Shown here: positions 1 through 64,000 of the stretch, one piece after another
Position numbering within the stretch: the stretch's first letter is position 1
Layout of the letters: each line of letters starts with the position of its first letter
Assembly: GCA_030527205.1 (NCBI GenBank)
Contig: JAUNBG010000001.1
Span: 1-64,000 of the forward strand
Reading direction: 5' to 3'
Origin: Planctomycetia bacterium
Lineage (GTDB): Bacteria; Planctomycetota; Planctomycetia; Pirellulales; Thermoguttaceae
DNA length: 64,000 bases
Notes under the pieces: generated by a model
Databases searched by the model: none
The model's input: the letters and a program-made list of their open reading frames with translations, nothing else
What the model was told of the DNA's origin: nothing
Translations under genes and position numbers: made by a program

Positions 1-5
1 CTGCA

Positions 6-578
6 ATGAAGGTTTTTACAACTGGTCAGGTCGCCAAGATCTGTAAGGTAGCCCCTCGCACGGTCAGCAAATGGTTCGACTCGGGGCGTCTAAAGGGTTA
101 TCGTATTCCCGGATCACAGGATCGTCGTATTCCTCGCGAATACCTGATCAAATTTCTGAAGGAACATGGAATGCCGACCGGAGATCTCGAAGACGAGACT
201 CAGGCGAAAGTTCTAATTGTTGCTCAGGATCAGGTTCTGATTGAGAATGTCAAACGTGAACTCCCTGTGGAAAAAGCGTTTAAAGTCTCAGTCGCGGCAA
301 GCGGCTTTGACGCCGGAATTCAAGCGGAAAGCTTTCATCCGGATTGCATTATCGTAGACTTTTCAATCGGACGAACGGAGTCGCTCCAGATTTGTCAAAA
401 TTTAAGACGAAATCCGGAGTTTTCTGAAGTGATTCTAATCGCGCTTCTCCCGGATGACGGAAGTAGTACGAGTTTTGATCGTTCTAGTATTAATGAAACA
501 TTCAGAAAACCGTTCGATTCCGCCTTGTTAGCGGAAAGATTACGAACTCTTGTTGGTTCGCGTAAAGAACTTGTCTGA
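6..578 (+). CDS. HTH-receiver fusion regulator
   Basis: A 190-residue protein with an N-terminal MerR/excisionase-like helix-turn-helix (residues 5-55, including TTGQVAKICKVAPRTVSKWF) joined to a response-regulator receiver fold (about 68-185). In the receiver the likely phospho-acceptor Asp118 (IIVDFS) and the conserved Lys168 (FRKPF) are present. The paired acidic residues after strand 1 are reduced to one Asp (IVAQDQ, Asp75). The order is the reverse of a classical response regulator, with the DNA-binding part first. It is likely a transcription factor. Whether it is phosphorylated is uncertain, and no histidine kinase is in the window. Only five bases lie upstream in the window, so the ribosome binding site cannot be judged. 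Confidence 0.8.
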   Translation: MKVFTTGQVAKICKVAPRTVSKWFDSGRLKGYRIPGSQDRRIPREYLIKFLKEHGMPTGDLEDETQAKVLIVAQDQVLIENVKRELPVEKAFKVSVAASGFDAGIQAESFHPDCIIVDFSIGRTESLQICQNLRRNPEFSEVILIALLPDDGSSTSFDRSSINETFRKPFDSALLAERLRTLVGSRKELV

Positions 579-738
579 TTTCGTATTTTTCAGTTTTGTT
601 CGAAGTTTTGCCTGTCATTTTCCGAAGATCGTAATTCTTCAAAGGAGGACTTTTTTTCGGAAGGACGTTCGACGAAGGAGAAATCTCACGAAAACAAAAG
701 GAATAACGAAAGAGTATTCAATGTTTTTGGAAGAAATC

Positions 739-776
739 AACCGCTTGATTTGAAAAGGATCAAGCGGTTTTTTTTG
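739..776 (+). terminator. Intrinsic terminator
   Basis: A perfect 11-bp stem, AACCGCTTGAT (739-749) and ATCAAGCGGTT (759-769), with a 9-nt loop is followed directly by a run of T. This is a textbook Rho-independent terminator reading plus strand, placed about 160 bp after the HTH-receiver gene. The long tail between stop and hairpin could hold a small RNA, but nothing else supports that. Confidence 0.85.
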
Positions 777-806
777 CGCCTTTTTGAACGTTTTTTTTAT
801 AAGAAC

Positions 807-835
807 TTGTCGATTTTTCGTTTGTCTGTTATATT
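807..835 (+). promoter_or_regulatory. Candidate sigma70-type promoter for the ROK kinase
   Basis: TTGTCG (807-812), a 17-bp spacer and TATATT (830-835) lie upstream of the ROK kinase start at 951, just after the terminator of the preceding gene. The -10 box matches five of six bases and the -35 box four of six. The leader would be about 110 nt. Confidence 0.4.
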
Positions 836-884
836 TGTGAAGAGTTTCTTTGGTTGTTTGATTATAATGAATGAAATGTTTATT

Positions 885-912
885 GAATTCCTTTTCGTTC
901 TCGAAAGAATTC
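885..912. promoter_or_regulatory. Imperfect palindrome in the ROK kinase leader
   Basis: GAATTC (885-890) and its flank TTTCG face CGAAAGAATTC (902-912), giving a hairpin or dyad with a two-base bulge, between the candidate promoter and the start codon. It could be an operator or a leader hairpin. There is no direct evidence of protein binding. Confidence 0.3.
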
Positions 913-950
913 TATATTAATGAGAAAACCTTTATTAAATGGTTTGTTTA

Positions 951-2165
951 ATGGCAGATTCCCAAATTCTCGCAATAGATATTGGCGGCTCAAAATTGTT
1001 GACCGCCCTGGTTGACGTTCATGAGATAACGTTATGCAAAGGGGCAGAAGATGTCAATCCAACGTTGGCTCAGGGAGAAAACCGGAAGCGTATTGAGCGA
1101 GAGGTTTTGTCAACAGGATTCCGCCCCTCGTTATCGGCTTTGCATTCCAGCGACCAGGGCGTTTCAACTGGTTTGAACAACAAGAACGCAGATGTTGTTC
1201 CAACAACCAGGTCGCAGGAAACAACTTTTGGTTCGAAGCGAAAAAAGGCCGTTTTATCAGGAATCAGCAAAAGGCTTTTATATAAGACGTCGCAAAAAGC
1301 GGATATATTACGAGAAATTGATAAAGCGATTGGCGAAACATTCAGGCAAACAGGAAAAGACTGGATCAATATTTCGCAAATAGGTCTTACAATTCCGGGT
1401 TTGGCGGACGGCAAACGGGGAGATTGGATTTTTGCGCCATTTTCAGGAATTGCCGATTTTCCGATTGCTTCCATTCTTTCGCAAAAATATGATCGCGAAG
1501 TTTTTGCGGATAATGATGTCAATGCTTGCGCCTGGGGCGAAAAAATCTTTGGAGTTTGTCAAGATATTGATGATTTCCTTTGGATAACAATAAGCAATGG
1601 AATTGGGGGCGGTCTTGTTTTGAATGGCCAAATCTATCCAGGAACCTTTGGAGGAGCCGCAGAATTCGGGCATTTTAATATAGTCGAAAACGGCAATCTT
1701 TGCGGTTGCGGCAATCGAGGTTGTCTTGAAGCTCATGCGGCAGGGCCGGCGATAGCGCGACGATTTCGAACGATTTTGGATAATCGGGCAAATGAATTGA
1801 TTCGTTTTGCCGCAGCATCAGGGCAAAAAGAGTTTGAAGATCAAACAGATTTGGATATATCAGCCGCTTCAATTGCTCAGGCGGCCTATAATGGCTATGA
1901 GTTGGCCATTCAGGTTTTTAATGAGACAGGCCATTATTTGGGTCGAGCGGCAGCATTTGCGGCAAATTTGATAAATCCGTCAAAAATTATCATAGGCGGG
2001 GGAGTTTCTGGCGCCTTTGATCTCTTTCAACCGGAAATGGAACGAACCTTTTGGTCGCAAGTCATTGGAACAGCCAATAAAAATGTTAAAATTGAAAAAA
2101 CTGGACTCGGTTATGAAGCGGGACTGTTTGGAGCTGCCTCATTAATTTATCAAAAACGGGATTGA
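951..2165 (+). CDS. ROK-family sugar kinase with an unusual insertion
   Basis: ROK proteins phosphorylate glucose or related sugars with ATP in the cytoplasm, or act as repressors. Visible motifs: the N-terminal phosphate-binding ILAIDIGGSK (residues 6-15), the catalytic Asp in FADNDVNA (Asp188), and the zinc motif CGCGNRGCLE (about 251-260) preceded by EFGHFNI. No DNA-binding domain is present, so a kinase such as glucokinase is more likely than a repressor. Start ATG 951 is preferred over ATG 939 because it places the ATP motif at the usual distance. The total of 404 residues is some 80-90 longer than usual. The excess lies between about residues 25 and 115, is rich in Ser, Lys and Asn, and its DNA contains a palindrome (1151-1214). 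The stretch between motif and insertion is otherwise normal, and the frame is open. The exact sugar is unknown. Confidence 0.85.
   Translation: MADSQILAIDIGGSKLLTALVDVHEITLCKGAEDVNPTLAQGENRKRIEREVLSTGFRPSLSALHSSDQGVSTGLNNKNADVVPTTRSQETTFGSKRKKAVLSGISKRLLYKTSQKADILREIDKAIGETFRQTGKDWINISQIGLTIPGLADGKRGDWIFAPFSGIADFPIASILSQKYDREVFADNDVNACAWGEKIFGVCQDIDDFLWITISNGIGGGLVLNGQIYPGTFGGAAEFGHFNIVENGNLCGCGNRGCLEAHAAGPAIARRFRTILDNRANELIRFAAASGQKEFEDQTDLDISAASIAQAAYNGYELAIQVFNETGHYLGRAAAFAANLINPSKIIIGGGVSGAFDLFQPEMERTFWSQVIGTANKNVKIEKTGLGYEAGLFGAASLIYQKRD
1151..1214. repeat. Palindrome inside the ROK kinase gene
   Basis: GAACAACA (1175-1182) and TGTTGTTC (1193-1200) form a perfect 8-bp stem with a 10-nt loop, and CGACC (1151-1155) and GGTCG (1210-1214) form an outer pair. 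It falls in the part of the protein that has no counterpart in ordinary ROK kinases, consistent with an in-frame insertion of a small palindromic element. Confidence 0.5.
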
Positions 2166-2494
2166 GTATAACATTTTAGCCAAGAAATCAGGAGTCGCAA
2201 AACAGGTCTTTTTTGCAATCGGAAAAAAGTCTATCCTCAAACGATCAATTAAGGTTGAATTAATGTTGCGCTGAAGCATTCAGAGGCAGAAAAAAAGAAA
2301 AAGGGATTAAGGAAACAAATCTTTCCCATTTTAACCTCATTTACAATAAACAGTCGAGACGTTTTGTTGTTGAGTTATTATTGTCCAGAAAACGCCGATT
2401 GAACAATAGAATTGTCTCGATATTTATTTCGCAAAATATTGCGATTCAATGTTATTTTAAGAACAAGATGAAACAACGAAAATGAGAGGCGAGA

Positions 2495-2643
2495 GTTTTG
2501 TGAATGTTATAAATAGACGTCTGTTGTTTTTTCCCAAGATTCGGGACAACTCTTGGGATCGGATGCGGACGGGACGTTTGCGCTCCAGGGCTGTTTGTTC
2601 TGCGACGGGGGCAGACGATAAATAGAAATTTAACAGAGCGCTA
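2495..2643 (+). repeat. Dispersed repeat family 1, copy A (~149 bp)
   Basis: Shares long identical blocks with 12907-13052 and 62662-62810: GTTATAAATAGA near the left end, a central hairpin, a GACG..GCGCTCCAG block, and CGATAAATAGAAATT near the right end. The hairpin arms here are CCCAAGA and TCTTGGG. The rest of the 603-bp interval between the ROK kinase and the Hsp70-like gene (2166-2768) holds no ORF or other signal that I can support. Confidence 0.85.
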
Positions 2644-2768
2644 GAAAGCGAATATCATCAGTTTTAGTCTTTGACGCGTCGCGGAGAAGAAAGATTTTTT
2701 GATTAGAAATCTTCTATAAAATATTAAATATTGCAACAATATTGGGATTATTTATCGGAACAATTGAA

Positions 2769-4691
2769 ATGCCAGCCAAATATGTCATTGGAATTGATTT
2801 GGGAACGACAAACTCCGTTTTAGCTTATATTCCATTGGAAGGAGAACAGGCGGAAATATCTTTGTTGGAAATTCCTCAAATGATTGCGCCGTCAACAATA
2901 GAAAATCGAACTGCATTGCCTTCTTTTCTTTATTTTAGTACGGAAGAAGAAAAATTAGATTGTTTGCGAAATTTGGGGACAGAAATATCTTTTTTGGATT
3001 CAAAAATCATATTGGGTGAATATGCGCGAAAACGTTCCGCAGAGGTTCCGGATCGAATTGTTGTTGCAGCGAAATCCTGGCTTGCGAATCGTCGAGTTGA
3101 TCGACATCAAGCGATTCTTCCCTGGGAATCAGCGTCTGATTTTCCGAAGATATCGCCAGTTCAAGCTTCTCAATATTATTTGGAATATCTGGTTGCAACT
3201 TGGAATAACGCATTTCCGGAGAATCCCATTCAAGATCAAAATGTTGTTTTAACCGTTCCAGCGTCATTTGACGAAAGCGCTCGGGAATTGACTCGGGAAG
3301 CCGCTTTTGCCGCCGGTCTTTCTCAAGAGACGATTTTTCTTGAAGAACCGCAAGCGGCCATCTATTCCTGGCTCGCAACAGTTGGCGATGATTGGCGAAA
3401 AAGACTCGGCGTGAACGACGTTCTGCTTGTTTGCGATGTCGGCGGCGGAACAACCGACTTGTCTCTTGTTCGCGTTGAAGAAGAGAATGGCGAATTTTTT
3501 CTCCGGCGTCTTGCCGTTGGAAATCATTTGCTTATCGGCGGCGATAATATGGATCTTGCTCTGGCTTATCAGGCGGCAGAACTTTTTTCGGAGAAGGGAA
3601 TGACTTTAAATCCCTGGCAGTCGATTTCGCTTTGGCATTCTTGTCGAACAGCTAAAGAAACGCTTCTTCAATCGTCGAATACAATAACGGATTCGAAAGA
3701 TTCTTATAAACTTTCGATCCTTGGCCGGTCGAAACGGTTAATAGGCGGAACGGTTTCCGTTGATTTTCCGAAATCACAGATTTTGGAGACTATTTTTAAT
3801 GGTTTTTTCCCGCTTTGTGATCTTTCAGATCGTCCTAAACGTCGTTCTTCGATAGGAGTTCGCGAACTTGGACTTCCATTTGAGCCCGAAACAGGAATAA
3901 CAAAACATATTGCGGCTTTTTTGCAAAATCAAAAACAATCGTCCGCGATTTCAACAGACCAGATTCGCCCGACTCATTATTTGCTCAATGGCGGAGTTTT
4001 TAAAGCAACGGCGCTTCAACAGCGTTTGAAAGAACAATTTTTGCATTGGTTTCCAGATTTTCCGCCTCAAAATCTATTTGAAGAAACAGATCTTGATCAT
4101 TCAGTAGCCAAAGGGGCAGCTTATTATGCTTGGACAAAACAACATAATGGCGTTCGTATTCGAGGCTCCCTGGCTCGTTCCTATTATGTCGGAATCGAAT
4201 CCGCAGGTTTGGCTATTCCAGGAATGTCGCGTCCCTTGAAAGCGCTTTGCGTTGCGCCCATTGGAATGGAAGAAGGAACTTCTTGTCAGGTTCCGTCAAC
4301 AGAGTTCGGTTTAATTGTCGGAGAACCCGCTGTTTTTCGTTTTTTCAGCTCAACAACGCGTCGAAATGACCGGCCAGGCGCGTTACTGGATCAATCGTTA
4401 ATCGATTCATTTAATGATTCCGAAAACGAAAATATTGATTTGACTGAAACCGATCCAATTGAAACAACGTTGACGGCAGAATCGGCTTATTCCGCTTCAT
4501 CTGAAGACATTTCTTCATCAAGAACAAATGCTTCTCCTGAAACATTTGATCAGGAGGACGAATATGTCCCGGTTCATTTTCAAACTAATATTACCGAATT
4601 GGGCGTTCTTGAAATTTGGTGTAAAGATACTCAGTCAGACCGGCGCTGGAAACTAGAGTTTAGTGTGCGAGAATCAAATGATGTTAATTGA
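2769..4691 (+). CDS. Hsp70-like ATPase (DnaK-related)
   Basis: The actin-like ATPase fold of Hsp70 is clear: phosphate-1 motif GIDLGTTNSVLAY (from residue 8) and phosphate-2 motif CDVGGGTTDLSLV (about 220-232), plus a third glycine-rich stretch HYLLNGGVFKA near residue 400. The protein has 640 residues but its C-terminal half does not resemble the DnaK substrate-binding domain. It has an SYYVGIESAG segment, then an acidic Ser/Glu-rich linker (about 550-600), then a short beta-like tail. No DnaJ or GrpE gene is nearby. It is probably a specialised chaperone-like ATPase of the kind often found in Planctomycetes, with unknown client. ATG 2769 is chosen over TTG 2742 because the ATP motif then begins at residue 8. 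Confidence 0.8.
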   Translation: MPAKYVIGIDLGTTNSVLAYIPLEGEQAEISLLEIPQMIAPSTIENRTALPSFLYFSTEEEKLDCLRNLGTEISFLDSKIILGEYARKRSAEVPDRIVVAAKSWLANRRVDRHQAILPWESASDFPKISPVQASQYYLEYLVATWNNAFPENPIQDQNVVLTVPASFDESARELTREAAFAAGLSQETIFLEEPQAAIYSWLATVGDDWRKRLGVNDVLLVCDVGGGTTDLSLVRVEEENGEFFLRRLAVGNHLLIGGDNMDLALAYQAAELFSEKGMTLNPWQSISLWHSCRTAKETLLQSSNTITDSKDSYKLSILGRSKRLIGGTVSVDFPKSQILETIFNGFFPLCDLSDRPKRRSSIGVRELGLPFEPETGITKHIAAFLQNQKQSSAISTDQIRPTHYLLNGGVFKATALQQRLKEQFLHWFPDFPPQNLFEETDLDHSVAKGAAYYAWTKQHNGVRIRGSLARSYYVGIESAGLAIPGMSRPLKALCVAPIGMEEGTSCQVPSTEFGLIVGEPAVFRFFSSTTRRNDRPGALLDQSLIDSFNDSENENIDLTETDPIETTLTAESAYSASSEDISSSRTNASPETFDQEDEYVPVHFQTNITELGVLEIWCKDTQSDRRWKLEFSVRESNDVN

Positions 4692-4892
4692 TTTGCGCCA
4701 TTTTTAATCAAGATTTCGGAAATCGAATGGGTTGATCAGCTTTGTCCTTTCGAATTCTGTCTGTTTTTTTGCGGTCTTGCGAAGCGCGAACTTCGGAATT
4801 TTCAAAAGTTTTGGGGCAATAAGAAACGAATCAAAGAAAGAATAGATTTTTTGATAATCGGGTTTTAATTGTTTTTATTGAATTTAGCGTTT

Positions 4893-5246
4893 TTAGTTTT
4901 TATTTGGGGGTTGATGCCTTTTTTGCAAATTTTGAGGCTTTTTCTCATTTGATTTTTGGGAATTGCTTTGATAAGATTGAATGTTGTCGCCCATTTCTTT
5001 TCCGGGTTTAAAAACAACAGTCTTTTTTGCCTCAATCCAAACATTTTCGCCAGTTCGAGGATTTCTTGCCATTCTTGGGGCTCGTTCTTTGACAACAAAA
5101 ACGCCAAAATTTCGTAATTCAATGCGTCCTTCTTTTTTCAGACCATCAATAATAGCCTCAAAAGTTTTTTGAATCGCTTTGTGAGCTTCTTTCCTGGGCA
5201 GATGAAGTTCTTTTGAAATAATGCGAACAATATCTTTTTTTGTCAT
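4893..5246 (-). CDS. HU/IHF-family DNA-binding protein
   Basis: A small basic nucleoid protein that bends DNA as a dimer. The HU core spans residues 1-92, with the DNA-binding arm at FVVKERAPRMARNPRTGE (containing the RNPRTG consensus) and a KKTVVFKPGKEM end. A Lys/Gln/Asn-rich tail of about 25 residues follows, longer than in E. coli HU. ATG 5246 is chosen because AGGGGAAA lies just upstream; the open frame continues to 5288 without a better start. A strong promoter is found at 5377-5405. Convergent with the Hsp70-like gene. Confidence 0.93.
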   Translation of the reverse strand: MTKKDIVRIISKELHLPRKEAHKAIQKTFEAIIDGLKKEGRIELRNFGVFVVKERAPRMARNPRTGENVWIEAKKTVVFKPGKEMGDNIQSYQSNSQKSNEKKPQNLQKRHQPPNKN

Positions 5247-5376
5247 ATCAATTTCCCCTTTTTTTGTTTTTGATGAACAAAGTTCCAAGAAGAGTAATGG
5301 TTATAAAGAAAAAAGCATTTTCTATTTTGCCTCAAAAACTAAATGTTTTCCCAGAAATCAGACGATGTTTGCGAAC

Positions 5377-5405
5377 ATTATACGATACAAAAAGCAAAGC
5401 GTCAA
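5377..5405 (-). promoter_or_regulatory. Sigma70-type promoter of the HU gene
   Basis: On the minus strand TTGACG (5405-5400), a 17-bp spacer and a perfect TATAAT (5382-5377). It is the best consensus promoter seen in the window. The predicted leader before ATG 5246 is about 120 nt. The rest of the 5247-5925 interval contains only this promoter and the MITE-like copy at 5765-5876. Confidence 0.8.
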
Positions 5406-5764
5406 GTATTTATTATCGAAACATTAAATAAAAAAGAATATTGTTTTTTTATCAAAGTTGTAAGTTTCCGAAATAGGAAAGCGGCACGAAAAACAAAAAA
5501 CAGAGGTTAAGAAAAGATAAAACGGCCAATTAAGAACGGGGAGACAATTAAGTTTTTCGCCAAATCGCTTAAAAATTCCGGTTCATTGGATTCAAAAACT
5601 TGCAAACGAATCGGCAGATCAAAAAAGAGAATGTCTGTTGTCGTTGGCGACTTTGTTCGAGAAATTCAGTCAAAAAGCCAACCAGACGACAGATTTGTGT
5701 TTCTATAAATTTTTTTCGTTTGTTGGTTTGTGAACACAGAAATCAGGGAATTTCAACAGGTTTG

Positions 5765-5876
5765 AAGGAAGTTCTAAAAACCGAGATTTTTCAACAACGC
5801 ATTTCTGGTAAAATCGTTAAAACGAGTTTTTGCGGAAAAGACGTCCGCGCTCCTAAGAAGTTTTTAGAACTTCCTT
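5765..5876 (+). repeat. MITE-like repeat family 2, copy 1 (112 bp)
   Basis: Bounded by perfect inverted repeats AAGGAAGTTCTAAAAAC and GTTTTTAGAACTTCCTT. The inside matches 31503-31614 and the reverse complement of 46603-46714, and all three copies are exactly 112 bp. It encodes no transposase and lies between the HU promoter and the NlpC/P60 gene end. The 96-residue frame that crosses it is not considered a gene. Confidence 0.85.
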
Positions 5877-5925
5877 TGGGTTTATCTTAATGAGGACATA
5901 TTATTGAAAGACGATTGAAATAATC

Positions 5926-7143
5926 TTAAGGAACAGGTTGATAAAACGGATTATTTTCAACCGGCATAAAAGAATTGGAAAAGGGAGCGTCAATGAGTCG
6001 GGTTGCTTTGACAAGGCGACTCGTTCGAAACTGGAAGAAATTGTCGGATCGATTTGGATCCAAACTGTTAATTTTAACAGAAGTCGCCGCATGAATGAAT
6101 TCGGAATCCCCTAAATAAATTCCAGTATGAGTAATCCCGAGATTTGTTTCGCTTTTGGGGGTTCCAAAATAGAGCAAATCGCCCGGTTTCAGATTATGAT
6201 AACCTTCAGAAACGTCAATGTTGATTCCGTCTCGCATTTGTTGACTTGCATCGCGTAAAATAATAATGCGATTCAGAAAGAAAACAATCGAAACAAAACC
6301 GCTGCAATCAATTCCTTTCGTTGACGTTCCCGCCCAAAAATAAGGAAACCCTAAAAACTTTTTCGCTGTTTTTGTCACATTTTCAGCGGAAAGATCGCGC
6401 GTTGCCAACCAAATATCAAACGGAATGGAAGATTCTTTCAAAATCCAACCGATTCGGCCATCCGGAAACGCGACTTGATAGAACAATTCGTTGTCTGAAT
6501 TTTCCAACGTTAAAACGTTGCCAGCAACGAGATCTGAAATAGTCGAACTATCTTTATCTGGTTCAGAATAAACGAAACCAAAAAAATCTGTGAAGACAAT
6601 TTTTGAAGCGGATATCCATGAATTGTATTCGTCTTTTGTCATAGGCTGAACAGAGCCGGAAGTTGTATAACCGAGATAACCATTTGGCATTTGAATCCGA
6701 ATCCAACCGGAATTTTTTGCTTTGTCAATAATCCGAACGGGCATTCCTAATAAAGCTTGCGTTCCGAGTTCCGCGGAATAGTCTGGATCATAACGGAGAT
6801 TGATAACCGATAAAGTAACGACGCCATAAAATCGATCATTTAATTCGGCATTTTCTTGCGGCGCTATAATGAAATCGACTTGGTAATGAGGAAAATCCTT
6901 TTTTAAGAGTTCCAAAACCGCTTGCTTTGCTTCGGGCGAAGTTGTTTTGCCATTTAAATAAGGTTGCCCATTCATTTCGCCGAGCGACCATTCAAAAACC
7001 CCCAATCGCCAATCGGGACGCCATTGGTTTTGAATGAGTTTTAATCCTTTTTCCAAATCTTCGACAGACTTTTCCTGCGAATATCCGAAAGAAAAACCAA
7101 AAAGCAAATAAAGTAACAGAAAAAAAGAGAATCTTGTTTTCAT
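5926..7143 (-). CDS. NlpC/P60 peptidoglycan endopeptidase with SH3-like domains
   Basis: A 405-residue exported protein with a signal peptide (residues 1-22, ending FGYSQ). Two SH3-like beta-rich repeats follow (about 105-165 and 180-240, each with a GW/GY segment such as GWIRIQMPNGYLGYT). The C-terminal NlpC/P60 cysteine peptidase has Cys280 in the DCSGFV motif, His339 in THTGIYLG and a third polar residue, His351, in FIHAA. Such enzymes cleave the D-glutamyl to diamino-acid bond in peptidoglycan stem peptides in the cell envelope. The start ATG is preceded by GGAAAG. It ends in an Asn/Pro-rich tail. It shows that this lineage is likely to have or handle peptidoglycan. Confidence 0.9.
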   Translation of the reverse strand: MKTRFSFFLLLYLLFGFSFGYSQEKSVEDLEKGLKLIQNQWRPDWRLGVFEWSLGEMNGQPYLNGKTTSPEAKQAVLELLKKDFPHYQVDFIIAPQENAELNDRFYGVVTLSVINLRYDPDYSAELGTQALLGMPVRIIDKAKNSGWIRIQMPNGYLGYTTSGSVQPMTKDEYNSWISASKIVFTDFFGFVYSEPDKDSSTISDLVAGNVLTLENSDNELFYQVAFPDGRIGWILKESSIPFDIWLATRDLSAENVTKTAKKFLGFPYFWAGTSTKGIDCSGFVSIVFFLNRIIILRDASQQMRDGINIDVSEGYHNLKPGDLLYFGTPKSETNLGITHTGIYLGDSEFIHAATSVKINSLDPNRSDNFFQFRTSRLVKATRLIDAPFSNSFMPVENNPFYQPVP

Positions 7144-7308
7144 TTGAATAAACTTTCCATTTATCCAGAAATTGGAATCAGTACGGGCTTTGCTCTTTTG
7201 ACATCTGTTCGTTGTTGTCGATCAAACGACTCCAACGAACCGGGCTTTTAACAGATTTGATTCTAAATCAGAACCGCATCGTTTAAAAAAGCGTTTTTAG
7301 AAAATAAA

Positions 7309-9132
7309 TTATTTTTTCAAACAATCAGCTAAATCGGTTTGAGGGTCGCTTATTAAATTGAGTCCAAAACGGTCGGCAAGCATATTGAGAACGTCAGGCG
7401 TCAAAAATGCGGGAAGGGTTGGTCCCAATCTGATATTTTTAATATTTAAGGCCAATAGTGTCAAAAGAACAGCAACCGCTTTTTGTTCAAACCAACTTAA
7501 AAAAATCGAAATGGGCAGGTTTTTGATTTCGCAATTTAATTGTTCGGACATAAATTGAACAACTCGAATGGCAGAATAAGCGTCGTTGCATTGTCCAACG
7601 TCCCATAATCTCGGAAGACCCGAAGGAAGGGGGGCAAAAACTTCGCGATTAAATCGAAATTTTCCGCATCCGAGCGTTATAATAACGCAATCATTTGGAA
7701 TTGCTAAAGCCAAATCGGTAAAATAACTTCGTTTCGAACAGGATCCGTCGCAACCGCCGATTAAAAAGAATCGTCGCAGTTGTTTTTGTTGAATGGCCTT
7801 TTGAATTTGATCCCAAATATTAATAATGGCGTCAGCGCCAAAACCAATAGTTATTTTTTCGTTTCCTTTTGATTTGAAAAAACCCGGAGAATCAAACGCA
7901 GCTTGAATTAATGGCGAATAATCTTTCCGCCCTTTTGAATCCCGTTGAATAGCTTTAATTCCAGGCCAACTGACAGGCCCCGTTGTAAAAATATAATCCT
8001 GATAACTTTCGCTTGGTTGTTGAAGACAATTGCTTGTCATTAAAATAGCGCCGGGGAAAGCATCAAATTCTCGCTGTTGATTTTGCCAGGCAGTTCCATA
8101 ATGTCCCGCTAAATGTTTAAATTTTTTCAATAGCGGATAAGAATGGGCGGGCAACATTTCGCCATGCGTATAAACATTAATATTTTTGCCTTCGGTTAAA
8201 ACCAGGACGTCATATAAATCTTTCAAATTATGACCGGAAACAAGAATGCATTTTCCTTGAATCGGAGATAAACGAACAACAGACGGTTCAGGAATACCGA
8301 AATTTTGAATATGACCTTTTTCCAAAAGTTCCATAGCTTCCAGATTCAAGAAACCAACTCTTAGAGCGCTGTCAAGATATTCGTTTAAATCAGTTGATTC
8401 ATTTGCTAAAAAGGCAAGTTCCGTAATAATTCCGTCCAATAAATGGCGTTCTTTTTGACCCCATTCTGTTAACAAACTGGTTACGGAATTGATTTTAGAC
8501 TGAAGGGCGGCTTTTTTTTCTTTTTCTTTGGAGTCGCGAGCTTTGGTTTTTTTTAACGATTCGGTTAAAGTTTTGAGTTCCAGGCGGGAACGGTCACTGA
8601 ATTTTTTATGTAATTCCAACGAATGAAAAGTATAAGCGGCCGTTCCTCGGAGTCCGCAAAGAATCAATTCCTGAAGTCCGGCAATTGTTGGACCGAATTC
8701 ATTTTGTTTCGTTGCAATCGAATATGCTTTTCCCTGACCAACCAGTTCTTCAATTTGATCTTCAGTTGGTTCCTCATTCGATTGGAGAATCTGCTCTTCT
8801 AAAGAACTTTGATATTCCGGATTATTTTCTGTCGATAAATATTCAGTTAATTGAAGAATATGATCAGCTAAAAAAATAAGTTTTGTAATTTCTTTTTCAT
8901 TAAAATTAACGTTTGTTAAAGTTGAATAAAGAGCATTAATAAAAAACGAATCGATAATTTCGCTGGAATTTCCCCTTTGTAACATTTGAGTTGCCGTTTG
9001 CGCAATATGTTTGGCCCAAGCGGTCAATAAATTTTGAAGATGGGCAACCTTCTCTGTTTTTCCGCATACTCCGCAAAGATAACAGCCCGTTCCCTCAACG
9101 GTTTGTTCGCATTGATAACAAAAAACATTCAT
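7309..9132 (-). CDS. hcp: Hybrid cluster protein (hydroxylamine reductase / NO-related)
   Basis: A 607-residue Hcp. The N-terminal cysteines are spaced C-x2-C-x8-C-x5-C (Cys5, 8, 17, 23), the class I pattern that binds [4Fe-4S], with an extra Cys20. Hybrid-cluster ligands are visible: VSGHNLKDLYDVL, TSNCLQQP, GGCDGSCSKR, LGCGKFRFNR, WDVGQCNDAY and FEQKAVAVL. Hcp is known to reduce NO or hydroxylamine under anaerobic nitrosative stress. A Lys/Glu-rich insertion (about residues 195-220) makes it longer than usual (about 550). ATG 9132 is chosen because AAAGAAAG precedes it and the Cys motif then starts at residue 5; the frame opens further to 9249 without a supporting site. No Hcr reductase gene is adjacent. 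Confidence 0.93.
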   Translation of the reverse strand: MNVFCYQCEQTVEGTGCYLCGVCGKTEKVAHLQNLLTAWAKHIAQTATQMLQRGNSSEIIDSFFINALYSTLTNVNFNEKEITKLIFLADHILQLTEYLSTENNPEYQSSLEEQILQSNEEPTEDQIEELVGQGKAYSIATKQNEFGPTIAGLQELILCGLRGTAAYTFHSLELHKKFSDRSRLELKTLTESLKKTKARDSKEKEKKAALQSKINSVTSLLTEWGQKERHLLDGIITELAFLANESTDLNEYLDSALRVGFLNLEAMELLEKGHIQNFGIPEPSVVRLSPIQGKCILVSGHNLKDLYDVLVLTEGKNINVYTHGEMLPAHSYPLLKKFKHLAGHYGTAWQNQQREFDAFPGAILMTSNCLQQPSESYQDYIFTTGPVSWPGIKAIQRDSKGRKDYSPLIQAAFDSPGFFKSKGNEKITIGFGADAIINIWDQIQKAIQQKQLRRFFLIGGCDGSCSKRSYFTDLALAIPNDCVIITLGCGKFRFNREVFAPLPSGLPRLWDVGQCNDAYSAIRVVQFMSEQLNCEIKNLPISIFLSWFEQKAVAVLLTLLALNIKNIRLGPTLPAFLTPDVLNMLADRFGLNLISDPQTDLADCLKK

Positions 9133-9802
9133 ATTTGACTTTCTTTGTTGAACAGTATCTGTAAAATCCGTCGTTGATTTTAAAGCGACAAAAATTAACG
9201 GACAGGCCCCAATCGTTTTTTGACAATCCCTCTCTATTATCATAGCCATTATCAGCTTAAAAAGTAAGAGGGTTGTTCCTGTTTTTTAACATTTTTTCAT
9301 TTTTTCAAACAGATTATAATGAAAAAACTTCTTATAGAAGCGGAAAAATCGGTTTCAGTTTGTTTCGAAGCAATCATCTCAAAGCAAATAATGATCGGTT
9401 TCAATAAAGTAATTGAAAAAAATTTTTGTTGCCAATCGTTTAGCTTCCAAAGGCCAAACGAATTTCCATTTGCAAACAGAACTCTTAAATAGCTTGAGTA
9501 TATAGGTTATTAAGGGGTTTTAATTGATTTTATGTAGAAATTTCTGTAAAGAGTTCAAAAGAAATTAAGATCAAGGATATGAATTTTTAAAGAAAGGAGA
9601 TTGTTAAATATTGAATCTTTGATATATATTTGAAAAAAATTGATATTGCTAATAAAAGTATGCAATAATAGATAAAATGGCTTAAATCGAAGAAGACGTT
9701 ACTGAAGATTCTGAAGAAACTTTATAAAAAAAGAGTATCCGTTCACGGGAACTTCGTCGAATTCAAGAAATAGCGGCCGCTGTTAAATATACAGTGTTTT
9801 CT
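9133..9802. other. Intergenic stretch without a recognised gene
   Basis: AT-rich DNA upstream of hcp with no convincing ORF on either strand. A TATAAT on the minus strand near 9315 could be the -10 box of hcp, but its -35 partner is poor. Repeat family 4 begins at 9803. Confidence 0.5.
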
Positions 9803-10084
9803 CCGATCTTTGTAATGCATTGGACATTTTCGCGCAGCGACGCGGCGGAAATGCAATGACGCATTCTTGGGAACTTCCGATTTCGTCATTATTTAAATCG
9901 CTTTTAAAACGGCGATCCCATTTGAAAAAGATTGTATTTGTTACTCGTTTTTGGAATTTTTATTCTGTTCGCCGCTCGCCGCGTCGTTGCGCGAAAATAT
10001 TTTTTAAAAGGAATGTCGAACTCTTTCGCGCAAAAGGAAAAAATCGCCGTGAACGGGGACAAAAAAGAAATAGGTTTTATTGAA
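9803..10084 (+). repeat. Dispersed repeat family 4, copy 1 (~280 bp)
   Basis: Closely similar to 14491-14764 over its whole length, with shared blocks such as TTTTCGCGCAGCG, AACTTCCGATTTCGTC and AATCGCTTTTAAA. It carries a 22-bp inverted repeat with one mismatch: 9826-9847 (ATTTTCGCGCAGCGACGCGG..) against 9977-9998. Short frames inside it on both strands look incidental. Confidence 0.8.
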
Positions 10085-10215
10085 ATCGAAATAGGGAACC
10101 GGCATTGATCTTTCATAAATTGCTCATTTTCTTTCGGGTTTGGGGCTATGATTTGGGAATTCAAATGGCTTGAAGAAAAAAGAATCCGACTCGGAATAGC
10201 CGACGTTTTTTCAAA

Positions 10216-12672
10216 TCAAGTTCCGGTTCGAATCCAACGACGAATAATTTGAGCGGCCTGTTCGGGATGATTTGCAATGAGGTCTTTGACTTCTTTTTGC
10301 ATCAAATCATAGGAATCATTTCGTAAATGAGAATTCAATTCAAGTTCGTCTTCAATTTTTTTTTCTTCATTTTCTTTATAAAGATCATTTAGAATATTTG
10401 CTTTGAGGTCTTCTTCGGACGAATCCAACCGATAAAATTGGTCGGGTTCGTCTAATAATGATAAGGAAGAATGGGATTGAACAGACTCGTTTCCATAAAA
10501 GTTCGAATGTTTCTTTTCCGCATTTTTTAAGAAATGATCGTTTTCGGCAGCGAAGGTTTTGTCTGGTTGCTCAAGTTGAGTTGAATGGCTGGAGTCATTT
10601 TGATTTTTTCGCATTTTTCTTCTGCGAAGCGAAAATTGAATCAAAGCCAACAAACAAGCGCCTAAAATGAGAGAACCGGGAATAAGAATGCCAATATATT
10701 TAATTCTCCAATGACTGATAATTTGAGTAATTTCTCCGAATGGAATAATTGGTTTTGAAGTCGTTATTTTTACAGAATCATCGAGATGAGGTTCCGTATT
10801 TATATTGTCGGAATAAAAAGAAATGCGAATCCAATCATCCGAATTGGACAAGTCGATTCCTTCTCCTTTTAAGACCGGCTTCAAAAGAGTCAGAACCAAT
10901 TTATGAACATTTTGAATAATATTATTTTTTGTATTCAAGAAAAGTTCAGAAGGAATATTGGGGCTGACGGGTTGATGTTTGGAGTTGTTTTCTGAAGCAA
11001 TAATCGAATTGGTTTCGGAATCTTGATGTTGTTTTTCGGTCAAACTGTTTTCCGAATTTTGTGACGGATCATTATTTGTCTGGCGAAAATCATTCAAGGT
11101 TTCAGATGAACTTTTTGAATCAACATCGGGTTGATTGGAAGGATTTGTTCTCAAATTTTTTTCTTGAGATTCAGAATGATTGACTTGTTCCAATGGATTA
11201 TTTGCAAAAGTAAACGTTGCATTCGATATTTTGTCGGCGGGAGTCTGTTCCTTATTCTTTTCTGACGACGAACGTTTCATTTCTTTTATAGCCAATTGTT
11301 CAATATAACTTTCGGGAATAGAAATACTGACGGAAACGCCGCGCAATTTTCCGAATGATTTTGGCAAAGGTTCGGAAATTGGCTGATTCATAAATCTTTG
11401 CTTAATCGGGTTCAAATGAATTAACGACGCATTGGAAGTTTGGGGGGTTAATGTCGATTTTGCCGAGATATTTTGAGACGCGATTTCTTCTCCATTTTGA
11501 AAATTCAAAGAAGAATTATCTTGAGCGGAAACCATTTCCAAATTTGATTGATTGTTTGAATTCTCAACGGCTTGATTCGTTTGGATTGTTTGGTCAAGAA
11601 CTTCTTGATTTTCAGAAGAGTCCGTTGAAACAACAGTTTGATTTAAAGAAGTTTGAGAAGACGCCGCATTTGACGTTGAACTATCATTTTTCTCTGATTT
11701 GTTTTGGTTATTTTGCCTATATTCAAAAGAAGAGAGGGAACCGTTTTTATTTCCAGATTCATTTTGGAAATTTGGGAAACCGATATAAGCGATTGATTGT
11801 TGAACAATTTGACCGTTTTCATCCGCTTGCGCTAAAATAAGCGTTCGGTTCAATTCATTTGTTTCTGAATGAGTTATCGGTTCAAGGTCGACGGTTGTTG
11901 AAATATAAATTTCAGGAATAAAAGAAAGAGCGTTTTGAAATTTTTCCTGCCAATAAAGTTCCTGACGTTTTTGTTCTTGAATAAGCGAAGCGCTTTCAGC
12001 ATTCGAAACGGCTTCTTCCGTTCCGAGATAAGCGCGTCCGGCGCGAAAATCAAGAATAGAAATGTCTTTATTGTTCGATATTCCCAATTGATGTTTGGCC
12101 GCGATTGTTATTGCGGAAAGGAGTTCGGGCGTTAATGTCGCATTTTCCTGCATACAAATTCCGATCGAAGCCGTCGTAATATTTTTAACAATCAAACCGG
12201 TCTGTTCGCGACGAAGTCGAACGCCAACAGTTGCATATTGAATCTGTTTTTCATAATATTCGAACGTTTGTTCGAGTTGTTTGGCGCAAGAGAGAAGTTC
12301 GCGAGCCCGGCTTTTGGATTCCGGCTCAAATTGTCCCATTTCTTTCAGAGATTCCCATTGAATATCGCTGGGAGCTTTGGGGAAAGCGGCGTTTTCCGTT
12401 AAGGCCGATTCATATTTGGCTTTTTCAGACTTGGGAACGGATAAACGGCCAGACTCCCAATGATAATCAAAAAGTCCAGCTTTGGCAAGCGCTGTTGTTG
12501 CCCGTTTTTGATCTTCCCGATTATAAAGCCAACCGTCAAAAACGAAGTCGTTTTCTTTAATAGGATTATTATTTAATAAAAAAGCATAAATCAAAACAGC
12601 GATCAGAATTGTTAAAATCAAGCCGATCCCTAATCGAATTCCTGGCGCTGCTTTTCCTTGCTGCTTTGGCAT
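10216..12672 (-). CDS. fliF: FliF-like flagellar M-ring protein
   Basis: An 818-residue membrane protein. It has an N-terminal transmembrane helix (about 12-33, GLILTILIAVLIYAFLL), then YscJ/FliF ring-building regions (VFDGWLYNREDQKRATTALA and following; about 40-260). A very long Ser/Asn/Gln-rich segment follows (about 290-560), then a second transmembrane helix (about 657-680). A cytosolic tail ends in HPEQAAQIIRRWIRTGT, which matches the FliF C-terminus that binds the FliG switch protein. FliF forms the M ring at the base of the flagellum. ATG 12672 is chosen because GGGA precedes it; the frame runs upstream to 12738. No other flagellar gene is in the window, so motility cannot be inferred from this gene alone, and a relative with another role is possible. 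Confidence 0.7.
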   Translation of the reverse strand: MPKQQGKAAPGIRLGIGLILTILIAVLIYAFLLNNNPIKENDFVFDGWLYNREDQKRATTALAKAGLFDYHWESGRLSVPKSEKAKYESALTENAAFPKAPSDIQWESLKEMGQFEPESKSRARELLSCAKQLEQTFEYYEKQIQYATVGVRLRREQTGLIVKNITTASIGICMQENATLTPELLSAITIAAKHQLGISNNKDISILDFRAGRAYLGTEEAVSNAESASLIQEQKRQELYWQEKFQNALSFIPEIYISTTVDLEPITHSETNELNRTLILAQADENGQIVQQSIAYIGFPNFQNESGNKNGSLSSFEYRQNNQNKSEKNDSSTSNAASSQTSLNQTVVSTDSSENQEVLDQTIQTNQAVENSNNQSNLEMVSAQDNSSLNFQNGEEIASQNISAKSTLTPQTSNASLIHLNPIKQRFMNQPISEPLPKSFGKLRGVSVSISIPESYIEQLAIKEMKRSSSEKNKEQTPADKISNATFTFANNPLEQVNHSESQEKNLRTNPSNQPDVDSKSSSETLNDFRQTNNDPSQNSENSLTEKQHQDSETNSIIASENNSKHQPVSPNIPSELFLNTKNNIIQNVHKLVLTLLKPVLKGEGIDLSNSDDWIRISFYSDNINTEPHLDDSVKITTSKPIIPFGEITQIISHWRIKYIGILIPGSLILGACLLALIQFSLRRRKMRKNQNDSSHSTQLEQPDKTFAAENDHFLKNAEKKHSNFYGNESVQSHSSLSLLDEPDQFYRLDSSEEDLKANILNDLYKENEEKKIEDELELNSHLRNDSYDLMQKEVKDLIANHPEQAAQIIRRWIRTGT

Positions 12673-12906
12673 GATTGATTCCCGTTGCGTTAAAACAATA
12701 ATTTCGTTTATTTTTATATAAAAACGTTTGAGAACCAATGATAATGATTATATCAGAATCTTTCAAGAGCAATTTCAGTAAAGAAACAGACGAAAAGAAA
12801 TATATAATATTGAAAACAGATCCGTCGATCAGCTTTGCTTTGGTCATCCGCCAGTTTGTTTGCGAGTTCAATGATTCCGGAACTTTTTAAAGGGCTTGCG
12901 ACTAAT

Positions 12907-13052
12907 GTTTTGCGAATGTTATAAATAGAGATCGGTTGAATTTTACAAAGAGCCGGGACAACTCTTTTGATCGGAAGAACGAGACGTCCGCGCTCCAGTT
13001 CTGTTTGTTTCGCGACGGTTGCAACCGATAAATAGAAATTTAATAGAACTGG
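12907..13052 (+). repeat. Dispersed repeat family 1, copy B (~146 bp)
   Basis: Matches copies A and C across the whole element, including GTTATAAATAGA, GAGACGTCCGCGCTCCAG and CGATAAATAGAAATTTAA. The hairpin is weaker here, with CAAAGAG against CTCTTTTG and one bulge. It lies between the FliF-like gene (upstream side) and the 3' end of the DUF1080 gene. The rest of 12673-13100 holds no gene. Confidence 0.85.
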
Positions 13053-13100
13053 AATCGTCAAATTTGGAAAAAATGGATGTTTAGTGTTCGAGAATCAAAA

Positions 13101-14306
13101 TTATTGAGAGTCGATGTCATTGAGATTGGGGGTTGCGATCCGGATATTTCGGAAAATAATATTTGTCCAGGGATCATGACCTTGAAGTTGAATTGTTCCT
13201 TTTTCAATTCGACAACCTTTTCGAGGATTTTCGTCCTTTTTTCTTTTGTCTGTCCAAACGACCGCCGGAATTCCGTTGATCCAGGTTCGGAAAGTTGCGT
13301 CGACAGCAGAAACGGTTAAATAAGTCCATTCGTTTTCCCGATTTGTCAAACGGCGGGCAGCAGCGTGACGAAAAATGCTTCCAGAGTCATTTCCAAGAAA
13401 TTTTTCCCGATCTTGGGGATTCGGAACGTTGTTGATTTGACATTCGTAACCGTCAAGCGAACTTTGGGGAATAGATCGAAAAAACAGGCCAGAATTACAA
13501 AACGTTTTGTCTCGATTATTCAGATCAACGAGAGTTTGATATTCGAGTTGAACGCAAAAATGATCAAACGATTCTTTGGTTTCCAAATGTCCTTGTTGAA
13601 AAAGTCGAAACGTTTGATTATCGATTAATTCAATTTTCAAATTGTCATTTTGAGGAAGCCAATCGCCGGACTCGTCGGTTCTAAAATTCAGATGTTTTTT
13701 TGCATTAGGGCAATATCGAACGGATTCGATAACAAACGTTCCTTTTAAAATATCAATCGCTAAATAATTATCAAAATGTTCGGCGAATGATTGGGAAACA
13801 ATATTTTGTTGGGGAGAATTATGCAAAATGGGATGATTGTCAAAAGCGATTTGTTTTGTGCTGAAACCGCCATTCATTCCCCGACGAAGAACGGTTGTCT
13901 GATATTCATCAAGCGGGATTCCTTGAATGAGAACTTGACAAACAGCGCTTTCGACGCGAAAGTCAATCGTCAAATTCGGGGCATTTCCCATAAAAAGGGG
14001 CGTTTTGAGTCGAATAGGCGTTTGCGTATTGATCCTCATTTCGCCTTGGGTAATTTTGATGATTGGATCGGAAACATTTTCGTTTTTTTTCTTTTTGAGA
14101 GGAATGATTTCCCAACCGAAAACAGTTTTTCCGTCGAACAGATGAACCCAGCCGTCTTGTAAGTCGGATTCAGAAATCTCTTTGAATCCAGTCAAAACGT
14201 CTGGAGAGATTTGATCAACTGAATCTTGAGCCGGAAGAGTCAGATTAAATAAGGAAATTTGTCCCAAAAATAATCCGAGTAAGAATTGTTTCAACATTTT
14301 TTGCAT
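13101..14306 (-). CDS. Secreted DUF1080 (3-keto-disaccharide hydrolase-like) protein
   Basis: A 401-residue protein with a signal peptide (residues 1-26, ending TLPAQ). It carries DUF1080 hallmarks: GWVHLFDGKTVFGWEI near the N-terminus, NSGLFFRSIP, GYECQINN, NEWTYLTVSA, FRTWINGIPA and GTIQLQGHDP. DUF1080 domains adopt a concanavalin-like fold and, where tested, act on 3-keto-glycosides. They are greatly expanded in Planctomycetes. The usual domain is about 200 residues, so the first half (about 60-210) looks like a second, diverged copy. ATG 14306 is chosen because GAGGAA lies 6 bases upstream; TTG 14327 lacks this. Confidence 0.88.
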   Translation of the reverse strand: MQKMLKQFLLGLFLGQISLFNLTLPAQDSVDQISPDVLTGFKEISESDLQDGWVHLFDGKTVFGWEIIPLKKKKNENVSDPIIKITQGEMRINTQTPIRLKTPLFMGNAPNLTIDFRVESAVCQVLIQGIPLDEYQTTVLRRGMNGGFSTKQIAFDNHPILHNSPQQNIVSQSFAEHFDNYLAIDILKGTFVIESVRYCPNAKKHLNFRTDESGDWLPQNDNLKIELIDNQTFRLFQQGHLETKESFDHFCVQLEYQTLVDLNNRDKTFCNSGLFFRSIPQSSLDGYECQINNVPNPQDREKFLGNDSGSIFRHAAARRLTNRENEWTYLTVSAVDATFRTWINGIPAVVWTDKRKKDENPRKGCRIEKGTIQLQGHDPWTNIIFRNIRIATPNLNDIDSQ

Positions 14307-14490
14307 ATTTTTCCTCGATAAATTCAAGATTAATGTTTTTTAAATTTTGGATTGAAATTGTTTTTTTTGTTTTAAGCCGAAGCTGGAATGGCGAACCGGT
14401 TTTGCCGTTTAGTAATTCGTTTTTCGCATACAGGTTTGCGAATCCAGTGAGCGGGAAATTTCCATTGATTTGAAAATGACTGCATTTTGC

Positions 14491-14764
14491 CCGATTTTTG
14501 TAATGATATTGGAACTTTTCGCGCAGCGGAAACGCAAGGACGCTTTCTTTTTTAAAACTTCCGATTTCGTCGTTATTAAAATCGCTTTTAAAGCGGCATT
14601 TCCATTTGAAAAATATTCGTTTTTGTCGCTCATTTTGGGAGTTTTATCCTGTTTGCTGCGCCGCGCGAAAAACTTTTTTTCCGACGGATAATGTTCTATT
14701 CTGTGTCGCGAAAAGAAAACCGAGGAAAGAACAGAAAATCGCTCAAAAAACATTTTATTCAAAA
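14491..14764 (+). repeat. Dispersed repeat family 4, copy 2 (~274 bp)
   Basis: Second copy of the element at 9803-10084. The inner inverted repeat is kept but shorter: TTTTCGCGCAGCG (14516-14528) against 14655-14671, which ends GCGCGAAAA. Both copies lie in minus-strand gene regions and have the same orientation. The interval 14307-14490 holds a degenerate family-3-like stretch (14378-14440) and no gene. Confidence 0.8.
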
Positions 14765-14859
14765 CTGTTAAATCCTAATCGTTCTTTTTTCAAATTTGGC
14801 GACAGCAAAAAGAGAATCAATTCTTGAAGCCAAAATCCAAGCAAAACGAAAGACGATCG

Positions 14860-15663
14860 TCAACGGTTGCGCCTGGTTTGGGACTTTTCATTCATTAAAT
14901 ATGTCATTGCATAATGAGCAATATGAAGACCAAACATTCCTGTTATTGTTGGAAGGCTGCCGAGCGTATTGCGGCGGCGCCCTTGAGAAGGTTTTTCGTC
15001 TTCCGAGAATTCTTTTGAAATAATTTTGTCTTGATGTTTTTCGCGAACCGCTTCCGTTGAAAAAACGGCAAAAACGTCATCCGTACAAACGCCGCGTCGT
15101 CGCAAATGCTTTCTCAATATTGCTGCTAACGGACAATAAGAAACGTCAGTTAAACGTCCTGTTTGGATTAAGGCTGGATTTATTTTCAAGGCCGCGCCCA
15201 TACTTGAAATCATTGGGATTTGCGAGGCTAAAGCGGCGACAATCAATTCGACTTTCGGTCCTAAAGAATCAATAGCGTCAATCAAAAAATCAGGAGAATC
15301 ATTCTGCGCTTGGAAAGTTTGAAACAAATGGGGCATTGAGACAGAATTGAGAAGAAGGTTTCGCTTTTCAATGCAACAGTTGGGATTAATGGAAAGAAGT
15401 CGCTTTTCAGCGGCATCTGTCTTTGTTTGACCGACTGTATCCCAAGTTGCAAAAAGTTGTCGATTAATATTGCTCGGTTTTATGATATCGCAATCGATTA
15501 ACAAAAAACGTCCGATTCCTGCCCGCGCCAATGTTTCGGCCGCAAAGCTTCCAACGGCTCCCAAACCAGCAATAACAATAAAGGAGTTTTGAAGTCGTTT
15601 TAACGCTTCTTGACCGATCATTTGTTCGATTCGATGAAATTGTCCAAAATCCGTGTTCGTCAT
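14860..15663 (-). CDS. tcdA: tRNA threonylcarbamoyladenosine dehydratase
   Basis: A 267-residue ThiF/E1-like enzyme. It has the nucleotide-binding IVIAGLGAVGSFAAETLAR (about 28-46), acidic LLIDCDIIKPSNINRQLF (with the Asn-Arg pair that contacts ATP), and the C-terminal LGSLPTITGMFGLHIAHYA that is typical of TcdA (CsdL). TcdA uses ATP to cyclise t6A37 of tRNAs to ct6A. The ATG at 15663 is the usual start for the family; the open frame continues to 15777 and would overlap tatD by 25 bases. It is probably co-transcribed downstream of tatD. Confidence 0.9.
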   Translation of the reverse strand: MTNTDFGQFHRIEQMIGQEALKRLQNSFIVIAGLGAVGSFAAETLARAGIGRFLLIDCDIIKPSNINRQLFATWDTVGQTKTDAAEKRLLSINPNCCIEKRNLLLNSVSMPHLFQTFQAQNDSPDFLIDAIDSLGPKVELIVAALASQIPMISSMGAALKINPALIQTGRLTDVSYCPLAAILRKHLRRRGVCTDDVFAVFSTEAVREKHQDKIISKEFSEDEKPSQGRRRNTLGSLPTITGMFGLHIAHYAMTYLMNEKSQTRRNR

Positions 15664-15752
15664 TATTAATCTAATATTTTGATTTCGCTTTTTTCGATTT
15701 GGCTGTTCATAATTCGCAATCAGACAAAATTCATAAAAAGGTTTTCGGAAAT

Positions 15753-16679
15753 TTAAGAGAAAGAGACTTTTTTCCAAAGAGCGAAGAAAACTTTTTCATT
15801 GTTTTGAATATGCTGGCAAAATATTTCCCAGGGCACATTTTTCAATTTTTGAATTTCCGCAGCAACAACAGGAATAAGAGCAGGTTCATTCAACAAAAAA
15901 CCGTCATTTCCAAGTTCTTCAAGCATTAATGGCGGATTGGAACCGAAAACAGCCTTTGAAGGAAAAAGAAGCGGTCCGTCGCTTTCCAATAAAATGCGAT
16001 CCAAAGGCGTTTGAATAATTGTTTCAATCGCTTTTTTATGGTTCGGCTTGATATTTTGAAAGGAAAAAGAGAAATAACCCCCCAACTCGATTATTTTGTC
16101 AATCTGTTGCCGCGTTCCAACGAAACCATGAAACAACAAAGTTGGAAAACGAGGAAATTCGGAAAGAATAGATAAAATTCGATCCGTTGCCTGAACGGAA
16201 TGGATAATAACGGGAACTTGAAATTGATTCGCCATATGAAGTTGGCGTCGAAAAAAATCTTCTTGAAGAGACTCATCTTTTTCCCGCATTGCAAAATCTA
16301 ACCCGATTTCTCCGACAGCGGGACAAAATCCGCTTCGAGGAACGCGAAAGAGCATTGATTTCAAATATTGTTCCCAATCGCCGTTGATTCCTCGCAAAAA
16401 CCAAGGATGAATCCCATAAGTTGTCAAAAGTTGGGGGCGTTTTTGTCCCAGTTGTTCGACTCGTCGCCAATCGGCTGGAGAAGTTGCGGAACAAATCATT
16501 CGACGAACATTCTTTTCTTCCGCTCTATTAAAAACGATATCAAGATCGCTGCCAAACCGGTTATCCTGAAGATGAACATGAACATCGCTCCAAATAATGG
16601 GCGAATCAATCTTGTTGTTATCATTGACAAGATCATTGGAATTTGTTCTCGATTTCAAATCTTCTGAAGCCTTTGTCAT
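15753..16679 (-). CDS. TatD-family metal-dependent hydrolase
   Basis: A 308-residue TIM-barrel hydrolase. Metal ligands are visible: His34 and His36 (DVHVH), the Glu of GEIGLDF, the His of VIIHSVQA, the His of LLFHGFVG, and the Asp of LLESDGPLLF. TatD enzymes are Mg-dependent 3'-5' DNases or related hydrolases in the cytoplasm. An N-terminal extension of about 28 polar residues precedes the barrel. The start is well supported by GGAG eight bases upstream. The stop lies 90 bases before the tcdA start. Confidence 0.9.
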   Translation of the reverse strand: MTKASEDLKSRTNSNDLVNDNNKIDSPIIWSDVHVHLQDNRFGSDLDIVFNRAEEKNVRRMICSATSPADWRRVEQLGQKRPQLLTTYGIHPWFLRGINGDWEQYLKSMLFRVPRSGFCPAVGEIGLDFAMREKDESLQEDFFRRQLHMANQFQVPVIIHSVQATDRILSILSEFPRFPTLLFHGFVGTRQQIDKIIELGGYFSFSFQNIKPNHKKAIETIIQTPLDRILLESDGPLLFPSKAVFGSNPPLMLEELGNDGFLLNEPALIPVVAAEIQKLKNVPWEIFCQHIQNNEKVFFALWKKVSFS

Positions 16680-16830
16680 GAAAATCTCCGCTTTTTTTCA
16701 TTCGACCTTTTTATTATTGTTTGATTTGTGTTTTTAATATGATTGTTGTGTTTAAAATAAACTTATGTTTTTGGTAATCAAAATTAAAGAAGTTTAATAA
16801 TAAAATCAATGGTTTGCCAAAAGATATTTT

Positions 16831-16920
16831 GTCGAAGTCAGAAACAACAAGGGATTTTGTTTTTTCGTAATCCGACCTTTTGTTGTTGATTTGCAAATTC
16901 GAAGGTCAGGGGTTTGTAAT
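16831..16920 (+). repeat. Degenerate repeat family 3 copy
   Basis: Contains AACAACAAGGGATTTTG, TTTCGTAATCCGACC and TTGTTGTTGATTTGCAAATT, which match the left and middle parts of the family. The interval 16680-17160, upstream of both tatD and the lipoprotein gene, otherwise shows no gene. Confidence 0.5.
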
Positions 16921-17160
16921 CGGTTTGAATATTGATAAACCTCAGATTCAAAAGAATCTCATTTGAATAAATCAAACCGATTTGGAAATAAATGTTCATT
17001 GGGAATCGTTTGACGAGAAACGGTTGTTGAAATGCTGTCATTCGTTAAAATTGATAAAAATTGTAAATTTGGATAATCAATCGAGGGGATTTTGTCGATT
17101 ATATCGAATATATTGACTTGTTTATTGATGTCAACCCAAAAATTTCAAATGGGTAAGCCT

Positions 17161-17472
17161 ATGAAAAATCGTTCACAAAAAAGCAAAATGAGCCATTTCA
17201 TTTCGTCTAAAAAAATATTGGAAAGTTTTCTTCTGATTGGAATCGTTTTGTTTACTTTTAATGGCTGCGCTCTTTTTGGCGAAAAAAAGAGTCAAAAAAA
17301 CAATGTTGATGTTGAAATTGCCAAGGACAATAAATCTCAGGAAGAGGACCTTGGCGAATATGTTGCTTCTTATGGTCGCTCTGACCCTAAGGCGAAAAAA
17401 AAGATTGATCCAGGGCAAACTTTTCTTTTTAGCGATAAAGCGAAAGAAATTTACGCGAATACTGAGCGATAA
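17161..17472 (+). CDS. Small predicted lipoprotein
   Basis: A 103-residue protein with a basic N-terminus, a hydrophobic segment (about 20-34) and a lipobox-like FNGC with Cys36, so it should be a lipid-anchored exported protein. The mature part is short, highly charged (Lys/Asp/Glu) and of unknown function; it ends SDKAKEIYANTER. ATG 17161 is chosen over upstream in-frame starts because the signal sequence then begins directly. It converges on the UDP-glucuronate decarboxylase gene with 6 bases between stops. Confidence 0.7.
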   Translation: MKNRSQKSKMSHFISSKKILESFLLIGIVLFTFNGCALFGEKKSQKNNVDVEIAKDNKSQEEDLGEYVASYGRSDPKAKKKIDPGQTFLFSDKAKEIYANTER

Positions 17473-17478
17473 TCAATT

Positions 17479-18453
17479 TTAATAATTCGGGGTTGGCGGA
17501 CGAAATTCGCTTATATCAATTTGACGAAACCATTGAATCGTTTTTGACAATCCTTCTTCAAGCGAAATCTTTGGGATCCAATTCAATTTCTTTCGCGCTA
17601 AAGCAATATCGGGTTGACGGCGACAAGGATCGTCAACAGGAAGTTCCTTGAAAATAAAATTCTCTTGAACTCCTAATAATTTCTGAACAAGTTTGGCCAA
17701 TTCCAAAATAGTAAACTCGTCGGGGTTGCCGAGATTGATTGGCCCAATAAAATTTTGATCGTTTTCCATTAAACGAATGAGTCCGTCAATCAAATCTGTA
17801 TAATAGCAAAAAGACCGCGTTTGGGAACCGTCGCCAAAAATGGTAATCGGATTGCCAGAAATTGCCTGACGAATGAAATTTGAAACAACGCGACCATCAA
17901 AAGGATGCATTTTAGGGCCATATGTATTGAAAATTCGAGCAATACGAATGTTCAAGCCATAAACTCGATAATAATCCATAAAAAGCGACTCTGCGGCTCG
18001 TTTTCCTTCGTCATAACAGGATCGAGGCCCGATTGGATTGACGGCTCCCCGATAATTTTCTGTTTGCGGATGAATTTCGGGGTCGCCATAAATTTCGCTT
18101 GTCGAGGCCTGAAGAATTTTGGCATGACAACGCTTGGCCATTCCGAGCAGATTAATTGCTCCCAAAAGCGAGGTTTTCATTGTTTTTATCGGATTGTATT
18201 GATAATGACCAGGCGCAGCCGGACAGGCAAGATTGTAAATCTCATCAACTTCTAAATAGATCGGAAGCGTTATATCATGCCGAATCAATTCAAAATTGGT
18301 TCGTCCTAAAAGAGAAGCGACGTTTGATTTCTGACTTGTGAAAAAATTATCGACGCAAATAACGTCATGACCGGCATCCAATAATTTTTCGCATAAATGC
18401 GAACCAAGAAAACCAGCTCCGCCTACAACTAAAATTCGTTTGATTTTTGCCAT
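17479..18453 (-). CDS. UDP-glucuronate decarboxylase (UDP-xylose synthase)
   Basis: A 324-residue short-chain dehydrogenase of the extended epimerase group. It has an NAD-binding GGAGFLGSH (11-19) and a catalytic YxxxK pair in [11 protein letters not shown] (Tyr147, Lys151). [18 protein letters not shown] and [13 protein letters not shown] are typical of UXS enzymes, which convert UDP-glucuronate to UDP-xylose for polysaccharide synthesis. Related dTDP-glucose dehydratases have different motifs around the Tyr. No glycosyltransferase genes are adjacent. Confidence 0.88.
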
Positions 18454-18500
18454 TGTTTTCTGTATATCGGTTAATTAATGTTAAATGAAATATGGTTTAC

Positions 18501-18600
18501 GCCGAAGCCGGACTCGGGGACAAACTTCGCCTTTGCGTCTTCAGCTTGCTCGTTTGCGGGCTTGCGAAGACAAAATTCCTGATTTTCAACAGGCTTGAGC
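18501..18600 (+). repeat. Degenerate repeat family 3 copy (well preserved)
   Basis: One of the clearest copies: GGGGACAAACTTCGCC at the left, GCGGGCTTGCGAAGACAAAA in the middle and TTTTCAACAGGCTTGAGCA at the right. It lies between the DinG stop and the UXS start, both on the minus strand. Confidence 0.65.
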
Positions 18601-18640
18601 ATCAAATAAGGAAAACGAAAAAGAAAAAACAAAGCGGAAA

Positions 18641-21034
18641 TCATTGATCAATGGAGTCGATTCGCAAACGATAATTGGGAAGGGCTTTTAAAAAAAAGTT
18701 TCCATATGATTTCGTTTGAATACGCGAGTCCATAATAACGACCAAACCGCAATCCGTTTTGGTTCGAATGAGTCTTCCGAATCCCTGTTTAAATTTTAAA
18801 ATAGCTTGCGGAAGTTGATAATCTCGAAACGGAGAACCGCCTTCAGCCGCTATTTTTTCGAGTCGGGCTTCAACAAGCGGTTGATCGGGAACCTGAAACG
18901 GCAGTTTTGTTATAATGACATTTTGCAGGGCGTTTCCAGGAACATCAATTCCTTGCCAAAAACTATCCGTTCCAAATAAAACGCTTCGCGGAGTTGATTT
19001 GAACTTTTCAATCATTTTATTGCGAGGCATTCGATCAGCTTGGGAGAAAAAAGGCATATTTTGAGCAGCAAGCCAACTCAAAAGGGAATCGCCTGTTTGT
19101 TTCAATTGTTGATAACTTGTAAAAAGAACAAACGCGTGACCATCCGTTTCTAAAATATATTTTTTGAGCGTTTTTTGAAAAATGTCCTGATAAAAATGGT
19201 TTTTATCATTCGGCTCGGGCATATTTTTGAGAAGAACGAGCGTCATTTGATCTCGATAATTAAATGGACTTCCCAATAAAACGGAACGAACATTTGTCAG
19301 TCCGATTCTCGATCGAAAAAAAGTAAAGGATTGATCAATCTGATTTTGCGTTGGCGAGGAGACTTTTCCATTTCCGACGGAAATCGTTGCGCTTGTCATA
19401 ATGATAGAGGGGATTTTTGAAAACAATTCCTTACGCAAAATAGTTCCAACGTCAATAGGAGCCCCAAGCATCGAAACTTTAGGACGCCCTCTTGAATATC
19501 CCTGTTCCAACCAATAAACGCAACCGGGTTCTTTTTGATTCAACCAAAAATCCAGGGAGTTGGCCAAATCGTCGATTTTCAAGCGCGAGGCGATCAATTC
19601 CTGACTTTCATCCAAATTTTTGATTTCGGCCAGTAATCGCAGAGACCGCGAAAGAGAACGAAAAGCCTCGCTTAAACCATTTTTGACAATATTGGTTTCC
19701 AAGACCCGGCCATTTCCGCCTGGTCGTTCATTTAACCATTGATAAAGGTCATAAAACAATTCTTCAGCGCGAAAGCGACATTCGACAACCCATTTTTGTG
19801 CCCGTTGAGTCATTTCAATATTCGCAATCTCTTTTTGATGATCCGCTGGTTTTTCGGAGCTTGAGAAGGTTTTTATGAAATCGGACGCGGATTTCTTATT
19901 GTCGGAAAGAGTTGATTGAGGCGAATCCAATAAAAGACCTTTATTGGTTCGATCGTTATAAAGTCGGTTTAGTAAATAATCAATCTGTCCTTGCGAAATG
20001 GAAAGTCCCAAATGATTGGCGGCGACTTGTTCCATTGTATGAGTTTCATCGAAAACGAGAAGATCATAATGAGGCAAAATATTTCCGCCGGAACGTCGAA
20101 TCATCAAATCGCTGAAAAGAAGGGCATGATTGACAATCAAAATTTGAGCATTGGCAACGCGTCTTCGGGCTCGATGATAAAAGCAACCTTGATAATAAGG
20201 GCATTTTTTTCCAGAGCAATTTCCGTGTTCGCAAGCGATTTCGTTCCAGATTTCAGCGGGAGGACGAGGCAATAAGTCAGATAACGAACCGTCCGCTGTT
20301 TTCTGACTCCATTTTTTTAATTGAGCAAAAGTTTCGCTGACATCATCGTCAAAAAGAGAAGCCATTTTGCGGATTGAATGATTAAAGCGTCTCAAACAAA
20401 GATAATTGGAACGTCCTTTGACCAAAACAGAAGAAAATTCAAACGGAAGAACGCTTCGTAAAAAAGGGATATCTTTTTCGAATAACTGTTCCTGAAGGCT
20501 GATTGTATGCGTTGAAATAACGACTCGTCGCAGTTTGATTTCTTCGTCTTGATCATAACCGTCAAAAACGGGCTCTTGACTTTCAGAAACGGGCTCTTGA
20601 TCTGTGCGGTTGTCCCGGGGCTGATCTGGAGAGTTTGATGAACCATTGAAAGATTTGTTTGACGAAGCGTTTGGGGAATCGTCTGGCAAATGAATCGGAG
20701 ATTTCTGGTCCGAAGAGATTTCGTTCGGGAAATTCTTTTCGTCAATCGTATCGGAAGAACTGTTCTGTGAAGAAAAAGGATCGGGCAAAAAATCATTCCT
20801 GGATTTGAGTAAATCTCGAACTTGTTCCTCAGCGACAAACAAGATCGCAGGAACCAAATAGGCGAAACTTTTGCCGACGCCCGTTCCCGCTTCAACAATT
20901 AAATGTTCCCGATTTCGGATCGCCGATTCAACAGCTTCAGCCATTTGAAGTTGAGCTTTCCGATGTTCATAATGCTTCAAACGCTGAGCAATTAATCCGT
21001 TTGGGCCGAGAATATCCAAATAATTTTTGATCAA
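18641..21034 (-). CDS. dinG: DinG/XPD-type ATP-dependent DNA helicase
   Basis: A 797-residue superfamily 2 iron-sulfur helicase. Walker A is EAGTGVGKS (about 48-56) and the DEAD-like box is FDETH (about 328-332). Cysteines suited to a [4Fe-4S] cluster are Cys213 (GRSNYLC) and three of Cys268/273/278/284 (ending CPYYQGC). The C-terminal motifs are IMTSATI, FGTDSFWQGIDVPG and QGFGRLIRTKTD. DinG unwinds 5'-3' and resolves D-loops, R-loops or G-quadruplexes. An acidic Ser/Asn/Pro-rich insertion of about 80 residues sits between Walker A and motif Ia (about 80-165). No exonuclease domain is fused. The start has no strong Shine-Dalgarno, but the Q-like RKAQLQMAEAV motif falls at the expected place. 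Confidence 0.88.
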   Translation of the reverse strand: MIKNYLDILGPNGLIAQRLKHYEHRKAQLQMAEAVESAIRNREHLIVEAGTGVGKSFAYLVPAILFVAEEQVRDLLKSRNDFLPDPFSSQNSSSDTIDEKNFPNEISSDQKSPIHLPDDSPNASSNKSFNGSSNSPDQPRDNRTDQEPVSESQEPVFDGYDQDEEIKLRRVVISTHTISLQEQLFEKDIPFLRSVLPFEFSSVLVKGRSNYLCLRRFNHSIRKMASLFDDDVSETFAQLKKWSQKTADGSLSDLLPRPPAEIWNEIACEHGNCSGKKCPYYQGCFYHRARRRVANAQILIVNHALLFSDLMIRRSGGNILPHYDLLVFDETHTMEQVAANHLGLSISQGQIDYLLNRLYNDRTNKGLLLDSPQSTLSDNKKSASDFIKTFSSSEKPADHQKEIANIEMTQRAQKWVVECRFRAEELFYDLYQWLNERPGGNGRVLETNIVKNGLSEAFRSLSRSLRLLAEIKNLDESQELIASRLKIDDLANSLDFWLNQKEPGCVYWLEQGYSRGRPKVSMLGAPIDVGTILRKELFSKIPSIIMTSATISVGNGKVSSPTQNQIDQSFTFFRSRIGLTNVRSVLLGSPFNYRDQMTLVLLKNMPEPNDKNHFYQDIFQKTLKKYILETDGHAFVLFTSYQQLKQTGDSLLSWLAAQNMPFFSQADRMPRNKMIEKFKSTPRSVLFGTDSFWQGIDVPGNALQNVIITKLPFQVPDQPLVEARLEKIAAEGGSPFRDYQLPQAILKFKQGFGRLIRTKTDCGLVVIMDSRIQTKSYGNFFLKALPNYRLRIDSIDQ

Positions 21035-21134
21035 TTTAATACTGTCCGTTGCTCAACCTTCAAGAAGGTTTTGCTTCCATTGATAATAAAACGGGTTTGC
21101 TCTTCTTTTTAAATCGAAACAGACTCGGGCAAAA

Positions 21135-21215
21135 GGCATTGTCCTTTTTTGCAAATTGCCCGACGTTATCATCGCTTACAAACACAAAATTCGGAATTTC
21201 AATCAACTTGACTCG
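21135..21215 (+). repeat. Partial degenerate repeat family 3 copy
   Basis: The right half of the family is recognisable (ACACAAAATTCGGAATTTC, then CAACTTGA). The left half is weak. It lies between dinG and the next minus-strand membrane protein. Confidence 0.4.
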
Positions 21216-21276
21216 AAAACATAAAATATTAACATTAAATATTTCGACGTTATTCGAAAACCTTTCCAATTCGATC

Positions 21277-22107
21277 TCAACCTTTTTTCTTTAACGGCGA
21301 AACCGGTTTTCCCTGATCGTCGAGTTTTAAAGGAGTCCAGGCGCCGTTGTCAACAACCCAAGTATACTTTTTCTTATCAAAATCGCTGTTATGAATAAAA
21401 AAGCGTTTTCCAGAAATCGATACAAAAAAGGTTTCCTTGTCGTTTCCTTTTGGATAAGTAATCGCGTAAGTCATAATGACCGATTCTTCATTTCCGGCAG
21501 AAAAGTAACAAGCGTCAACGCGATAAAGTCGACATTGAGCCTGATCGCCTAAAGCGGCCAAAGTAAGCAAAGTCCGATTGGTCAAAAAACGATGGGTTGC
21601 TTCATGAGTTTCTTCGTCGCGAATATAATTTTTCCAAAAACCAGCTTCGTCGCTTATCGGATTTCGAACAGCCAATCCAGATTGCAATTGTTGCAATTTA
21701 ACGAAATCGCCTTTTTTAGCGGTTTCAAACCAATATGTAAAAAAGACATCGGCATTTTTATATAGATTTTGTGAATAAACATAATCCATTAACGGTTTGG
21801 AAATGCCTGGAATCAACAGCAACCAAAGTCCGATCAACAAGAAAGAACGGCCGATCAACAGTCCCTCGGATCGTTTGATGTTAATGGCCGCGATAATAAT
21901 CAAAAGAAGAGTAATAATCGGCACGAAAAGAAAATTCATGCTGAAAAAAACCGTAAACGACAAAAAGCCGCCAATCAATGAAAGAATGGCTAAAATGCTA
22001 ATGTTTTTGGGCGAAGATTCATCCAGACTCTGTTCATTGGAAAGACTCCAATTCTGCGAAAACAGAGAACCGCTTTTGGTTTCAAAATCGGTTTCATTGT
22101 TCGACAT
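21277..22107 (-). CDS. Predicted membrane protein (DUF4190-like N-terminal part)
   Basis: A 276-residue protein of unknown function. After about 35 polar residues there are two or three closely spaced hydrophobic segments (about 37-80 and 85-105) with a basic loop, a layout resembling DUF4190-type membrane domains. A soluble C-terminal domain (about 115-265) follows, containing TYWFETAKKGDFVKLQQLQS and ending in a Lys-rich tail. The C-terminal part could be an NTF2-like fold that faces outside the membrane; this is a guess. ATG 22107 is chosen because GAGGTT precedes it. Possibly co-transcribed after the gene at 22292-22912. Confidence 0.7.
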   Translation of the reverse strand: MSNNETDFETKSGSLFSQNWSLSNEQSLDESSPKNISILAILSLIGGFLSFTVFFSMNFLFVPIITLLLIIIAAINIKRSEGLLIGRSFLLIGLWLLLIPGISKPLMDYVYSQNLYKNADVFFTYWFETAKKGDFVKLQQLQSGLAVRNPISDEAGFWKNYIRDEETHEATHRFLTNRTLLTLAALGDQAQCRLYRVDACYFSAGNEESVIMTYAITYPKGNDKETFFVSISGKRFFIHNSDFDKKKYTWVVDNGAWTPLKLDDQGKPVSPLKKKG

Positions 22108-22291
22108 AATAACCTCAAAATTTTTTAAATCATAAATCAAAGGAATTTTAAAAGATTTGAATTTTCTCAAAAATATCAAAAAGTATTCATTCTTTTATGG
22201 GAATTCAATTTATTTGCGTTGACAGTTCAGTAAAACGGAACAATCAGAAATTTTTAACTGGCTTGAATTTAAAGATTTCAAATCGACCCGT

Positions 22292-22912
22292 TTATTTAAC
22301 ATTGGGACTGTCGCCCTCAAATTGCCAGGAATCTGTATTTTCCAGTGTGGAATAAATCGCGCAATTTCGAGCATTTTGCCCCTGTAAAAACGAATCTGAA
22401 TTAAATTGCGCATGCGGCAGAAAATCCGGCGATTTCATGGATCCGCTGGAAACATAATTAAGCAATTTCATCGTTGGCGGAGCGCTGATGTTTTCGACAT
22501 GAGGGGCTTCTGGAAGAAGGGACATAAAAATAAATCCAGTCGTTGAATAAAATCCGACGAACAAGACAAACAAAATGCAATAAGTTCCAATCAGATTAGT
22601 TTTAGCCGGAAAATAAACATTTACTTTCGATAATTTTCGGCTGACTTCCCCCAAAAAAGCAAGAGTAAAGCAGAATATAATGAAAAATGCCAGGACGTCA
22701 TTATAATAAAGCATCATTGACATTGCGCCGTCAAGAATATTGGCCAACGGTTCAAAATAGTTAATGGCAATGATTGAAGCGAAGAAAATATTAAACAATT
22801 TGATTAACGCTCCCCAAATTGGATCATTTCGACTGAATGCGAGAATTGATAACAGGACAACCGGCGCTCCAATCAGATAAAAAAGATGATATCCCCACAT
22901 AATCAGATTCAT
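22292..22912 (-). CDS. Predicted membrane protein (CvpA-like topology)
   Basis: A 206-residue protein with about four hydrophobic segments in its first 135 residues (7-25, 35-52, 70-92, 107-132). The 75-residue C-terminal tail is polar with no recognisable motif. Spacing of the helices recalls CvpA-like proteins, but I see no signature residue that proves this. GGAG lies 10 bases before the ATG. The neighbour downstream (21277-22107) is also a membrane protein of unknown function. Confidence 0.65.
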   Translation of the reverse strand: MNLIMWGYHLFYLIGAPVVLLSILAFSRNDPIWGALIKLFNIFFASIIAINYFEPLANILDGAMSMMLYYNDVLAFFIIFCFTLAFLGEVSRKLSKVNVYFPAKTNLIGTYCILFVLFVGFYSTTGFIFMSLLPEAPHVENISAPPTMKLLNYVSSGSMKSPDFLPHAQFNSDSFLQGQNARNCAIYSTLENTDSWQFEGDSPNVK

Positions 22913-23287
22913 TTTATCAACTCCAGTCTATTTTAGGGAAGTCTTTTTGCAGGACTTCATTGAATTCAAAAAATCAGAAGCAAAAACCGTTGAATAATGG
23001 AATGTTTATTGGATTGCGTTGTTTTTTTGATTTGCAATAATTGTTTCAAAACAAGAAAAAGAGTTCAATTTTTTAAAAATCCCGATTCTTACGGGGTCAA
23101 GTTCGACAACAACAATTTGAATTGAACCGACCCCCGATTCCTTTTGGTTGAGGAAAATTTGGAGAAAGAATATTCTCAAACAGGCAAGGTCAACTAAAAG
23201 GGACGCAAAGTCATTACAAACGAAAGCAATATTCAAAACCGCAATATTATATTTCAAAAACTCAAGGTCATAAAAGTCAAATCAACA
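22913..23287. other. Intergenic stretch without a recognised gene
   Basis: 375 bp between two minus-strand membrane-protein genes. There is an open frame on the minus strand (23006-23257), but no ribosome binding site or recognisable motif. I see no repeat copy or terminator that I can support. Confidence 0.4.
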
Positions 23288-25144
23288 TTATTTCAAAATG
23301 CGAACCAATTCGTCGAACGAAGTATGGCCTTTCGAAACCAACCAGGAGCCGTCTTCCAAATAACCCCTTTGGCCGTTTCGAGCGGCTACCTGTCGCAATG
23401 CCTCGGCGGAAGGATGCGTCATCATAACCTGACGAATGTCATCGTTGATGAATAAAATATCAAGAATCGCGCTGCGACCGTCATAACCGATTTCCTGGCA
23501 AGCCGAGCAAGGGACATAAGTATCTTTTTGACCCTGTTCGACAACAGGCCGAACGCGTTTTCGATATAAATATTTAACGGAACCGGGCTGCAATCCAAGT
23601 TTTTGAAGAATGAGCGGATTGGCGGGAATTTTTTCCCGACAGGCTTTGCAAAGATTTCGAATCAGTTTTTGAGTAATAATGGCTTGAAGCGAGTCGGCGA
23701 GCAATTTGGGGTCAATGCCGGTTTGAAGCATTTTGAGCAACGTTTCAACGGAATCTTTGGCACGAAATGTTGTTATGATAAACCGGTCATTCTCAATTTC
23801 CTGACAGCAAAGCGAAAAAGCTTCCGTATTGATCATATCGCGAATCAACAGAACTTTTGGTTCTCGGAAAAAAACGTCAGGAAGAATGTCCATCGGATTT
23901 TTTCCGTCAGCGGAATCATAAGTATTCAATTGGACATTTTCAAGGAATGGATACGGATTTTGAACGTCTTCGACCGTTGAGAAGTCTCGAGTAAAACGAT
24001 CCGCCGCCAGGACAGAGACGTTGGTCAACGTTTTCAAGCCTTGCCCATTCAGAGCGGAGAAAACAAGTAAACCGTGATCCGTTTTCATCAATTCCTTAAC
24101 CAGCATTTGACGTTTTTGGGAAAGCCCCAACTCCGCAAGCGTTTTATGATTGGTCCCATTCGAAACGATCGACAGAGAAATTTTTTCGCCGGTTGGCGCT
24201 CCTTGAGAAACAAAATGAACAGGAATTTTATTCTTTTTTCCTGCGTCAATAATAAGGTCGCCCTGTTGATGACTGCGACGGTCTTGCGGATTGGCTCCAA
24301 CAAGAATTTTAGCTGTTTCCTGAAGCGGATCAGCTTCTTCGCGTTTCAAGGGATATTTGAATATATTGTCAATCTGATGCCAAACGCCATCGAGCATGAA
24401 ATAGATGAGCGTTTCTTCCTGACCGAATTCAATCGCAATTGCGGTCGCTTTTCGTTGCATCGAATTATAGACAATCGTTCGAAGCGTATTGTATCCAGCG
24501 GTATTTCGCGCTAAAATGGTTCGGCCATTTTTTTCTTCTGTCGAGAAAGTTTTCGTATTATTGACCAATTGAATGGGCGGACCAACTTCATAAGCTTGCT
24601 TTTTTTCTTTGATTTTGATTCCGCATAATCGTTTGATGATAAAAGAAATATGACTCGGAGTCATAACCTTGTCGGCGGCCAACATTCCGGTATTGCGATG
24701 AGACACATACATAAATGTCGGAACAAAATAAGCAAGCGGAATGAGCAGCAACGGAACGATCCAAAGCGGAATCAGCAACGAAAGGAAAAAGACCAATGGG
24801 AAAACGCTCACAAGAATGGTATTCCAATAAACGCGATCCGGGTCTCCCAATCGTTCTGCGTCTGTGTTGGCCCAGCTTGTTGTTACAGTCCAGAGCCAAT
24901 AAAAGATAATCATAACGATAATCGTAATCAGATTAAAATAATTTCCGCCATTGGCTCGCCAACCGGTTTCTAAAATATTTTGACCGGTTGCCTCGATTTT
25001 TTTCATTTCTTCTGCCGAAAAAATTCGTTTGGGACCTGCATCCTCGTCTTGCGCTATTGCGAAATTCGAGCCGCAATGAATCGTTAAAGACGCCAGAAAA
25101 ATTGTCAGGCAAATGAACAATAAAGTTTTGATATGAATTTTCAT
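23288..25144 (-). CDS. Membrane-embedded GspE/PilB-like protein with degenerate ATPase motifs
   Basis: A 618-residue protein. It has a signal-like N-terminus (1-32), then three or four hydrophobic segments (about 70-92, 107-132, 130-150), then a region related to type II secretion/type IV pilus ATPases. The GspE architecture is kept in the C-terminal half, including the four-cysteine zinc site (CKAC at 499-502, CSAC at 546-549) followed by EIGYDGRSAILDIL. The catalytic motifs are altered: Walker A reads SALNGQGLKT (363-372), Walker B has lost its acidic pair (KVLLIRDMIN, 430-439), and the His box is ITTFRAKDS with no His. It probably does not hydrolyse ATP in the normal way. It lies directly upstream in transcription terms from nothing but follows pilT (stop 25295) on the same strand, so a shared complex is likely. 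ATG 25144 starts the signal sequence; the frame extends to 25210. Confidence 0.8.
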   Translation of the reverse strand: MKIHIKTLLFICLTIFLASLTIHCGSNFAIAQDEDAGPKRIFSAEEMKKIEATGQNILETGWRANGGNYFNLITIIVMIIFYWLWTVTTSWANTDAERLGDPDRVYWNTILVSVFPLVFFLSLLIPLWIVPLLLIPLAYFVPTFMYVSHRNTGMLAADKVMTPSHISFIIKRLCGIKIKEKKQAYEVGPPIQLVNNTKTFSTEEKNGRTILARNTAGYNTLRTIVYNSMQRKATAIAIEFGQEETLIYFMLDGVWHQIDNIFKYPLKREEADPLQETAKILVGANPQDRRSHQQGDLIIDAGKKNKIPVHFVSQGAPTGEKISLSIVSNGTNHKTLAELGLSQKRQMLVKELMKTDHGLLVFSALNGQGLKTLTNVSVLAADRFTRDFSTVEDVQNPYPFLENVQLNTYDSADGKNPMDILPDVFFREPKVLLIRDMINTEAFSLCCQEIENDRFIITTFRAKDSVETLLKMLQTGIDPKLLADSLQAIITQKLIRNLCKACREKIPANPLILQKLGLQPGSVKYLYRKRVRPVVEQGQKDTYVPCSACQEIGYDGRSAILDILFINDDIRQVMMTHPSAEALRQVAARNGQRGYLEDGSWLVSKGHTSFDELVRILK

Positions 25145-25294
25145 CTTTTGATTTCCGCTTCGTGTTTCAGGAAATAGTATCCCCAAAACTGTATCGAGTG
25201 ACAAAGTCAAAAAACAATGATTTTGTATTTTATGTGATTTTTCCTTGAATTGACAGCATCAAGCCCTGTTTTTTTGATGAAATTTTTGAAAAAT

Positions 25295-26449
25295 TTACAA
25301 AATACCAGGTTCTTTAACTTCAATTCCTTTAAGCGCCATTTTGAGCGATTCAACGTTCGGCGCGACCTCAAAAGCGGTTGCGCGATCGATTTTTTTAGCT
25401 TGAACCAGACTTTTCAGACTCATTGTAAAGTCCTGCATTCCTTCCTGAGCGCCAATACGAATCGCGTCGGACAGTTTTTCGTCCTGTTCTTCCAGTATCA
25501 ATTTCTTAACGATACTGTTGACAGTCATTATTTCAACGGTTGGAACTCGTTGAGTGCCGGGAATAATGGACGGGAGCAATTTTTGTGCAACAATCCCCTT
25601 CAAATTCATCGCTAAGGCGCCTCGAATTGCTTTATGCATATTCGCAGGAAAAAGGTCGAGAATACGGCCAATTGTGCTCGGCGCTGTTGACGCGTGAATG
25701 GTTCCAAAAACCAAGTGACCGGTTTCAGCAGCATGAATGGCCGTCTCAAAAGTATCGCGGTCACGCATTTCTCCGACAAGCATAACATCCGGGTCTTCTC
25801 GAACCGCATGTTTCATGCCGATCTCAAAATTAACGACGTCCATTCCGATTTCTCGTTGATTAATGAGGCATTTGTCTTCAGTGAACATAAACTCGATCGG
25901 GTCTTCGAGGGTCAGAATATGCTTGTTGTAATTACGATTGACCCAGTTCAGCATGGACGCGATTGTCGTTGATTTTCCAGAACCGGTAATTCCAGCGAGC
26001 AGAATCATTCCCTGACTGAATTTACAAAGTTCATACAAAACCGTCGGCAAATGCAACTTTTCGAGTTCGGGAATATAATTGTTAATTCGACGAGCGACCA
26101 AACCGATATGACCCATTTGAGTCAGAACGTTGACACGAAATCGCCAGCGAACGCCGTCAACCATACAAGTATGAGCAAAGTCGGCGCCGCCGTCATCGTT
26201 ATAAATTTTTCGATTTCGTTCATCCATAATGGGAAAAATCAGGCGACGCATTTCTTCGTCATCAATCGGTCCGCGATTTAAGGTTCGCAGACCCCCTTTG
26301 ACCCGAATATAAGGGGGACGATCAACTTTCAAATGCAAATCGCTTCCTTCAAGTCGGACAAGAGCTTGAAAGAGAGCATCAATTTCCAAATCTTTTTTTT
26401 TCTTTGTATAAACCTGTTCCGGTGAATAATCAAGATCGTTGGCCGGCAT
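25295..26449 (-). CDS. pilT: PilT-type twitching/secretion ATPase
   Basis: A 384-residue hexameric ATPase of the GspE/PilT superfamily. Walker A is GITGSGKSTT, the Asp box is HILTLEDPIEF, Walker B is VMLVGEMRDRDT, and the His box is HLVFGTIHASTAPSTIGR. All are intact. The PilT-specific AIRIGAQEGMQDF follows near the C-terminus. PilT normally powers pilus retraction. The N-terminal domain begins with LVRLEGSDLHLKVDRPPYIR. No pilin, PilB or PilC gene is in the window. The neighbour (23288-25144) is a degenerate relative, which suggests the two could work together. The ATG lacks a strong ribosome binding site. Confidence 0.93.
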   Translation of the reverse strand: MPANDLDYSPEQVYTKKKKDLEIDALFQALVRLEGSDLHLKVDRPPYIRVKGGLRTLNRGPIDDEEMRRLIFPIMDERNRKIYNDDGGADFAHTCMVDGVRWRFRVNVLTQMGHIGLVARRINNYIPELEKLHLPTVLYELCKFSQGMILLAGITGSGKSTTIASMLNWVNRNYNKHILTLEDPIEFMFTEDKCLINQREIGMDVVNFEIGMKHAVREDPDVMLVGEMRDRDTFETAIHAAETGHLVFGTIHASTAPSTIGRILDLFPANMHKAIRGALAMNLKGIVAQKLLPSIIPGTQRVPTVEIMTVNSIVKKLILEEQDEKLSDAIRIGAQEGMQDFTMSLKSLVQAKKIDRATAFEVAPNVESLKMALKGIEVKEPGIL

Positions 26450-26602
26450 TTTGGGCTCCCGAGTAAATTGGTCGAATATAATTCTAATTTAATCTATTCT
26501 ATAATATTGTATCCGATTGACAAAAATGATCAACCAGAGTTACGAAAAGATATATGACATTCATGCGGTCTCAACTTTGATGTTGTTCTGTTGATAACAA
26601 AC

Positions 26603-26690
26603 CCAATCGGAAATGGGGAAACAGAGTTTCGGCTCTTTGTTATCCGTTCGTTCGTGTTTCAACAGTCGGCGATTTCAATGAGATTGAGAC
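26603..26690 (+). repeat. Degenerate repeat family 3 copy
   Basis: GGAAATGGGGAAACAGAGTT, TTATCCGTTCGTTCGT and a TTTCAA stretch match the left half of the family. It lies in the 265-bp gap between pilT (start) and the PP2C gene (stop), both minus strand. The 61-residue frame across it is not considered a gene. Confidence 0.45.
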
Positions 26691-26714
26691 TGTTTGTTAA
26701 AGAAGATTTTTTGA

Positions 26715-28034
26715 TTATGGTTTCTGATTTTTATTTGTCGATGTTTTTTTCTTTAGTTCTTTCATTAATAAATTGATAATTCGAATATATGAACGAATGG
26801 ATTCCTCATAATTATAAACTTTCAGACAGGAAAAAGCATGATTTTTTTGTTTTTCGATATTTTTCCAATTCAAAGAAATTCCTTGATTTTGAACGGCAAT
26901 AATCAGTTGATTGACTATTTCATTCAATTTGTCACAAAAAGAGCTGCTCGGAGCGACAGGAGTTCGAATATAAGGGCCTTTTCCTAAAATTTTACTCGAG
27001 GAACGAGAATTAGAAAAACGAAAAAGCGATTTTCTGGCGCTCCAAAGAAACAAGGAAGCAAAAACAAAAGCAACGAGACCGGAAATGATTGACCCTTTAA
27101 AGCAACCCGATCGAATTTCTTCGTTCCCAGAAGCAACAACAGCTGTTATCAAAAGCGTTAATAAAGCGGCAATTGTTAAAGCCATCAGCGACCAGGAAAG
27201 CGTTGAAATGGGGATTCGCTTTTCATAAATCGTATCCCGTTTGTCCTCTTCCGGCTCTGGAAGCGAAAGAACCTGAACAACAATGATTGTTATATTGTCT
27301 GGGCCGCCGCGAAGATTGGCTAAATTAATCAACGCTTCTGTCGCCTCATTCGGCGGAAAAAGTTCGATTATTTGCCCTATTTCCGTATCATCAACCTGCC
27401 CGGTCAGTCCGTCGCTGCATAATAAAAAAGAATCGCCAGGCTGCAACGGAAAAGGTCCTTCCAAATCGACAACAAGATTATCGGTTGGCCCAAGCGATCT
27501 CGTTATGACATTTTTGGGAATAAAAGCCGGAACTTTGGCCATTGGAACCCGACCTGAATGACGAACTTCCCAAACGAGACTATGATCAAAAGTCAATTGT
27601 TCAAATGATCTGTTCCGAAGACGATAGACTCTGCTGTCGCCAACATGAGCGACATAAGCTCCTTCCGGCAATAAAAGAAGCGCGTCTACGGTTGTTCCCA
27701 TATCATGAAACGCTTCGTCCGATGCCCCTTCTCGTTTGATTTGTTGATGAGCCTGAATGACCGCATTTCTTAAGGCGTCCGACGTTATTTCCGACGTTCG
27801 TTTTATATAACTTTGCGAGATAATGTCGGTTGCCATTCGACTTGCCCGTTCGCCTGCCGCATGAGCGCCCATGCCGTCTGCAACAATAAAAAGATGACCG
27901 CGGGTTCGCCAAAGTCTTGAACTGTTCGCTGGAGAGACGCTATGAGAATCCTGATTGTTTGAACGGCGCATTCCGATATCTGTTCGCGCCGAAAAACGAA
28001 TCATATGATCCCACCAATTGCTCTTTTCGTTCAT
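26715..28034 (-). CDS. PP2C-family protein phosphatase with transmembrane segments
   Basis: A 439-residue Mg/Mn-dependent Ser/Thr phosphatase. PP2C motifs occur in order: DIGMRRSNNQD, IVADGMGAHAAGE, HDMGTTVDALLL, VGDSRVYRL, CSDGLTG and GGPDNITIIVV, all with the metal-binding aspartates. After the catalytic domain (about 1-260) come two hydrophobic segments (about 285-305 and 316-336) and a polar, helical C-terminal domain of about 90 residues. This puts the phosphatase on the membrane. It may oppose a Ser/Thr kinase, but none is seen here. ATG 28034 is preferred because GAGGTT lies 4-9 bases upstream. It is followed on the same strand by pilT with a 265-bp gap. Confidence 0.92.
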   Translation of the reverse strand: MNEKSNWWDHMIRFSARTDIGMRRSNNQDSHSVSPANSSRLWRTRGHLFIVADGMGAHAAGERASRMATDIISQSYIKRTSEITSDALRNAVIQAHQQIKREGASDEAFHDMGTTVDALLLLPEGAYVAHVGDSRVYRLRNRSFEQLTFDHSLVWEVRHSGRVPMAKVPAFIPKNVITRSLGPTDNLVVDLEGPFPLQPGDSFLLCSDGLTGQVDDTEIGQIIELFPPNEATEALINLANLRGGPDNITIIVVQVLSLPEPEEDKRDTIYEKRIPISTLSWSLMALTIAALLTLLITAVVASGNEEIRSGCFKGSIISGLVAFVFASLFLWSARKSLFRFSNSRSSSKILGKGPYIRTPVAPSSSFCDKLNEIVNQLIIAVQNQGISLNWKNIEKQKNHAFSCLKVYNYEESIRSYIRIINLLMKELKKKTSTNKNQKP

Positions 28035-28160
28035 CAGAACCTCGTTCAAAACTCTTCTTCCAACTATTTTTCCTGAAATTTGACCTTATCCAAATTAATC
28101 CGGCAAAATCCTGTTTTTAGAGCAGAATTCAACCCCTTAAATCATTAATCAAAACACAAA

Positions 28161-28427
28161 TTATTCCTGACTTTTTTGAACCGTTGCCTTGCAAATAATC
28201 GCCGTTGATTTCAAGTATCCAAATTGCTTTGGATGATTAAAATCCCGACGCTTGGATTTTTTCGCCTCGCCGACGCATAACCTTTGAAAATGCGGTTCTA
28301 TATATCGCCGCATTTCGGAAAATTCAAGGAAAACGTCGATACAAGCCCGGATTTTGCGTTCGTAACCCGCGCCATGAAGGATCAATTTATGAAAGCAAAA
28401 GGTTAGCCCAGCCAATGATTCCCGCAA
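28161..28427 (-). CDS. Possible small protein, unrecognised
   Basis: An 88-codon frame starting at TTG, 15 bp after the stop of the membrane protein at 28443-29093. Its codon choice looks like that of neighbouring genes, and the protein is basic (HFQRLCVGEAKKSKRR). There is no ribosome binding site, no ATG at a sensible place, and no motif that I recognise. It may be a real small gene, a decayed gene end, or chance. Confidence 0.25.
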   Translation of the reverse strand: MRESLAGLTFCFHKLILHGAGYERKIRACIDVFLEFSEMRRYIEPHFQRLCVGEAKKSKRRDFNHPKQFGYLKSTAIICKATVQKSQE

Positions 28428-28442
28428 ACGAAATCAATCAGG

Positions 28443-29093
28443 TCATGAAAACAAATAGAATTTCAATGACTCTAAAATAATCTCGCGATTTCCAATCAAA
28501 ATGATCAAAAGATAAATAAAAATGATGATTCCAAGAGCGACAAAATATTTGTTGGCCGGATTGATTCCAGATTTCATATTCCGCGTTGCTTGAACCAATG
28601 CCTCTTCCAGGCGATTCCAACCGCGCAAATCTGGTTGTTCGCCAGCAGCAATCAGGGACACATTTTTTAAAAACGAACAATTTTCCAAATAAAATTGGAT
28701 TCCCAAACCGGGAAGATTTAATGAAGCTCCTGCCCATCGCGCTTCAAAGTCCAGTTCAAGCGCCAAACGAGAAAGAAGAGATCGCGCTTCGTCATAACTA
28801 ATATTATATAATATGATTTGAGGGCGACGAAACGTTCCGAGAAAAACAATCAACAGGAAATATAAAGAAAGTAATAAGAACCAAACCCAAAACTTCCAAA
28901 CAATAATCGCATTAATTGGAACAAGCATTTGTATCGGGCCAATAAAAACAAATCCAATCAACCCAAGACCAAGAAAAATAAGGTCCCGTTTGCCCGATAC
29001 AACGGTTGGACAGGAACGAGAATTGATAAAAGCCAGAACCAATAAATACAACGCCATTGGTCCCAAACTTATGATAATAAATAACGAATTCAT
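28443..29093 (-). CDS. Predicted membrane protein
   Basis: A 216-residue protein with about three hydrophobic segments in the first 90 residues, a soluble middle part (about 95-165, with YNISYDEARSLLSRLALEL) and one C-terminal hydrophobic segment (about 185-203). No domain is recognised. The ATG has no obvious Shine-Dalgarno. It could be transcribed with the PP2C gene (28034), 409 bp downstream, though the gap is long. Confidence 0.6.
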   Translation of the reverse strand: MNSLFIIISLGPMALYLLVLAFINSRSCPTVVSGKRDLIFLGLGLIGFVFIGPIQMLVPINAIIVWKFWVWFLLLSLYFLLIVFLGTFRRPQIILYNISYDEARSLLSRLALELDFEARWAGASLNLPGLGIQFYLENCSFLKNVSLIAAGEQPDLRGWNRLEEALVQATRNMKSGINPANKYFVALGIIIFIYLLIILIGNREIILESLKFYLFS

Positions 29094-29624
29094 ATAATCG
29101 TTTTAAAAAATTGATTTTTCGTGAATAATCCTTTAAACGTTGGCGAAGAACATCAGTTTTCTGAATATCGCAACTTCTCAACAATAAGACAATTTCTCAT
29201 TATAATCAGATTGTCTTATATTTTCCAGCGGTTGAGTTTCTTTTTTTCTTTTTTTTTAAACTTGTAAATAAAGAAGACTTTTATGCGAATTGTAACAAAA
29301 AAAACAGTTGCACAAATATCGCAAGATATATTCGCGAAAAAGAGATCAGCATTCCCGAAAAGAGTTCGGAACCGACCATAAATGAAAAAACAACTTTACC
29401 GAATTGAAAAAGTCCAATCAGAAAAGTTGATCTGTTTTAATCCAACGACCAGTTAGGGGGCAACTGCCTTTCCTCAGAAAAAACAACCCGTCTCCCTGGC
29501 ATTTCGAGGTTTGGTTAAATTATTTCTGGGCTCACTGACCGTTTGATTTTGAAAGATAAAAAGTCCGATATAATATATCAAGTATGAGAAAAAGTTGAAA
29601 AATATATGAAATATTTTGAGAATA

Positions 29625-29674
29625 GAATTCGCTAAAATTCGTTAAAATCCGTTAGAATTCGCTAAAATTCGTTT
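29625..29674 (+). repeat. Five direct decamer repeats
   Basis: The sequence is read as five consecutive 10-mers: GAATTCGCTA, AAATTCGTTA, AAATCCGTTA, GAATTCGCTA, AAATTCGTTT. Units 1 and 4 are identical and the others differ by one to three bases. Exact helical-turn spacing suggests an iteron-like protein-binding array. No gene overlaps it. Confidence 0.7.
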
Positions 29675-30315
29675 TCAGGCCGCAGTAAAGAGATAACATG
29701 TTTTCCACCATTGACGTCGAAATCTTCTTTTCATGATTCTTTCTTTCTATTTTTGTTGCCCGATTAAATAATGATTCAAAAAAACCGGCATAAATATATA
29801 CAAAACAGTTGTCAACCGGCTGATTTGTCTATTGACAGTCAGAAAACAACGAACGGCTCAATGAGAAACAAAAAACGGTTACCGATTCCGGCGACAGCAT
29901 AAATAACGGCCAACAATGATTCGATTTTTGGCAAAAAATAAACATTAGGACATTAAAGAAAACTTGGTTATTGAAAATAGTGCGACTTTCAATCTGCTAA
30001 TTCAATAAAGTTATCCTCAAAGATTGACTTAACTATAGCATCAAAAGGAACAAGGACAAGGGGGGATTCACAGTTTATGTTAAAACTAGCAATTTGTGAA
30101 AAAGTTTTTTTTTCGTCTCAATTCAAAACGAATGACCATTCTTTTGTTCAATGAAAAAGCTGTTTGAGCAACCGGCTTTATTCTTTTGTAAACTCCTGAT
30201 CGTTTACGAGCCCAACCTGTTTGAATCGTTACGAAAGTTGACACTGATTTGTCTCCTCAAAATAGATTTGGAATAAAATTTGTTTTCCTGTTGAATTGGC
30301 TGGTTGTAAAAAACT

Positions 30316-30344
30316 TTGACCTCGATAAAATATATTGATATATT
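30316..30344 (+). promoter_or_regulatory. Sigma70-type promoter of purQ
   Basis: TTGACC (30316-30321), a 17-bp spacer and TATATT (30339-30344). It leads to purQ at 30481 with a leader of about 130 nt, which overlaps a degenerate family-3-like stretch. Five of six bases match in each box. Confidence 0.55.
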
Positions 30345-30480
30345 CCGAAGGCGGTCCAGGCAACCGGATTCGTCTTTTTGTCGTCTTTTGATTCAGGCTT
30401 GCGAATCCAACGATCCGGGGTTCTGTTGACTTGACTGGAAATGATTCAATTTTTCTCCATTATTCTGAATATATTGATCC

Positions 30481-31245
30481 ATGATGAAACCGAATGTTTT
30501 AATTTTACGAGCTCCCGGAACAAATTGCGATAATGAAACGGCCTATGCTTTTGAGTTGGCCGGGGCAAAAACAGAGAAGATTCATATCAATCGTTTATTG
30601 GAAAATGTGTCCATTCTTGATCGTTTTCAGATTCTTTGTTTTCCGGGCGGTTTTAGTTACGGCGATGATATTGCCGCCGGTCGAATTCTGGCGACGCAAA
30701 TTCGTCAAAATCTTTCCGATGTTTTCCAACGTTTTAAGGATTCGGAAAAGTTGATTCTTGGGATTTGTAATGGTTTTCAAATTTTGGTAAAATCGGGTCT
30801 TCTTTTAGCTGATGATCAAAACGGAGCTTTGGCGACTTTAACTTGGAATGATTGCGGAATTTATACTGACCGTTGGGTTCGTTTAAAATCGAATAGTCAA
30901 AAATGCGTCTTTTTGAAAGAAATGGATTCGATTTATTTGCCGATCGCGCATGCCGAAGGAAAATTTGTCGCTCGAAACGATCAAATTTTGGATTCGTTGG
31001 AAATGAATGGTCAGCTTGCTTTAAAATATGATCCTCAAGATAATCCGAACGGTTCCGTTCGTCATGTTGCCGGCGTTTGCGATGAATCGGGACGCGTCTT
31101 CGGATTAATGCCGCATCCGGAACGTTTTATCGATTGGACTCAACATCCTCAATGGACTCGTCAGGAAAATTCAAATTCAAACCAGAACAATAAGAGAGGC
31201 GACGGTTTCGCTTTGTTTCAAAACGCCGTCAACTATTTTGACTAA
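30481..31245 (+). CDS. purQ: Phosphoribosylformylglycinamidine synthase, glutaminase subunit
   Basis: A 254-residue class I glutamine amidotransferase. Nucleophile Cys96 lies in LGICNGFQ, and His212/Glu214 lie in LMPHPERF; the N-terminus LILRAPGTNCDNET is typical of PurQ. With PurL and PurS it makes FGAM in de novo purine synthesis by supplying ammonia from glutamine. No purL or purS is within the window, so the complex is encoded elsewhere. Two adjacent ATG codons (30481 and 30484) could start the protein; no strong Shine-Dalgarno distinguishes them. It ends with an Asn-rich linker (residues about 225-240), slightly longer than usual. Confidence 0.95.
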   Translation: MMKPNVLILRAPGTNCDNETAYAFELAGAKTEKIHINRLLENVSILDRFQILCFPGGFSYGDDIAAGRILATQIRQNLSDVFQRFKDSEKLILGICNGFQILVKSGLLLADDQNGALATLTWNDCGIYTDRWVRLKSNSQKCVFLKEMDSIYLPIAHAEGKFVARNDQILDSLEMNGQLALKYDPQDNPNGSVRHVAGVCDESGRVFGLMPHPERFIDWTQHPQWTRQENSNSNQNNKRGDGFALFQNAVNYFD

Positions 31246-31403
31246 TGATTTGGAATATGTGATTATGTTTGTTTTTTGAAAAAAGTCCATATAGCTGTTT
31301 TTTTGGTTTTATATTTAATTTTGTGTTGATTTGTATGATTGTGTGCCGATAATTTATTATTGTTTTTGAAATAATTTTCCGATCGTTTTTTTGTTTTAAA
31401 GCG

Positions 31404-31484
31404 AATGGGAACAATCCCGTTGAAATTTGAATCATTGGAGACGCAAGTCTGTTGGCAGCAACGGAAAGATCATCAATCCGTTGC
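31404..31484 (+). ncRNA. Cluster of three hairpins upstream of gcvT
   Basis: Three stems in a row: AATGGGA/TCCCGTT (31404-31421, one G-T pair, 4-nt loop), AGAC-GCAA-GTCT (31439-31450, a GNRA tetraloop) and GCAACGG/CCGTTGC (31458-31484, 7 bp perfect). It lies after purQ and just before the MITE-like copy and gcvT. No known riboswitch was recognised; in particular the glycine-riboswitch core was not found. A structured leader or small RNA is possible. Confidence 0.35.
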
Positions 31485-31502
31485 AAGCGGACAACTATAT
31501 AA

Positions 31503-31614
31503 AAGGAAGTTCTAAAAACTGTTTTTTGCAATAAACTCCATTCGGAAACGTCGCGAAAACCAGTTTCTGCGAGACGAGACGTTCGCGTTTTAAACGGGTT
31601 TTTAGAATTTCCTT
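31503..31614 (+). repeat. MITE-like repeat family 2, copy 2 (112 bp)
   Basis: Ends are AAGGAAGTTCTAAAAAC and GTTTTTAGAATTTCCTT, so one arm has a single change (AAC to AAT). Inner blocks GCGAAAACCAG, GAGACGTTCGCG and AACGGGTTTTTAGAA match the other copies. It sits 57 bp before the gcvT start, so it could affect gcvT expression. Confidence 0.85.
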
Positions 31615-31671
31615 AAATAATGACTGAACTGTTGAAGATATTTGTTTATTAATATATTTTAAGGAATATTT

Positions 31672-32778
31672 ATGGCCTTGTTAAAAAGAACTCCGCTTTA
31701 TGAAAAACATTTGGAATATAAAGGACGAATTATTGATTTTGGCGGTTGGGAACTTCCTGTTCAGTATGAAGGAATTTTGAAAGAACATCAAATGGTTCGT
31801 CAAAAAGCGGGACTCTTTGACGTTTCCCATATGGGCGAAATTCTTGTTCGAGGAAATGATGCCGAAAAGTTTATTCAGTATTTAGTAACAAATGACGTCA
31901 CAAAAATTCAACCGAAACAAGCTCAATATTCGCCTATTTGTTATCAAAATGGCGGTTGTGTCGATGATTTGATTGTTTATAAATATTCGAATAACGAATA
32001 TTTTATTGTTGTTAACGCCGCCAATACAGACAAGGATTTCGATTGGATTTCAAAATATGCGCCGGATCATTTAAAGGTTGAAAACGTTTCGTCACAATTT
32101 GCCCAGCTTGCCATTCAAGGTCCGTTGGCTCAGTCTATTCTTCAACAATTGACGACTTTTCCATTGGATCAAATTGCGTTTTTCCATTTTGAGCCGGAAG
32201 TCATTATCGATGGAAAACTTTGTATTGTTTCAAGAACCGGTTATACTGGCGAAGACGGTTTTGAAATTTACGCAAATCCAGAAGACGCTTCTCAAATTTG
32301 GGATTCAATTTTAACGGTTGGCCGAAGCGATATTGCCCCAATTGGTTTGGGGGCTCGCGATACATTGCGCTTTGAGGCCAAGCTTCCGCTTTATGGTCAG
32401 GAAATTTCAGCGGATATTTCTCCGCTTGAGGCGGGGCTCGGTTATTTTGTTCGTTTGGAAAAAGAAGCGGACTTTTTGGGAAAAGACGCCCTTCTTGCAC
32501 AAAAAAAGAACGGTTTGACTCGTTCTTTATGCGAATTTGAAATGTTAGACCGCGGCGTTCCCCGATCCCATTATCAAGTTGCGATTCAGGATCAGATTGT
32601 CGGTTGCGTTACGACTGGAATGTTTGCTCCGACTTTGCAGAAAAATATGGGACTTGCCTTGATTCCTTCAGAATTTAAAGAGCCTGGAACAAAAATTGAC
32701 ATTATTATCCGAAATAAAAAAATTCCAGCCGAAATCAAAAAAGGAATATTTTATTCCAAAAAAACCAAAAAACATTAA
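31672..32778 (+). CDS. gcvT: Aminomethyltransferase (glycine cleavage T-protein)
   Basis: A 368-residue protein with the T-protein layout: N-terminal MALLKRTPLYEKH, FGGWELPVQY, VSHMGEILVRG, YQNGGCVDDLIVYK, SRTGYTGEDGFEI, GLGARDTLRFEA and EAGLGYFVR. GcvT transfers the methylene unit from aminomethyl-lipoyl H-protein to tetrahydrofolate and releases ammonia. The ATG is preceded by AAGGAA. It is followed after 268 bp by gcvH. The glycine decarboxylase subunits lie 20 kb away on the other strand. Confidence 0.96.
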   Translation: MALLKRTPLYEKHLEYKGRIIDFGGWELPVQYEGILKEHQMVRQKAGLFDVSHMGEILVRGNDAEKFIQYLVTNDVTKIQPKQAQYSPICYQNGGCVDDLIVYKYSNNEYFIVVNAANTDKDFDWISKYAPDHLKVENVSSQFAQLAIQGPLAQSILQQLTTFPLDQIAFFHFEPEVIIDGKLCIVSRTGYTGEDGFEIYANPEDASQIWDSILTVGRSDIAPIGLGARDTLRFEAKLPLYGQEISADISPLEAGLGYFVRLEKEADFLGKDALLAQKKNGLTRSLCEFEMLDRGVPRSHYQVAIQDQIVGCVTTGMFAPTLQKNMGLALIPSEFKEPGTKIDIIIRNKKIPAEIKKGIFYSKKTKKH

Positions 32779-32922
32779 TCGAACGACGATACATTAATCC
32801 TTTTCTGTTTCTGTTGTTGTTTATAGAACGCCTTATTCTGTATTTGGTTTGAATGACATTTTTTCGTTCAATGATTCGTCTGCTGTTATCAAGATTGCAA
32901 ACCAAACGGCGATTTTGTTCCA

Positions 32923-33000
32923 AAACCGGAATGGCGACAAAATTTGTTTTCAGTAATCCGTCCGTTGTTGTCGGAATTGCGACTGTAAAATGCAGAATTA
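32923..33000 (+). repeat. Degenerate repeat family 3 copy
   Basis: AACCGGAATGGCGACAA, TCAGTAATCCGTCCGTTG and GTCGGAATTGCGACTG match the family. It lies in the gap between gcvT and gcvH. Confidence 0.5.
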
Positions 33001-33046
33001 TCTACACACTTGAAAGCTGTGTCCATTATCAATAAAGGAGAAAGAA

Positions 33047-33427
33047 ATGAACGTTCCCAATAATTTGTTGTATTCGAAAGAACATGAATGGGTTCGTATC
33101 GAAGGCAACAAAGCTTTTGTCGGCATTACAGACTTTGCTCAAAACAGTTTGGGCGATATCGTTTTTGTTGAGCTTCCCGAAATTGATTCCAAAATCGAAG
33201 CGATGAGCGAAGCAGGCGTTATTGAATCCGTTAAAGCGGTTTCTCCGATTTATTCTCCCATTTCGGGTAATATTTGCGAAATCAATCAAAATTTGGAAGA
33301 AAGTCCAGAACTTCTTAACAGTTCTCCTTATGATCAATTTGTTTTTGCTGTCGAAATGAATGAAATGCTTGAAAAGGATGCTTTGCTTAACGCTTCGGAA
33401 TACGAAAAACTTATTGAACAAGCATAA
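33047..33427 (+). CDS. gcvH: Glycine cleavage H-protein
   Basis: A 126-residue lipoyl carrier protein. The lipoylation site is Lys63 in IESVKAVSP, and the fold residues KEHEWVRIEG and GITDFAQNSLGDI are conserved. It shuttles the aminomethyl group between the P, T and L proteins. The start is preceded by a strong AAAGGAGA. No lipoate ligase or synthase is seen nearby. Confidence 0.97.
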   Translation: MNVPNNLLYSKEHEWVRIEGNKAFVGITDFAQNSLGDIVFVELPEIDSKIEAMSEAGVIESVKAVSPIYSPISGNICEINQNLEESPELLNSSPYDQFVFAVEMNEMLEKDALLNASEYEKLIEQA

Positions 33428-33577
33428 TCGATAAAATCTGTTTTATTTATCGCGGGATACAAACTCAGAAAATTTGAATATCTCTGCTGGACAGAGCAGC
33501 AATGTTTGACCTTATCCTTGATCGTTGTTGCGGGAACTTGCGAACATTAATCACTAATTTTGACAGGTTTGATTAAA

Positions 33578-33838
33578 ATGGTAACAGATCGAACAGTTTA
33601 TCAGAATAAAATTATTGATCGATATTACGAAAATCGAGACGATATTATGCTTCAAAAGCTTTCCGAATTGGTTACAGAACTCTATTTGTCGGAAGGAAAA
33701 AAGCGACTTTCTCTTTGGAAAAGAGTTAAACTTGCTCTGATGAATTTAAATGTTTCTTCTCAACAAATAGCTTTTCTAATAGAAAGTGACAACCCGGCCT
33801 TTTTGGCAAAATTTGTTCAAAATGAACTTGAAAAATAG
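33578..33838 (+). CDS. Small hypothetical helical protein
   Basis: An 86-residue protein, largely helical and basic (LSEGKKRLSLWKRVKLAL), that ends with LAKFVQNELEK. I do not recognise a domain. Starting at ATG 33578 is preferred; upstream TTG codons (33560, 33569) are in the same frame. It lies between gcvH and ilvN with a 150-bp gap on the upstream side. Codon use is like that of its neighbours. Confidence 0.55.
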   Translation: MVTDRTVYQNKIIDRYYENRDDIMLQKLSELVTELYLSEGKKRLSLWKRVKLALMNLNVSSQQIAFLIESDNPAFLAKFVQNELEK

Positions 33839-34035
33839 AACTTGAAACGGGGATTGACAACGCTCTTGTTTTCATTTTTCTCTTGATTCCCTTTGACGAA
33901 TTCATTTTTCAAAGGGTTCCCCTTCCTTGAATTAATTTCATTTCAGTTTAGAATAAAATGTCTAACAACAGAAGAGAATAAATGAGACAAGTTTATTTTC
34001 TGATACTATTTTGATGGAGATTGAATACATTTAAA

Positions 34036-34536
34036 ATGAGACACATTATTTCGGCGCTGGTTCAAAACGTTCCGGGAGTTCTGTCCCATGTTTCTGGAAT
34101 GCTTGCTTCACGAGGTTATAATATTGACAGTTTGGCTGTCGGAGAAACAGAGGATAATCGTTTTTCAAGAATGACTTTTGTCGTTGTTGGCGATCATTCT
34201 GTTTTAACGCAGGTTCGCGCGCAACTTGAAAAAATTGTAACCGTCGTTAAAGTTGATGACATTAGCGAGAAAGAATATGTCGAGCGCGATTTAATGCTTA
34301 TTCGGGTTCATGCGACCGAAGAAACTCGCAGTTCCATTTTAGAACTTGTCCATATTTTTCGTGCCAGCATTGTTGATGTTGACCCTCAAATGTTGATGAT
34401 CGAAATTTCCGGTAAGGAATCCAAAGTTGAAGCTTTCATCAATGTTATGCGTCCGTTCGGAATCGCGGATCTCGTTCGGACTGGCCGAATTGCTCTTCCC
34501 CGGTCAAATGCGGAATATATTAAACCGCATAATTAA
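34036..34536 (+). CDS. ilvN: Acetolactate synthase small (regulatory) subunit
   Basis: A 166-residue protein with an N-terminal ACT domain (MRHIISALVQNVPGVLSHV, GMLASRGYNIDSLAV) and a C-terminal IlvN/IlvH domain (RDLMLIRVHA, MRPFGIADLVRTG). It gives valine feedback and activity to the IlvB/IlvG catalytic subunit, which is not in the window. ATG 34036 gives the usual family start; TTG 34021 is too close to the GGAGA at 34016-34020. It precedes ilvC on the same strand by 420 bp. Confidence 0.95.
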   Translation: MRHIISALVQNVPGVLSHVSGMLASRGYNIDSLAVGETEDNRFSRMTFVVVGDHSVLTQVRAQLEKIVTVVKVDDISEKEYVERDLMLIRVHATEETRSSILELVHIFRASIVDVDPQMLMIEISGKESKVEAFINVMRPFGIADLVRTGRIALPRSNAEYIKPHN

Positions 34537-34955
34537 CCAGAAAAATATTTTGGTTGACAAGATCGACTTCCGTTTCGCTTGTCGTTGTCAGAGTTGAGAC
34601 GGCAACATTTCGCGTTTCGATAGATTTGCGATTGAATAATAGATTTTTAATGCTTCATATTATCCGATTTTTTTGACCAAAATAGCTTGCGATCAATATT
34701 TAAGCTGCAAAAACGAAAATCAATGAAGCGGATTGTTGAAAGGTTGAACGAGCATATAAACTTGTTTTTCGGACAATAATTTTCAAAAGATAAAAGATAT
34801 TTTAGAGGCATTTCGGCCTTAAACAAAGAATAATTTAAGACGTTTTGTTTATCGTTCATAAAGTATGGCAAGTTCATTTGGAAAATGAATGTTTGAAGTC
34901 GCTATGAAAAACAAAACAACAACTGAATCAACAATAATAATTTAGGGAGCTAAAA
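34537..34955. other. Intergenic stretch between ilvN and ilvC
   Basis: 419 bp with no convincing ORF; the minus-strand frame at 34647-34877 has no supporting start. No repeat copy or clear terminator is recognised. An ilvC promoter is expected here but no consensus -35/-10 pair stands out. Confidence 0.4.
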
Positions 34956-35960
34956 ATGGCTGCAACAATTTATTATGACAAAGATGCCGATCAGTCTGTT
35001 TTAAAGGACAAGACAATCGCAATTCTCGGTTATGGATCTCAGGGGCATGCTCATGCCCAAAATCTTCGTGACAGCGGTTGCAAAGTTATTGTCGCTGAAC
35101 TCGAAGGAACCGACAATTACAATGCAGCGGTCAAAGACGATTTCAAGCCGATGACCATTGCCGAAGCTGTCAGCCAAGCCAACATCATTGTCATAACTCT
35201 TCCCGATGAACTGCAAGGAGGGATTTTCAAATCTCAAATTCGTCCCAATTTGAAAAAAGGGGATATTTTGGTTGCGACTCACGGATTCAATGTTCATTAT
35301 GGGCAGTTCGATATGCCGCAAGGTTGCTGCGCTATTATGATTGCTCCTAAAGGTCCCGGTCATCTCGTTCGAAGCGAATTCGTCAAAGGCGGAGGCGTTC
35401 CTTGTCTTATTGCTTTGGGAGAAGGGGCCGGCGATGCGGAAAAAGCAATCGGTTTGGCTTACGCAAAAGGAATCGGGGGAACTCGCGGCGGCGTTATCGA
35501 AACAACATTTGCGGAAGAAACGGAAACCGACCTTTTTGGAGAACAAGCAGTTCTTTGCGGCGGCGTCAGCGCTTTGATTCAAGCCGGTTTTGAAACGCTT
35601 GTTGAAGCGGGTTATCAACCGGAAATGGCTTATTTTGAATGCATGCATGAAATGAAGCTCATTGTTGACCTCTTTTATCAAGGCGGTTTGAGCTATATGC
35701 GTTACAGCGTCTCCAATACAGCGGAGTATGGCGATTATACTCGCGGCCCTCGCATTATTAATGAAGAGACTAAAAAAGAGATGAAAAGGATTTTGACCGA
35801 AATTCAAAATGGTCAATTTGCTCGCGAATGGCTGCTCGAAAATCAAGTCAATGCTCCGGCTTTCAAACGCGCTCGCGCTCAACATCATGATCATCTGATC
35901 GAACAGGTTGGCAAGAAATTGCGAAAAATGATGACCTGGATTAATTCCAAAGAATTCTAA
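34956..35960 (+). CDS. ilvC: Ketol-acid reductoisomerase, class I
   Basis: A 334-residue enzyme with the NADPH-binding loop GYGSQGHAHAQNLRDSG, the IAPKGPGHLVR segment and Mg-ligand residues in the knotted C-terminal half (DLFGEQAVLCGG, FECMHEMKLIVDL). It converts acetolactate to dihydroxyisovalerate in branched-chain amino-acid synthesis. The length matches class I. The ribosome binding site AGGGAG lies six bases upstream of ATG. It is followed by a strong hairpin (36088-36134). Confidence 0.97.
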   Translation: MAATIYYDKDADQSVLKDKTIAILGYGSQGHAHAQNLRDSGCKVIVAELEGTDNYNAAVKDDFKPMTIAEAVSQANIIVITLPDELQGGIFKSQIRPNLKKGDILVATHGFNVHYGQFDMPQGCCAIMIAPKGPGHLVRSEFVKGGGVPCLIALGEGAGDAEKAIGLAYAKGIGGTRGGVIETTFAEETETDLFGEQAVLCGGVSALIQAGFETLVEAGYQPEMAYFECMHEMKLIVDLFYQGGLSYMRYSVSNTAEYGDYTRGPRIINEETKKEMKRILTEIQNGQFAREWLLENQVNAPAFKRARAQHHDHLIEQVGKKLRKMMTWINSKEF

Positions 35961-36087
35961 TTCCTGATTTGTTTTTTCTATTTTGAATCTTCGATTTTTC
36001 AAAAACGATTGTCCAACGATCCAAAGAAATGACAAAATATGTTTTCAACGACGGGATATTTGGAAAAATGGGAGAGTTCATATTATG

Positions 36088-36134
36088 AAACTGAATTCCT
36101 TTTTGTGTACGAAATAAAAAGGGGATTCAGTTTT
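36088..36134 (+). terminator. Long hairpin downstream of ilvC
   Basis: AAACTGAATTCCTTTTT (36088-36104) pairs with AAAAAGGGGATTCAGTTTT (36116-36134) in a stem of about 16 bp with a small internal irregularity and an 11-nt loop. A T-rich stretch (TTTTGTCTTTT) follows, so it probably ends the ilvC transcript. The rest of 35961-36312 holds a repeat copy and no gene. Confidence 0.65.
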
Positions 36135-36144
36135 GTCTTTTACT

Positions 36145-36240
36145 GAAAACCGGAAAGGGAAACAAACTTTGTTTTTTCGTCAGCCGCTTGTTTTCTTGCC
36201 CGGTTTGCAACCTCAAGGTCAGGATTCATAACAGGCTTGT
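36145..36240 (+). repeat. Degenerate repeat family 3 copy (well preserved)
   Basis: AAACCGGAAAGGGAAACAAA at the left, TTGCCCGGTTTGCAACC in the middle and ATAACAGGCTTG at the right, co-linear with 18501-18600. It starts just after the ilvC hairpin. Confidence 0.6.
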
Positions 36241-36312
36241 TAATCATTATCAGGTTTGATTTTATTTCGATTTGTTGTATTTAGGTTGTTTTTCAAAACG
36301 GCAGGTTATGAA

Positions 36313-37206
36313 ATGTCTGATGAACTATTTTTAACGCAAGATCATCCCTCTTTTTTTCGGGATCAGCAATATGTTTATCCGGTAATAGGACGGCGAGCGG
36401 GAGGCGTTTCGATCGGCATTAATTTGAGTCAATCCCAAAAATGCAATTTTCGTTGCATTTATTGTCAGGTTGGTCATGAACGAATCGACCGGCAGGCCTT
36501 GTTTGCGTCTCAAAACTCGAAATCCGATGATATTGATTTGACCAAGCTTCATTTTGAACTGAAAAAGACAGCTCAACAAGTTCTCAATGGACGAATTTTC
36601 GAGGATGCCTGGTTTTCTCATGCGCCGAAAGACAAGCGTATTTTGAAGGATTTTGCTTTCAGCGGCGACGGAGAACCGACTCTTTCTTCTCAATTTCCTT
36701 CAGCGGTTCAAGCGGTTGTTGATGTTCGTCAAGAATTGCGATTGGATGACGTTAAAATTGTTTTGATTACTAATGCGACCTGTCTCCAAAAACCGGCTGT
36801 TGTCGAAGCTTTGAAATTGTTGATTGAAAACAATGGCGAAATATGGGCAAAACTTGACGCGGGAAGCGATTATTGTTATCAGACAATGAATCGTTCTTCC
36901 GTTCCCTATTCAACAATTCTGGACAATATTTTATTTGTTGCTCAAAGTTGGGGCGTCGTTATTCAAACAATGCTTCTTCGATCCAACGGCGAATTGCCGT
37001 CTGAAGTTGAAATCATAAAATATTGTCAACAATTGAATCAAATACGAGAAAAAGGGGGGACAATTCGTCAGTTGCAATTATATACAGTTGCAAGAGAACC
37101 GTTGGAAAATAATGTTGTTGCCCTTTCAAATGAGGAAATGAATCATTTGGGAACTTTCATTCGCTCAAAAACTTCGTTGAATCCTCAGATCTTTTATTCG
37201 CATTAA
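36313..37206 (+). CDS. Radical SAM protein
   Basis: A 297-residue protein with the radical SAM cysteines in CNFRCIYCQVG (Cys-x3-Cys-x2-Cys) and the SAM-binding FSGDGEPTL. It continues with VLITNATCLQKPAVVEAL and WAKLDAGSDYCYQTMNRS. The overall pattern (a C-terminal end at QLQLYTVAREP and a YPVIGRR start) resembles wyosine-base-like radical SAM proteins, but the substrate is not known. ATG 36313 is preferred because GCAGGTTATGAA precedes it and the first conserved segment follows; the frame opens further upstream to 36256. Confidence 0.85.
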   Translation: MSDELFLTQDHPSFFRDQQYVYPVIGRRAGGVSIGINLSQSQKCNFRCIYCQVGHERIDRQALFASQNSKSDDIDLTKLHFELKKTAQQVLNGRIFEDAWFSHAPKDKRILKDFAFSGDGEPTLSSQFPSAVQAVVDVRQELRLDDVKIVLITNATCLQKPAVVEALKLLIENNGEIWAKLDAGSDYCYQTMNRSSVPYSTILDNILFVAQSWGVVIQTMLLRSNGELPSEVEIIKYCQQLNQIREKGGTIRQLQLYTVAREPLENNVVALSNEEMNHLGTFIRSKTSLNPQIFYSH

Positions 37207-37781
37207 TTCAAATTTTCAAGTTTTCTATTTTTTCTATTTTAACTTTTCCCCTTTTTTAGAGGAATTATATATTAGAAAAACTTTTTTTTTGATAAAAGAA
37301 GGCTGAAAAAGCTGGAATGGGGATGTTTTTTTATACAAATCGAGTATATTGTTATTATACTGACTTCGATAAGTTTGCAAAAAATTTGGTAAGCGAGACT
37401 TTTCCAATGAAATTTTTGACTAAAGATTTTGTAACGCCTAAACGAAATCAGTTTAAAGAGTCAAATTTCTTTTTGAGACAGGAAAACAAATTGAAACTTC
37501 ATCGTTTATTAAATCGGTCAATTTAGCCAAGTTTATAAAAAGTCAATATTCTTTCAGATATTATGAAAATGGAGATTTTTCAAGAATAAAGCGCAGGAAT
37601 GAATAAAATTAAGACAGCAACAATTTTGAAAGTTGGTTCAAAATGTTCAAATCTTGTTTCATTAAACGAATAAGAAGTTTTAAAATGTTGAATTTATAAC
37701 AAAAAAATGAAAAAGATGACTTTTGTTAATAAAAAGGATTTTTCTTTTCGATTCTTATTAGAGACATTAAGGAGCTGAAAA
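37207..37781. other. Intergenic stretch upstream of hpf
   Basis: 575 AT-rich bases. A 69-codon plus-strand frame (37317-37526) has a weak start, no motif and strongly AT-biased composition, so I do not call it. TATTAG near 37756 could be the -10 of hpf, with a poor -35. Confidence 0.4.
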
Positions 37782-38078
37782 ATGCAAGTTAACGTGTCAG
37801 TTCGCCATGGAAATCTGTCGGAAGCAGCCCAACAAAAAATCATCGAAAAAGTTGAAAAACTTGCTCGATTGATTGAGAGGGTTTCTAAAATTGATGTTAT
37901 TGTTGAGCTCGAAAAAGCGGATCATCCTTCTGTTGATCTTCTTGTTTCAACAGAACTGAAAAAAGAGTTTAAATCGAGCTATTCATCAGACGATCTTTAT
38001 GGTTGCCTCGATCAGGTCATTGATAAAGTTGAGCAGCAAATGCGAAAATTCAAGGAAAAATTGACCGATCATCATTGA
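37782..38078 (+). CDS. hpf: Ribosome hibernation promoting factor, short form
   Basis: A 98-residue HPF/RaiA-like protein starting QVNVSVRHGNLSEAAQQKI and continuing to LYGCLDQVIDKVEQQMRKFKEKL. It has no C-terminal dimerisation domain, so it is the short type. Such proteins bind the 30S decoding site and form 100S dimers or block initiation in stationary phase. AAGGAG lies seven bases before ATG. In many bacteria hpf sits next to ptsN, as here, which supports both calls. Confidence 0.92.
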   Translation: MQVNVSVRHGNLSEAAQQKIIEKVEKLARLIERVSKIDVIVELEKADHPSVDLLVSTELKKEFKSSYSSDDLYGCLDQVIDKVEQQMRKFKEKLTDHH

Positions 38079-38245
38079 AGATGACCCATTTTCTTTTCAA
38101 CTCGGAAGGCAATCGAAGGACGCAATCCGTCGATTCCAATAATTGAAGAAGCAAATAATGAAGAGATAAATATTTTATCTCAAGATTTTCCAATAGAAGA
38201 TTGATAAATAAATAGAATTTTGTTCCTCGTAATGGGAGTTTTTGA

Positions 38246-38722
38246 ATGAAATTTGCCGATTTTATTCTTGTAGACGCAATTCGTATACAACTTGATGCTG
38301 TTGATAAAGAAGGCGTTATTCGTGAAATGGTTCGAACAATAATTGACGCCGGAGGAATTCCAGACTCGGAATATGAAGGAATAGTCAAAGCGATAATGCG
38401 CCGGGAAGACCTTGGTTCAACGGGCATTGGTCGCGGAATCGCGGTTCCTCACACGAAACATGTAAGCGTTGATCGATTGGTTGGAACCGTTGCAATCAGT
38501 CAGGAAGGAATAGATTTTGACAGTTTGGACTGCGAAAAAGTCAATCTTTTTTTCCTTTTGATTTCTCCGCCAGATCGACCAAGCGAACATCTTCGAGCGT
38601 TGGAACATATAACTCGCCAACTTAAAGATGACGCATTTTGCCGTTTCCTGAAACAATCCCAAACGCGGGAAGACATTCTTCATCTATTGGATGAAGCGGA
38701 TAATAATGTTTATGGGAAATAG
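38246..38722 (+). CDS. ptsN: PTS EIIA-like regulatory protein (nitrogen PTS)
   Basis: A 158-residue EIIA of the fructose/mannitol/nitrogen type. The phosphorylated His69 lies in GIAVPHTKH, after GSTGIGRG. It is the last phosphoacceptor in the nitrogen PTS, where its phosphorylation state regulates partner proteins instead of carrying sugar. The genes hpf, ptsN, ptsH and ptsI follow in order with gaps of 167, 140 and 471 bp, and no EIIB or EIIC gene is seen. Confidence 0.92.
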   Translation: MKFADFILVDAIRIQLDAVDKEGVIREMVRTIIDAGGIPDSEYEGIVKAIMRREDLGSTGIGRGIAVPHTKHVSVDRLVGTVAISQEGIDFDSLDCEKVNLFFLLISPPDRPSEHLRALEHITRQLKDDAFCRFLKQSQTREDILHLLDEADNNVYGK

Positions 38723-38725
38723 GCG

Positions 38726-38744
38726 GTCTTTTTGATAAAAAGAC
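38726..38744 (+). other. Stem-loop between ptsN and ptsH
   Basis: GTCTTTTT (38726-38733), loop GAT, AAAAAGAC (38737-38744): an 8-bp perfect hairpin right after the ptsN stop. No T-run follows, so it may be a processing or stabilising hairpin instead of a terminator. Confidence 0.55.
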
Positions 38745-38862
38745 GGCGAATCAGAGAAGTTTTCTTTGAAAGGATTAAAATTCAAATGGGCTTTTCGACG
38801 AGATTTTAAGAAAAGCATAGACTTTTCCATTTGTCTTTTATTATCTGAAAGAGGTTCTGATA

Positions 38863-39153
38863 ATGAAATTGACTCGAGAATTGACCGTCAAGAACCAGGC
38901 AGGGTTTCATCTTCGAGTTGCGTCGATGATCAGTAAACTGGCAATGAACGTCCAATCCGAAGTTTTTTTGACGTTTGGTTCTTATAAAGCCGATTGTAAA
39001 AGTTGTTTTGACTTGTTGGCGGTTATGGCTCCTTGCGGAAGCGTTTTGACTTTGGATGTTGAAGGAGACGATGCAATAGAAATAGCGGATACGATAACCG
39101 ATATGTTTGAAAAGAAGTTTTTTGAAGACGAATTTGCTCCTCAAGAAACATAA
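38863..39153 (+). CDS. ptsH: HPr-like phosphocarrier protein
   Basis: A 96-residue HPr. The active His16 is in NQAGFHLRVAS, and a serine at position 47 (ADCKSCFDLL) corresponds to the regulatory Ser46. The canonical Pro after the Arg is replaced by Val, and the usual GLHARPA becomes GFHLRVA. The protein transfers phosphate from EI to EIIA. The last ten residues are acidic (FEKKFFEDEFAPQET). An HPr kinase gene was not seen in the window. GAAAGAGG lies upstream of ATG. Confidence 0.9.
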   Translation: MKLTRELTVKNQAGFHLRVASMISKLAMNVQSEVFLTFGSYKADCKSCFDLLAVMAPCGSVLTLDVEGDDAIEIADTITDMFEKKFFEDEFAPQET

Positions 39154-39624
39154 TGAACGGATCTGTTTTTCCGTATCCGAACAGGGCAATTCAAACAGCC
39201 ATTGTTGACGCTCGCAAATTAAAGGTCAACGATATAGAGCAGAGTTAAGTTTATTCTTGTTGATCCGAAATTATTTCATTTTGATTAATGAGAATCATTC
39301 TTTTATGAAGTCGTTGATTGAAATATGGGTTTGTGATTTGAATTTTGTCTTTTTGATTGTTTGTTGCTTCTGTTATTTGTTTTCTCTTGAAGATATGGTT
39401 TCGTCAGTTCCCGTTGTTCTCATTATAAAAACTCGCCAATCAGAGCAGTTGTTGGCGAGTCGAAAAGAGAACGAATCGTTTGGGGGTTATATCGAAGCCG
39501 TTTGGGGGGAACCGTTGCCTTCATAAATCGTCTTTTGCTGTTGCCGAATCTTGTGTCCGCAGGGATATTGGATTTGCAATAGCATTGTATATCCATACAA
39601 AGAGAACGTTATTCATAAAAACGA
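39154..39624. other. Gap between ptsH and ptsI
   Basis: 471 bp. It contains GTTGAC and GTCAAC near 39203-39228 that could pair, and an open frame of 73 codons from ATG 39305 (mostly hydrophobic residues at first). That frame has no ribosome binding site, so it is not called. No family copy is clear. Confidence 0.4.
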
Positions 39625-41397
39625 ATGAAAACTTATCAGGGAATTCCTGTTTCGCCAGGCATAATTATTGGCGAAGCGATGATCATCGACAATGGAAAAT
39701 GTCGAATCAACCGGCGTTTTATTTCGAAAGCCGATGTTGAGGCCGAATTGCTTCGTTTGGAAAATGCGATCTTAACGGCGAGTCATCAGATAGCCAAAAG
39801 AAGAGATTCAGCAACAAACGAATTGGGAAAAGAATATGGGCAAATTTTCGATGCTCATCTTTTAATTCTCTCAGATAAAAAATTGAAAACGGAGTTGCAG
39901 AGGCATATTGAGCAAGAGCTTTTCAGTGCCGAATATGCAGTCAGTCTAACGTTTGAACGTCAAGCCAATCTTCTTCGCAGTATTCAGCATGGCGGGCTTG
40001 CCGAACGAATTAATGACATTATCGATATTGAAACGAATCTGTTGCATACCTTGCTCGGAATACGACGGGAAAGCATAGCGCAATTAAATCGTCCAGTCGT
40101 TGTTTTGGCAACCAATTTGACGCCAAGCGAAACGGTCAATCTTGAAAAAGAGAAGGTTCTTGGAATAGCAACAGAAAGCGGCGGATTAGGAAGCCATACA
40201 GCGATTGTCGCGTCGGCGCTTCAAATTCCAGCCGTATTGGGAATCGGTCTTTTTTTGTCCGAAGTCAGCGATGGCGATATTGTTATTCTCGATGGCAAAA
40301 ACGGCATACTTATTGTTGAACCCGATGTCGAAACGATAAGGAAATTTGAGCAGCTTAAAGAGAATGAAACCTCTTTTCGTCGTCATCTTCTTTCCCAAAT
40401 TCATAAACCGGCTCAAACGCTTGATCAAACAGAGATATTTATTTTTGGCAATATAGAATTTCCTTATGAAGCGAAAATATGTCTCGAAAATGGAGCCAGC
40501 GGCATCGGTTTGTATCGAACCGAGTTTCTTTATCTTGTCGATTCTCCCGAAGGTCTTCCCAACGAAGAAGTTCATTTTCAGACCTATAAACAAGTTGCGG
40601 AATCAATGGGCGGAAAAGAGGGGAAAGTTGTTACAATAAGGACATTCGATTTGGGCGCGGATAAGCTTCCCGATGGGTTTCCTTTTGTTCAAGATGAGAA
40701 AAACCCTTTTATGGGACTTCGAAGCATTCGTTTGTCTTTGAGAAATACGGATATGTTTCGAACTCAGCTTCGCGCCATTTTAAGAGCCAGCGCTTTTGGC
40801 AATTTTCGCATTATGCTTCCGTTGGTTTCAACCGTTCGAGAATTTCGCAAAGCCAAAATGCTTATTGCCGACGTTCGCGAAGAATTATATGAATTGGGAG
40901 TTCCTTTTGATGAAAATATTCCGATTGGAATCATGGTTGAGGTTCCTTCGACTGTTATCATGCTCGGAACATTCGTTCATGAAGTCGATTTTTTCAGTAT
41001 TGGAACGAACGATTTGATTCAGTATACATTGGCCGTCGACCGAAGCAATAAGGACGTTTGTGACCTTTATAACGCAGAAGATCCAGCTGTTATTCGTCTT
41101 GTTAAACAATCCATTAAAGTTGCGACCATGTATGGAAAACCGATTTCTTTATGCGGTCAAATGAGCAGTAATCCGATCAATACGATTTTGCTTTTGGGGC
41201 TGGGATTGCGTCATTTCAGCGTTTCGCCGGGCGTCATTCTGGAAATAAAGGAGATATGCCGAAACGTTTCTATTTCAGAATGTCAGGAAATAGCGCAACG
41301 AGTTCTTTTTATGGAAAATGCTGCGGATATACGGAATTATTTGAAAAGCGAGCTTGAAAAGCGAATGAGTACGCAATTCGATCGCTTTGAGTATTAA
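39625..41397 (+). CDS. ptsI: PTS enzyme I
   Basis: A 590-residue phosphoenolpyruvate-protein phosphotransferase. The phospho-His is His191 in SGGLGSHTAIVA. The PEP-binding barrel has RTEFLYL, RTFDLGADK, VEVPSTVI, GTNDLIQYTLAVDRSN and the catalytic Cys (about residue 510) in LCGQMSSNP. It starts the phosphorelay to HPr. The full-length enzyme with no fused GAF domain is like the sugar-type EI, not PtsP. The start MKTYQGIPVSPGIIIG is the typical beginning. Confidence 0.96.
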   Translation: MKTYQGIPVSPGIIIGEAMIIDNGKCRINRRFISKADVEAELLRLENAILTASHQIAKRRDSATNELGKEYGQIFDAHLLILSDKKLKTELQRHIEQELFSAEYAVSLTFERQANLLRSIQHGGLAERINDIIDIETNLLHTLLGIRRESIAQLNRPVVVLATNLTPSETVNLEKEKVLGIATESGGLGSHTAIVASALQIPAVLGIGLFLSEVSDGDIVILDGKNGILIVEPDVETIRKFEQLKENETSFRRHLLSQIHKPAQTLDQTEIFIFGNIEFPYEAKICLENGASGIGLYRTEFLYLVDSPEGLPNEEVHFQTYKQVAESMGGKEGKVVTIRTFDLGADKLPDGFPFVQDEKNPFMGLRSIRLSLRNTDMFRTQLRAILRASAFGNFRIMLPLVSTVREFRKAKMLIADVREELYELGVPFDENIPIGIMVEVPSTVIMLGTFVHEVDFFSIGTNDLIQYTLAVDRSNKDVCDLYNAEDPAVIRLVKQSIKVATMYGKPISLCGQMSSNPINTILLLGLGLRHFSVSPGVILEIKEICRNVSISECQEIAQRVLFMENAADIRNYLKSELEKRMSTQFDRFEY

Positions 41398-41413
41398 TAG
41401 AGAAAGGAAAAAT

Positions 41414-41998
41414 ATGTCATCCGTTTTGAATAATCGTCGCGAATTTTTAAAATGGTTGGGTTTGTCGTCTGTCTCGGCGTTCAATTTGGTTTCTGGAATG
41501 AAAAAAGACGTTTTGGGTTCATCGAATGAATTGTCGTCCTTTTTATCGAAAGACGATCCGTTTGTTTTGTTTCATTCGTTTTTAAAAGAAGACGTTTGTG
41601 AAATAGTTCATTATTCCTATTGTCATTTTCCAACGATTGAACCGGAAACAAGAGCTTTATTTCAGATTCAATGGCGCGAAATTGCTGAAAAAACAGCGCA
41701 ATTGAAAAATCAGTCGCTTACAAAAATGGAAAACCATTCTATCGATTGCTGTACAATTATTTTGTCAGATGGAACGAAATTAATATATCATTTACGACTT
41801 TCCCCTTTAAGCAATCAAATGAAAAATTTGACTTTTTTTAATGGTCGAAAACAGCTTGCAATAGCGAGTCAGAAAGAGACAGAATGGGGATTGACGTTAT
41901 ATCGGAATAAAAGTTGTTGTTCCGAAACAATCTCTTTTCAAGAACGGTTGAAAGCAGATCAATTTCATCAGGCGAGAAATTTTCCGTTTTTTGATTGA
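41414..41998 (+). CDS. Hypothetical protein with Tat signal peptide
   Basis: A 194-residue protein beginning with a twin-arginine signal: NRREFLKWLGLSS and a following hydrophobic part. It should be exported, folded, by the Tat system. The mature part (about 40-194) has several Cys residues (DCCTIIL, KSCCSE) but no domain that I can name. AAAGGA precedes ATG. It starts 16 bp after ptsI, so it is likely in the same operon. No cofactor-binding motif is evident. Confidence 0.7.
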   Translation: MSSVLNNRREFLKWLGLSSVSAFNLVSGMKKDVLGSSNELSSFLSKDDPFVLFHSFLKEDVCEIVHYSYCHFPTIEPETRALFQIQWREIAEKTAQLKNQSLTKMENHSIDCCTIILSDGTKLIYHLRLSPLSNQMKNLTFFNGRKQLAIASQKETEWGLTLYRNKSCCSETISFQERLKADQFHQARNFPFFD

Positions 41999-42241
41999 TT
42001 TGAGGTTTGTTGGTCGTTGTTTAATTGATTGTTATTGATTGGAGCGCCGTTTTTTGACCGTCGCTTATTGTTTTGCCGAAATGATTGAGAATGGAACGTC
42101 AGCCAAAATGGATTTTTCATAATGCTTGAAAATAACGATAGCGTCGTTGAAATGGCATTTTTTTCTGTTTTGCCTGTTTTTTGAATAAAGACGTTTTGAA
42201 TTTAAAGGGCAATAATCATTGCTTTAATTTGGTTTGACTTT

Positions 42242-43267
42242 ATGAGAAATACTATTTGTCTGGAATTGATTCTTTGTTTTTTTTTCCTGATCAATCCTTT
42301 GACGATTCAAAATGTAATGACGCAAACAACGGATTTGCCGCTTGATACTTCGAGCCTCGACGAATCTTTCAATGAAGAAATCAGAGCAGAACAAAGTTCT
42401 TCGGAAGGAACGAATATCAAAGCGGATTCAGATGTCTTCGAGCCAGCTGTTGATTCAATATCGGACGGTTCTTCAACCAACCAAACAACCTTTTGGGGAC
42501 TTATTAAGGCAAGCGGTTGGGTTGGATTGATTATTTTTTTGCTTTCCGTTTCTGCTTGCGCTCTTGTTATTCAATTTCTTTTGACATTGCGAATGACTCT
42601 TCTTGCTCCCAAACATTTTGTATCAAAAATAGCCTCTTTCATTGAGCAGGGGCAAATTCGTTCCGCTTTTGATTTGTGTGCCAAAGATTCTTCAATGTTG
42701 GGACGCGTTCTTATTCGAGGTTTCAAAGAATTGGACGGTTCCTGGAAAGACGTTGAAAAATGTCTTGAAGATTCGCTTGCCGAAGAAACAGCCATTTTAT
42801 ATCGGCGGGTTGAATATTTGTCGGTTATTGGTAATATTGCCCCGATGCTTGGACTTTTGGGGACTGTTTTGGGAATGGTTATCGCTTTTGGAGACCTTGC
42901 CGCTTCGGACGGTTTGGCTCGAAATTTGGCGCAAGGAATTTATTTCGCTTTGATGACAACCGTTGAAGGACTTTTGGTTGCCATTCCGTCGTTAGCTGCA
43001 TTTGCGTTTTTTAATAATCGAGTTGCCGATTTATCTTCGAGATTGAGTCAACAGATTGAAGACCTTTTTCGTCCTATCAAAAAGCGGCTTGCTGCTTCCG
43101 AGAATCCAAAGGACAAGAAAAATATTTTGTCGCCTCAATCTCAATCATCTGTTTCTGTGCCAGCGGCGAAACCTCCTAAAATAACGCGTCTTGAAGGTCT
43201 TGAGGAAATTACAGAAAAGGAAGCCTGTTCCGAACGTCCCATTCCGTCGCTCAAACCTCGAAATTAG
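42242..43267 (+). CDS. MotA/TolQ/ExbB proton channel family protein
   Basis: A 341-residue protein with a signal sequence (1-28), a Ser/Glu-rich periplasmic part (30-80) and three transmembrane segments. The first is GWVGLIIFLLSVSACALVIQ. The second and third lie in the conserved SVIGNIAPMLGLLGTVLG and GIYFALMTTVEGLLVAIPSL. It ends in a cytoplasmic tail of about 75 residues. Together with the ExbD-like gene at 43544 it should form a proton-driven motor that powers outer-membrane transport or envelope tasks. TonB is not encoded here. The gap before exbD holds a family-3 repeat copy. Confidence 0.9.
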   Translation: MRNTICLELILCFFFLINPLTIQNVMTQTTDLPLDTSSLDESFNEEIRAEQSSSEGTNIKADSDVFEPAVDSISDGSSTNQTTFWGLIKASGWVGLIIFLLSVSACALVIQFLLTLRMTLLAPKHFVSKIASFIEQGQIRSAFDLCAKDSSMLGRVLIRGFKELDGSWKDVEKCLEDSLAEETAILYRRVEYLSVIGNIAPMLGLLGTVLGMVIAFGDLAASDGLARNLAQGIYFALMTTVEGLLVAIPSLAAFAFFNNRVADLSSRLSQQIEDLFRPIKKRLAASENPKDKKNILSPQSQSSVSVPAAKPPKITRLEGLEEITEKEACSERPIPSLKPRN

Positions 43268-43364
43268 CTTCGTTCTTTTTTATAAAAGAAATATTCGAAA
43301 AACATATTTATGAAAAAGGAGCCTGTGACCTTTCAAGAGATTCTGTTCAAATTCCAGTTTTATT

Positions 43365-43456
43365 GCGAAACCGTTTTGGACAACAGCGACGATCTTGCAA
43401 AATTTGTCCGACATTGTCTGAATTGCGAATCAACGGGTTTGCAAAAGGCTTGAGCA
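43365..43456 (+). repeat. Degenerate repeat family 3 copy
   Basis: GCGAAACCGTTTTGGACAAC at the left, AATTGCGAATCAACGGG in the middle and AAAGGCTTGAGCATGAA at the right. It lies between the ExbB-like and ExbD-like genes, and so inside the likely operon. Confidence 0.55.
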
Positions 43457-43543
43457 TGAAGAATGGAACAACTTGATTAGGGTTTCGTTTATCTAAAGGG
43501 GCATTTGATTCAATAACTTTAAAATCAGGAAAACAAAGCGACA

Positions 43544-43960
43544 ATGCGTTCTCCGAACGATTTAAAACCCAAGTCATTTTCGTTGAATATGACTCCGTTA
43601 ATTGACGTTGTTTTTCTTCTGATCATCTTTTTTATTGTTTCCAATAAGATGATGAAAGAAGAAGTCAGTATTGATCTGGATCTTCCTTCTGCAACGACCG
43701 GAAAGGAATTGACGCGTCAAAAAACGGCAAAAATTATTATTAACGTTGTTTCAGAAGAATCAATATTATTGGGAACGCGACCTGTTTCTTTGCCGGAGCT
43801 TCATTCGTTTTTTGAAACAGAAAAACTCAAGAGTAAAGATCCGCTCGAAATTCGAATTCGAACAAACCGAGCCAATCCTTATCAAATTGTCGAGCCGATT
43901 TTAGTCATCTGCGCGCGTTGCGGCATTGGAAATGTTTCGTTTTCTGTTGTTGATAAATAA
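43544..43960 (+). CDS. ExbD/TolR family protein
   Basis: A 138-residue protein with the signature LNMTPLIDVVFLLIIFF: the transmembrane Asp (Asp21) that carries protons in ExbD/TolR. The C-terminal periplasmic domain (about 45-138) has the usual TolR-like pattern (RIRTNRANPY). It partners with the ExbB-like protein. The start has a weak ribosome binding site (ACAAAGCGACA). Gene order and strand support an operon with the upstream ExbB-like gene. Confidence 0.92.
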   Translation: MRSPNDLKPKSFSLNMTPLIDVVFLLIIFFIVSNKMMKEEVSIDLDLPSATTGKELTRQKTAKIIINVVSEESILLGTRPVSLPELHSFFETEKLKSKDPLEIRIRTNRANPYQIVEPILVICARCGIGNVSFSVVDK

Positions 43961-44159
43961 GTTTGTTGATATTGCCATTCGGGCAAAGATTATTTGAAGA
44001 AAAAGTTATAAGGAGAAAGAAATCTGTCGAAAAAATCTAATTTATCAAAAAGAACTTATTGTTTAATCGGATTCCCCTTTCTGACTTTTTAAAAGACAAT
44101 TTATTTGCTCTCCTGTTTTCGAAAGTTCGGAACCGTTATTTCAGGGACTTAATCGCTTA

Positions 44160-44252
44160 GCGAAACCGTTCTGAACAACAGATTTCGCCCTCAATCGTCC
44201 GTTCTCTTGCGGTCTTGCGAAAGCAAAATGTTGGGTTTTCGAAAGAATAAAG
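44160..44252 (+). repeat. Degenerate repeat family 3 copy
   Basis: GCGAAACCGTTCTGAACAAC, AGATTTCGCCC, CTTGCGGTCTTGCGAAAGC match 50054-50151 and 18501-18600. It lies in the 43961-44306 interval between exbD and the convergent membrane protein gene, where no other feature was seen. Confidence 0.6.
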
Positions 44253-44306
44253 AAGAAAACAAATTGATATAATCCGATTATAACAAACAATCAGCAAATA
44301 AGTTCA

Positions 44307-45353
44307 TTAGAAGAAATCAACTTTTTCTTCGTTATTTGTTGCGTTAAGTTTCGATCTATTCGAATTGTTTGAAAGCAAAGGATTCGAAAGCTTTTTGGGC
44401 GGAAAGCAGAATGAAAACCGGGAATCTTGTTTTGAAGAAGAATAAGGGGCTTTTTTCAAAATCCATTTTGTGGGGAGATTGCTTTTTTCGATGATAATGG
44501 TTGAAACCAGCAGATCCTTAAACCATAAAAGTCTGGCTAATTCCTCTGGGTTTTCGTTGAGAGCATATTCCATAAACCAAGCCGACGTTAATGAATTAAA
44601 ATCTTTCAAAAGCGTTATTTGACCAGCTTCGGGACAGTCCAGTTGTTGCAGCAGTTTTTGATAAAATAATTGAAATCTCATTAAATCATGAATCGTTCGA
44701 CGAAGAAAATCAAGTTTTTTGTCATCTGGCGTTTCTTGATAAAGTCGCATTTTAGTCAGAAACCAGTTTTTAAGAACGAAATGGCAGTTTTTTTCGACTT
44801 TTAAAAAAGGATTCGGGGTCTTTTTTAATTTATTTATGCTATTTAATTGTTTTATCAACCCAGAGCTGGGAATAATATCGTCCGGTATAATATAGCAACT
44901 TGGATATTGCCGGGAAACGTTTCTGGGCGTTACCTGATATTGGAGTTGATATCGTTTTTTTGAATCTGTTGTTAATATTGGATTAGCTGTTTCTTTTTTT
45001 TGCAGATATTGCCGAATTTTTCCCTTAACGGAATTGATATAGGGGATATCATCGGGATTGTCGATTTGATTTTCGATGAATTGAATATATTGGTCGGCAA
45101 GCTTTTCGCTGATTTCCAGAGTTTCTTTATTCAGATCCCGAAAAAGAAACCATTGAGTTAACTGCGAGGAATTAATATTTTCTGGATTAATCGGAGCATT
45201 AATATTTCGCAACCAAATTCCAATGCCAATGGCAATAACAATGAAAACAATTAGGGAGAAAAGGAACAATCGCCAAAAAATTCGGCCTATTCGCTGAAAA
45301 ATGCTAAATGACGAAGCGGTTGAATTGTTGTTGGAATGATTATTATCTTCCAT
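44307..45353 (-). CDS. Predicted membrane-anchored protein
   Basis: A 348-residue protein. The first 20 residues are Asn/Ser-rich, then comes one transmembrane helix (about 29-49, LFLFSLIVFIVIAIGIGIWL). A long soluble domain follows, mostly helical, with no motif that I recognise. It ends in an Asn/Ser-rich tail. GAAAGAAATC precedes ATG. It is divergent from the ferredoxin gene at 45621 (267 bp between). Confidence 0.65.
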   Translation of the reverse strand: MEDNNHSNNNSTASSFSIFQRIGRIFWRLFLFSLIVFIVIAIGIGIWLRNINAPINPENINSSQLTQWFLFRDLNKETLEISEKLADQYIQFIENQIDNPDDIPYINSVKGKIRQYLQKKETANPILTTDSKKRYQLQYQVTPRNVSRQYPSCYIIPDDIIPSSGLIKQLNSINKLKKTPNPFLKVEKNCHFVLKNWFLTKMRLYQETPDDKKLDFLRRTIHDLMRFQLFYQKLLQQLDCPEAGQITLLKDFNSLTSAWFMEYALNENPEELARLLWFKDLLVSTIIIEKSNLPTKWILKKAPYSSSKQDSRFSFCFPPKKLSNPLLSNNSNRSKLNATNNEEKVDFF

Positions 45354-45620
45354 TGATTTCTTTCAAAAATGATTTGATAAGAGTTGATCCAGACGCTGGC
45401 CTTGAAATTTTTTGATTCGGAGCGTCATTATCGCTTTTCGAAGCAAAAAGCAAAGGACTTTCAATAAGTTCAAGTTAAAATGGATCATCGTTTTGTTTAT
45501 AGAGCGACAATCAAAAAATGTCGTTCGACAAGATCGCTCTGGAAAATATTAATTAATTCATTATAATGAAAAAATCCAAATCGGACAAGTCGTTCCTTTT
45601 TCCTCTTAGGAAGGAAAACA

Positions 45621-46586
45621 ATGAAAAAAATCAACCAGCCGACCGTTATTCTCTCTCGACCAAGAACGGAATCGACTTTATTGTCGTTTGAGGAAAGAAT
45701 CGTCGCTCTTTTGTCGACATTTAAGAAACAATTTCCTTTGCTTGATTTTATTTCCATTCCTTGTTTGACTGATTTGGACGATTCCGTTATTCAAACGCTT
45801 CAATCGTTTGACAATGAGCTTCTTTTTTTATCCCCTTTAAGCCGAAGGGCAACTTATTGGCTTATCAAAACATTTCCGATCAACGGTTCTCTCTGTTTTC
45901 TTTCCGAAAACGCTCCGAAATCTGAGGCCTCTCCAAATCTTAGCTCAAGGAATTTGTTTTGCGAAAAGTATTCCGTTCTTTCAGAAAACAGTCTTCAAAC
46001 GTTGATCGAGTCCTTTTGTCGGATTCTGTCGGAACAAAATTCAAAAACAGCAAAAGCGGATCAAGTTGACGCCATTCAAACGAAAATCAATCCAATCGAC
46101 TTTCCAATCAGTTCGCCGCCCTTTTTTTTAAAAAACAAACAGTCCGAAGAACATTGGTTTCCTGTTATCGATTATTCTGCCTGTCAGGGTTGTTTGGAAT
46201 GCGTTAATTTTTGTCTTTTTGGAGTCTATTCTGTCAATGAACAAAATCAGCCGATTGTTGAAAATCCGTCTGCCTGCCGAAATGGTTGTCCTGCTTGCAG
46301 TCGAATTTGTCCGGGCAAGGCGATCATTTTTCCGCTTTATCAGGACGCTGCCATTAATGGCGAAATGGAACCGGATGAAATTCAAAAACAACTCGAACAA
46401 ACCGCATCCGAATCCGACCCGTCAACGATATTGAATTTGCTTCCGGATCATTTAAGCAATTCGGAACGGTTGGCTATTCAAGAACAATCAGAAAAATCGA
46501 TAAAAAAAGATCAATCCCCTTTTAAGAAGATTGATCAAAACGAACTTGAAAAACTCGTTGAGTCAACAGACGATTTGTTTTTTTAA
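45621..46586 (+). CDS. Two-cluster ferredoxin-like protein with unknown N-terminal domain
   Basis: A 321-residue protein. Residues 1-175 are of unknown type. About residues 190-235 carry two [4Fe-4S] motifs: CQGCLECVNFCLFGVY and CRNGCPACSRICPGKA. The second has C-x3-C-x2-C-x3-CP. The last 80 residues are Gln/Ser/Glu-rich and polar. It probably moves electrons to or from an unknown partner. AGGAAGG is placed well before ATG. The gene stands alone; its 3' neighbour is a MITE-like copy, and the next gene is convergent. Confidence 0.82.
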   Translation: MKKINQPTVILSRPRTESTLLSFEERIVALLSTFKKQFPLLDFISIPCLTDLDDSVIQTLQSFDNELLFLSPLSRRATYWLIKTFPINGSLCFLSENAPKSEASPNLSSRNLFCEKYSVLSENSLQTLIESFCRILSEQNSKTAKADQVDAIQTKINPIDFPISSPPFFLKNKQSEEHWFPVIDYSACQGCLECVNFCLFGVYSVNEQNQPIVENPSACRNGCPACSRICPGKAIIFPLYQDAAINGEMEPDEIQKQLEQTASESDPSTILNLLPDHLSNSERLAIQEQSEKSIKKDQSPFKKIDQNELEKLVESTDDLFF

Positions 46587-46602
46587 TTCAAAATGAATTT
46601 TG

Positions 46603-46714
46603 AAAGAAGTTCTAAAAACCCGTTGGGAACGCGGACGTTTCGTCTGCTGGAACTCGTTTTCGCGACTTTATCCAAAATGCGTTTTTTGAAAATCCAGGTT
46701 TTGAGAAGTTCCTT
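46603..46714 (-). repeat. MITE-like repeat family 2, copy 3 (112 bp, reverse orientation)
   Basis: Same element on the opposite strand. Read on the minus strand it begins AAGGAACTTCTCAAAAC, has AAACGTCCGCGTTCC and ends GGTTTTTAGAACTTC. It fills the gap between the ferredoxin gene and the DUF4091 gene and overlaps two bases of the latter's stop codon. Confidence 0.8.
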
Positions 46715-49700
46715 ATTGTAACTCAAGAATCATCCTGGCAACTGCTCGACGTTTTGTAAAAATCGGTTGCGGCGAATCCGTAAAATCCGTTAAACTTTTT
46801 GTAATCGATTCAAAGTTGAAAATATCATCGATTTGTTCTTTTTGACTCTCGGTTAATTGGTCTTTTTTCTTCTCGACTAATTCTTTGAGCGTTGTCAACA
46901 TTTCATAATCTTCGACCCCTTCCCGAATCATTTCCCAACGAATGCTGCTGACTGGTTTGTCAAAGATCGGTTTTCCGTCATTATTTCCAGGAACAGCTGC
47001 GGAAAGCGGCGGATAAACGAATCGACCGTCGCCATTTCCCCAAAAGAGTTTTGTTCCCGGAGGGGTTGAATAACCGGAAACATAACACATCGGATCAAGA
47101 TAAGGGTTCTGGGCCTCATTCGGGAAGGCCGCGCTGCTCGTCCAATAGGTTGATTCCCAAATGAGCGTTCCAGCAATATTTCGCTCAAATGTTTGCCAAT
47201 GCCAGACGCGAAGTTCATGAGCCGGATGATCTGTGAATTCTGTGCAATAGGGGGCTTTGGGCCAGCAGCAGACATACCACCAAAAACGTTCGCCGTTTTT
47301 TATGCGTTTTTCCGCTTCTTTTTCCGAAAAATTTGGACTAACGGGACACCAAACGTCGATTTGTGCCTCTTTTTCTTCCAAAATTTTACATAATTCGTCG
47401 TTTGGTTCTTCTGTCAGCATACGCGTCAGATTTGGCATATATTTTTTAAGTTGAGCGAATCCATTGGCGACAAATTCATAATCTTTTGGATCCGGTTCGT
47501 CAAACCAATAACAATATGCTTTATCAAGCCAACCTTTTTCTTTTAAATGCGTTTCCAATTTATTTGCGTAATCGGCAAACATCGCTTGATATTCAGGCGT
47601 TTCTTCTGTAAAATCGAGAATTTTGCCTGGCGAACGGCTATGAAATGTCCCGCTTCCCATTGCTTGAACATTGAGTCGAAAGTTTGTGAAGTTATATTTT
47701 GTGAAAACGCGTTCCATTTCTTTATCAAATCGCGAAAAATCGATTTCGCAAGACGGCGGATTGGTTTCCGGATGCCATTGAACCGAATAGGAGTCCAACG
47801 GAGTTGGCTGATAAAAGCTGATTCGATGATCGTCATAATTTTGAAAATAAAGATCAAGAACAGCGCGACGATCTTCTTCCGTTTGACAGTTATGATATCG
47901 GAAAATATTGGAGGGCGACATTCCGTAAGCGGTTTCGAGTCGGTTTTTCTGCGGAAGAGCGAAGTCCCAAACGTTAAGTTGGAAAGGAATTTGAACATCA
48001 AAAGTTCGAGTTTTGTCAAAGAGCGAAAGCGTTCCGGAATAAGTCCCGCTTGCCGCGTCTTTCGGGACATGAACGGTTATCCAAATGGGCTGATTATGAT
48101 TCTTTTGGATATTAATGAGAGTTCCCAGTCCATCGGACCCTTTTTCCAATGGAACCAATGCGTCTGGATAATAACCGACTGAGCAAGTTGAATCGGTTGG
48201 AGTTTCAACGAAATGATAATAAGCATAACGCAATTCAGTTTCCGACGCGTTAATTGTGTTGCCATTTTCGTTAATAAGATCGCTGACTGAACCGGATAAA
48301 CCAATCAAATCCGTTTTGGGTTTTAAGACAATTTGAAATGACTCAAAATCATTTTTAGCTGCTTCGATTTTGATCGGTTCATTTTGGGAAATTTGACGAA
48401 TAATGGGCGAAAGGGGAACTTTGTAGTCCGCTTCAGTCCAGGAAAGATCAACATTGGATTTTCCCTGTATTTCTGGAATTCCTTTCGTATAATTTTGAAT
48501 AAAATAAGGAGACAATGCTTCGATATCGACGATATATTTTGTTCCTAAATCATAAATGAGCCGCATCGGTTTTTCTATTGAATCGTTGAACGATTGAATG
48601 GCAAAGCTGATGGACTGCGGAGCAAAAAGAGAATCTTTATAAAACTCTCCGATAATTTGCGTTTGTGAGAGCTCTTGAAAAGTTTCTGCGGACGAATCCA
48701 GGATTGGTTTCGCTGTTGATTTTTCCAAAATTTTATGATTATTGCCTTCTATCGGCAAAGATTTATTGGTTGGATTGTTTATCAAATAAAAAAATTGCTG
48801 ATCTTCAGAAATAAAAAGCGGTTTTTGAGTCAGAGCGAAATCTTTTTCGTTTGATAAATCAACTTCCGCGAAAGTTGTTTTTCCCCGACCATTAAAGTTA
48901 TTGGAATCGACATTTGATTGAAACTGAATTGATGGGATTTGAAAAGAGACATTTTCATTTTCGTTGCTTTTTTCGCCGCGTAAACGAAGATAAATGGTTT
49001 CAACTTTTGCTTCATTTTTGAAAATATCCTCTATTTTTTTCGAGAATAATCCAGACGTTTCAATTGAACCGAGCGGCAACCAGTTTTGGCCATCGGAACT
49101 GATATCGATAACGCAACGTCCCGTAATATAATGCCCGATATTGATATTGACCTCTGCATTTTTAAATGATATGGGCGATAAAATATTTTCCAAAGGTTTT
49201 TGAGAAATACAAATCGGCTGCAGATGAAATCGGTAAATGACTTCGGTATTATTGCCAAAAAGCCAACGATTCGAGTTGAAAAAAGCGGTCGTTGAAAGAA
49301 GCGGACGGTCAAAATTGCCGTTTTCAGCTGCGCTAAAAGCGGAAAAACGATAAAGTCCTTCTTGAATTGTCTCGCCTGATCCAAGCGGAAGGAAATCAGA
49401 TGAATCTGTTTTATCGCCAAGATCATCAAGGGCATTCCATTGAAGTTTGGAACATTTTAAACCAGTATAAATGGGAACGACCGGCGTTAAAGTTGGCGAA
49501 TCAAAACGGAATGTTCGTTTCGATTGCCATTGACAACATTTTAATGACGTTTCCTTAATCTGATTCGGAATAAAAACGATCATTGAGCAATCGTCTTTGG
49601 GCGTTTCGCCGTCGGCAAAAAGCGTAAAATCATTATGAGCAACCGATGTTCCGCAAGGCGCTGATTTGTTTCCTTCGCCGGAAACATTACTGATTTTGAC

Positions 49701-50000
49701 ATTAAAGCGATACAATTTTCCCGGTTCAACGACAAATGAATCGCTTATCCAACCGGAATAATCTTCTCCCTGACCGGTTAATTCCAATATTCCGTCTGTT
49801 TGCTGCCCCTTGGCGTTTGATGTAAGCGACCAATTTTTGATTTCTCCAATCTTTTTTGCCGGTTCGTAAAAAAATGGAGAATAGATTGACATTTTTTGCG
49901 TCAGGCCAATTTGGGGGGCATTTTCCTGGCCTTGAATTGCATTTATTGATATAAAAAATAAAAAAACAAGCAAAAATAATTTTTGTGTTGCAAATTTCAT
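46713..50000 (-). CDS. Large secreted DUF4091-type glycoside hydrolase-like protein
   Basis: A 1095-residue exported protein with a signal peptide (1-25). The first half (about 30-560) is made of beta-rich regions, including two discoidin-like segments (DISSDGQNWLPLGS). The middle (about 555-680) is a beta-sandwich (KIEAAKNDFESFQIVLKPK). The C-terminal 400 residues carry a TIM-barrel-like domain with CYWFDEPDPKDYEF and FWWYVCCWPKAPY, ending in the DUF4091 signature (GDGRFVYPP, IRWEMIREGVEDYEML). It may act on complex glycans in the envelope or outside; the true substrate is unknown. GAGGTT precedes ATG 50000; the frame opens further to 50036. Confidence 0.85.
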   Translation of the reverse strand: MKFATQKLFLLVFLFFISINAIQGQENAPQIGLTQKMSIYSPFFYEPAKKIGEIKNWSLTSNAKGQQTDGILELTGQGEDYSGWISDSFVVEPGKLYRFNVKISNVSGEGNKSAPCGTSVAHNDFTLFADGETPKDDCSMIVFIPNQIKETSLKCCQWQSKRTFRFDSPTLTPVVPIYTGLKCSKLQWNALDDLGDKTDSSDFLPLGSGETIQEGLYRFSAFSAAENGNFDRPLLSTTAFFNSNRWLFGNNTEVIYRFHLQPICISQKPLENILSPISFKNAEVNINIGHYITGRCVIDISSDGQNWLPLGSIETSGLFSKKIEDIFKNEAKVETIYLRLRGEKSNENENVSFQIPSIQFQSNVDSNNFNGRGKTTFAEVDLSNEKDFALTQKPLFISEDQQFFYLINNPTNKSLPIEGNNHKILEKSTAKPILDSSAETFQELSQTQIIGEFYKDSLFAPQSISFAIQSFNDSIEKPMRLIYDLGTKYIVDIEALSPYFIQNYTKGIPEIQGKSNVDLSWTEADYKVPLSPIIRQISQNEPIKIEAAKNDFESFQIVLKPKTDLIGLSGSVSDLINENGNTINASETELRYAYYHFVETPTDSTCSVGYYPDALVPLEKGSDGLGTLINIQKNHNQPIWITVHVPKDAASGTYSGTLSLFDKTRTFDVQIPFQLNVWDFALPQKNRLETAYGMSPSNIFRYHNCQTEEDRRAVLDLYFQNYDDHRISFYQPTPLDSYSVQWHPETNPPSCEIDFSRFDKEMERVFTKYNFTNFRLNVQAMGSGTFHSRSPGKILDFTEETPEYQAMFADYANKLETHLKEKGWLDKAYCYWFDEPDPKDYEFVANGFAQLKKYMPNLTRMLTEEPNDELCKILEEKEAQIDVWCPVSPNFSEKEAEKRIKNGERFWWYVCCWPKAPYCTEFTDHPAHELRVWHWQTFERNIAGTLIWESTYWTSSAAFPNEAQNPYLDPMCYVSGYSTPPGTKLFWGNGDGRFVYPPLSAAVPGNNDGKPIFDKPVSSIRWEMIREGVEDYEMLTTLKELVEKKKDQLTESQKEQIDDIFNFESITKSLTDFTDSPQPIFTKRRAVARMILELQ

Positions 50001-50053
50001 AAATAACCTCCGATTTTGAACATATCTCGAATTCAAGTATTTTGAATTATATC

Positions 50054-50151
50054 AAAGCCGTTCAGGACAACAGGTTTCGCCGTTTTGTAATCAGTTCATT
50101 ATTGCCGCGGCTTGCGCCTCCAAAAAACAGAAAATTTCAACAGCTTTGAAT
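50054..50151 (+). repeat. Degenerate repeat family 3 copy
   Basis: AAAGCCGTTCAGGACAACAG, GGTTTCGCCGTTTTGTAATC, CGGCTTGCG and ATTTCAACAGC. It lies upstream of the DUF4091 gene. The 50001-50439 interval also contains the inverted repeat at 50323-50399. Confidence 0.6.
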
Positions 50152-50322
50152 ACAATGGCATCTTTTGATAAACCAAACAAAAAAGACGTCATAAAATGAC
50201 AGAAAAAACTGACGAAAGACAAAATGACCAATTTGATTATATCGGAGTTCAGAGCAACTTGCAAGTTAAGTTCATTGACGATTTGGATAAAATCGAGAAA
50301 GTATTGACAAATTAAATTGAAA

Positions 50323-50399
50323 AAGCTGTTTCATAACCGGTTTCCTGACGATTTCATTTGAGAAAACGAGGTTCAAAAAACGGGAATATGAAACAGCTT
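50323..50399. repeat. 13-bp inverted repeat with long loop
   Basis: AAGCTGTTTCATA (50323-50335) is perfectly complementary to TATGAAACAGCTT (50387-50399). The 51-base loop is AT-rich. It is downstream of the YugP-type gene (stop 50440, minus strand), so it may be a terminator-like hairpin or a small element. A similar start (AAAAAGCTGTTTGAGCAACC) is found near 30155. Confidence 0.6.
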
Positions 50400-50439
50400 A
50401 GAACAATAATGTTGCAATAACAAGAATTAGAAACGTTTA

Positions 50440-51111
50440 TTATTCTCGGTTTCCGCCAAAGAAAATCATCAAATAATAAAGAAATTGAAGAAGAGCGGTC
50501 AACATAGCGGCGACATAAGTCAAAGCGGCAGCGCCCAAAACGCCTCGAACGCAGGCCAGATCGCTGTTATTGACAATCCCAAGCGAAGAAAGTTGTTGTT
50601 TCGCGCGATTGCTTGCATTGAATTCGACAGGCAAGTTGATGATCTGATAAAGGGCAACAATCCCAAACAGAATAACGCCAGCCAAAACTAAACCCATAAT
50701 ATGCATTAAAGCGCCAATGAAAAGCAAAATAAAGGAAAAATTGCTTCCAAAAGCAGCCAATGGCCAGGCAAGCTGAGTCATAACAAGCGGCAAATAATTT
50801 TTTGCGTCCTGAATGGCATGTCCAGCTTCATGAGCGGCAATTCCGACCGCCGCCAAAGTTCGTCCCTGATAAACGTCCTGACTTAAACGGATAACCTTGG
50901 CGCGGGGATCATAATGATCGCTTAATTGGCCGGATATCATTTCGATTTCAACATGCTGAAGGCCAGCAGAGTCAAGAATCTGTCTTGCTGCCGCAGCTCC
51001 CGTTATCGAAGCAGGTTGCTGCTTTGCCTTGGCATAACGAATTTTAACGAGTCCTTGCGCATAAATCGCCAATAATAATGGAACTCCGAAACAAATTAAC
51101 ATCGGCAACAT
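50440..51111 (-). CDS. YugP-family zinc metallopeptidase
   Basis: A 223-residue membrane protein with HEAGH (residues 94-98), the zinc-binding motif of the neutral zinc metallopeptidase (YugP/DUF2268-like) family, preceded by the characteristic VYQGRTLAAVGIA. About four hydrophobic segments are seen: N-terminal (1-20), 120-145, 143-160 and 195-215. Membrane zinc peptidase of unknown substrate. The ATG is preceded by AAGGAG, a good ribosome binding site. Confidence 0.9.
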   Translation of the reverse strand: MLPMLICFGVPLLLAIYAQGLVKIRYAKAKQQPASITGAAAARQILDSAGLQHVEIEMISGQLSDHYDPRAKVIRLSQDVYQGRTLAAVGIAAHEAGHAIQDAKNYLPLVMTQLAWPLAAFGSNFSFILLFIGALMHIMGLVLAGVILFGIVALYQIINLPVEFNASNRAKQQLSSLGIVNNSDLACVRGVLGAAALTYVAAMLTALLQFLYYLMIFFGGNRE

Positions 51112-51371
51112 TTATTTTTCTCCTTAATATTCTGACTTTGAATTTTTGGCTTTTCGAAAGATGATTTTATCAAAATCGGTTTTGCGAATGTCTCATATTT
51201 TAATAAAATCTTTTATAATTCGGTTTTTAATATTATTATAGAATAACCTTTTTATTTGTATGGAAAAAAGTTTGTTTTCAGCAACTTTTTTATAGAAATG
51301 TTTTGATTATGCAGCAGGGCGATTGCCTTCGAATATAATTTAGAACTTTTTTTACAATATTTTGGTTATTA

Positions 51372-52886
51372 TTAATGATCATCGCCAAAAGTTGATTTTT
51401 TTCTTAAAATATGATGATAATGTTGCGCAAAACGATGAGATTCGTCGCGAACATATTGAAGGAGTCGAAGCGCGAAAGAGTTTCGGCTCAATCGAATGGG
51501 ATCGGATTGGCCGGGAACAAAGATTTCTTCTTCTTTTTTAGCAAGCGAAATAATCAGTTTGGGTTGACAAGGAGTCGATTGCAAAACGGAACAGGCGGCA
51601 TGAAGTTGTCCCTTTCCGCCGTCGATTAACAAAAGGTCGGGCGGCGGATTTTCCGGGTCTTCTTTGCCAAAACGTCGGGCAACAACTTCGGCAATGGACG
51701 CGAAATCATCGATTCCCTGAACAGATCGGATTTTATAGCGGCGATAACCAGACTTAAACGGAAGACCGTCAAGAAATTGAACTAACGAAGCAACCGTATC
51801 TTTGCCGCTCAAATGCGCAATATCAACGCCTTCAATAATTCGCGGTGGCTTTTCCAATTTAAATATCTTTTGAAGCCCGAGAACTCCGCGTCGGGGATCA
51901 ATTTGAAATGCCTCCGGTTGAACATGTTCGTCGATTTTTCCCCGTTCTTTAAGCGATTGAAGAGCCTGAATCTGATCTCGAAATTCGGCCGCTTGTTCAT
52001 ATTGACGCTTTTCGGCCGCTTCTTTCATATCGTCCTTTAAATCGGATAAAAGCTTTTTGCGGTTTCCGGTCAAAAACTCCTGAAATCGACGAATATTGCG
52101 GCGATATTCTTCTTTTCGTATTCGAAAGTTACAGGGAGCGCTGCATTGACCAATCGAAGCCAAAATACAGGGACGAAAATGCAACCAGCGGTCGTCATTT
52201 TCCTGAATATTCAATGAACAGGTCCGGAATCGAAATATTTTTTGAAGAACATGAACGGCTCCGCGTAAATGCGTAACGCCCGGAAAAGGCCCAAACAATC
52301 GAACGTTATGTTCTGACGGAGTTCGCGTTATTTCGACGCGGGGAAATGCTTCTCGAATTCTGATTTGTAAATATGGAAATGTTTTATCGTCTTTTAAATC
52401 CCGATTGTATTTGGGAAGAATATCTTTAATGAGTCGAGCTTCCATTAAAATGGCGTCAACTTCGCTTTCCGCTTCAAGATAATCGATGTCGCGAATTTCT
52501 CGAACCAAAGGCGCTGTTCGAGGGTCATCAATGGCTGTCCGATGAAAATAACTGCTGGCTCGATTTTTTAAATTTTTCGCCTTTCCAATATAAATAACGC
52601 GGTCAACGCTATCTTTCATTAAATAAACGCCAGGCGAATGCGGAAAATCTCGAACTTTTTCAGAAGCTTTTCGATAATTTTTAACGATTTGCGAACATTC
52701 TTCTTCTGATGTTCCGTTAATCAATGAATTCAACGTTGATTCATTAAAATATCGATCCAAAATTTCGGAATTTCCATTGATAATTCGTTGACCGTCCGGT
52801 TTTTCAATCGATGAGGTTAAGGTTTCGGAATGGATTGAATCAGCTTTTGGAGTTGTTGATTCTTTTTCGTCCTTATGAAAGGTCAT
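51372..52886 (-). CDS. uvrC: Excinuclease ABC subunit C, lacking the HhH tail
   Basis: A 504-residue UvrC. It has the GIY-YIG nuclease (SPGVYLMKD and VIYIGKAKNL, about 85-110) and a four-cysteine iron-sulfur-like region (RTCSLNI, RPCILASIGQCSAPC). The UVR motif (KRQYEQAAEFRDQIQAL) and the RNase H-like domain follow, with Asp residues in EGVDIAHLSG and LLLIDGGKGQL and His in DESHRFAQHYHH. The C-terminus stops about 12 residues after that, so the helix-hairpin-helix pair present in E. coli UvrC (about 610 residues) is missing. About 75 polar N-terminal residues are extra. Nucleotide excision repair with UvrA and UvrB; none is in the window. Confidence 0.93.
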   Translation of the reverse strand: MTFHKDEKESTTPKADSIHSETLTSSIEKPDGQRIINGNSEILDRYFNESTLNSLINGTSEEECSQIVKNYRKASEKVRDFPHSPGVYLMKDSVDRVIYIGKAKNLKNRASSYFHRTAIDDPRTAPLVREIRDIDYLEAESEVDAILMEARLIKDILPKYNRDLKDDKTFPYLQIRIREAFPRVEITRTPSEHNVRLFGPFPGVTHLRGAVHVLQKIFRFRTCSLNIQENDDRWLHFRPCILASIGQCSAPCNFRIRKEEYRRNIRRFQEFLTGNRKKLLSDLKDDMKEAAEKRQYEQAAEFRDQIQALQSLKERGKIDEHVQPEAFQIDPRRGVLGLQKIFKLEKPPRIIEGVDIAHLSGKDTVASLVQFLDGLPFKSGYRRYKIRSVQGIDDFASIAEVVARRFGKEDPENPPPDLLLIDGGKGQLHAACSVLQSTPCQPKLIISLAKKEEEIFVPGQSDPIRLSRNSFALRLLQYVRDESHRFAQHYHHILRKKSTFGDDH

Positions 52887-53053
52887 ATCGATTTTATTTT
52901 TCCCCCATTTTGTTATTCGATGAGGCGTTTAATGTTATCATTTTAACGGAATACAAAGCAACCTTGAGCAAAACTTCAATGTATATGAACTCATTTTAGG
53001 GAGATTCTGTCGACAAAATTTTCCGTTGGTCGTTTATTCTGTAAAACGTCCCC

Positions 53054-54493
53054 TTATAAAATAGCGGTAATTCGGTCAGCCGCATCAATTCCGCTTTTTA
53101 TGCAGGCGGGAATGCCGACGCCGCGAGTTGCGTTTCCTGCAATGGCTAAGGTCGGGAATTTTTTCAGTTCCTGATCTAATTGGCGGAGCATTTCCAAATG
53201 CCCAATATAATATTGGGGCATTGTGTCCGCCCATTTGGCAACGTCAACGACAAGCGGTTCTCCTTTGATTTTTAACAGTTGTTCCGCTTCTTTTAAAACA
53301 AGCGAAATTAGTTGATCGTCCGGCAAAAAGGCCAATTCCGGAACTCTCGCCCCGCCCGCGAAAAAACGCAGAAGCGTCGTTCCTTGCGGCGCTCGATGCG
53401 GATATTTATGGCTGCTGAAACTTCCGGCAATAATAGGACTTTTTTCGATTTTAGGAACAACAAACCCCATTTCACAAATTTTAAAGCCAATCTGCTCGTT
53501 TTTATAACCAAGCGTTATAACTGCTGTTCCTGTATGCTCGACTTGTCCCAAGAGTTTTCCGATTTTTGGCGCAGAATTGTTGATTAAATTCGCAAACTGT
53601 TGCGAAGGCAAAGCGCTAATGATTGCGTCCGCTTTTTCAGAAAAGCCTTTTTGATCCGTTAAAAGCCAATGATCTTGGCCATTTTCAGAAATTTTTTGGA
53701 TTGAACAAACTTCGCGATTCAAATGAATTGATTCCGGCGGAAGATGACGCCCCAACGTTTCGATGAAATGAGACAATCCCCTTTTTAGCGTTACAAAAAA
53801 ACTGTAACGGGCGCCGCTTTGCTCATCTCGAACGATTTGGCGTCCCATTTTTTGACGTTTTCTCATAGCTAAAATTAATGATCGATAATCCTGTTCCATT
53901 TTAGGGAAACGCGGCAAAGTTGCCTGAACGCTTAACCGGTCTGCATCGCCGGCATAAATTCCGCTGACCATCGGCTCAACAATTCGATTAAAGGTTTCTG
54001 TTCCAAGTCGCCTTTTAACAAAATGAGCCATTGTTTCATCGTCAAAATGTTTTCGCGGCAAAAAAAGTTCCAAAGCGGCTCTCATTTTTCCAAATGGACT
54101 TAAAAGCGGCGAAAAAGCGAACGGCCAAAGTTTTGTTGGCGCCATCATCATAAATCCGTCGGGGAGCGCATATAATTTCTGACGACGAACAACGCAAGTC
54201 CGACGATAACGCGAATCCGTTTGAGCCAATTGATCAATGAGTCCCAATTCCCGACAGAGTTCGATTCCCCAAGGAACATCGGAAATAAAATTATCGGCGC
54301 TTCGTTCAATCTGAAAACCGTCTAGATGAATCGTTTCCAAAACGCCGCCAATCCGGTTTTGTTTTTCCCAAAGTTGGATTTCGCAAGACGGCAAACGTTT
54401 TTTTAAATAAAACGCCGATGACAATCCGCTGATTCCGCCTCCTAAAATAATGACTTTTTTGCGATTCAACTCTGGAACAGATTCTATTTTCAT
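53054..54493 (-). CDS. hemY: Protoporphyrinogen oxidase (FAD, HemY type)
   Basis: A 479-residue FAD-dependent amine-oxidase-fold enzyme. It has the dinucleotide-binding VIILGGGISGLSSAFYL (about 14-30), ERSADNFISD, VEPMVSGIYAGDADRLS and LAIAGNATRGVGIPACI near the C-terminus. It is typical of oxygen-dependent protoporphyrinogen IX oxidase, a late step of heme synthesis. Other amine oxidases share the fold, but the VSGIYAGD block is specific. No other heme gene is nearby. The ATG has only a weak ribosome binding site. Confidence 0.92.
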   Translation of the reverse strand: MKIESVPELNRKKVIILGGGISGLSSAFYLKKRLPSCEIQLWEKQNRIGGVLETIHLDGFQIERSADNFISDVPWGIELCRELGLIDQLAQTDSRYRRTCVVRRQKLYALPDGFMMMAPTKLWPFAFSPLLSPFGKMRAALELFLPRKHFDDETMAHFVKRRLGTETFNRIVEPMVSGIYAGDADRLSVQATLPRFPKMEQDYRSLILAMRKRQKMGRQIVRDEQSGARYSFFVTLKRGLSHFIETLGRHLPPESIHLNREVCSIQKISENGQDHWLLTDQKGFSEKADAIISALPSQQFANLINNSAPKIGKLLGQVEHTGTAVITLGYKNEQIGFKICEMGFVVPKIEKSPIIAGSFSSHKYPHRAPQGTTLLRFFAGGARVPELAFLPDDQLISLVLKEAEQLLKIKGEPLVVDVAKWADTMPQYYIGHLEMLRQLDQELKKFPTLAIAGNATRGVGIPACIKSGIDAADRITAIL

Positions 54494-55117
54494 GAGATTT
54501 TATAGTCCGCATATTTCAGACTAATCAATTATTGTTTCGGTTAAGCAAGAAAATGATAATTCTAAATTTGCTGTTTTGGAAATCAATGTTCATTAATATT
54601 ATTTAAAATTATTGGATAAATCAAAGCGTCAGGAAGACTCATTTTGTTTATATTAAAAAATCGAAGAAGACAACAAGTTTCGCGTTCAATAATCCGATTG
54701 TCCTTGACCGACTTTCGAAAAAAGGAATCAAAAGATTTGAGTAACCCTATTTTGCGATATTTGCCCTTTTTTATTAAACTCGTCCAATAACTGAACAAAT
54801 AAATCGCTTTTAAAAACAATTTTGGCCTGTTTTCGAACCGATTCAATAACTGAATTCTGTTCGATTCCTTGCGCCATTTCTGCTTCGCTTGTTTTATTCG
54901 GAAAAATTAACATTTTCTGTCAGGAAACCAATGAAGAATGAAAGTTCAAACTTTTGGTTTCCTTTGCGAAGGACAACGTCAATTAAACCCATTAAAAGAA
55001 ATTCAGAACCCGTTCGACCAAAAAGCCGCAAAAAAGGACATATCGCATGAAAACGCCCAATTTGTTCTCCAAACAAAACTGTCGTTCCCAATAGTTATCG
55101 GGTTCGATATTCAAACC
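54494..55117. other. Intergenic stretch between hemY and gcvPB
   Basis: 624 bp. A 61-codon frame on the minus strand (54728-54913, with QAKIVFKSDLFVQLLDEF) looks coding in style but has no Shine-Dalgarno, so it is only a possibility. A degenerate family-3-like stretch is near 54665-54745. No terminator is clear. Confidence 0.35.
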
Positions 55118-56581
55118 TTAATTCCGATCAGAACAGTTGTTCGGAAATTTTAAAATGGGAGTTCTGGCCGCTCGCGTCTCATCGACTCGTTTAATAATAG
55201 TTGAATGCGGCGCTGTTTTAACTAATTCAGGATTTTCCCGACATTCTTTGGCTATTTGTTTCATTGCGGCAATAAAATCATCCAAACGTTCTTTCGATTC
55301 TGTTTCGGTTGGCTCAAACATCATCGCTTCATGAACGATCAGCGGAAAATAAATGGTTGGCGGATGATAACCGAAATCAATTAATCGTTTCGCAATGTCA
55401 AGCGCTCGGATGCCAAATTGTTCCTGTTTTTTTGAGGTTGCAACGAATTCATGCTTGCAAAGTTCATTATAAGGAATGTCATAATCTTCCGCCAAATGAT
55501 GTCGTAAATAATTGGCATTCAAAACGGCCTGTTCGCAAGCCTGACGAATTCCTTGCATTCCCAAACTTTTAATATAAGTATACGCCTTAACGCAGACGCC
55601 GAAATTTCCATAAAAAGTTTTGACTTTACCGATTGAAAGGGGGCGATTGTTGTTGAACCCATAAGTTCCGTCAGCCATTTTTTCGATTGTCGGATTGGGG
55701 AGAAACGGTTCCAAAAATTCTTTGACGCCAACCGTTCCTGCTCCCGGACCGCCGCCGCCATGAGGAGTCGCAAACGTTTTATGTAAATTATAATGAACAA
55801 TGTCAAAGCCCATATCGCCAGGCCGCGCAATTCCCATAATTGCGTTGAGATTTGCGCCATCATAATAAAGCAATCCGCCCGATTTATGAACGAGTTCCGA
55901 TATCTCAAGAATGTCTGTTTCAAAAAGCCCCAATGTATTTGGATTGGTCAACATTAAACCGGCGACGTCATTGCCCAATTTGGACTTTAAATCTTCTAAA
56001 TCAACGCGTCCTTTTTCATTCGATCGAATTTCGCGAACTTTAAATCCGACAACGGAAGCGGAAGCCGGATTGGTTCCGTGAGCGGAATCTGGAATAAGAA
56101 TAATGTTTCGCTTTTCGTCGTTGTTATATTTATGAAAAGCTCGAATAATCATCAAACCGGCCATTTCGCCCTGCGCTCCGGCGGCTGGTTGAAGCGAAAA
56201 ACGGGTCATTCCGCCAATATTCGCCAACATTAATTGGAGTTCATACATTAACTCCAAAGCGCCTTGAACAGTTTCAGGCGGTTGATAAGGATGAATATTG
56301 GCAAAACCAGGTTGAATAGCAGCCCATTCGTTGATTTTTGGGTTGTATTTCATTGTGCAAGAGCCGAGAGGATACATCCCATCGTCGACGCCAAAAGCGT
56401 AATGCGAGAGTTCAGTAAAATGGCGAACCGCTTCAACCTCGCTTAATTCAGGAATTCCGAGCGACGTTTCCCGCCAATGGGTTTCGGGAAGCGTTTCTTG
56501 AAGGTCAATTTCGGGAAGATCATGAATCGGGAACCGAAAATTGTTGCTCCCTTTGACATTTTTTTCAAATAGAAGTTTCAT
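55118..56581 (-). CDS. gcvPB: Glycine dehydrogenase (decarboxylating) subunit 2
   Basis: A 487-residue PLP enzyme half. The Schiff-base Lys is in [19 protein letters not shown], and [12 protein letters not shown] and [10 protein letters not shown] are conserved. With GcvPA it forms the P-protein that decarboxylates glycine. Two-subunit P-proteins occur in many anaerobes, Firmicutes and Planctomycetes. Its ATG overlaps the stop of gcvPA by one base (TAATG), so translation is coupled. T and H proteins are at 31.7-33.4 kb. Confidence 0.97.
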
Positions 56582-57957
56582 TATTCGTTTTCCCCTTTCA
56601 GTTCATTATTAAGTTGTTCTTTATTCGTTGAGCTGATTTCTTGAGAGAATGTCGTCATTAATTCGACAAGTTCATCGATTTCATCCCGCGTTCGTTTTTC
56701 CGTAAACGCGAAAAGAAGACCTTTTTCCAATTCGTAACCGCCGATAATCCCATATTCCAATAATTTTTTGTTGACAAAATGCGGATTGGCGACGTTGACG
56801 ACAAATTCTCGAAAAAAAGGAACGTTATGCGGAAAGGTAAACCCTGCTTCAGCGAAAAGAGAATGAGCATATTGAGCCATTCGATGCGAACTGAGCGCCG
56901 CCTGTTTGAGTCCAAACGGTCCTACGAAAGTCAAATACATTAAGACAGTCAACGCATTAAGAGCCTGATTGGAACAAATATTGGAGTTGGCTTTTTCTCG
57001 ACGAATATGTTGTTCGCGAGCTTGAAGCGTTAAAACGAAAGAGCGTTTTCCATTTTCATCGACCGTTTGCCCAACAAGGCGACCGGGAATTTTGCGAAGC
57101 AGTTTATGGGTTACGGCCATAAAACCTAAATGCGGTCCGCCAAAACTCATTGAATTTCCGAGAACCTGAGCGTCGCCAACCGCGATATCGGCTCCCCATT
57201 CTCCCGGCGATTTTAACATCGAAAGAACAATTGGATCGACCGACATAATGACAAGAGCGTCTGTTTTTTCGCGAACCATTTGAATAATGTCGGCAACCGC
57301 TTCCAAATTGCCATAAAAGTTCGGATATTGAATGACGACGCCAGCGACTTCGCTGCTCAAGTAAGCCGGCAAAAGTTCGAGATCAATTTGTCCATTCTTT
57401 TCCGGAATGAAACGAATTTCCATTTGATCGGAAATCGAATAGGTCTTGACAATTTGGGCATAATCCGGATGAAGCGTTTTCGGCAAAAGAATGATTCGCT
57501 TTTTGCTTACTTCAGCGGCAACTTGACAAGCTTGAGCCAAAGCGCTTCCGCCGCAATAAAGCGAAGCATTGGCGATATCCATTCCCGTCAAATTGCAAAT
57601 AAGCGTTTGATATTCAAAAATGGACTGCAATATGCCTTGACTTATTTCCGGTTGATATGGCGTATAGGCTGTATAGAATTCTGATCTGGCAATCAATTGC
57701 GAAACAGCCGCCGGAATATAATGATCATAACAACCGGCTCCAAGGAAAATGGCGCAATCATCTGAAGTTTCATTAAGAAAAGCGAGTTCGTCAAGCTGAC
57801 GTCGAACCGACAATTCCGACATTCCATAGCTTTCAGGAAGAACGCATTTCTCTTTAATGACATTCGGGACATCTGAAAAAAGTTCGTCCAGCGTAAAAAG
57901 TCCAACGGAAGTCAACATTTCTTTGACAACCGCATTAGGGTTTGGAGTATATCGCAT
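56581..57957 (-). CDS. gcvPA: Glycine dehydrogenase (decarboxylating) subunit 1
   Basis: A 458-residue PLP-fold subunit without the catalytic Lys. It begins [14 protein letters not shown], has [15 protein letters not shown] (the diagnostic N-terminal block) and [19 protein letters not shown], and ends with an acidic tail. It pairs with GcvPB. The start lies in the first ATG of the frame. No obvious glycine riboswitch was found in the 950 bp upstream. Confidence 0.97.
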
Positions 57958-58908
57958 TGTTTTAACTTTGAATCTTGTTTGAAAAGCAAAAAACGGACAA
58001 CAATAAAAAGATACTAATAATTCATAAGGATTTTGTCAACAGGTTTTGTTGAAGGACAGTTTTAAGTTGACTTGACTGAGGCAATTTGACAGGGACAACA
58101 GCGGTTTTATTGATCAACGATTTCTGGAAAAAGGTCAAACGGATTAGTTTGAATCAAACGATAAAAAACAGCCGGTTTCGGCCAGTTCAGGAAAAACAAA
58201 TTAAGTCTTTTGAAAAAATATATTTAAGAGATTAAAAAATAATGTCTCTTTGTATTTTAACTCAAAGCGAAAAATGGTCAAGCAATTGCAGATTCTGAGC
58301 AAAATTTGAAGTTTTTACGAATAACGCAAAAAGACAAAATATTATGATGTCCGGCCTTATCGGGCTTTCGAAGAAAAAAACCGAGATTTCAATAGGCTTG
58401 AGAAAGAATGAAAAAAAGGGATAAACTTGAATCTTTTTCTGCAATATAATCATAATATTTAAAAGAACTAATAAAGAACCATGAATAATAACGATAATTT
58501 TGCTTTTTTGATTGAACTTCATAGGTTTTTCTTGCCGAATATTTATCAACAAGATTATTTATATCGTTTCTGATTCATCAATTTTCTTTTTTCAATAGCT
58601 TGGTCCCGATATCGAGTCAAGCTATTGGAAATCCCGATTTGTCGGGTTGAAAACAAGGCGACGCCGCCGGCAAAAAGTCGAAGCTCTGAGCGTTTGTCTG
58701 GGAGTTATAATTGCCGTTGCCTCAAAGCCTTTTTGTCCTGGCGAACGCAAAAAAACAGACGGTTCAAATAACTTGAAAATTAACAGCGAAAATTGTTATT
58801 GAAGTCGGGCAACGAAAAAAGAGAAAATATATTTAGTTCAGATTCAAAATAAAAGGTTCGATTCCCTTCAAATAAGATTTGCGAATATTGTTGTTAAAGG
58901 ATTCAAAT
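57958..58908. other. 950-bp gene-free region with two hairpins
   Basis: No supported ORF. Two adjacent perfect hairpins lie at 58593-58627 and 58633-58646. A family-3-like stretch is near 58340-58410. The region from 58590 to 58790 is more GC-rich and structured than its surroundings and could hold a small RNA, but no known RNA family was recognised. Confidence 0.5.
58593..58646. repeat. Two adjacent perfect hairpins
   Basis: First: CAATAGCTTG (58593-58602) and CAAGCTATTG (58618-58627), 10 bp, 15-nt loop. Second: CCCGA (58633-58637) and TCGGG (58642-58646), 4-nt loop. Neither is followed by a T-run. Confidence 0.55.
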
Positions 58909-59379
58909 ATGCAAAAAAAATGGCTTTTTATGCTTGGAGCAATTCTGATTTTTTCAAACGGTTGCGTTTTGGGACAGCGTCAGACGCTAAGACAAAGTTT
59001 CGATGGACGAGGACCTATTCTTGCGGCCTCTTCCTGTTTTCAACGGCTTCAAACAACTGAACCTTATATGGGTTCTCCCGTTTATATGGTCAATGGAGGC
59101 CCTGATATTTATTCCTCTGTATATGGACGCCCTTGTTTAAATGCGCCGGGTCTTCTCGGCGATCGGGTTGATCCTTTTGATGATCAAGGACCTTTTGCAA
59201 GAAATATGACGGCTCGTAATGCCCGAATAAATGCTATTCGAAATGGCGCTGCGAACCGTCAACGATTGTTTGGAAACAATCGTTTTGGAAATGATGACGT
59301 TTTCTTTTATCCTCAGTATACGCCGACAAGAAGTCCCCGGGATTTTCTTGCGCCTAATCCGCCAACAATAGGGCAATGA
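58909..59379 (+). CDS. Small predicted lipoprotein
   Basis: A 156-residue protein with a signal sequence (1-18) and a lipobox-like SNGC with Cys19. The mature part is Gly/Asn/Arg-rich with no recognisable domain (NAIRNGAANRQRLFGNNRFG; ends PNPPTIGQ). AAAGGA lies eight bases before ATG 58909; the frame opens to 58879. Probably anchored to a membrane. Confidence 0.7.
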   Translation: MQKKWLFMLGAILIFSNGCVLGQRQTLRQSFDGRGPILAASSCFQRLQTTEPYMGSPVYMVNGGPDIYSSVYGRPCLNAPGLLGDRVDPFDDQGPFARNMTARNARINAIRNGAANRQRLFGNNRFGNDDVFFYPQYTPTRSPRDFLAPNPPTIGQ

Positions 59380-59637
59380 ATTCTGTCTGATTTATATTTA
59401 TCATTTTGATTATCGGTTTATTGACGATTAATATGTTTTTGGGATTGATTTCTGTTAAATCCTGTTGAAAATCAAAGAAATTTGCGTTTGCGAGCCCGAT
59501 TGTCTCGGGCAAATAAATGAAAATACAATCTTTTGGTTAATTATATTTTCCTGTCAAAACAAATCAGAATTATTTTCGGTTAATTCTTTTAAACGGATCG
59601 AAACATTGAGGGGCAACAACCCCCTTTTGCGTTAATA

Positions 59638-59686
59638 CTCAATTCTATTGAAAAAAAGATCGAAAAAGATTTTCAATAGAATTGAG
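59638..59686. repeat. 16-bp perfect palindrome
   Basis: CTCAATTCTATTGAAA (59638-59653) and TTTCAATAGAATTGAG (59671-59686), 17-nt loop. It lies between the convergent lipoprotein and acidic-protein genes. No T-run flanks it. The interval 59380-59715 holds nothing else that I can support. Confidence 0.75.
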
Positions 59687-59715
59687 TCGAATATTTTCGA
59701 AAAGGCCAGGAAATC

Positions 59716-60279
59716 TCAAATATCCTCAACGTCGTCGTCATCGCTGACAAAAGTATTTTCGTCCGTATCAAGATCGTCAAAATCTTCAAAAGGATCAATT
59801 TCTATTTCTTCTTCAGAAACGATATCATTTTCATCGTCATCAGAGTATGGATCAGGAAAATCTTCAAGATCATCATCGGGAAGCGGTTCAAAATCTTCGT
59901 CGAAATCATCGTCAAAGTCGTCGTATTCAAAATCGTCGTCATATTTGTAGTCGTCAGAAATGAAATTAAAGGACGAGAACGGCGATTCCTGATCAATGCC
60001 AAACGCGATAAAACCGGAAACGAATGGTTTGAAAATATTGTCGTTGAGAACTTCAATTTCTTGATTCTTTTGTTGAAACAAATCAATTTTTAACGGAGAA
60101 ACAACAATTTCCGAAGTCAAATGAGTTGTTATCGTTTGAATTGTTTGATCTTCAAAATGATTGCAAATCCCGTTTCCTGCTTCCGAAGTTTGGAAGGACG
60201 AGCTATAAATGTGACCCAATCGGGGGTTGGATCCAAATTGACAAGATATATTCATTGAAGTCAAATATAAAGATTCCAT
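59716..60279 (-). CDS. Hypothetical protein with an Asp/Glu-rich C-terminus
   Basis: A 187-residue protein. The first 105 residues have no recognised domain. The last 75 are almost entirely Asp, Glu, Phe and Tyr (for example DDFDDDFDEDFEPLPDDD). A strong AAAGGAGG lies 11-12 bases before ATG 60279, a little far. The acidic tail could bind metal or basic partners, for example ribosomal or DNA-binding proteins. No signal peptide is seen. The Ser-rich frame on the other strand is a shadow of this composition. Confidence 0.65.
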   Translation of the reverse strand: MESLYLTSMNISCQFGSNPRLGHIYSSSFQTSEAGNGICNHFEDQTIQTITTHLTSEIVVSPLKIDLFQQKNQEIEVLNDNIFKPFVSGFIAFGIDQESPFSSFNFISDDYKYDDDFEYDDFDDDFDEDFEPLPDDDLEDFPDPYSDDDENDIVSEEEIEIDPFEDFDDLDTDENTFVSDDDDVEDI

Positions 60280-60733
60280 AAAAATCTCGAACCTCCTTTT
60301 AATTCGATGACTTCTTTCAAAAAGAATAATGATCATTTTATTTAACATTCAGACAGGAACAGCCATTTTAACAATCTTTTAGAAAGAGGAAAAGGGCTGC
60401 TTCAAAACTTTTTTTAACTCGAACAAAAATTTTTTATTTTTTGGAAATTTTTCTTAGGGTCTGTCCATTTTGATGTTTTTTTCTAAAATAAAAAGAATGT
60501 TTAAAAAGCGGAAATGGTTAAATGAATATTCAGCTTTTCTGAATGACGAAATTTGTCTTTATGTTGAGTTGGACCAGGCAGGGGGCGATTTTATTCTCAA
60601 ACCGGTTTAAAAAATCGGATATTAAGTTTTGTTTGTCCCTGACGTCAAACAATTTTTGAAGGCAAAAAAATAATGCGTTTCATTTGGGGACGAAATTAAA
60701 CTTTTATTGAACGAGGTTATTTGGAGATTTATT
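60280..60733. other. Intergenic stretch upstream of aspS
   Basis: 454 bp between the divergent acidic-protein and aspS genes. It is AT-rich, with runs of T near 60405-60480. No clear promoter pair, repeat or ORF is recognised. Confidence 0.35.
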
Positions 60734-62539
60734 GTGTTAAGATCAAAAACATGCGGCGAATTACGATTGAGTGATCAAGGAAAAACGGTTACGCTTTGCG
60801 GTTGGGTTGATTCCGCTCGCGATCACAGCGGTGTCTTTTTTGTCAACATTCGAGATCGCTATGGAAAAACGCAAACGGTTTTCTATTCAACAATGGACGC
60901 CGAGCAATTCAACCTTGTTCGAACCTTAAGAAATGAAGACGTCATTCGAATCATTGGCGAAGTCATTGCTCGACCGGAAGGACTTGTCAATCCGAAAATG
61001 CCAACCGGCGAAATTGAAGTCAAAGTTGAAAAACTTGAAATTCTGAATCGTTCGGAAGTTGTTCCATTTTTGCCGGGCGCTCCGGAAATTCCTTCCGATG
61101 AAATGCGAATGAAATATCGTTTTATTGATCTGCGTCGTCCTGAAATGCAACGAGTTCTGATTATTCGTCATAAAATAACAAAAGTTCTTCGCGATTATTT
61201 TGACGAAAACGGTTTTATTGAAGTTGAAACGCCGATTTTGGGCAAAAGTACTCCGGAAGGCGCTCGCGATTATCTCGTTCCGAGTCGAGTTTCGCAAGGG
61301 GCTTTTTATGCGCTTCCGCAATCGCCGCAACTTTATAAACAACTGCTCATGATTGCCGGTTATGATCGTTATTTTCAGATTGCCCGTTGCTTTCGCGACG
61401 AAGACCTTCGAGCGGATCGTCAGCCGGAATTTACGCAATTAGACGTCGAAATGTCGTTCATCGAAATGGAAGACATTCTCGAAATCATGAGTCGTCTTGT
61501 TGTTCGTTTAATGAAAAATATTCTTGATCGGGATATTTCCTTGCCGATTCCGCGAATTTCTTATGATGAAGCAATGGAACGGTTCGGGCATGACGCTCCG
61601 GATTTGCGATTTGGAATGGAACTCAAGGATATTACCGATATTGCCCAATCTGTCGATTTTAAAGTTTTTCGATCCGTTGCCGAAAACGGCGGACGCGTTC
61701 GGGGGATCAATGTTAAAAATGCTGCCGACCAATTCAGCCGAAAAGATATTGACGGTTTAACCGCTTGGACTGCGGAACAGTTTGGAGCCAAAGGTCTCGT
61801 TTGGTTCAAAGTTGACGCCAATGGGAAATTGACCGGTTCCAGCGCAAAAAATTTCAGCGACGAATCTCTTGCGGCAATAGGAAATCGTTTGGAAGCAGAA
61901 CCAAATGATTTTCTGCTTTTTTCTTCAGATTCTTTTGGAATGACTTGCCGGGTTTTGAATGGATTGCGACGACGTTTGGCGGCTCAATTGAATTTAATCG
62001 ATCCCAATGAAATGAATTTCTGTTGGGTCGTTAAATTTCCGATGTTCGATTGGGACGAAGAAGAAAATCGCTGGGTCGCAACTCATCATCCGTTTACAGC
62101 GCCGTTAAAAGAAGATTTGCAATATCTTGAAAGCGATCCGGGTCGAATTCGAGCGCAAGCTTATGATTTGGTTTTGAACGGTTTTGAGGTCGGCGGCGGA
62201 ACGATCCGAATTCATGATTCAGAGACGCAAAACCGCGTTTTTTCTTTGCTCGGAATGACTCGCGAAATGGCCAAGCAACAATTTGGATTCCTTTTGGACG
62301 CTCTTCAATTTGGCGCCCCGCCGCATGGAGGACTTGCTTTCGGTTTGGATCGTCTGGTTATGCTTTTTGCTAAAATGGATAATATTCGCGACTGTATCGC
62401 TTTCCCCAAAACAGCCAAAGCGACTGATTTAATGACTGGCGCTCCGAGCCCCGTCGCCCCAAAACAATTGGATGAGTTGGCTATTAAAACTGTTTTGCCC
62501 GAATCAAATCAGAATCTCAAGACGATCGAAAATTCCTGA
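60734..62539 (+). CDS. aspS: Aspartyl-tRNA synthetase, probably non-discriminating
   Basis: A 601-residue bacterial-type class II synthetase. It has an OB-fold anticodon domain (LCGWVDSARDHSGVFFVNIRD), motif 2 ARCFRDEDLRADRQPEFTQLD, an inserted GAD domain (about 290-420) and motif 3 GLAFGLDRLVMLFA. GTG 60734 is chosen because GGAG lies seven bases before it and the usual LRSKTCGELR start follows. With that start, residue 31 is His and residue 83 is Gly. In Pseudomonas aeruginosa these identities mark the non-discriminating enzyme, which also charges tRNA-Asn, to be amidated by GatCAB. GatCAB genes are not in this window. Confidence 0.96.
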   Translation: MLRSKTCGELRLSDQGKTVTLCGWVDSARDHSGVFFVNIRDRYGKTQTVFYSTMDAEQFNLVRTLRNEDVIRIIGEVIARPEGLVNPKMPTGEIEVKVEKLEILNRSEVVPFLPGAPEIPSDEMRMKYRFIDLRRPEMQRVLIIRHKITKVLRDYFDENGFIEVETPILGKSTPEGARDYLVPSRVSQGAFYALPQSPQLYKQLLMIAGYDRYFQIARCFRDEDLRADRQPEFTQLDVEMSFIEMEDILEIMSRLVVRLMKNILDRDISLPIPRISYDEAMERFGHDAPDLRFGMELKDITDIAQSVDFKVFRSVAENGGRVRGINVKNAADQFSRKDIDGLTAWTAEQFGAKGLVWFKVDANGKLTGSSAKNFSDESLAAIGNRLEAEPNDFLLFSSDSFGMTCRVLNGLRRRLAAQLNLIDPNEMNFCWVVKFPMFDWDEEENRWVATHHPFTAPLKEDLQYLESDPGRIRAQAYDLVLNGFEVGGGTIRIHDSETQNRVFSLLGMTREMAKQQFGFLLDALQFGAPPHGGLAFGLDRLVMLFAKMDNIRDCIAFPKTAKATDLMTGAPSPVAPKQLDELAIKTVLPESNQNLKTIENS

Positions 62540-62661
62540 TTTTTCTGTTCGTCTGCCAGGCAAAGGCGGCGGATTTTTCAAGACGGAACAAGTTTATCGC
62601 CCATTCCGTCTCCCGAATAAAAAGGATTTTAATTCTTTTCGAGCAAATCCTGTCGTTTGCT

Positions 62662-62810
62662 GTTTTGTGAATATTATAAATAGACGTCGGTTGGTTTTTC
62701 CAAAGAGTCGGGATGACTCTTTGGATCCGATGCGGACGAGACGTTCGCGCTCCAGTTTTGTTTGCTCTGCGACAGGGACAACCGATAAATAGAAATTCAA
62801 CAGAGCGCTG
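62662..62810 (+). repeat. Dispersed repeat family 1, copy C (~149 bp)
   Basis: Matches copies A and B throughout. It has the strongest hairpin: CCAAAGAGTC and GACTCTTTGG with loop GGGAT. It lies between aspS and mnmG, where no other gene is seen. A weak stem (CTGCC/GGCGG) with a T-run near 62555-62578 may end the aspS transcript. Confidence 0.88.
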
Positions 62811-62888
62811 GATTGATTTTGGAAAAATTAAATTAATTAATGGTTCAGAATAGAAATTTTTTGACTTTTATGATTTGCGTTTGAATTT

Positions 62889-64000
62889 ATGGATTCTTTT
62901 TATGATTATGACGTCGTTGTTGTCGGCGCTGGCCATGCCGGAACGGAAGCGGCTTTGGCGGCTGCCCGTCTTGGCGCCAAAACGGTTCTTTTGACTGCTA
63001 ATCTGGATACCGTTGCGCAAATGAGTTGCAATCCGGCCATTGGCGGCGTCGGCAAAGGGCATATTGTTCGAGAAATTGACGCTCTGGGCGGGGCAATGGG
63101 ACGGGCAATCGACGCAACCGGCATTCAGTTTCGGATGTTAAATGTCCGCAAAGGTCCCGCAATGCAAGGACCTCGCGCGCAAGCGGACAAACGGCGCTAT
63201 CAAGACGAAATCAAACGAATTGTTGAGGAACAGCCGAATCTTCATTTGCGTCAGGAAAAGGTCATTGAGGTTTTGACGGAATCGTTTTCAAATGAATTTC
63301 CGGATTGTGACCAGCAAATTATTGGCGTTCGAGTTGTTGGCGACGCGATTTATCGAGCCAAATCGGTTGTTCTTTGTTGCGGAACGTTTATGCGCGGTCT
63401 GATTCATATTGGTTCGCTTCAATTTCCCGGCGGTCGGGCAAGCGAAGCGCCAGCTAACCGAATCAGCGAGTCGCTTTTAAAAGCTGGAATTCAACTTTCC
63501 CGATTCAAGACGGGAACCCCGGCCAGACTTAACGGAAAAACGATTTGTTATAGCCGGCTTGAACGTCAGGACGGCGACGAAACTCCGCGCCCGTTTTCTT
63601 TTTTGAATCGAAAAATTGAGATTGAGCAGATTCCTTGCTGGATGACTTATACAAATCCGGCTCTTCATCAGTTTATTCGCGATAATTTTTCGCGGGCGCC
63701 AATGTTCAGCGGTCAAATATCTTCGACCGGTCCGCGATATTGTCCTTCGATCGAGACCAAAATCGATCGTTTTGGCGAAAAGGAACGTCATCAACTTTAT
63801 TTGGAGCCGGAAAGTCGAACAACGAATGAAGTCTATATTAATGGGCTTTCGACAAGTTTTCCCCGCGACATTCAGGATCAAATGATTCGAATGATCGCCG
63901 GTCTTGAAAACGCTCAAATTATGCGTTACGCTTATGCGATTGAATATGATTATGCGCCGCCGCATCAGCTCAAAGCGTCTTTGGAAACCAAAAAAATCGC
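62889..64000 (+). CDS. mnmG: tRNA uridine-5-carboxymethylaminomethyl modification enzyme, N-terminal part (cut by window end)
   Basis: About 370 residues are visible, still open at the last base. FAD-binding VVVVGAGHAGTEAALAAAR is near the N-terminus, then CNPAIGGVGKGHIVREIDAL, RKGPAMQGPRAQADK and GRASEAPANRISESLL, then GTPARLNGKT: all MnmG (GidA) hallmarks. With MnmE it modifies U34 of tRNAs read by split codons. ATG 62889 has no strong ribosome binding site, but it puts the FAD motif at residue 9 as usual. The 3' end is outside the window. Confidence 0.95.
   Translation, partial: MDSFYDYDVVVVGAGHAGTEAALAAARLGAKTVLLTANLDTVAQMSCNPAIGGVGKGHIVREIDALGGAMGRAIDATGIQFRMLNVRKGPAMQGPRAQADKRRYQDEIKRIVEEQPNLHLRQEKVIEVLTESFSNEFPDCDQQIIGVRVVGDAIYRAKSVVLCCGTFMRGLIHIGSLQFPGGRASEAPANRISESLLKAGIQLSRFKTGTPARLNGKTICYSRLERQDGDETPRPFSFLNRKIEIEQIPCWMTYTNPALHQFIRDNFSRAPMFSGQISSTGPRYCPSIETKIDRFGEKERHQLYLEPESRTTNEVYINGLSTSFPRDIQDQMIRMIAGLENAQIMRYAYAIEYDYAPPHQLKASLETKKI

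Follow-up and report, generated by a model that had tools for sequence, protein, structure and literature searches.

The motors of the PilB/GspE type that serve secretion systems and pili are soluble ATPases, with a soluble N-terminal domain ahead of the catalytic core. Their partners at the inner membrane are the proteins of the PilC/GspF family, and the type IVa pili have, in PilT and PilU, two related motors whose genes lie next to each other. In V. cholerae, PilU acts only through PilT, even through a PilT that is defective in ATP binding or hydrolysis, so that one motor of the pair may be ATPase-defective and yet be needed for the other (PMC6762196). The roles of the motif residues, including the Arg fingers, have been described, and form the basis of the comparisons made below (PMC5424180). 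For CvpA, the colicin V production protein (PF02674), a link to resistance against bile salts has been described, and possibly one with export (PMC6705877); no connection between CvpA and a pilus-type motor was found in the literature searched. Here we describe a locus of the Planctomycetota that brings members of these families together, and of which we found no description in the open-access literature searched.

The window, that is, the whole stretch of DNA analyzed, comprises the first 64,000 nucleotides of contig JAUNBG010000001.1 of a Planctomycetia bacterium (assembly GCA_030527205.1), and the features discussed are collected in Table 1. At the center of the locus is a protein that we term mGspE, the open reading frame of which is real, running from an ATG at 25144 to a stop at 23288. 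Residues 221-615 match T2SSE of Pfam with 113 bits, the closest sequence matches are PilF/PilB, and the top NCBIfam models are those of GspE/PilB, with a score of 136 that is far under the equivalog cut-off of 617. An AlphaFold2 monomer model (mean pLDDT 89.7, pTM 0.74) has the PilB/GspE core fold. The best Foldseek matches of this core are PilF, PilB, and GspE, with E values of about 1e-32 and TM-scores on the target of 0.82-0.86 for PilF/PilB. Instead of the soluble N-terminal domain of these ATPases, mGspE has a signal peptide, which on inspection would be cleaved between MKIHIKTLLFICLTIFLASLTIHCGSNFAIA and the Q that follows, and three membrane helices. The preliminary description of this DNA had placed a signal sequence and transmembrane segments ahead of a GspE-like region, an arrangement that inspection, hydropathy, and the model all bear out. 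The N terminus would be periplasmic once the signal peptide has been removed, with the three helices leading to a cytoplasmic core. Frameshifted copies were not seen among the matches listed for relatives, and no RNA families were found in the region.

Table 1. Features of the mGspE locus and its surroundings (positions in the window)
Feature	Position	Strand	Basis
mGspE, PilB/GspE-type membrane-anchored pseudo-ATPase, 618 aa	23288..25144	-	ORF, Pfam, alignment, model, Foldseek
mGspE predicted Sec signal peptide, residues 1-31	25052..25144	-	inspection; model helix 2-20; hydrophobic N terminus in most orthologues
mGspE transmembrane helix 1, about residues 70-90	24875..24937	-	hydropathy; model helix 72-99
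mGspE transmembrane helix 2, about residues 104-124	24773..24835	-	hydropathy and model
mGspE transmembrane helix 3, about residues 129-151	24692..24760	-	hydropathy and model
Degenerate Walker A ALNGQGLKT, residues 364-372, Leu370 at Lys position	24029..24055	-	alignment and model
Altered Walker B PKVLLIRD, residues 429-436, Asp436 at catalytic Glu position	23837..23860	-	alignment
Altered His box TTFRAKD, residues 458-464, Arg461 at His position	23753..23773	-	alignment
Zinc-type tetracysteine region C499/C502/C546/C549	23498..23650	-	invariant in family alignments
Dedicated PilT (PilT_L), every ATPase motif intact	25295..26449	-	TIGR01420; motif alignment
CvpA-like inner-membrane protein	22292..22912	-	weak PF02674 match (E 0.0036); 26/28 relatives match; model; co-loss
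Small membrane protein, weak DUF4190 similarity in relatives	21277..22179	-	fifth locus gene in 28/44 loci of the order
PP2C phosphatase, outside the conserved locus; neighbor in near kin only	26715..28049	-	Pfam; neighborhoods

What mGspE shares with the PilB/GspE ATPases is the core fold and the tetracysteine; what it has lost is Walker A, the catalytic Glu, the Arg fingers, and the His box. Its Walker A region aligns with GPTGSGKTT of the PilB/GspE proteins of the same genome in such a way that Lys is replaced by Leu370 and Ser/Thr by Lys371, and the P-loop helix of the model begins at residue 370. The consensus GxxxxGK[ST] is therefore absent, as it is from nearly all copies of the window's order, in which Leu stands at the Lys position: among 40 aligned mGspE proteins of that order, Leu370 is nearly invariant and is followed by R, K, T, S, H, or N. 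Because this following residue varies, the Lys of the window is not a conserved Walker lysine displaced by one position, and a functional shifted Lys was rejected on these grounds; the earlier view of Walker A as altered stands. A chance alignment of the region was likewise rejected, given 40 orthologues with the same architecture and the near-invariant Leu, together with the model. Walker B reads VLLIRD in place of VLVGEI, with Asp436 where the catalytic Glu would be expected and Asp, Glu, Ser, or other residues there across the copies. This motif had been characterized as altered, which is correct, and as wanting an acidic pair, which is imprecise, since Asp436 remains and the Walker B of the PilT family is without the Mg acid in any case (PMC5424180). 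Both Arg fingers (R271 and R286 in PilB) are absent, with H310 and S325 in their stead, and the His box has Arg461 where its His should be. The Glu of the Asp box, nearly invariant in the order, is kept in the VED of mGspE. The four cysteines of the zinc motif, which is a feature of the PilB/GspE clade (PMC5424180), are all present and invariant, and directly after the P-loop there is a new DRFxR motif, the Asp and Arg residues of which are invariant in the 40 aligned proteins. The loss of the His and the retention of the cysteines, both recognized in the preliminary description, are thus confirmed, and the conclusion that the mGspE of the window is a pseudo-ATPase is well supported.

The preliminary description proposed a survey of gene neighborhoods in the Planctomycetes, and this revealed a recurrent pilT-mGspE locus. 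The survey drew on 60 relatives, a phylum sample of 246 genomes, and a class sample of 149, all Planctomycetota. Across 40 neighborhoods of the order, the series hisF, pilT, mGspE, cvpA-like, and small membrane protein recurs, and the order hisF-pilT-mGspE-cvpA-like is found again in other orders and classes of the phylum; the conservation of this ancient locus is well supported. Among the loci that could be tested, PilT lies directly upstream of mGspE in 36 of 41 within the order, with one more that the distance rule failed to catch, and in 35 of 38 outside it; the median gap is 54 nt and overlaps of 1-4 nt are many. PilT_L is unlinked in three loci of family f21 and in L064, L066, and L071. 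Genomes with such an unlinked PilT_L, which include G020, G022, G044, and several of f21, encode it at another site. The window's own series is missing hisF, and it is for this reason that a PP2C gene adjoins pilT. That a PP2C phosphatase flanks the pair, as had been pointed out, is true of the window, but the adjacency is limited to its genus and near kin. The phosphatase ends in a membrane region, and its gene is accompanied by a second one of unknown function (28443-29093) both in the window's genus and in the near kin L040 and L042. The locus contains no pilin or platform gene, in agreement with the first reading of the sequence.

The PilT encoded beside mGspE matches TIGR01420 with 382.7 bits against a cut-off of 319.1 and has intact motifs, as first described, and the same is true of the motifs in all 75 loci tested. 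It is not the PilT that the canonical pilus cluster encodes: against a model of its own family, PilT_L proteins of the class score 590-680 bits, and the remaining PilTs of these genomes no higher than 390. In the 246-genome sample of the phylum, full-length mGspE is found in 32 genomes, and these are the ones that hold the top 32 scores for PilT_L. One genome (G057) has mGspE and CvpA and is without PilT_L. Throughout the order and its class, PilT_L proteins end in a conserved stretch, xLKGI...GIL, by which this PilT clade may be recognized. Rate covariation, analyzed by a partial Mantel test, gave no signal peculiar to PilT and mGspE and is uninformative here because HisF behaves alike. The functional link between a membrane-anchored pseudo-ATPase and an intact PilT that the preliminary description envisaged is supported by order-wide synteny and by the existence of a dedicated PilT clade.

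The third gene of the pilT-mGspE-cvpA-like module encodes a CvpA-like protein. Although the protein of the window scores only 17.7 bits against PF02674, for which the gathering score is 29.3, orthologues score 45-50 bits, and the family is matched by 26 of 28 relatives. Its model consists of four long hydrophobic helices, and a fold search with this model returned no match. In other classes (L099 and L102-L110) the CvpA-like proteins are 350-577 aa long, with a C-terminal part that has no Pfam match. The distribution of the protein follows that of membrane-bound mGspE: all 27 genomes that have the latter encode it, and none of the 14 that lack the latter does. Five of five phylogenetically independent pairs, taken on supported branches, are concordant for mGspE and CvpA (sign test p 0.06, the lowest value attainable with five), and the six pairs obtained on all branches agree without exception. 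All 14 genomes without membrane-bound mGspE keep PilT. In nine of them, mGspE and cvpA are both gone and hisF-pilT remains. The other five, which belong to family f16, have lost CvpA along with the membrane domain but retain a short, dead core beside PilT, a pattern which suggests that the membrane domain pairs with CvpA and the core with PilT. These cores of f16 (L167-L170, L214, and L215) are 440 aa long, lack the membrane part, and adjoin PilT; in L167, full-length and short copies of mGspE occur in tandem. Tandem copies are also found in L043 of genome G028 (7120-9009 and 9028-11133, plus strand), the second of which, at 702 aa, is extended at its N terminus by a hydrophobic segment that weakly resembles the CvpA-like proteins (probability 19% and E 0.0012 in hhalign), and is possibly a CvpA-mGspE gene fusion.

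Membrane-anchored mGspE occurs in most of the class and is scattered through other classes. Within the window's order, no linked copy examined has kept the ATPase motifs. Copies with intact motifs, which the preliminary description regarded as contrary to its reading should they occur at the same location, do exist there, but only outside the order: in f21, f106, f107, and three of the five copies from f105, and, beyond the class, in f51, f65, and f69. Losses are also found in the copies of f94, f67, f89, f76, f83, f23, and f109, and in f108 and two f105 copies the Walker Lys is kept but other motifs are lost. The residues lost by lineages outside the order differ from those lost within it. 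When the intact or lost state of mGspE is mapped onto a tree of the PilT proteins encoded beside it, at least six changes are required, from which it follows that ATPase activity has been lost repeatedly. A first tree of mGspE itself placed all dead copies in one clade, with a single change; constrained trees, in which f105 or the class was held together as a clade of mixed intact and lost copies, have higher likelihoods (lnL +30 and +11, respectively). The single-loss tree was therefore rejected as a search artifact, and the count of changes is taken from the PilT tree. The ancestor of mGspE was probably an active ATPase, and the family is not intrinsically inactive. Separately from these linked copies, one genome of the window's own order (G043) encodes, at L070 (contig C45, 7935-9731, minus strand), a membrane-helix GspE-like protein with fully intact motifs, the gene for which is not near those for PilT, HisF, or CvpA; this genome encodes the degenerate copy beside PilT as well.

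The explanation that we prefer, and to which we give about an even chance of being correct, is that mGspE is an inner-membrane adaptor that, together with CvpA, docks a dedicated PilT motor. The core would be cytoplasmic, held at the inner membrane by a three-helix domain that the signal peptide directs there, and mGspE and the CvpA-like protein would form an inner-membrane assembly in which CvpA binds the membrane domain. PilT_L would dock on the core and work there, contributing ATP hydrolysis, with mGspE providing position and coupling. On the best reading, the use of ATP by mGspE itself is dispensable. The PilT-PilU precedent indicates that a dead motor can serve a live one as an adaptor; mGspE differs from that pair in that the dead member is of the PilB/GspE type, membrane-anchored, naturally dead, and accompanied by CvpA. 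The suggestion that mGspE is a scaffold that recruits PilT is consistent with this evidence. Because at least nine genomes retain PilT_L and have neither mGspE nor CvpA, the adaptor would not be obligatory. The target may be a pilus-like filament, the likeliest candidate by descent, or its platform; with no pilin or platform gene in the locus, the link to a filament is one of homology.

A serious rival, possible rather than probable in our estimation, is an envelope function exercised through CvpA, in which mGspE, CvpA, and PilT_L constitute a non-pilus machine, for example for export, envelope stress, or cell shape, and PilT_L energizes a CvpA complex with no filament involved. Genes for pilin, PilC, and PilMNO are all missing from the locus, PilT_L is separate from the PilT of the canonical cluster, and the strongest partner in co-loss is CvpA, with its ties elsewhere to bile-salt resistance and possibly export (PMC6705877). 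Descent argues the other way, as both PilT and PilB/GspE derive from motors of the pilus/secretin family, and the same genome has, on contig C6, a canonical PilB-PilT-PilB-PilC cluster with five pilin-like genes that PilT_L and mGspE could serve.

It is improbable that mGspE binds or hydrolyzes ATP at an unorthodox site made up of the Lys or Arg one residue on and Asp436. Many copies do have K or R at that position, and Asp436 and the Glu of the Asp box are mostly kept, but many relatives have T, S, H, or N instead of the basic residue, the Lys position is fixed as Leu, neither Arg finger remains, the His is missing, and the lineages beyond the order have lost other residues; bare nucleotide binding may nonetheless occur. 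Highly improbable, too, is that mGspE is a functionless remnant: its evolution is fast (mean column identity of 30% in the alignment, compared with 62% for PilT_L) and its motifs are recurrently lost, yet full-length frames are maintained across the order, 17 columns are invariant (among them W85, W107, D382, R383, R386, and the four Cys), the signal peptide and synteny are conserved, and co-occurrence with CvpA is perfect. We attach equally little credence to the original proposal that mGspE, as a membrane protein adjoining PilT with no PilC gene in view, takes the place of a PilC/GspF platform, because it has the fold of PilB/GspE, no T2SSF match, and no relation in sequence or fold to PilC/GspF, and because PilC and pilin-like genes are present on C6 and T2SSF proteins in this genome and in 28 of 28 genomes checked.

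The adaptor reading might extend to a machine found throughout the phylum, in which CvpA and an mGspE that has repeatedly become a dead adaptor would make up the inner-membrane platform where PilT_L docks; this wider proposal is tentative and rather doubtful. If true, the platform would be a new kind of motor complex of the pilus family, and docking PilT would be the first molecular role for CvpA. Independently of that, the mGspE family is anchored in the membrane by a domain of its own, and several of its lineages have dropped the ATPase and kept the protein, the zinc site, and the PilT partner. Nature has here separated the structural role of a motor from its chemistry, which bears on how motors of the PilT type are coupled to the membrane, and the co-loss with mGspE gives CvpA, a widespread membrane protein, a concrete candidate partner.
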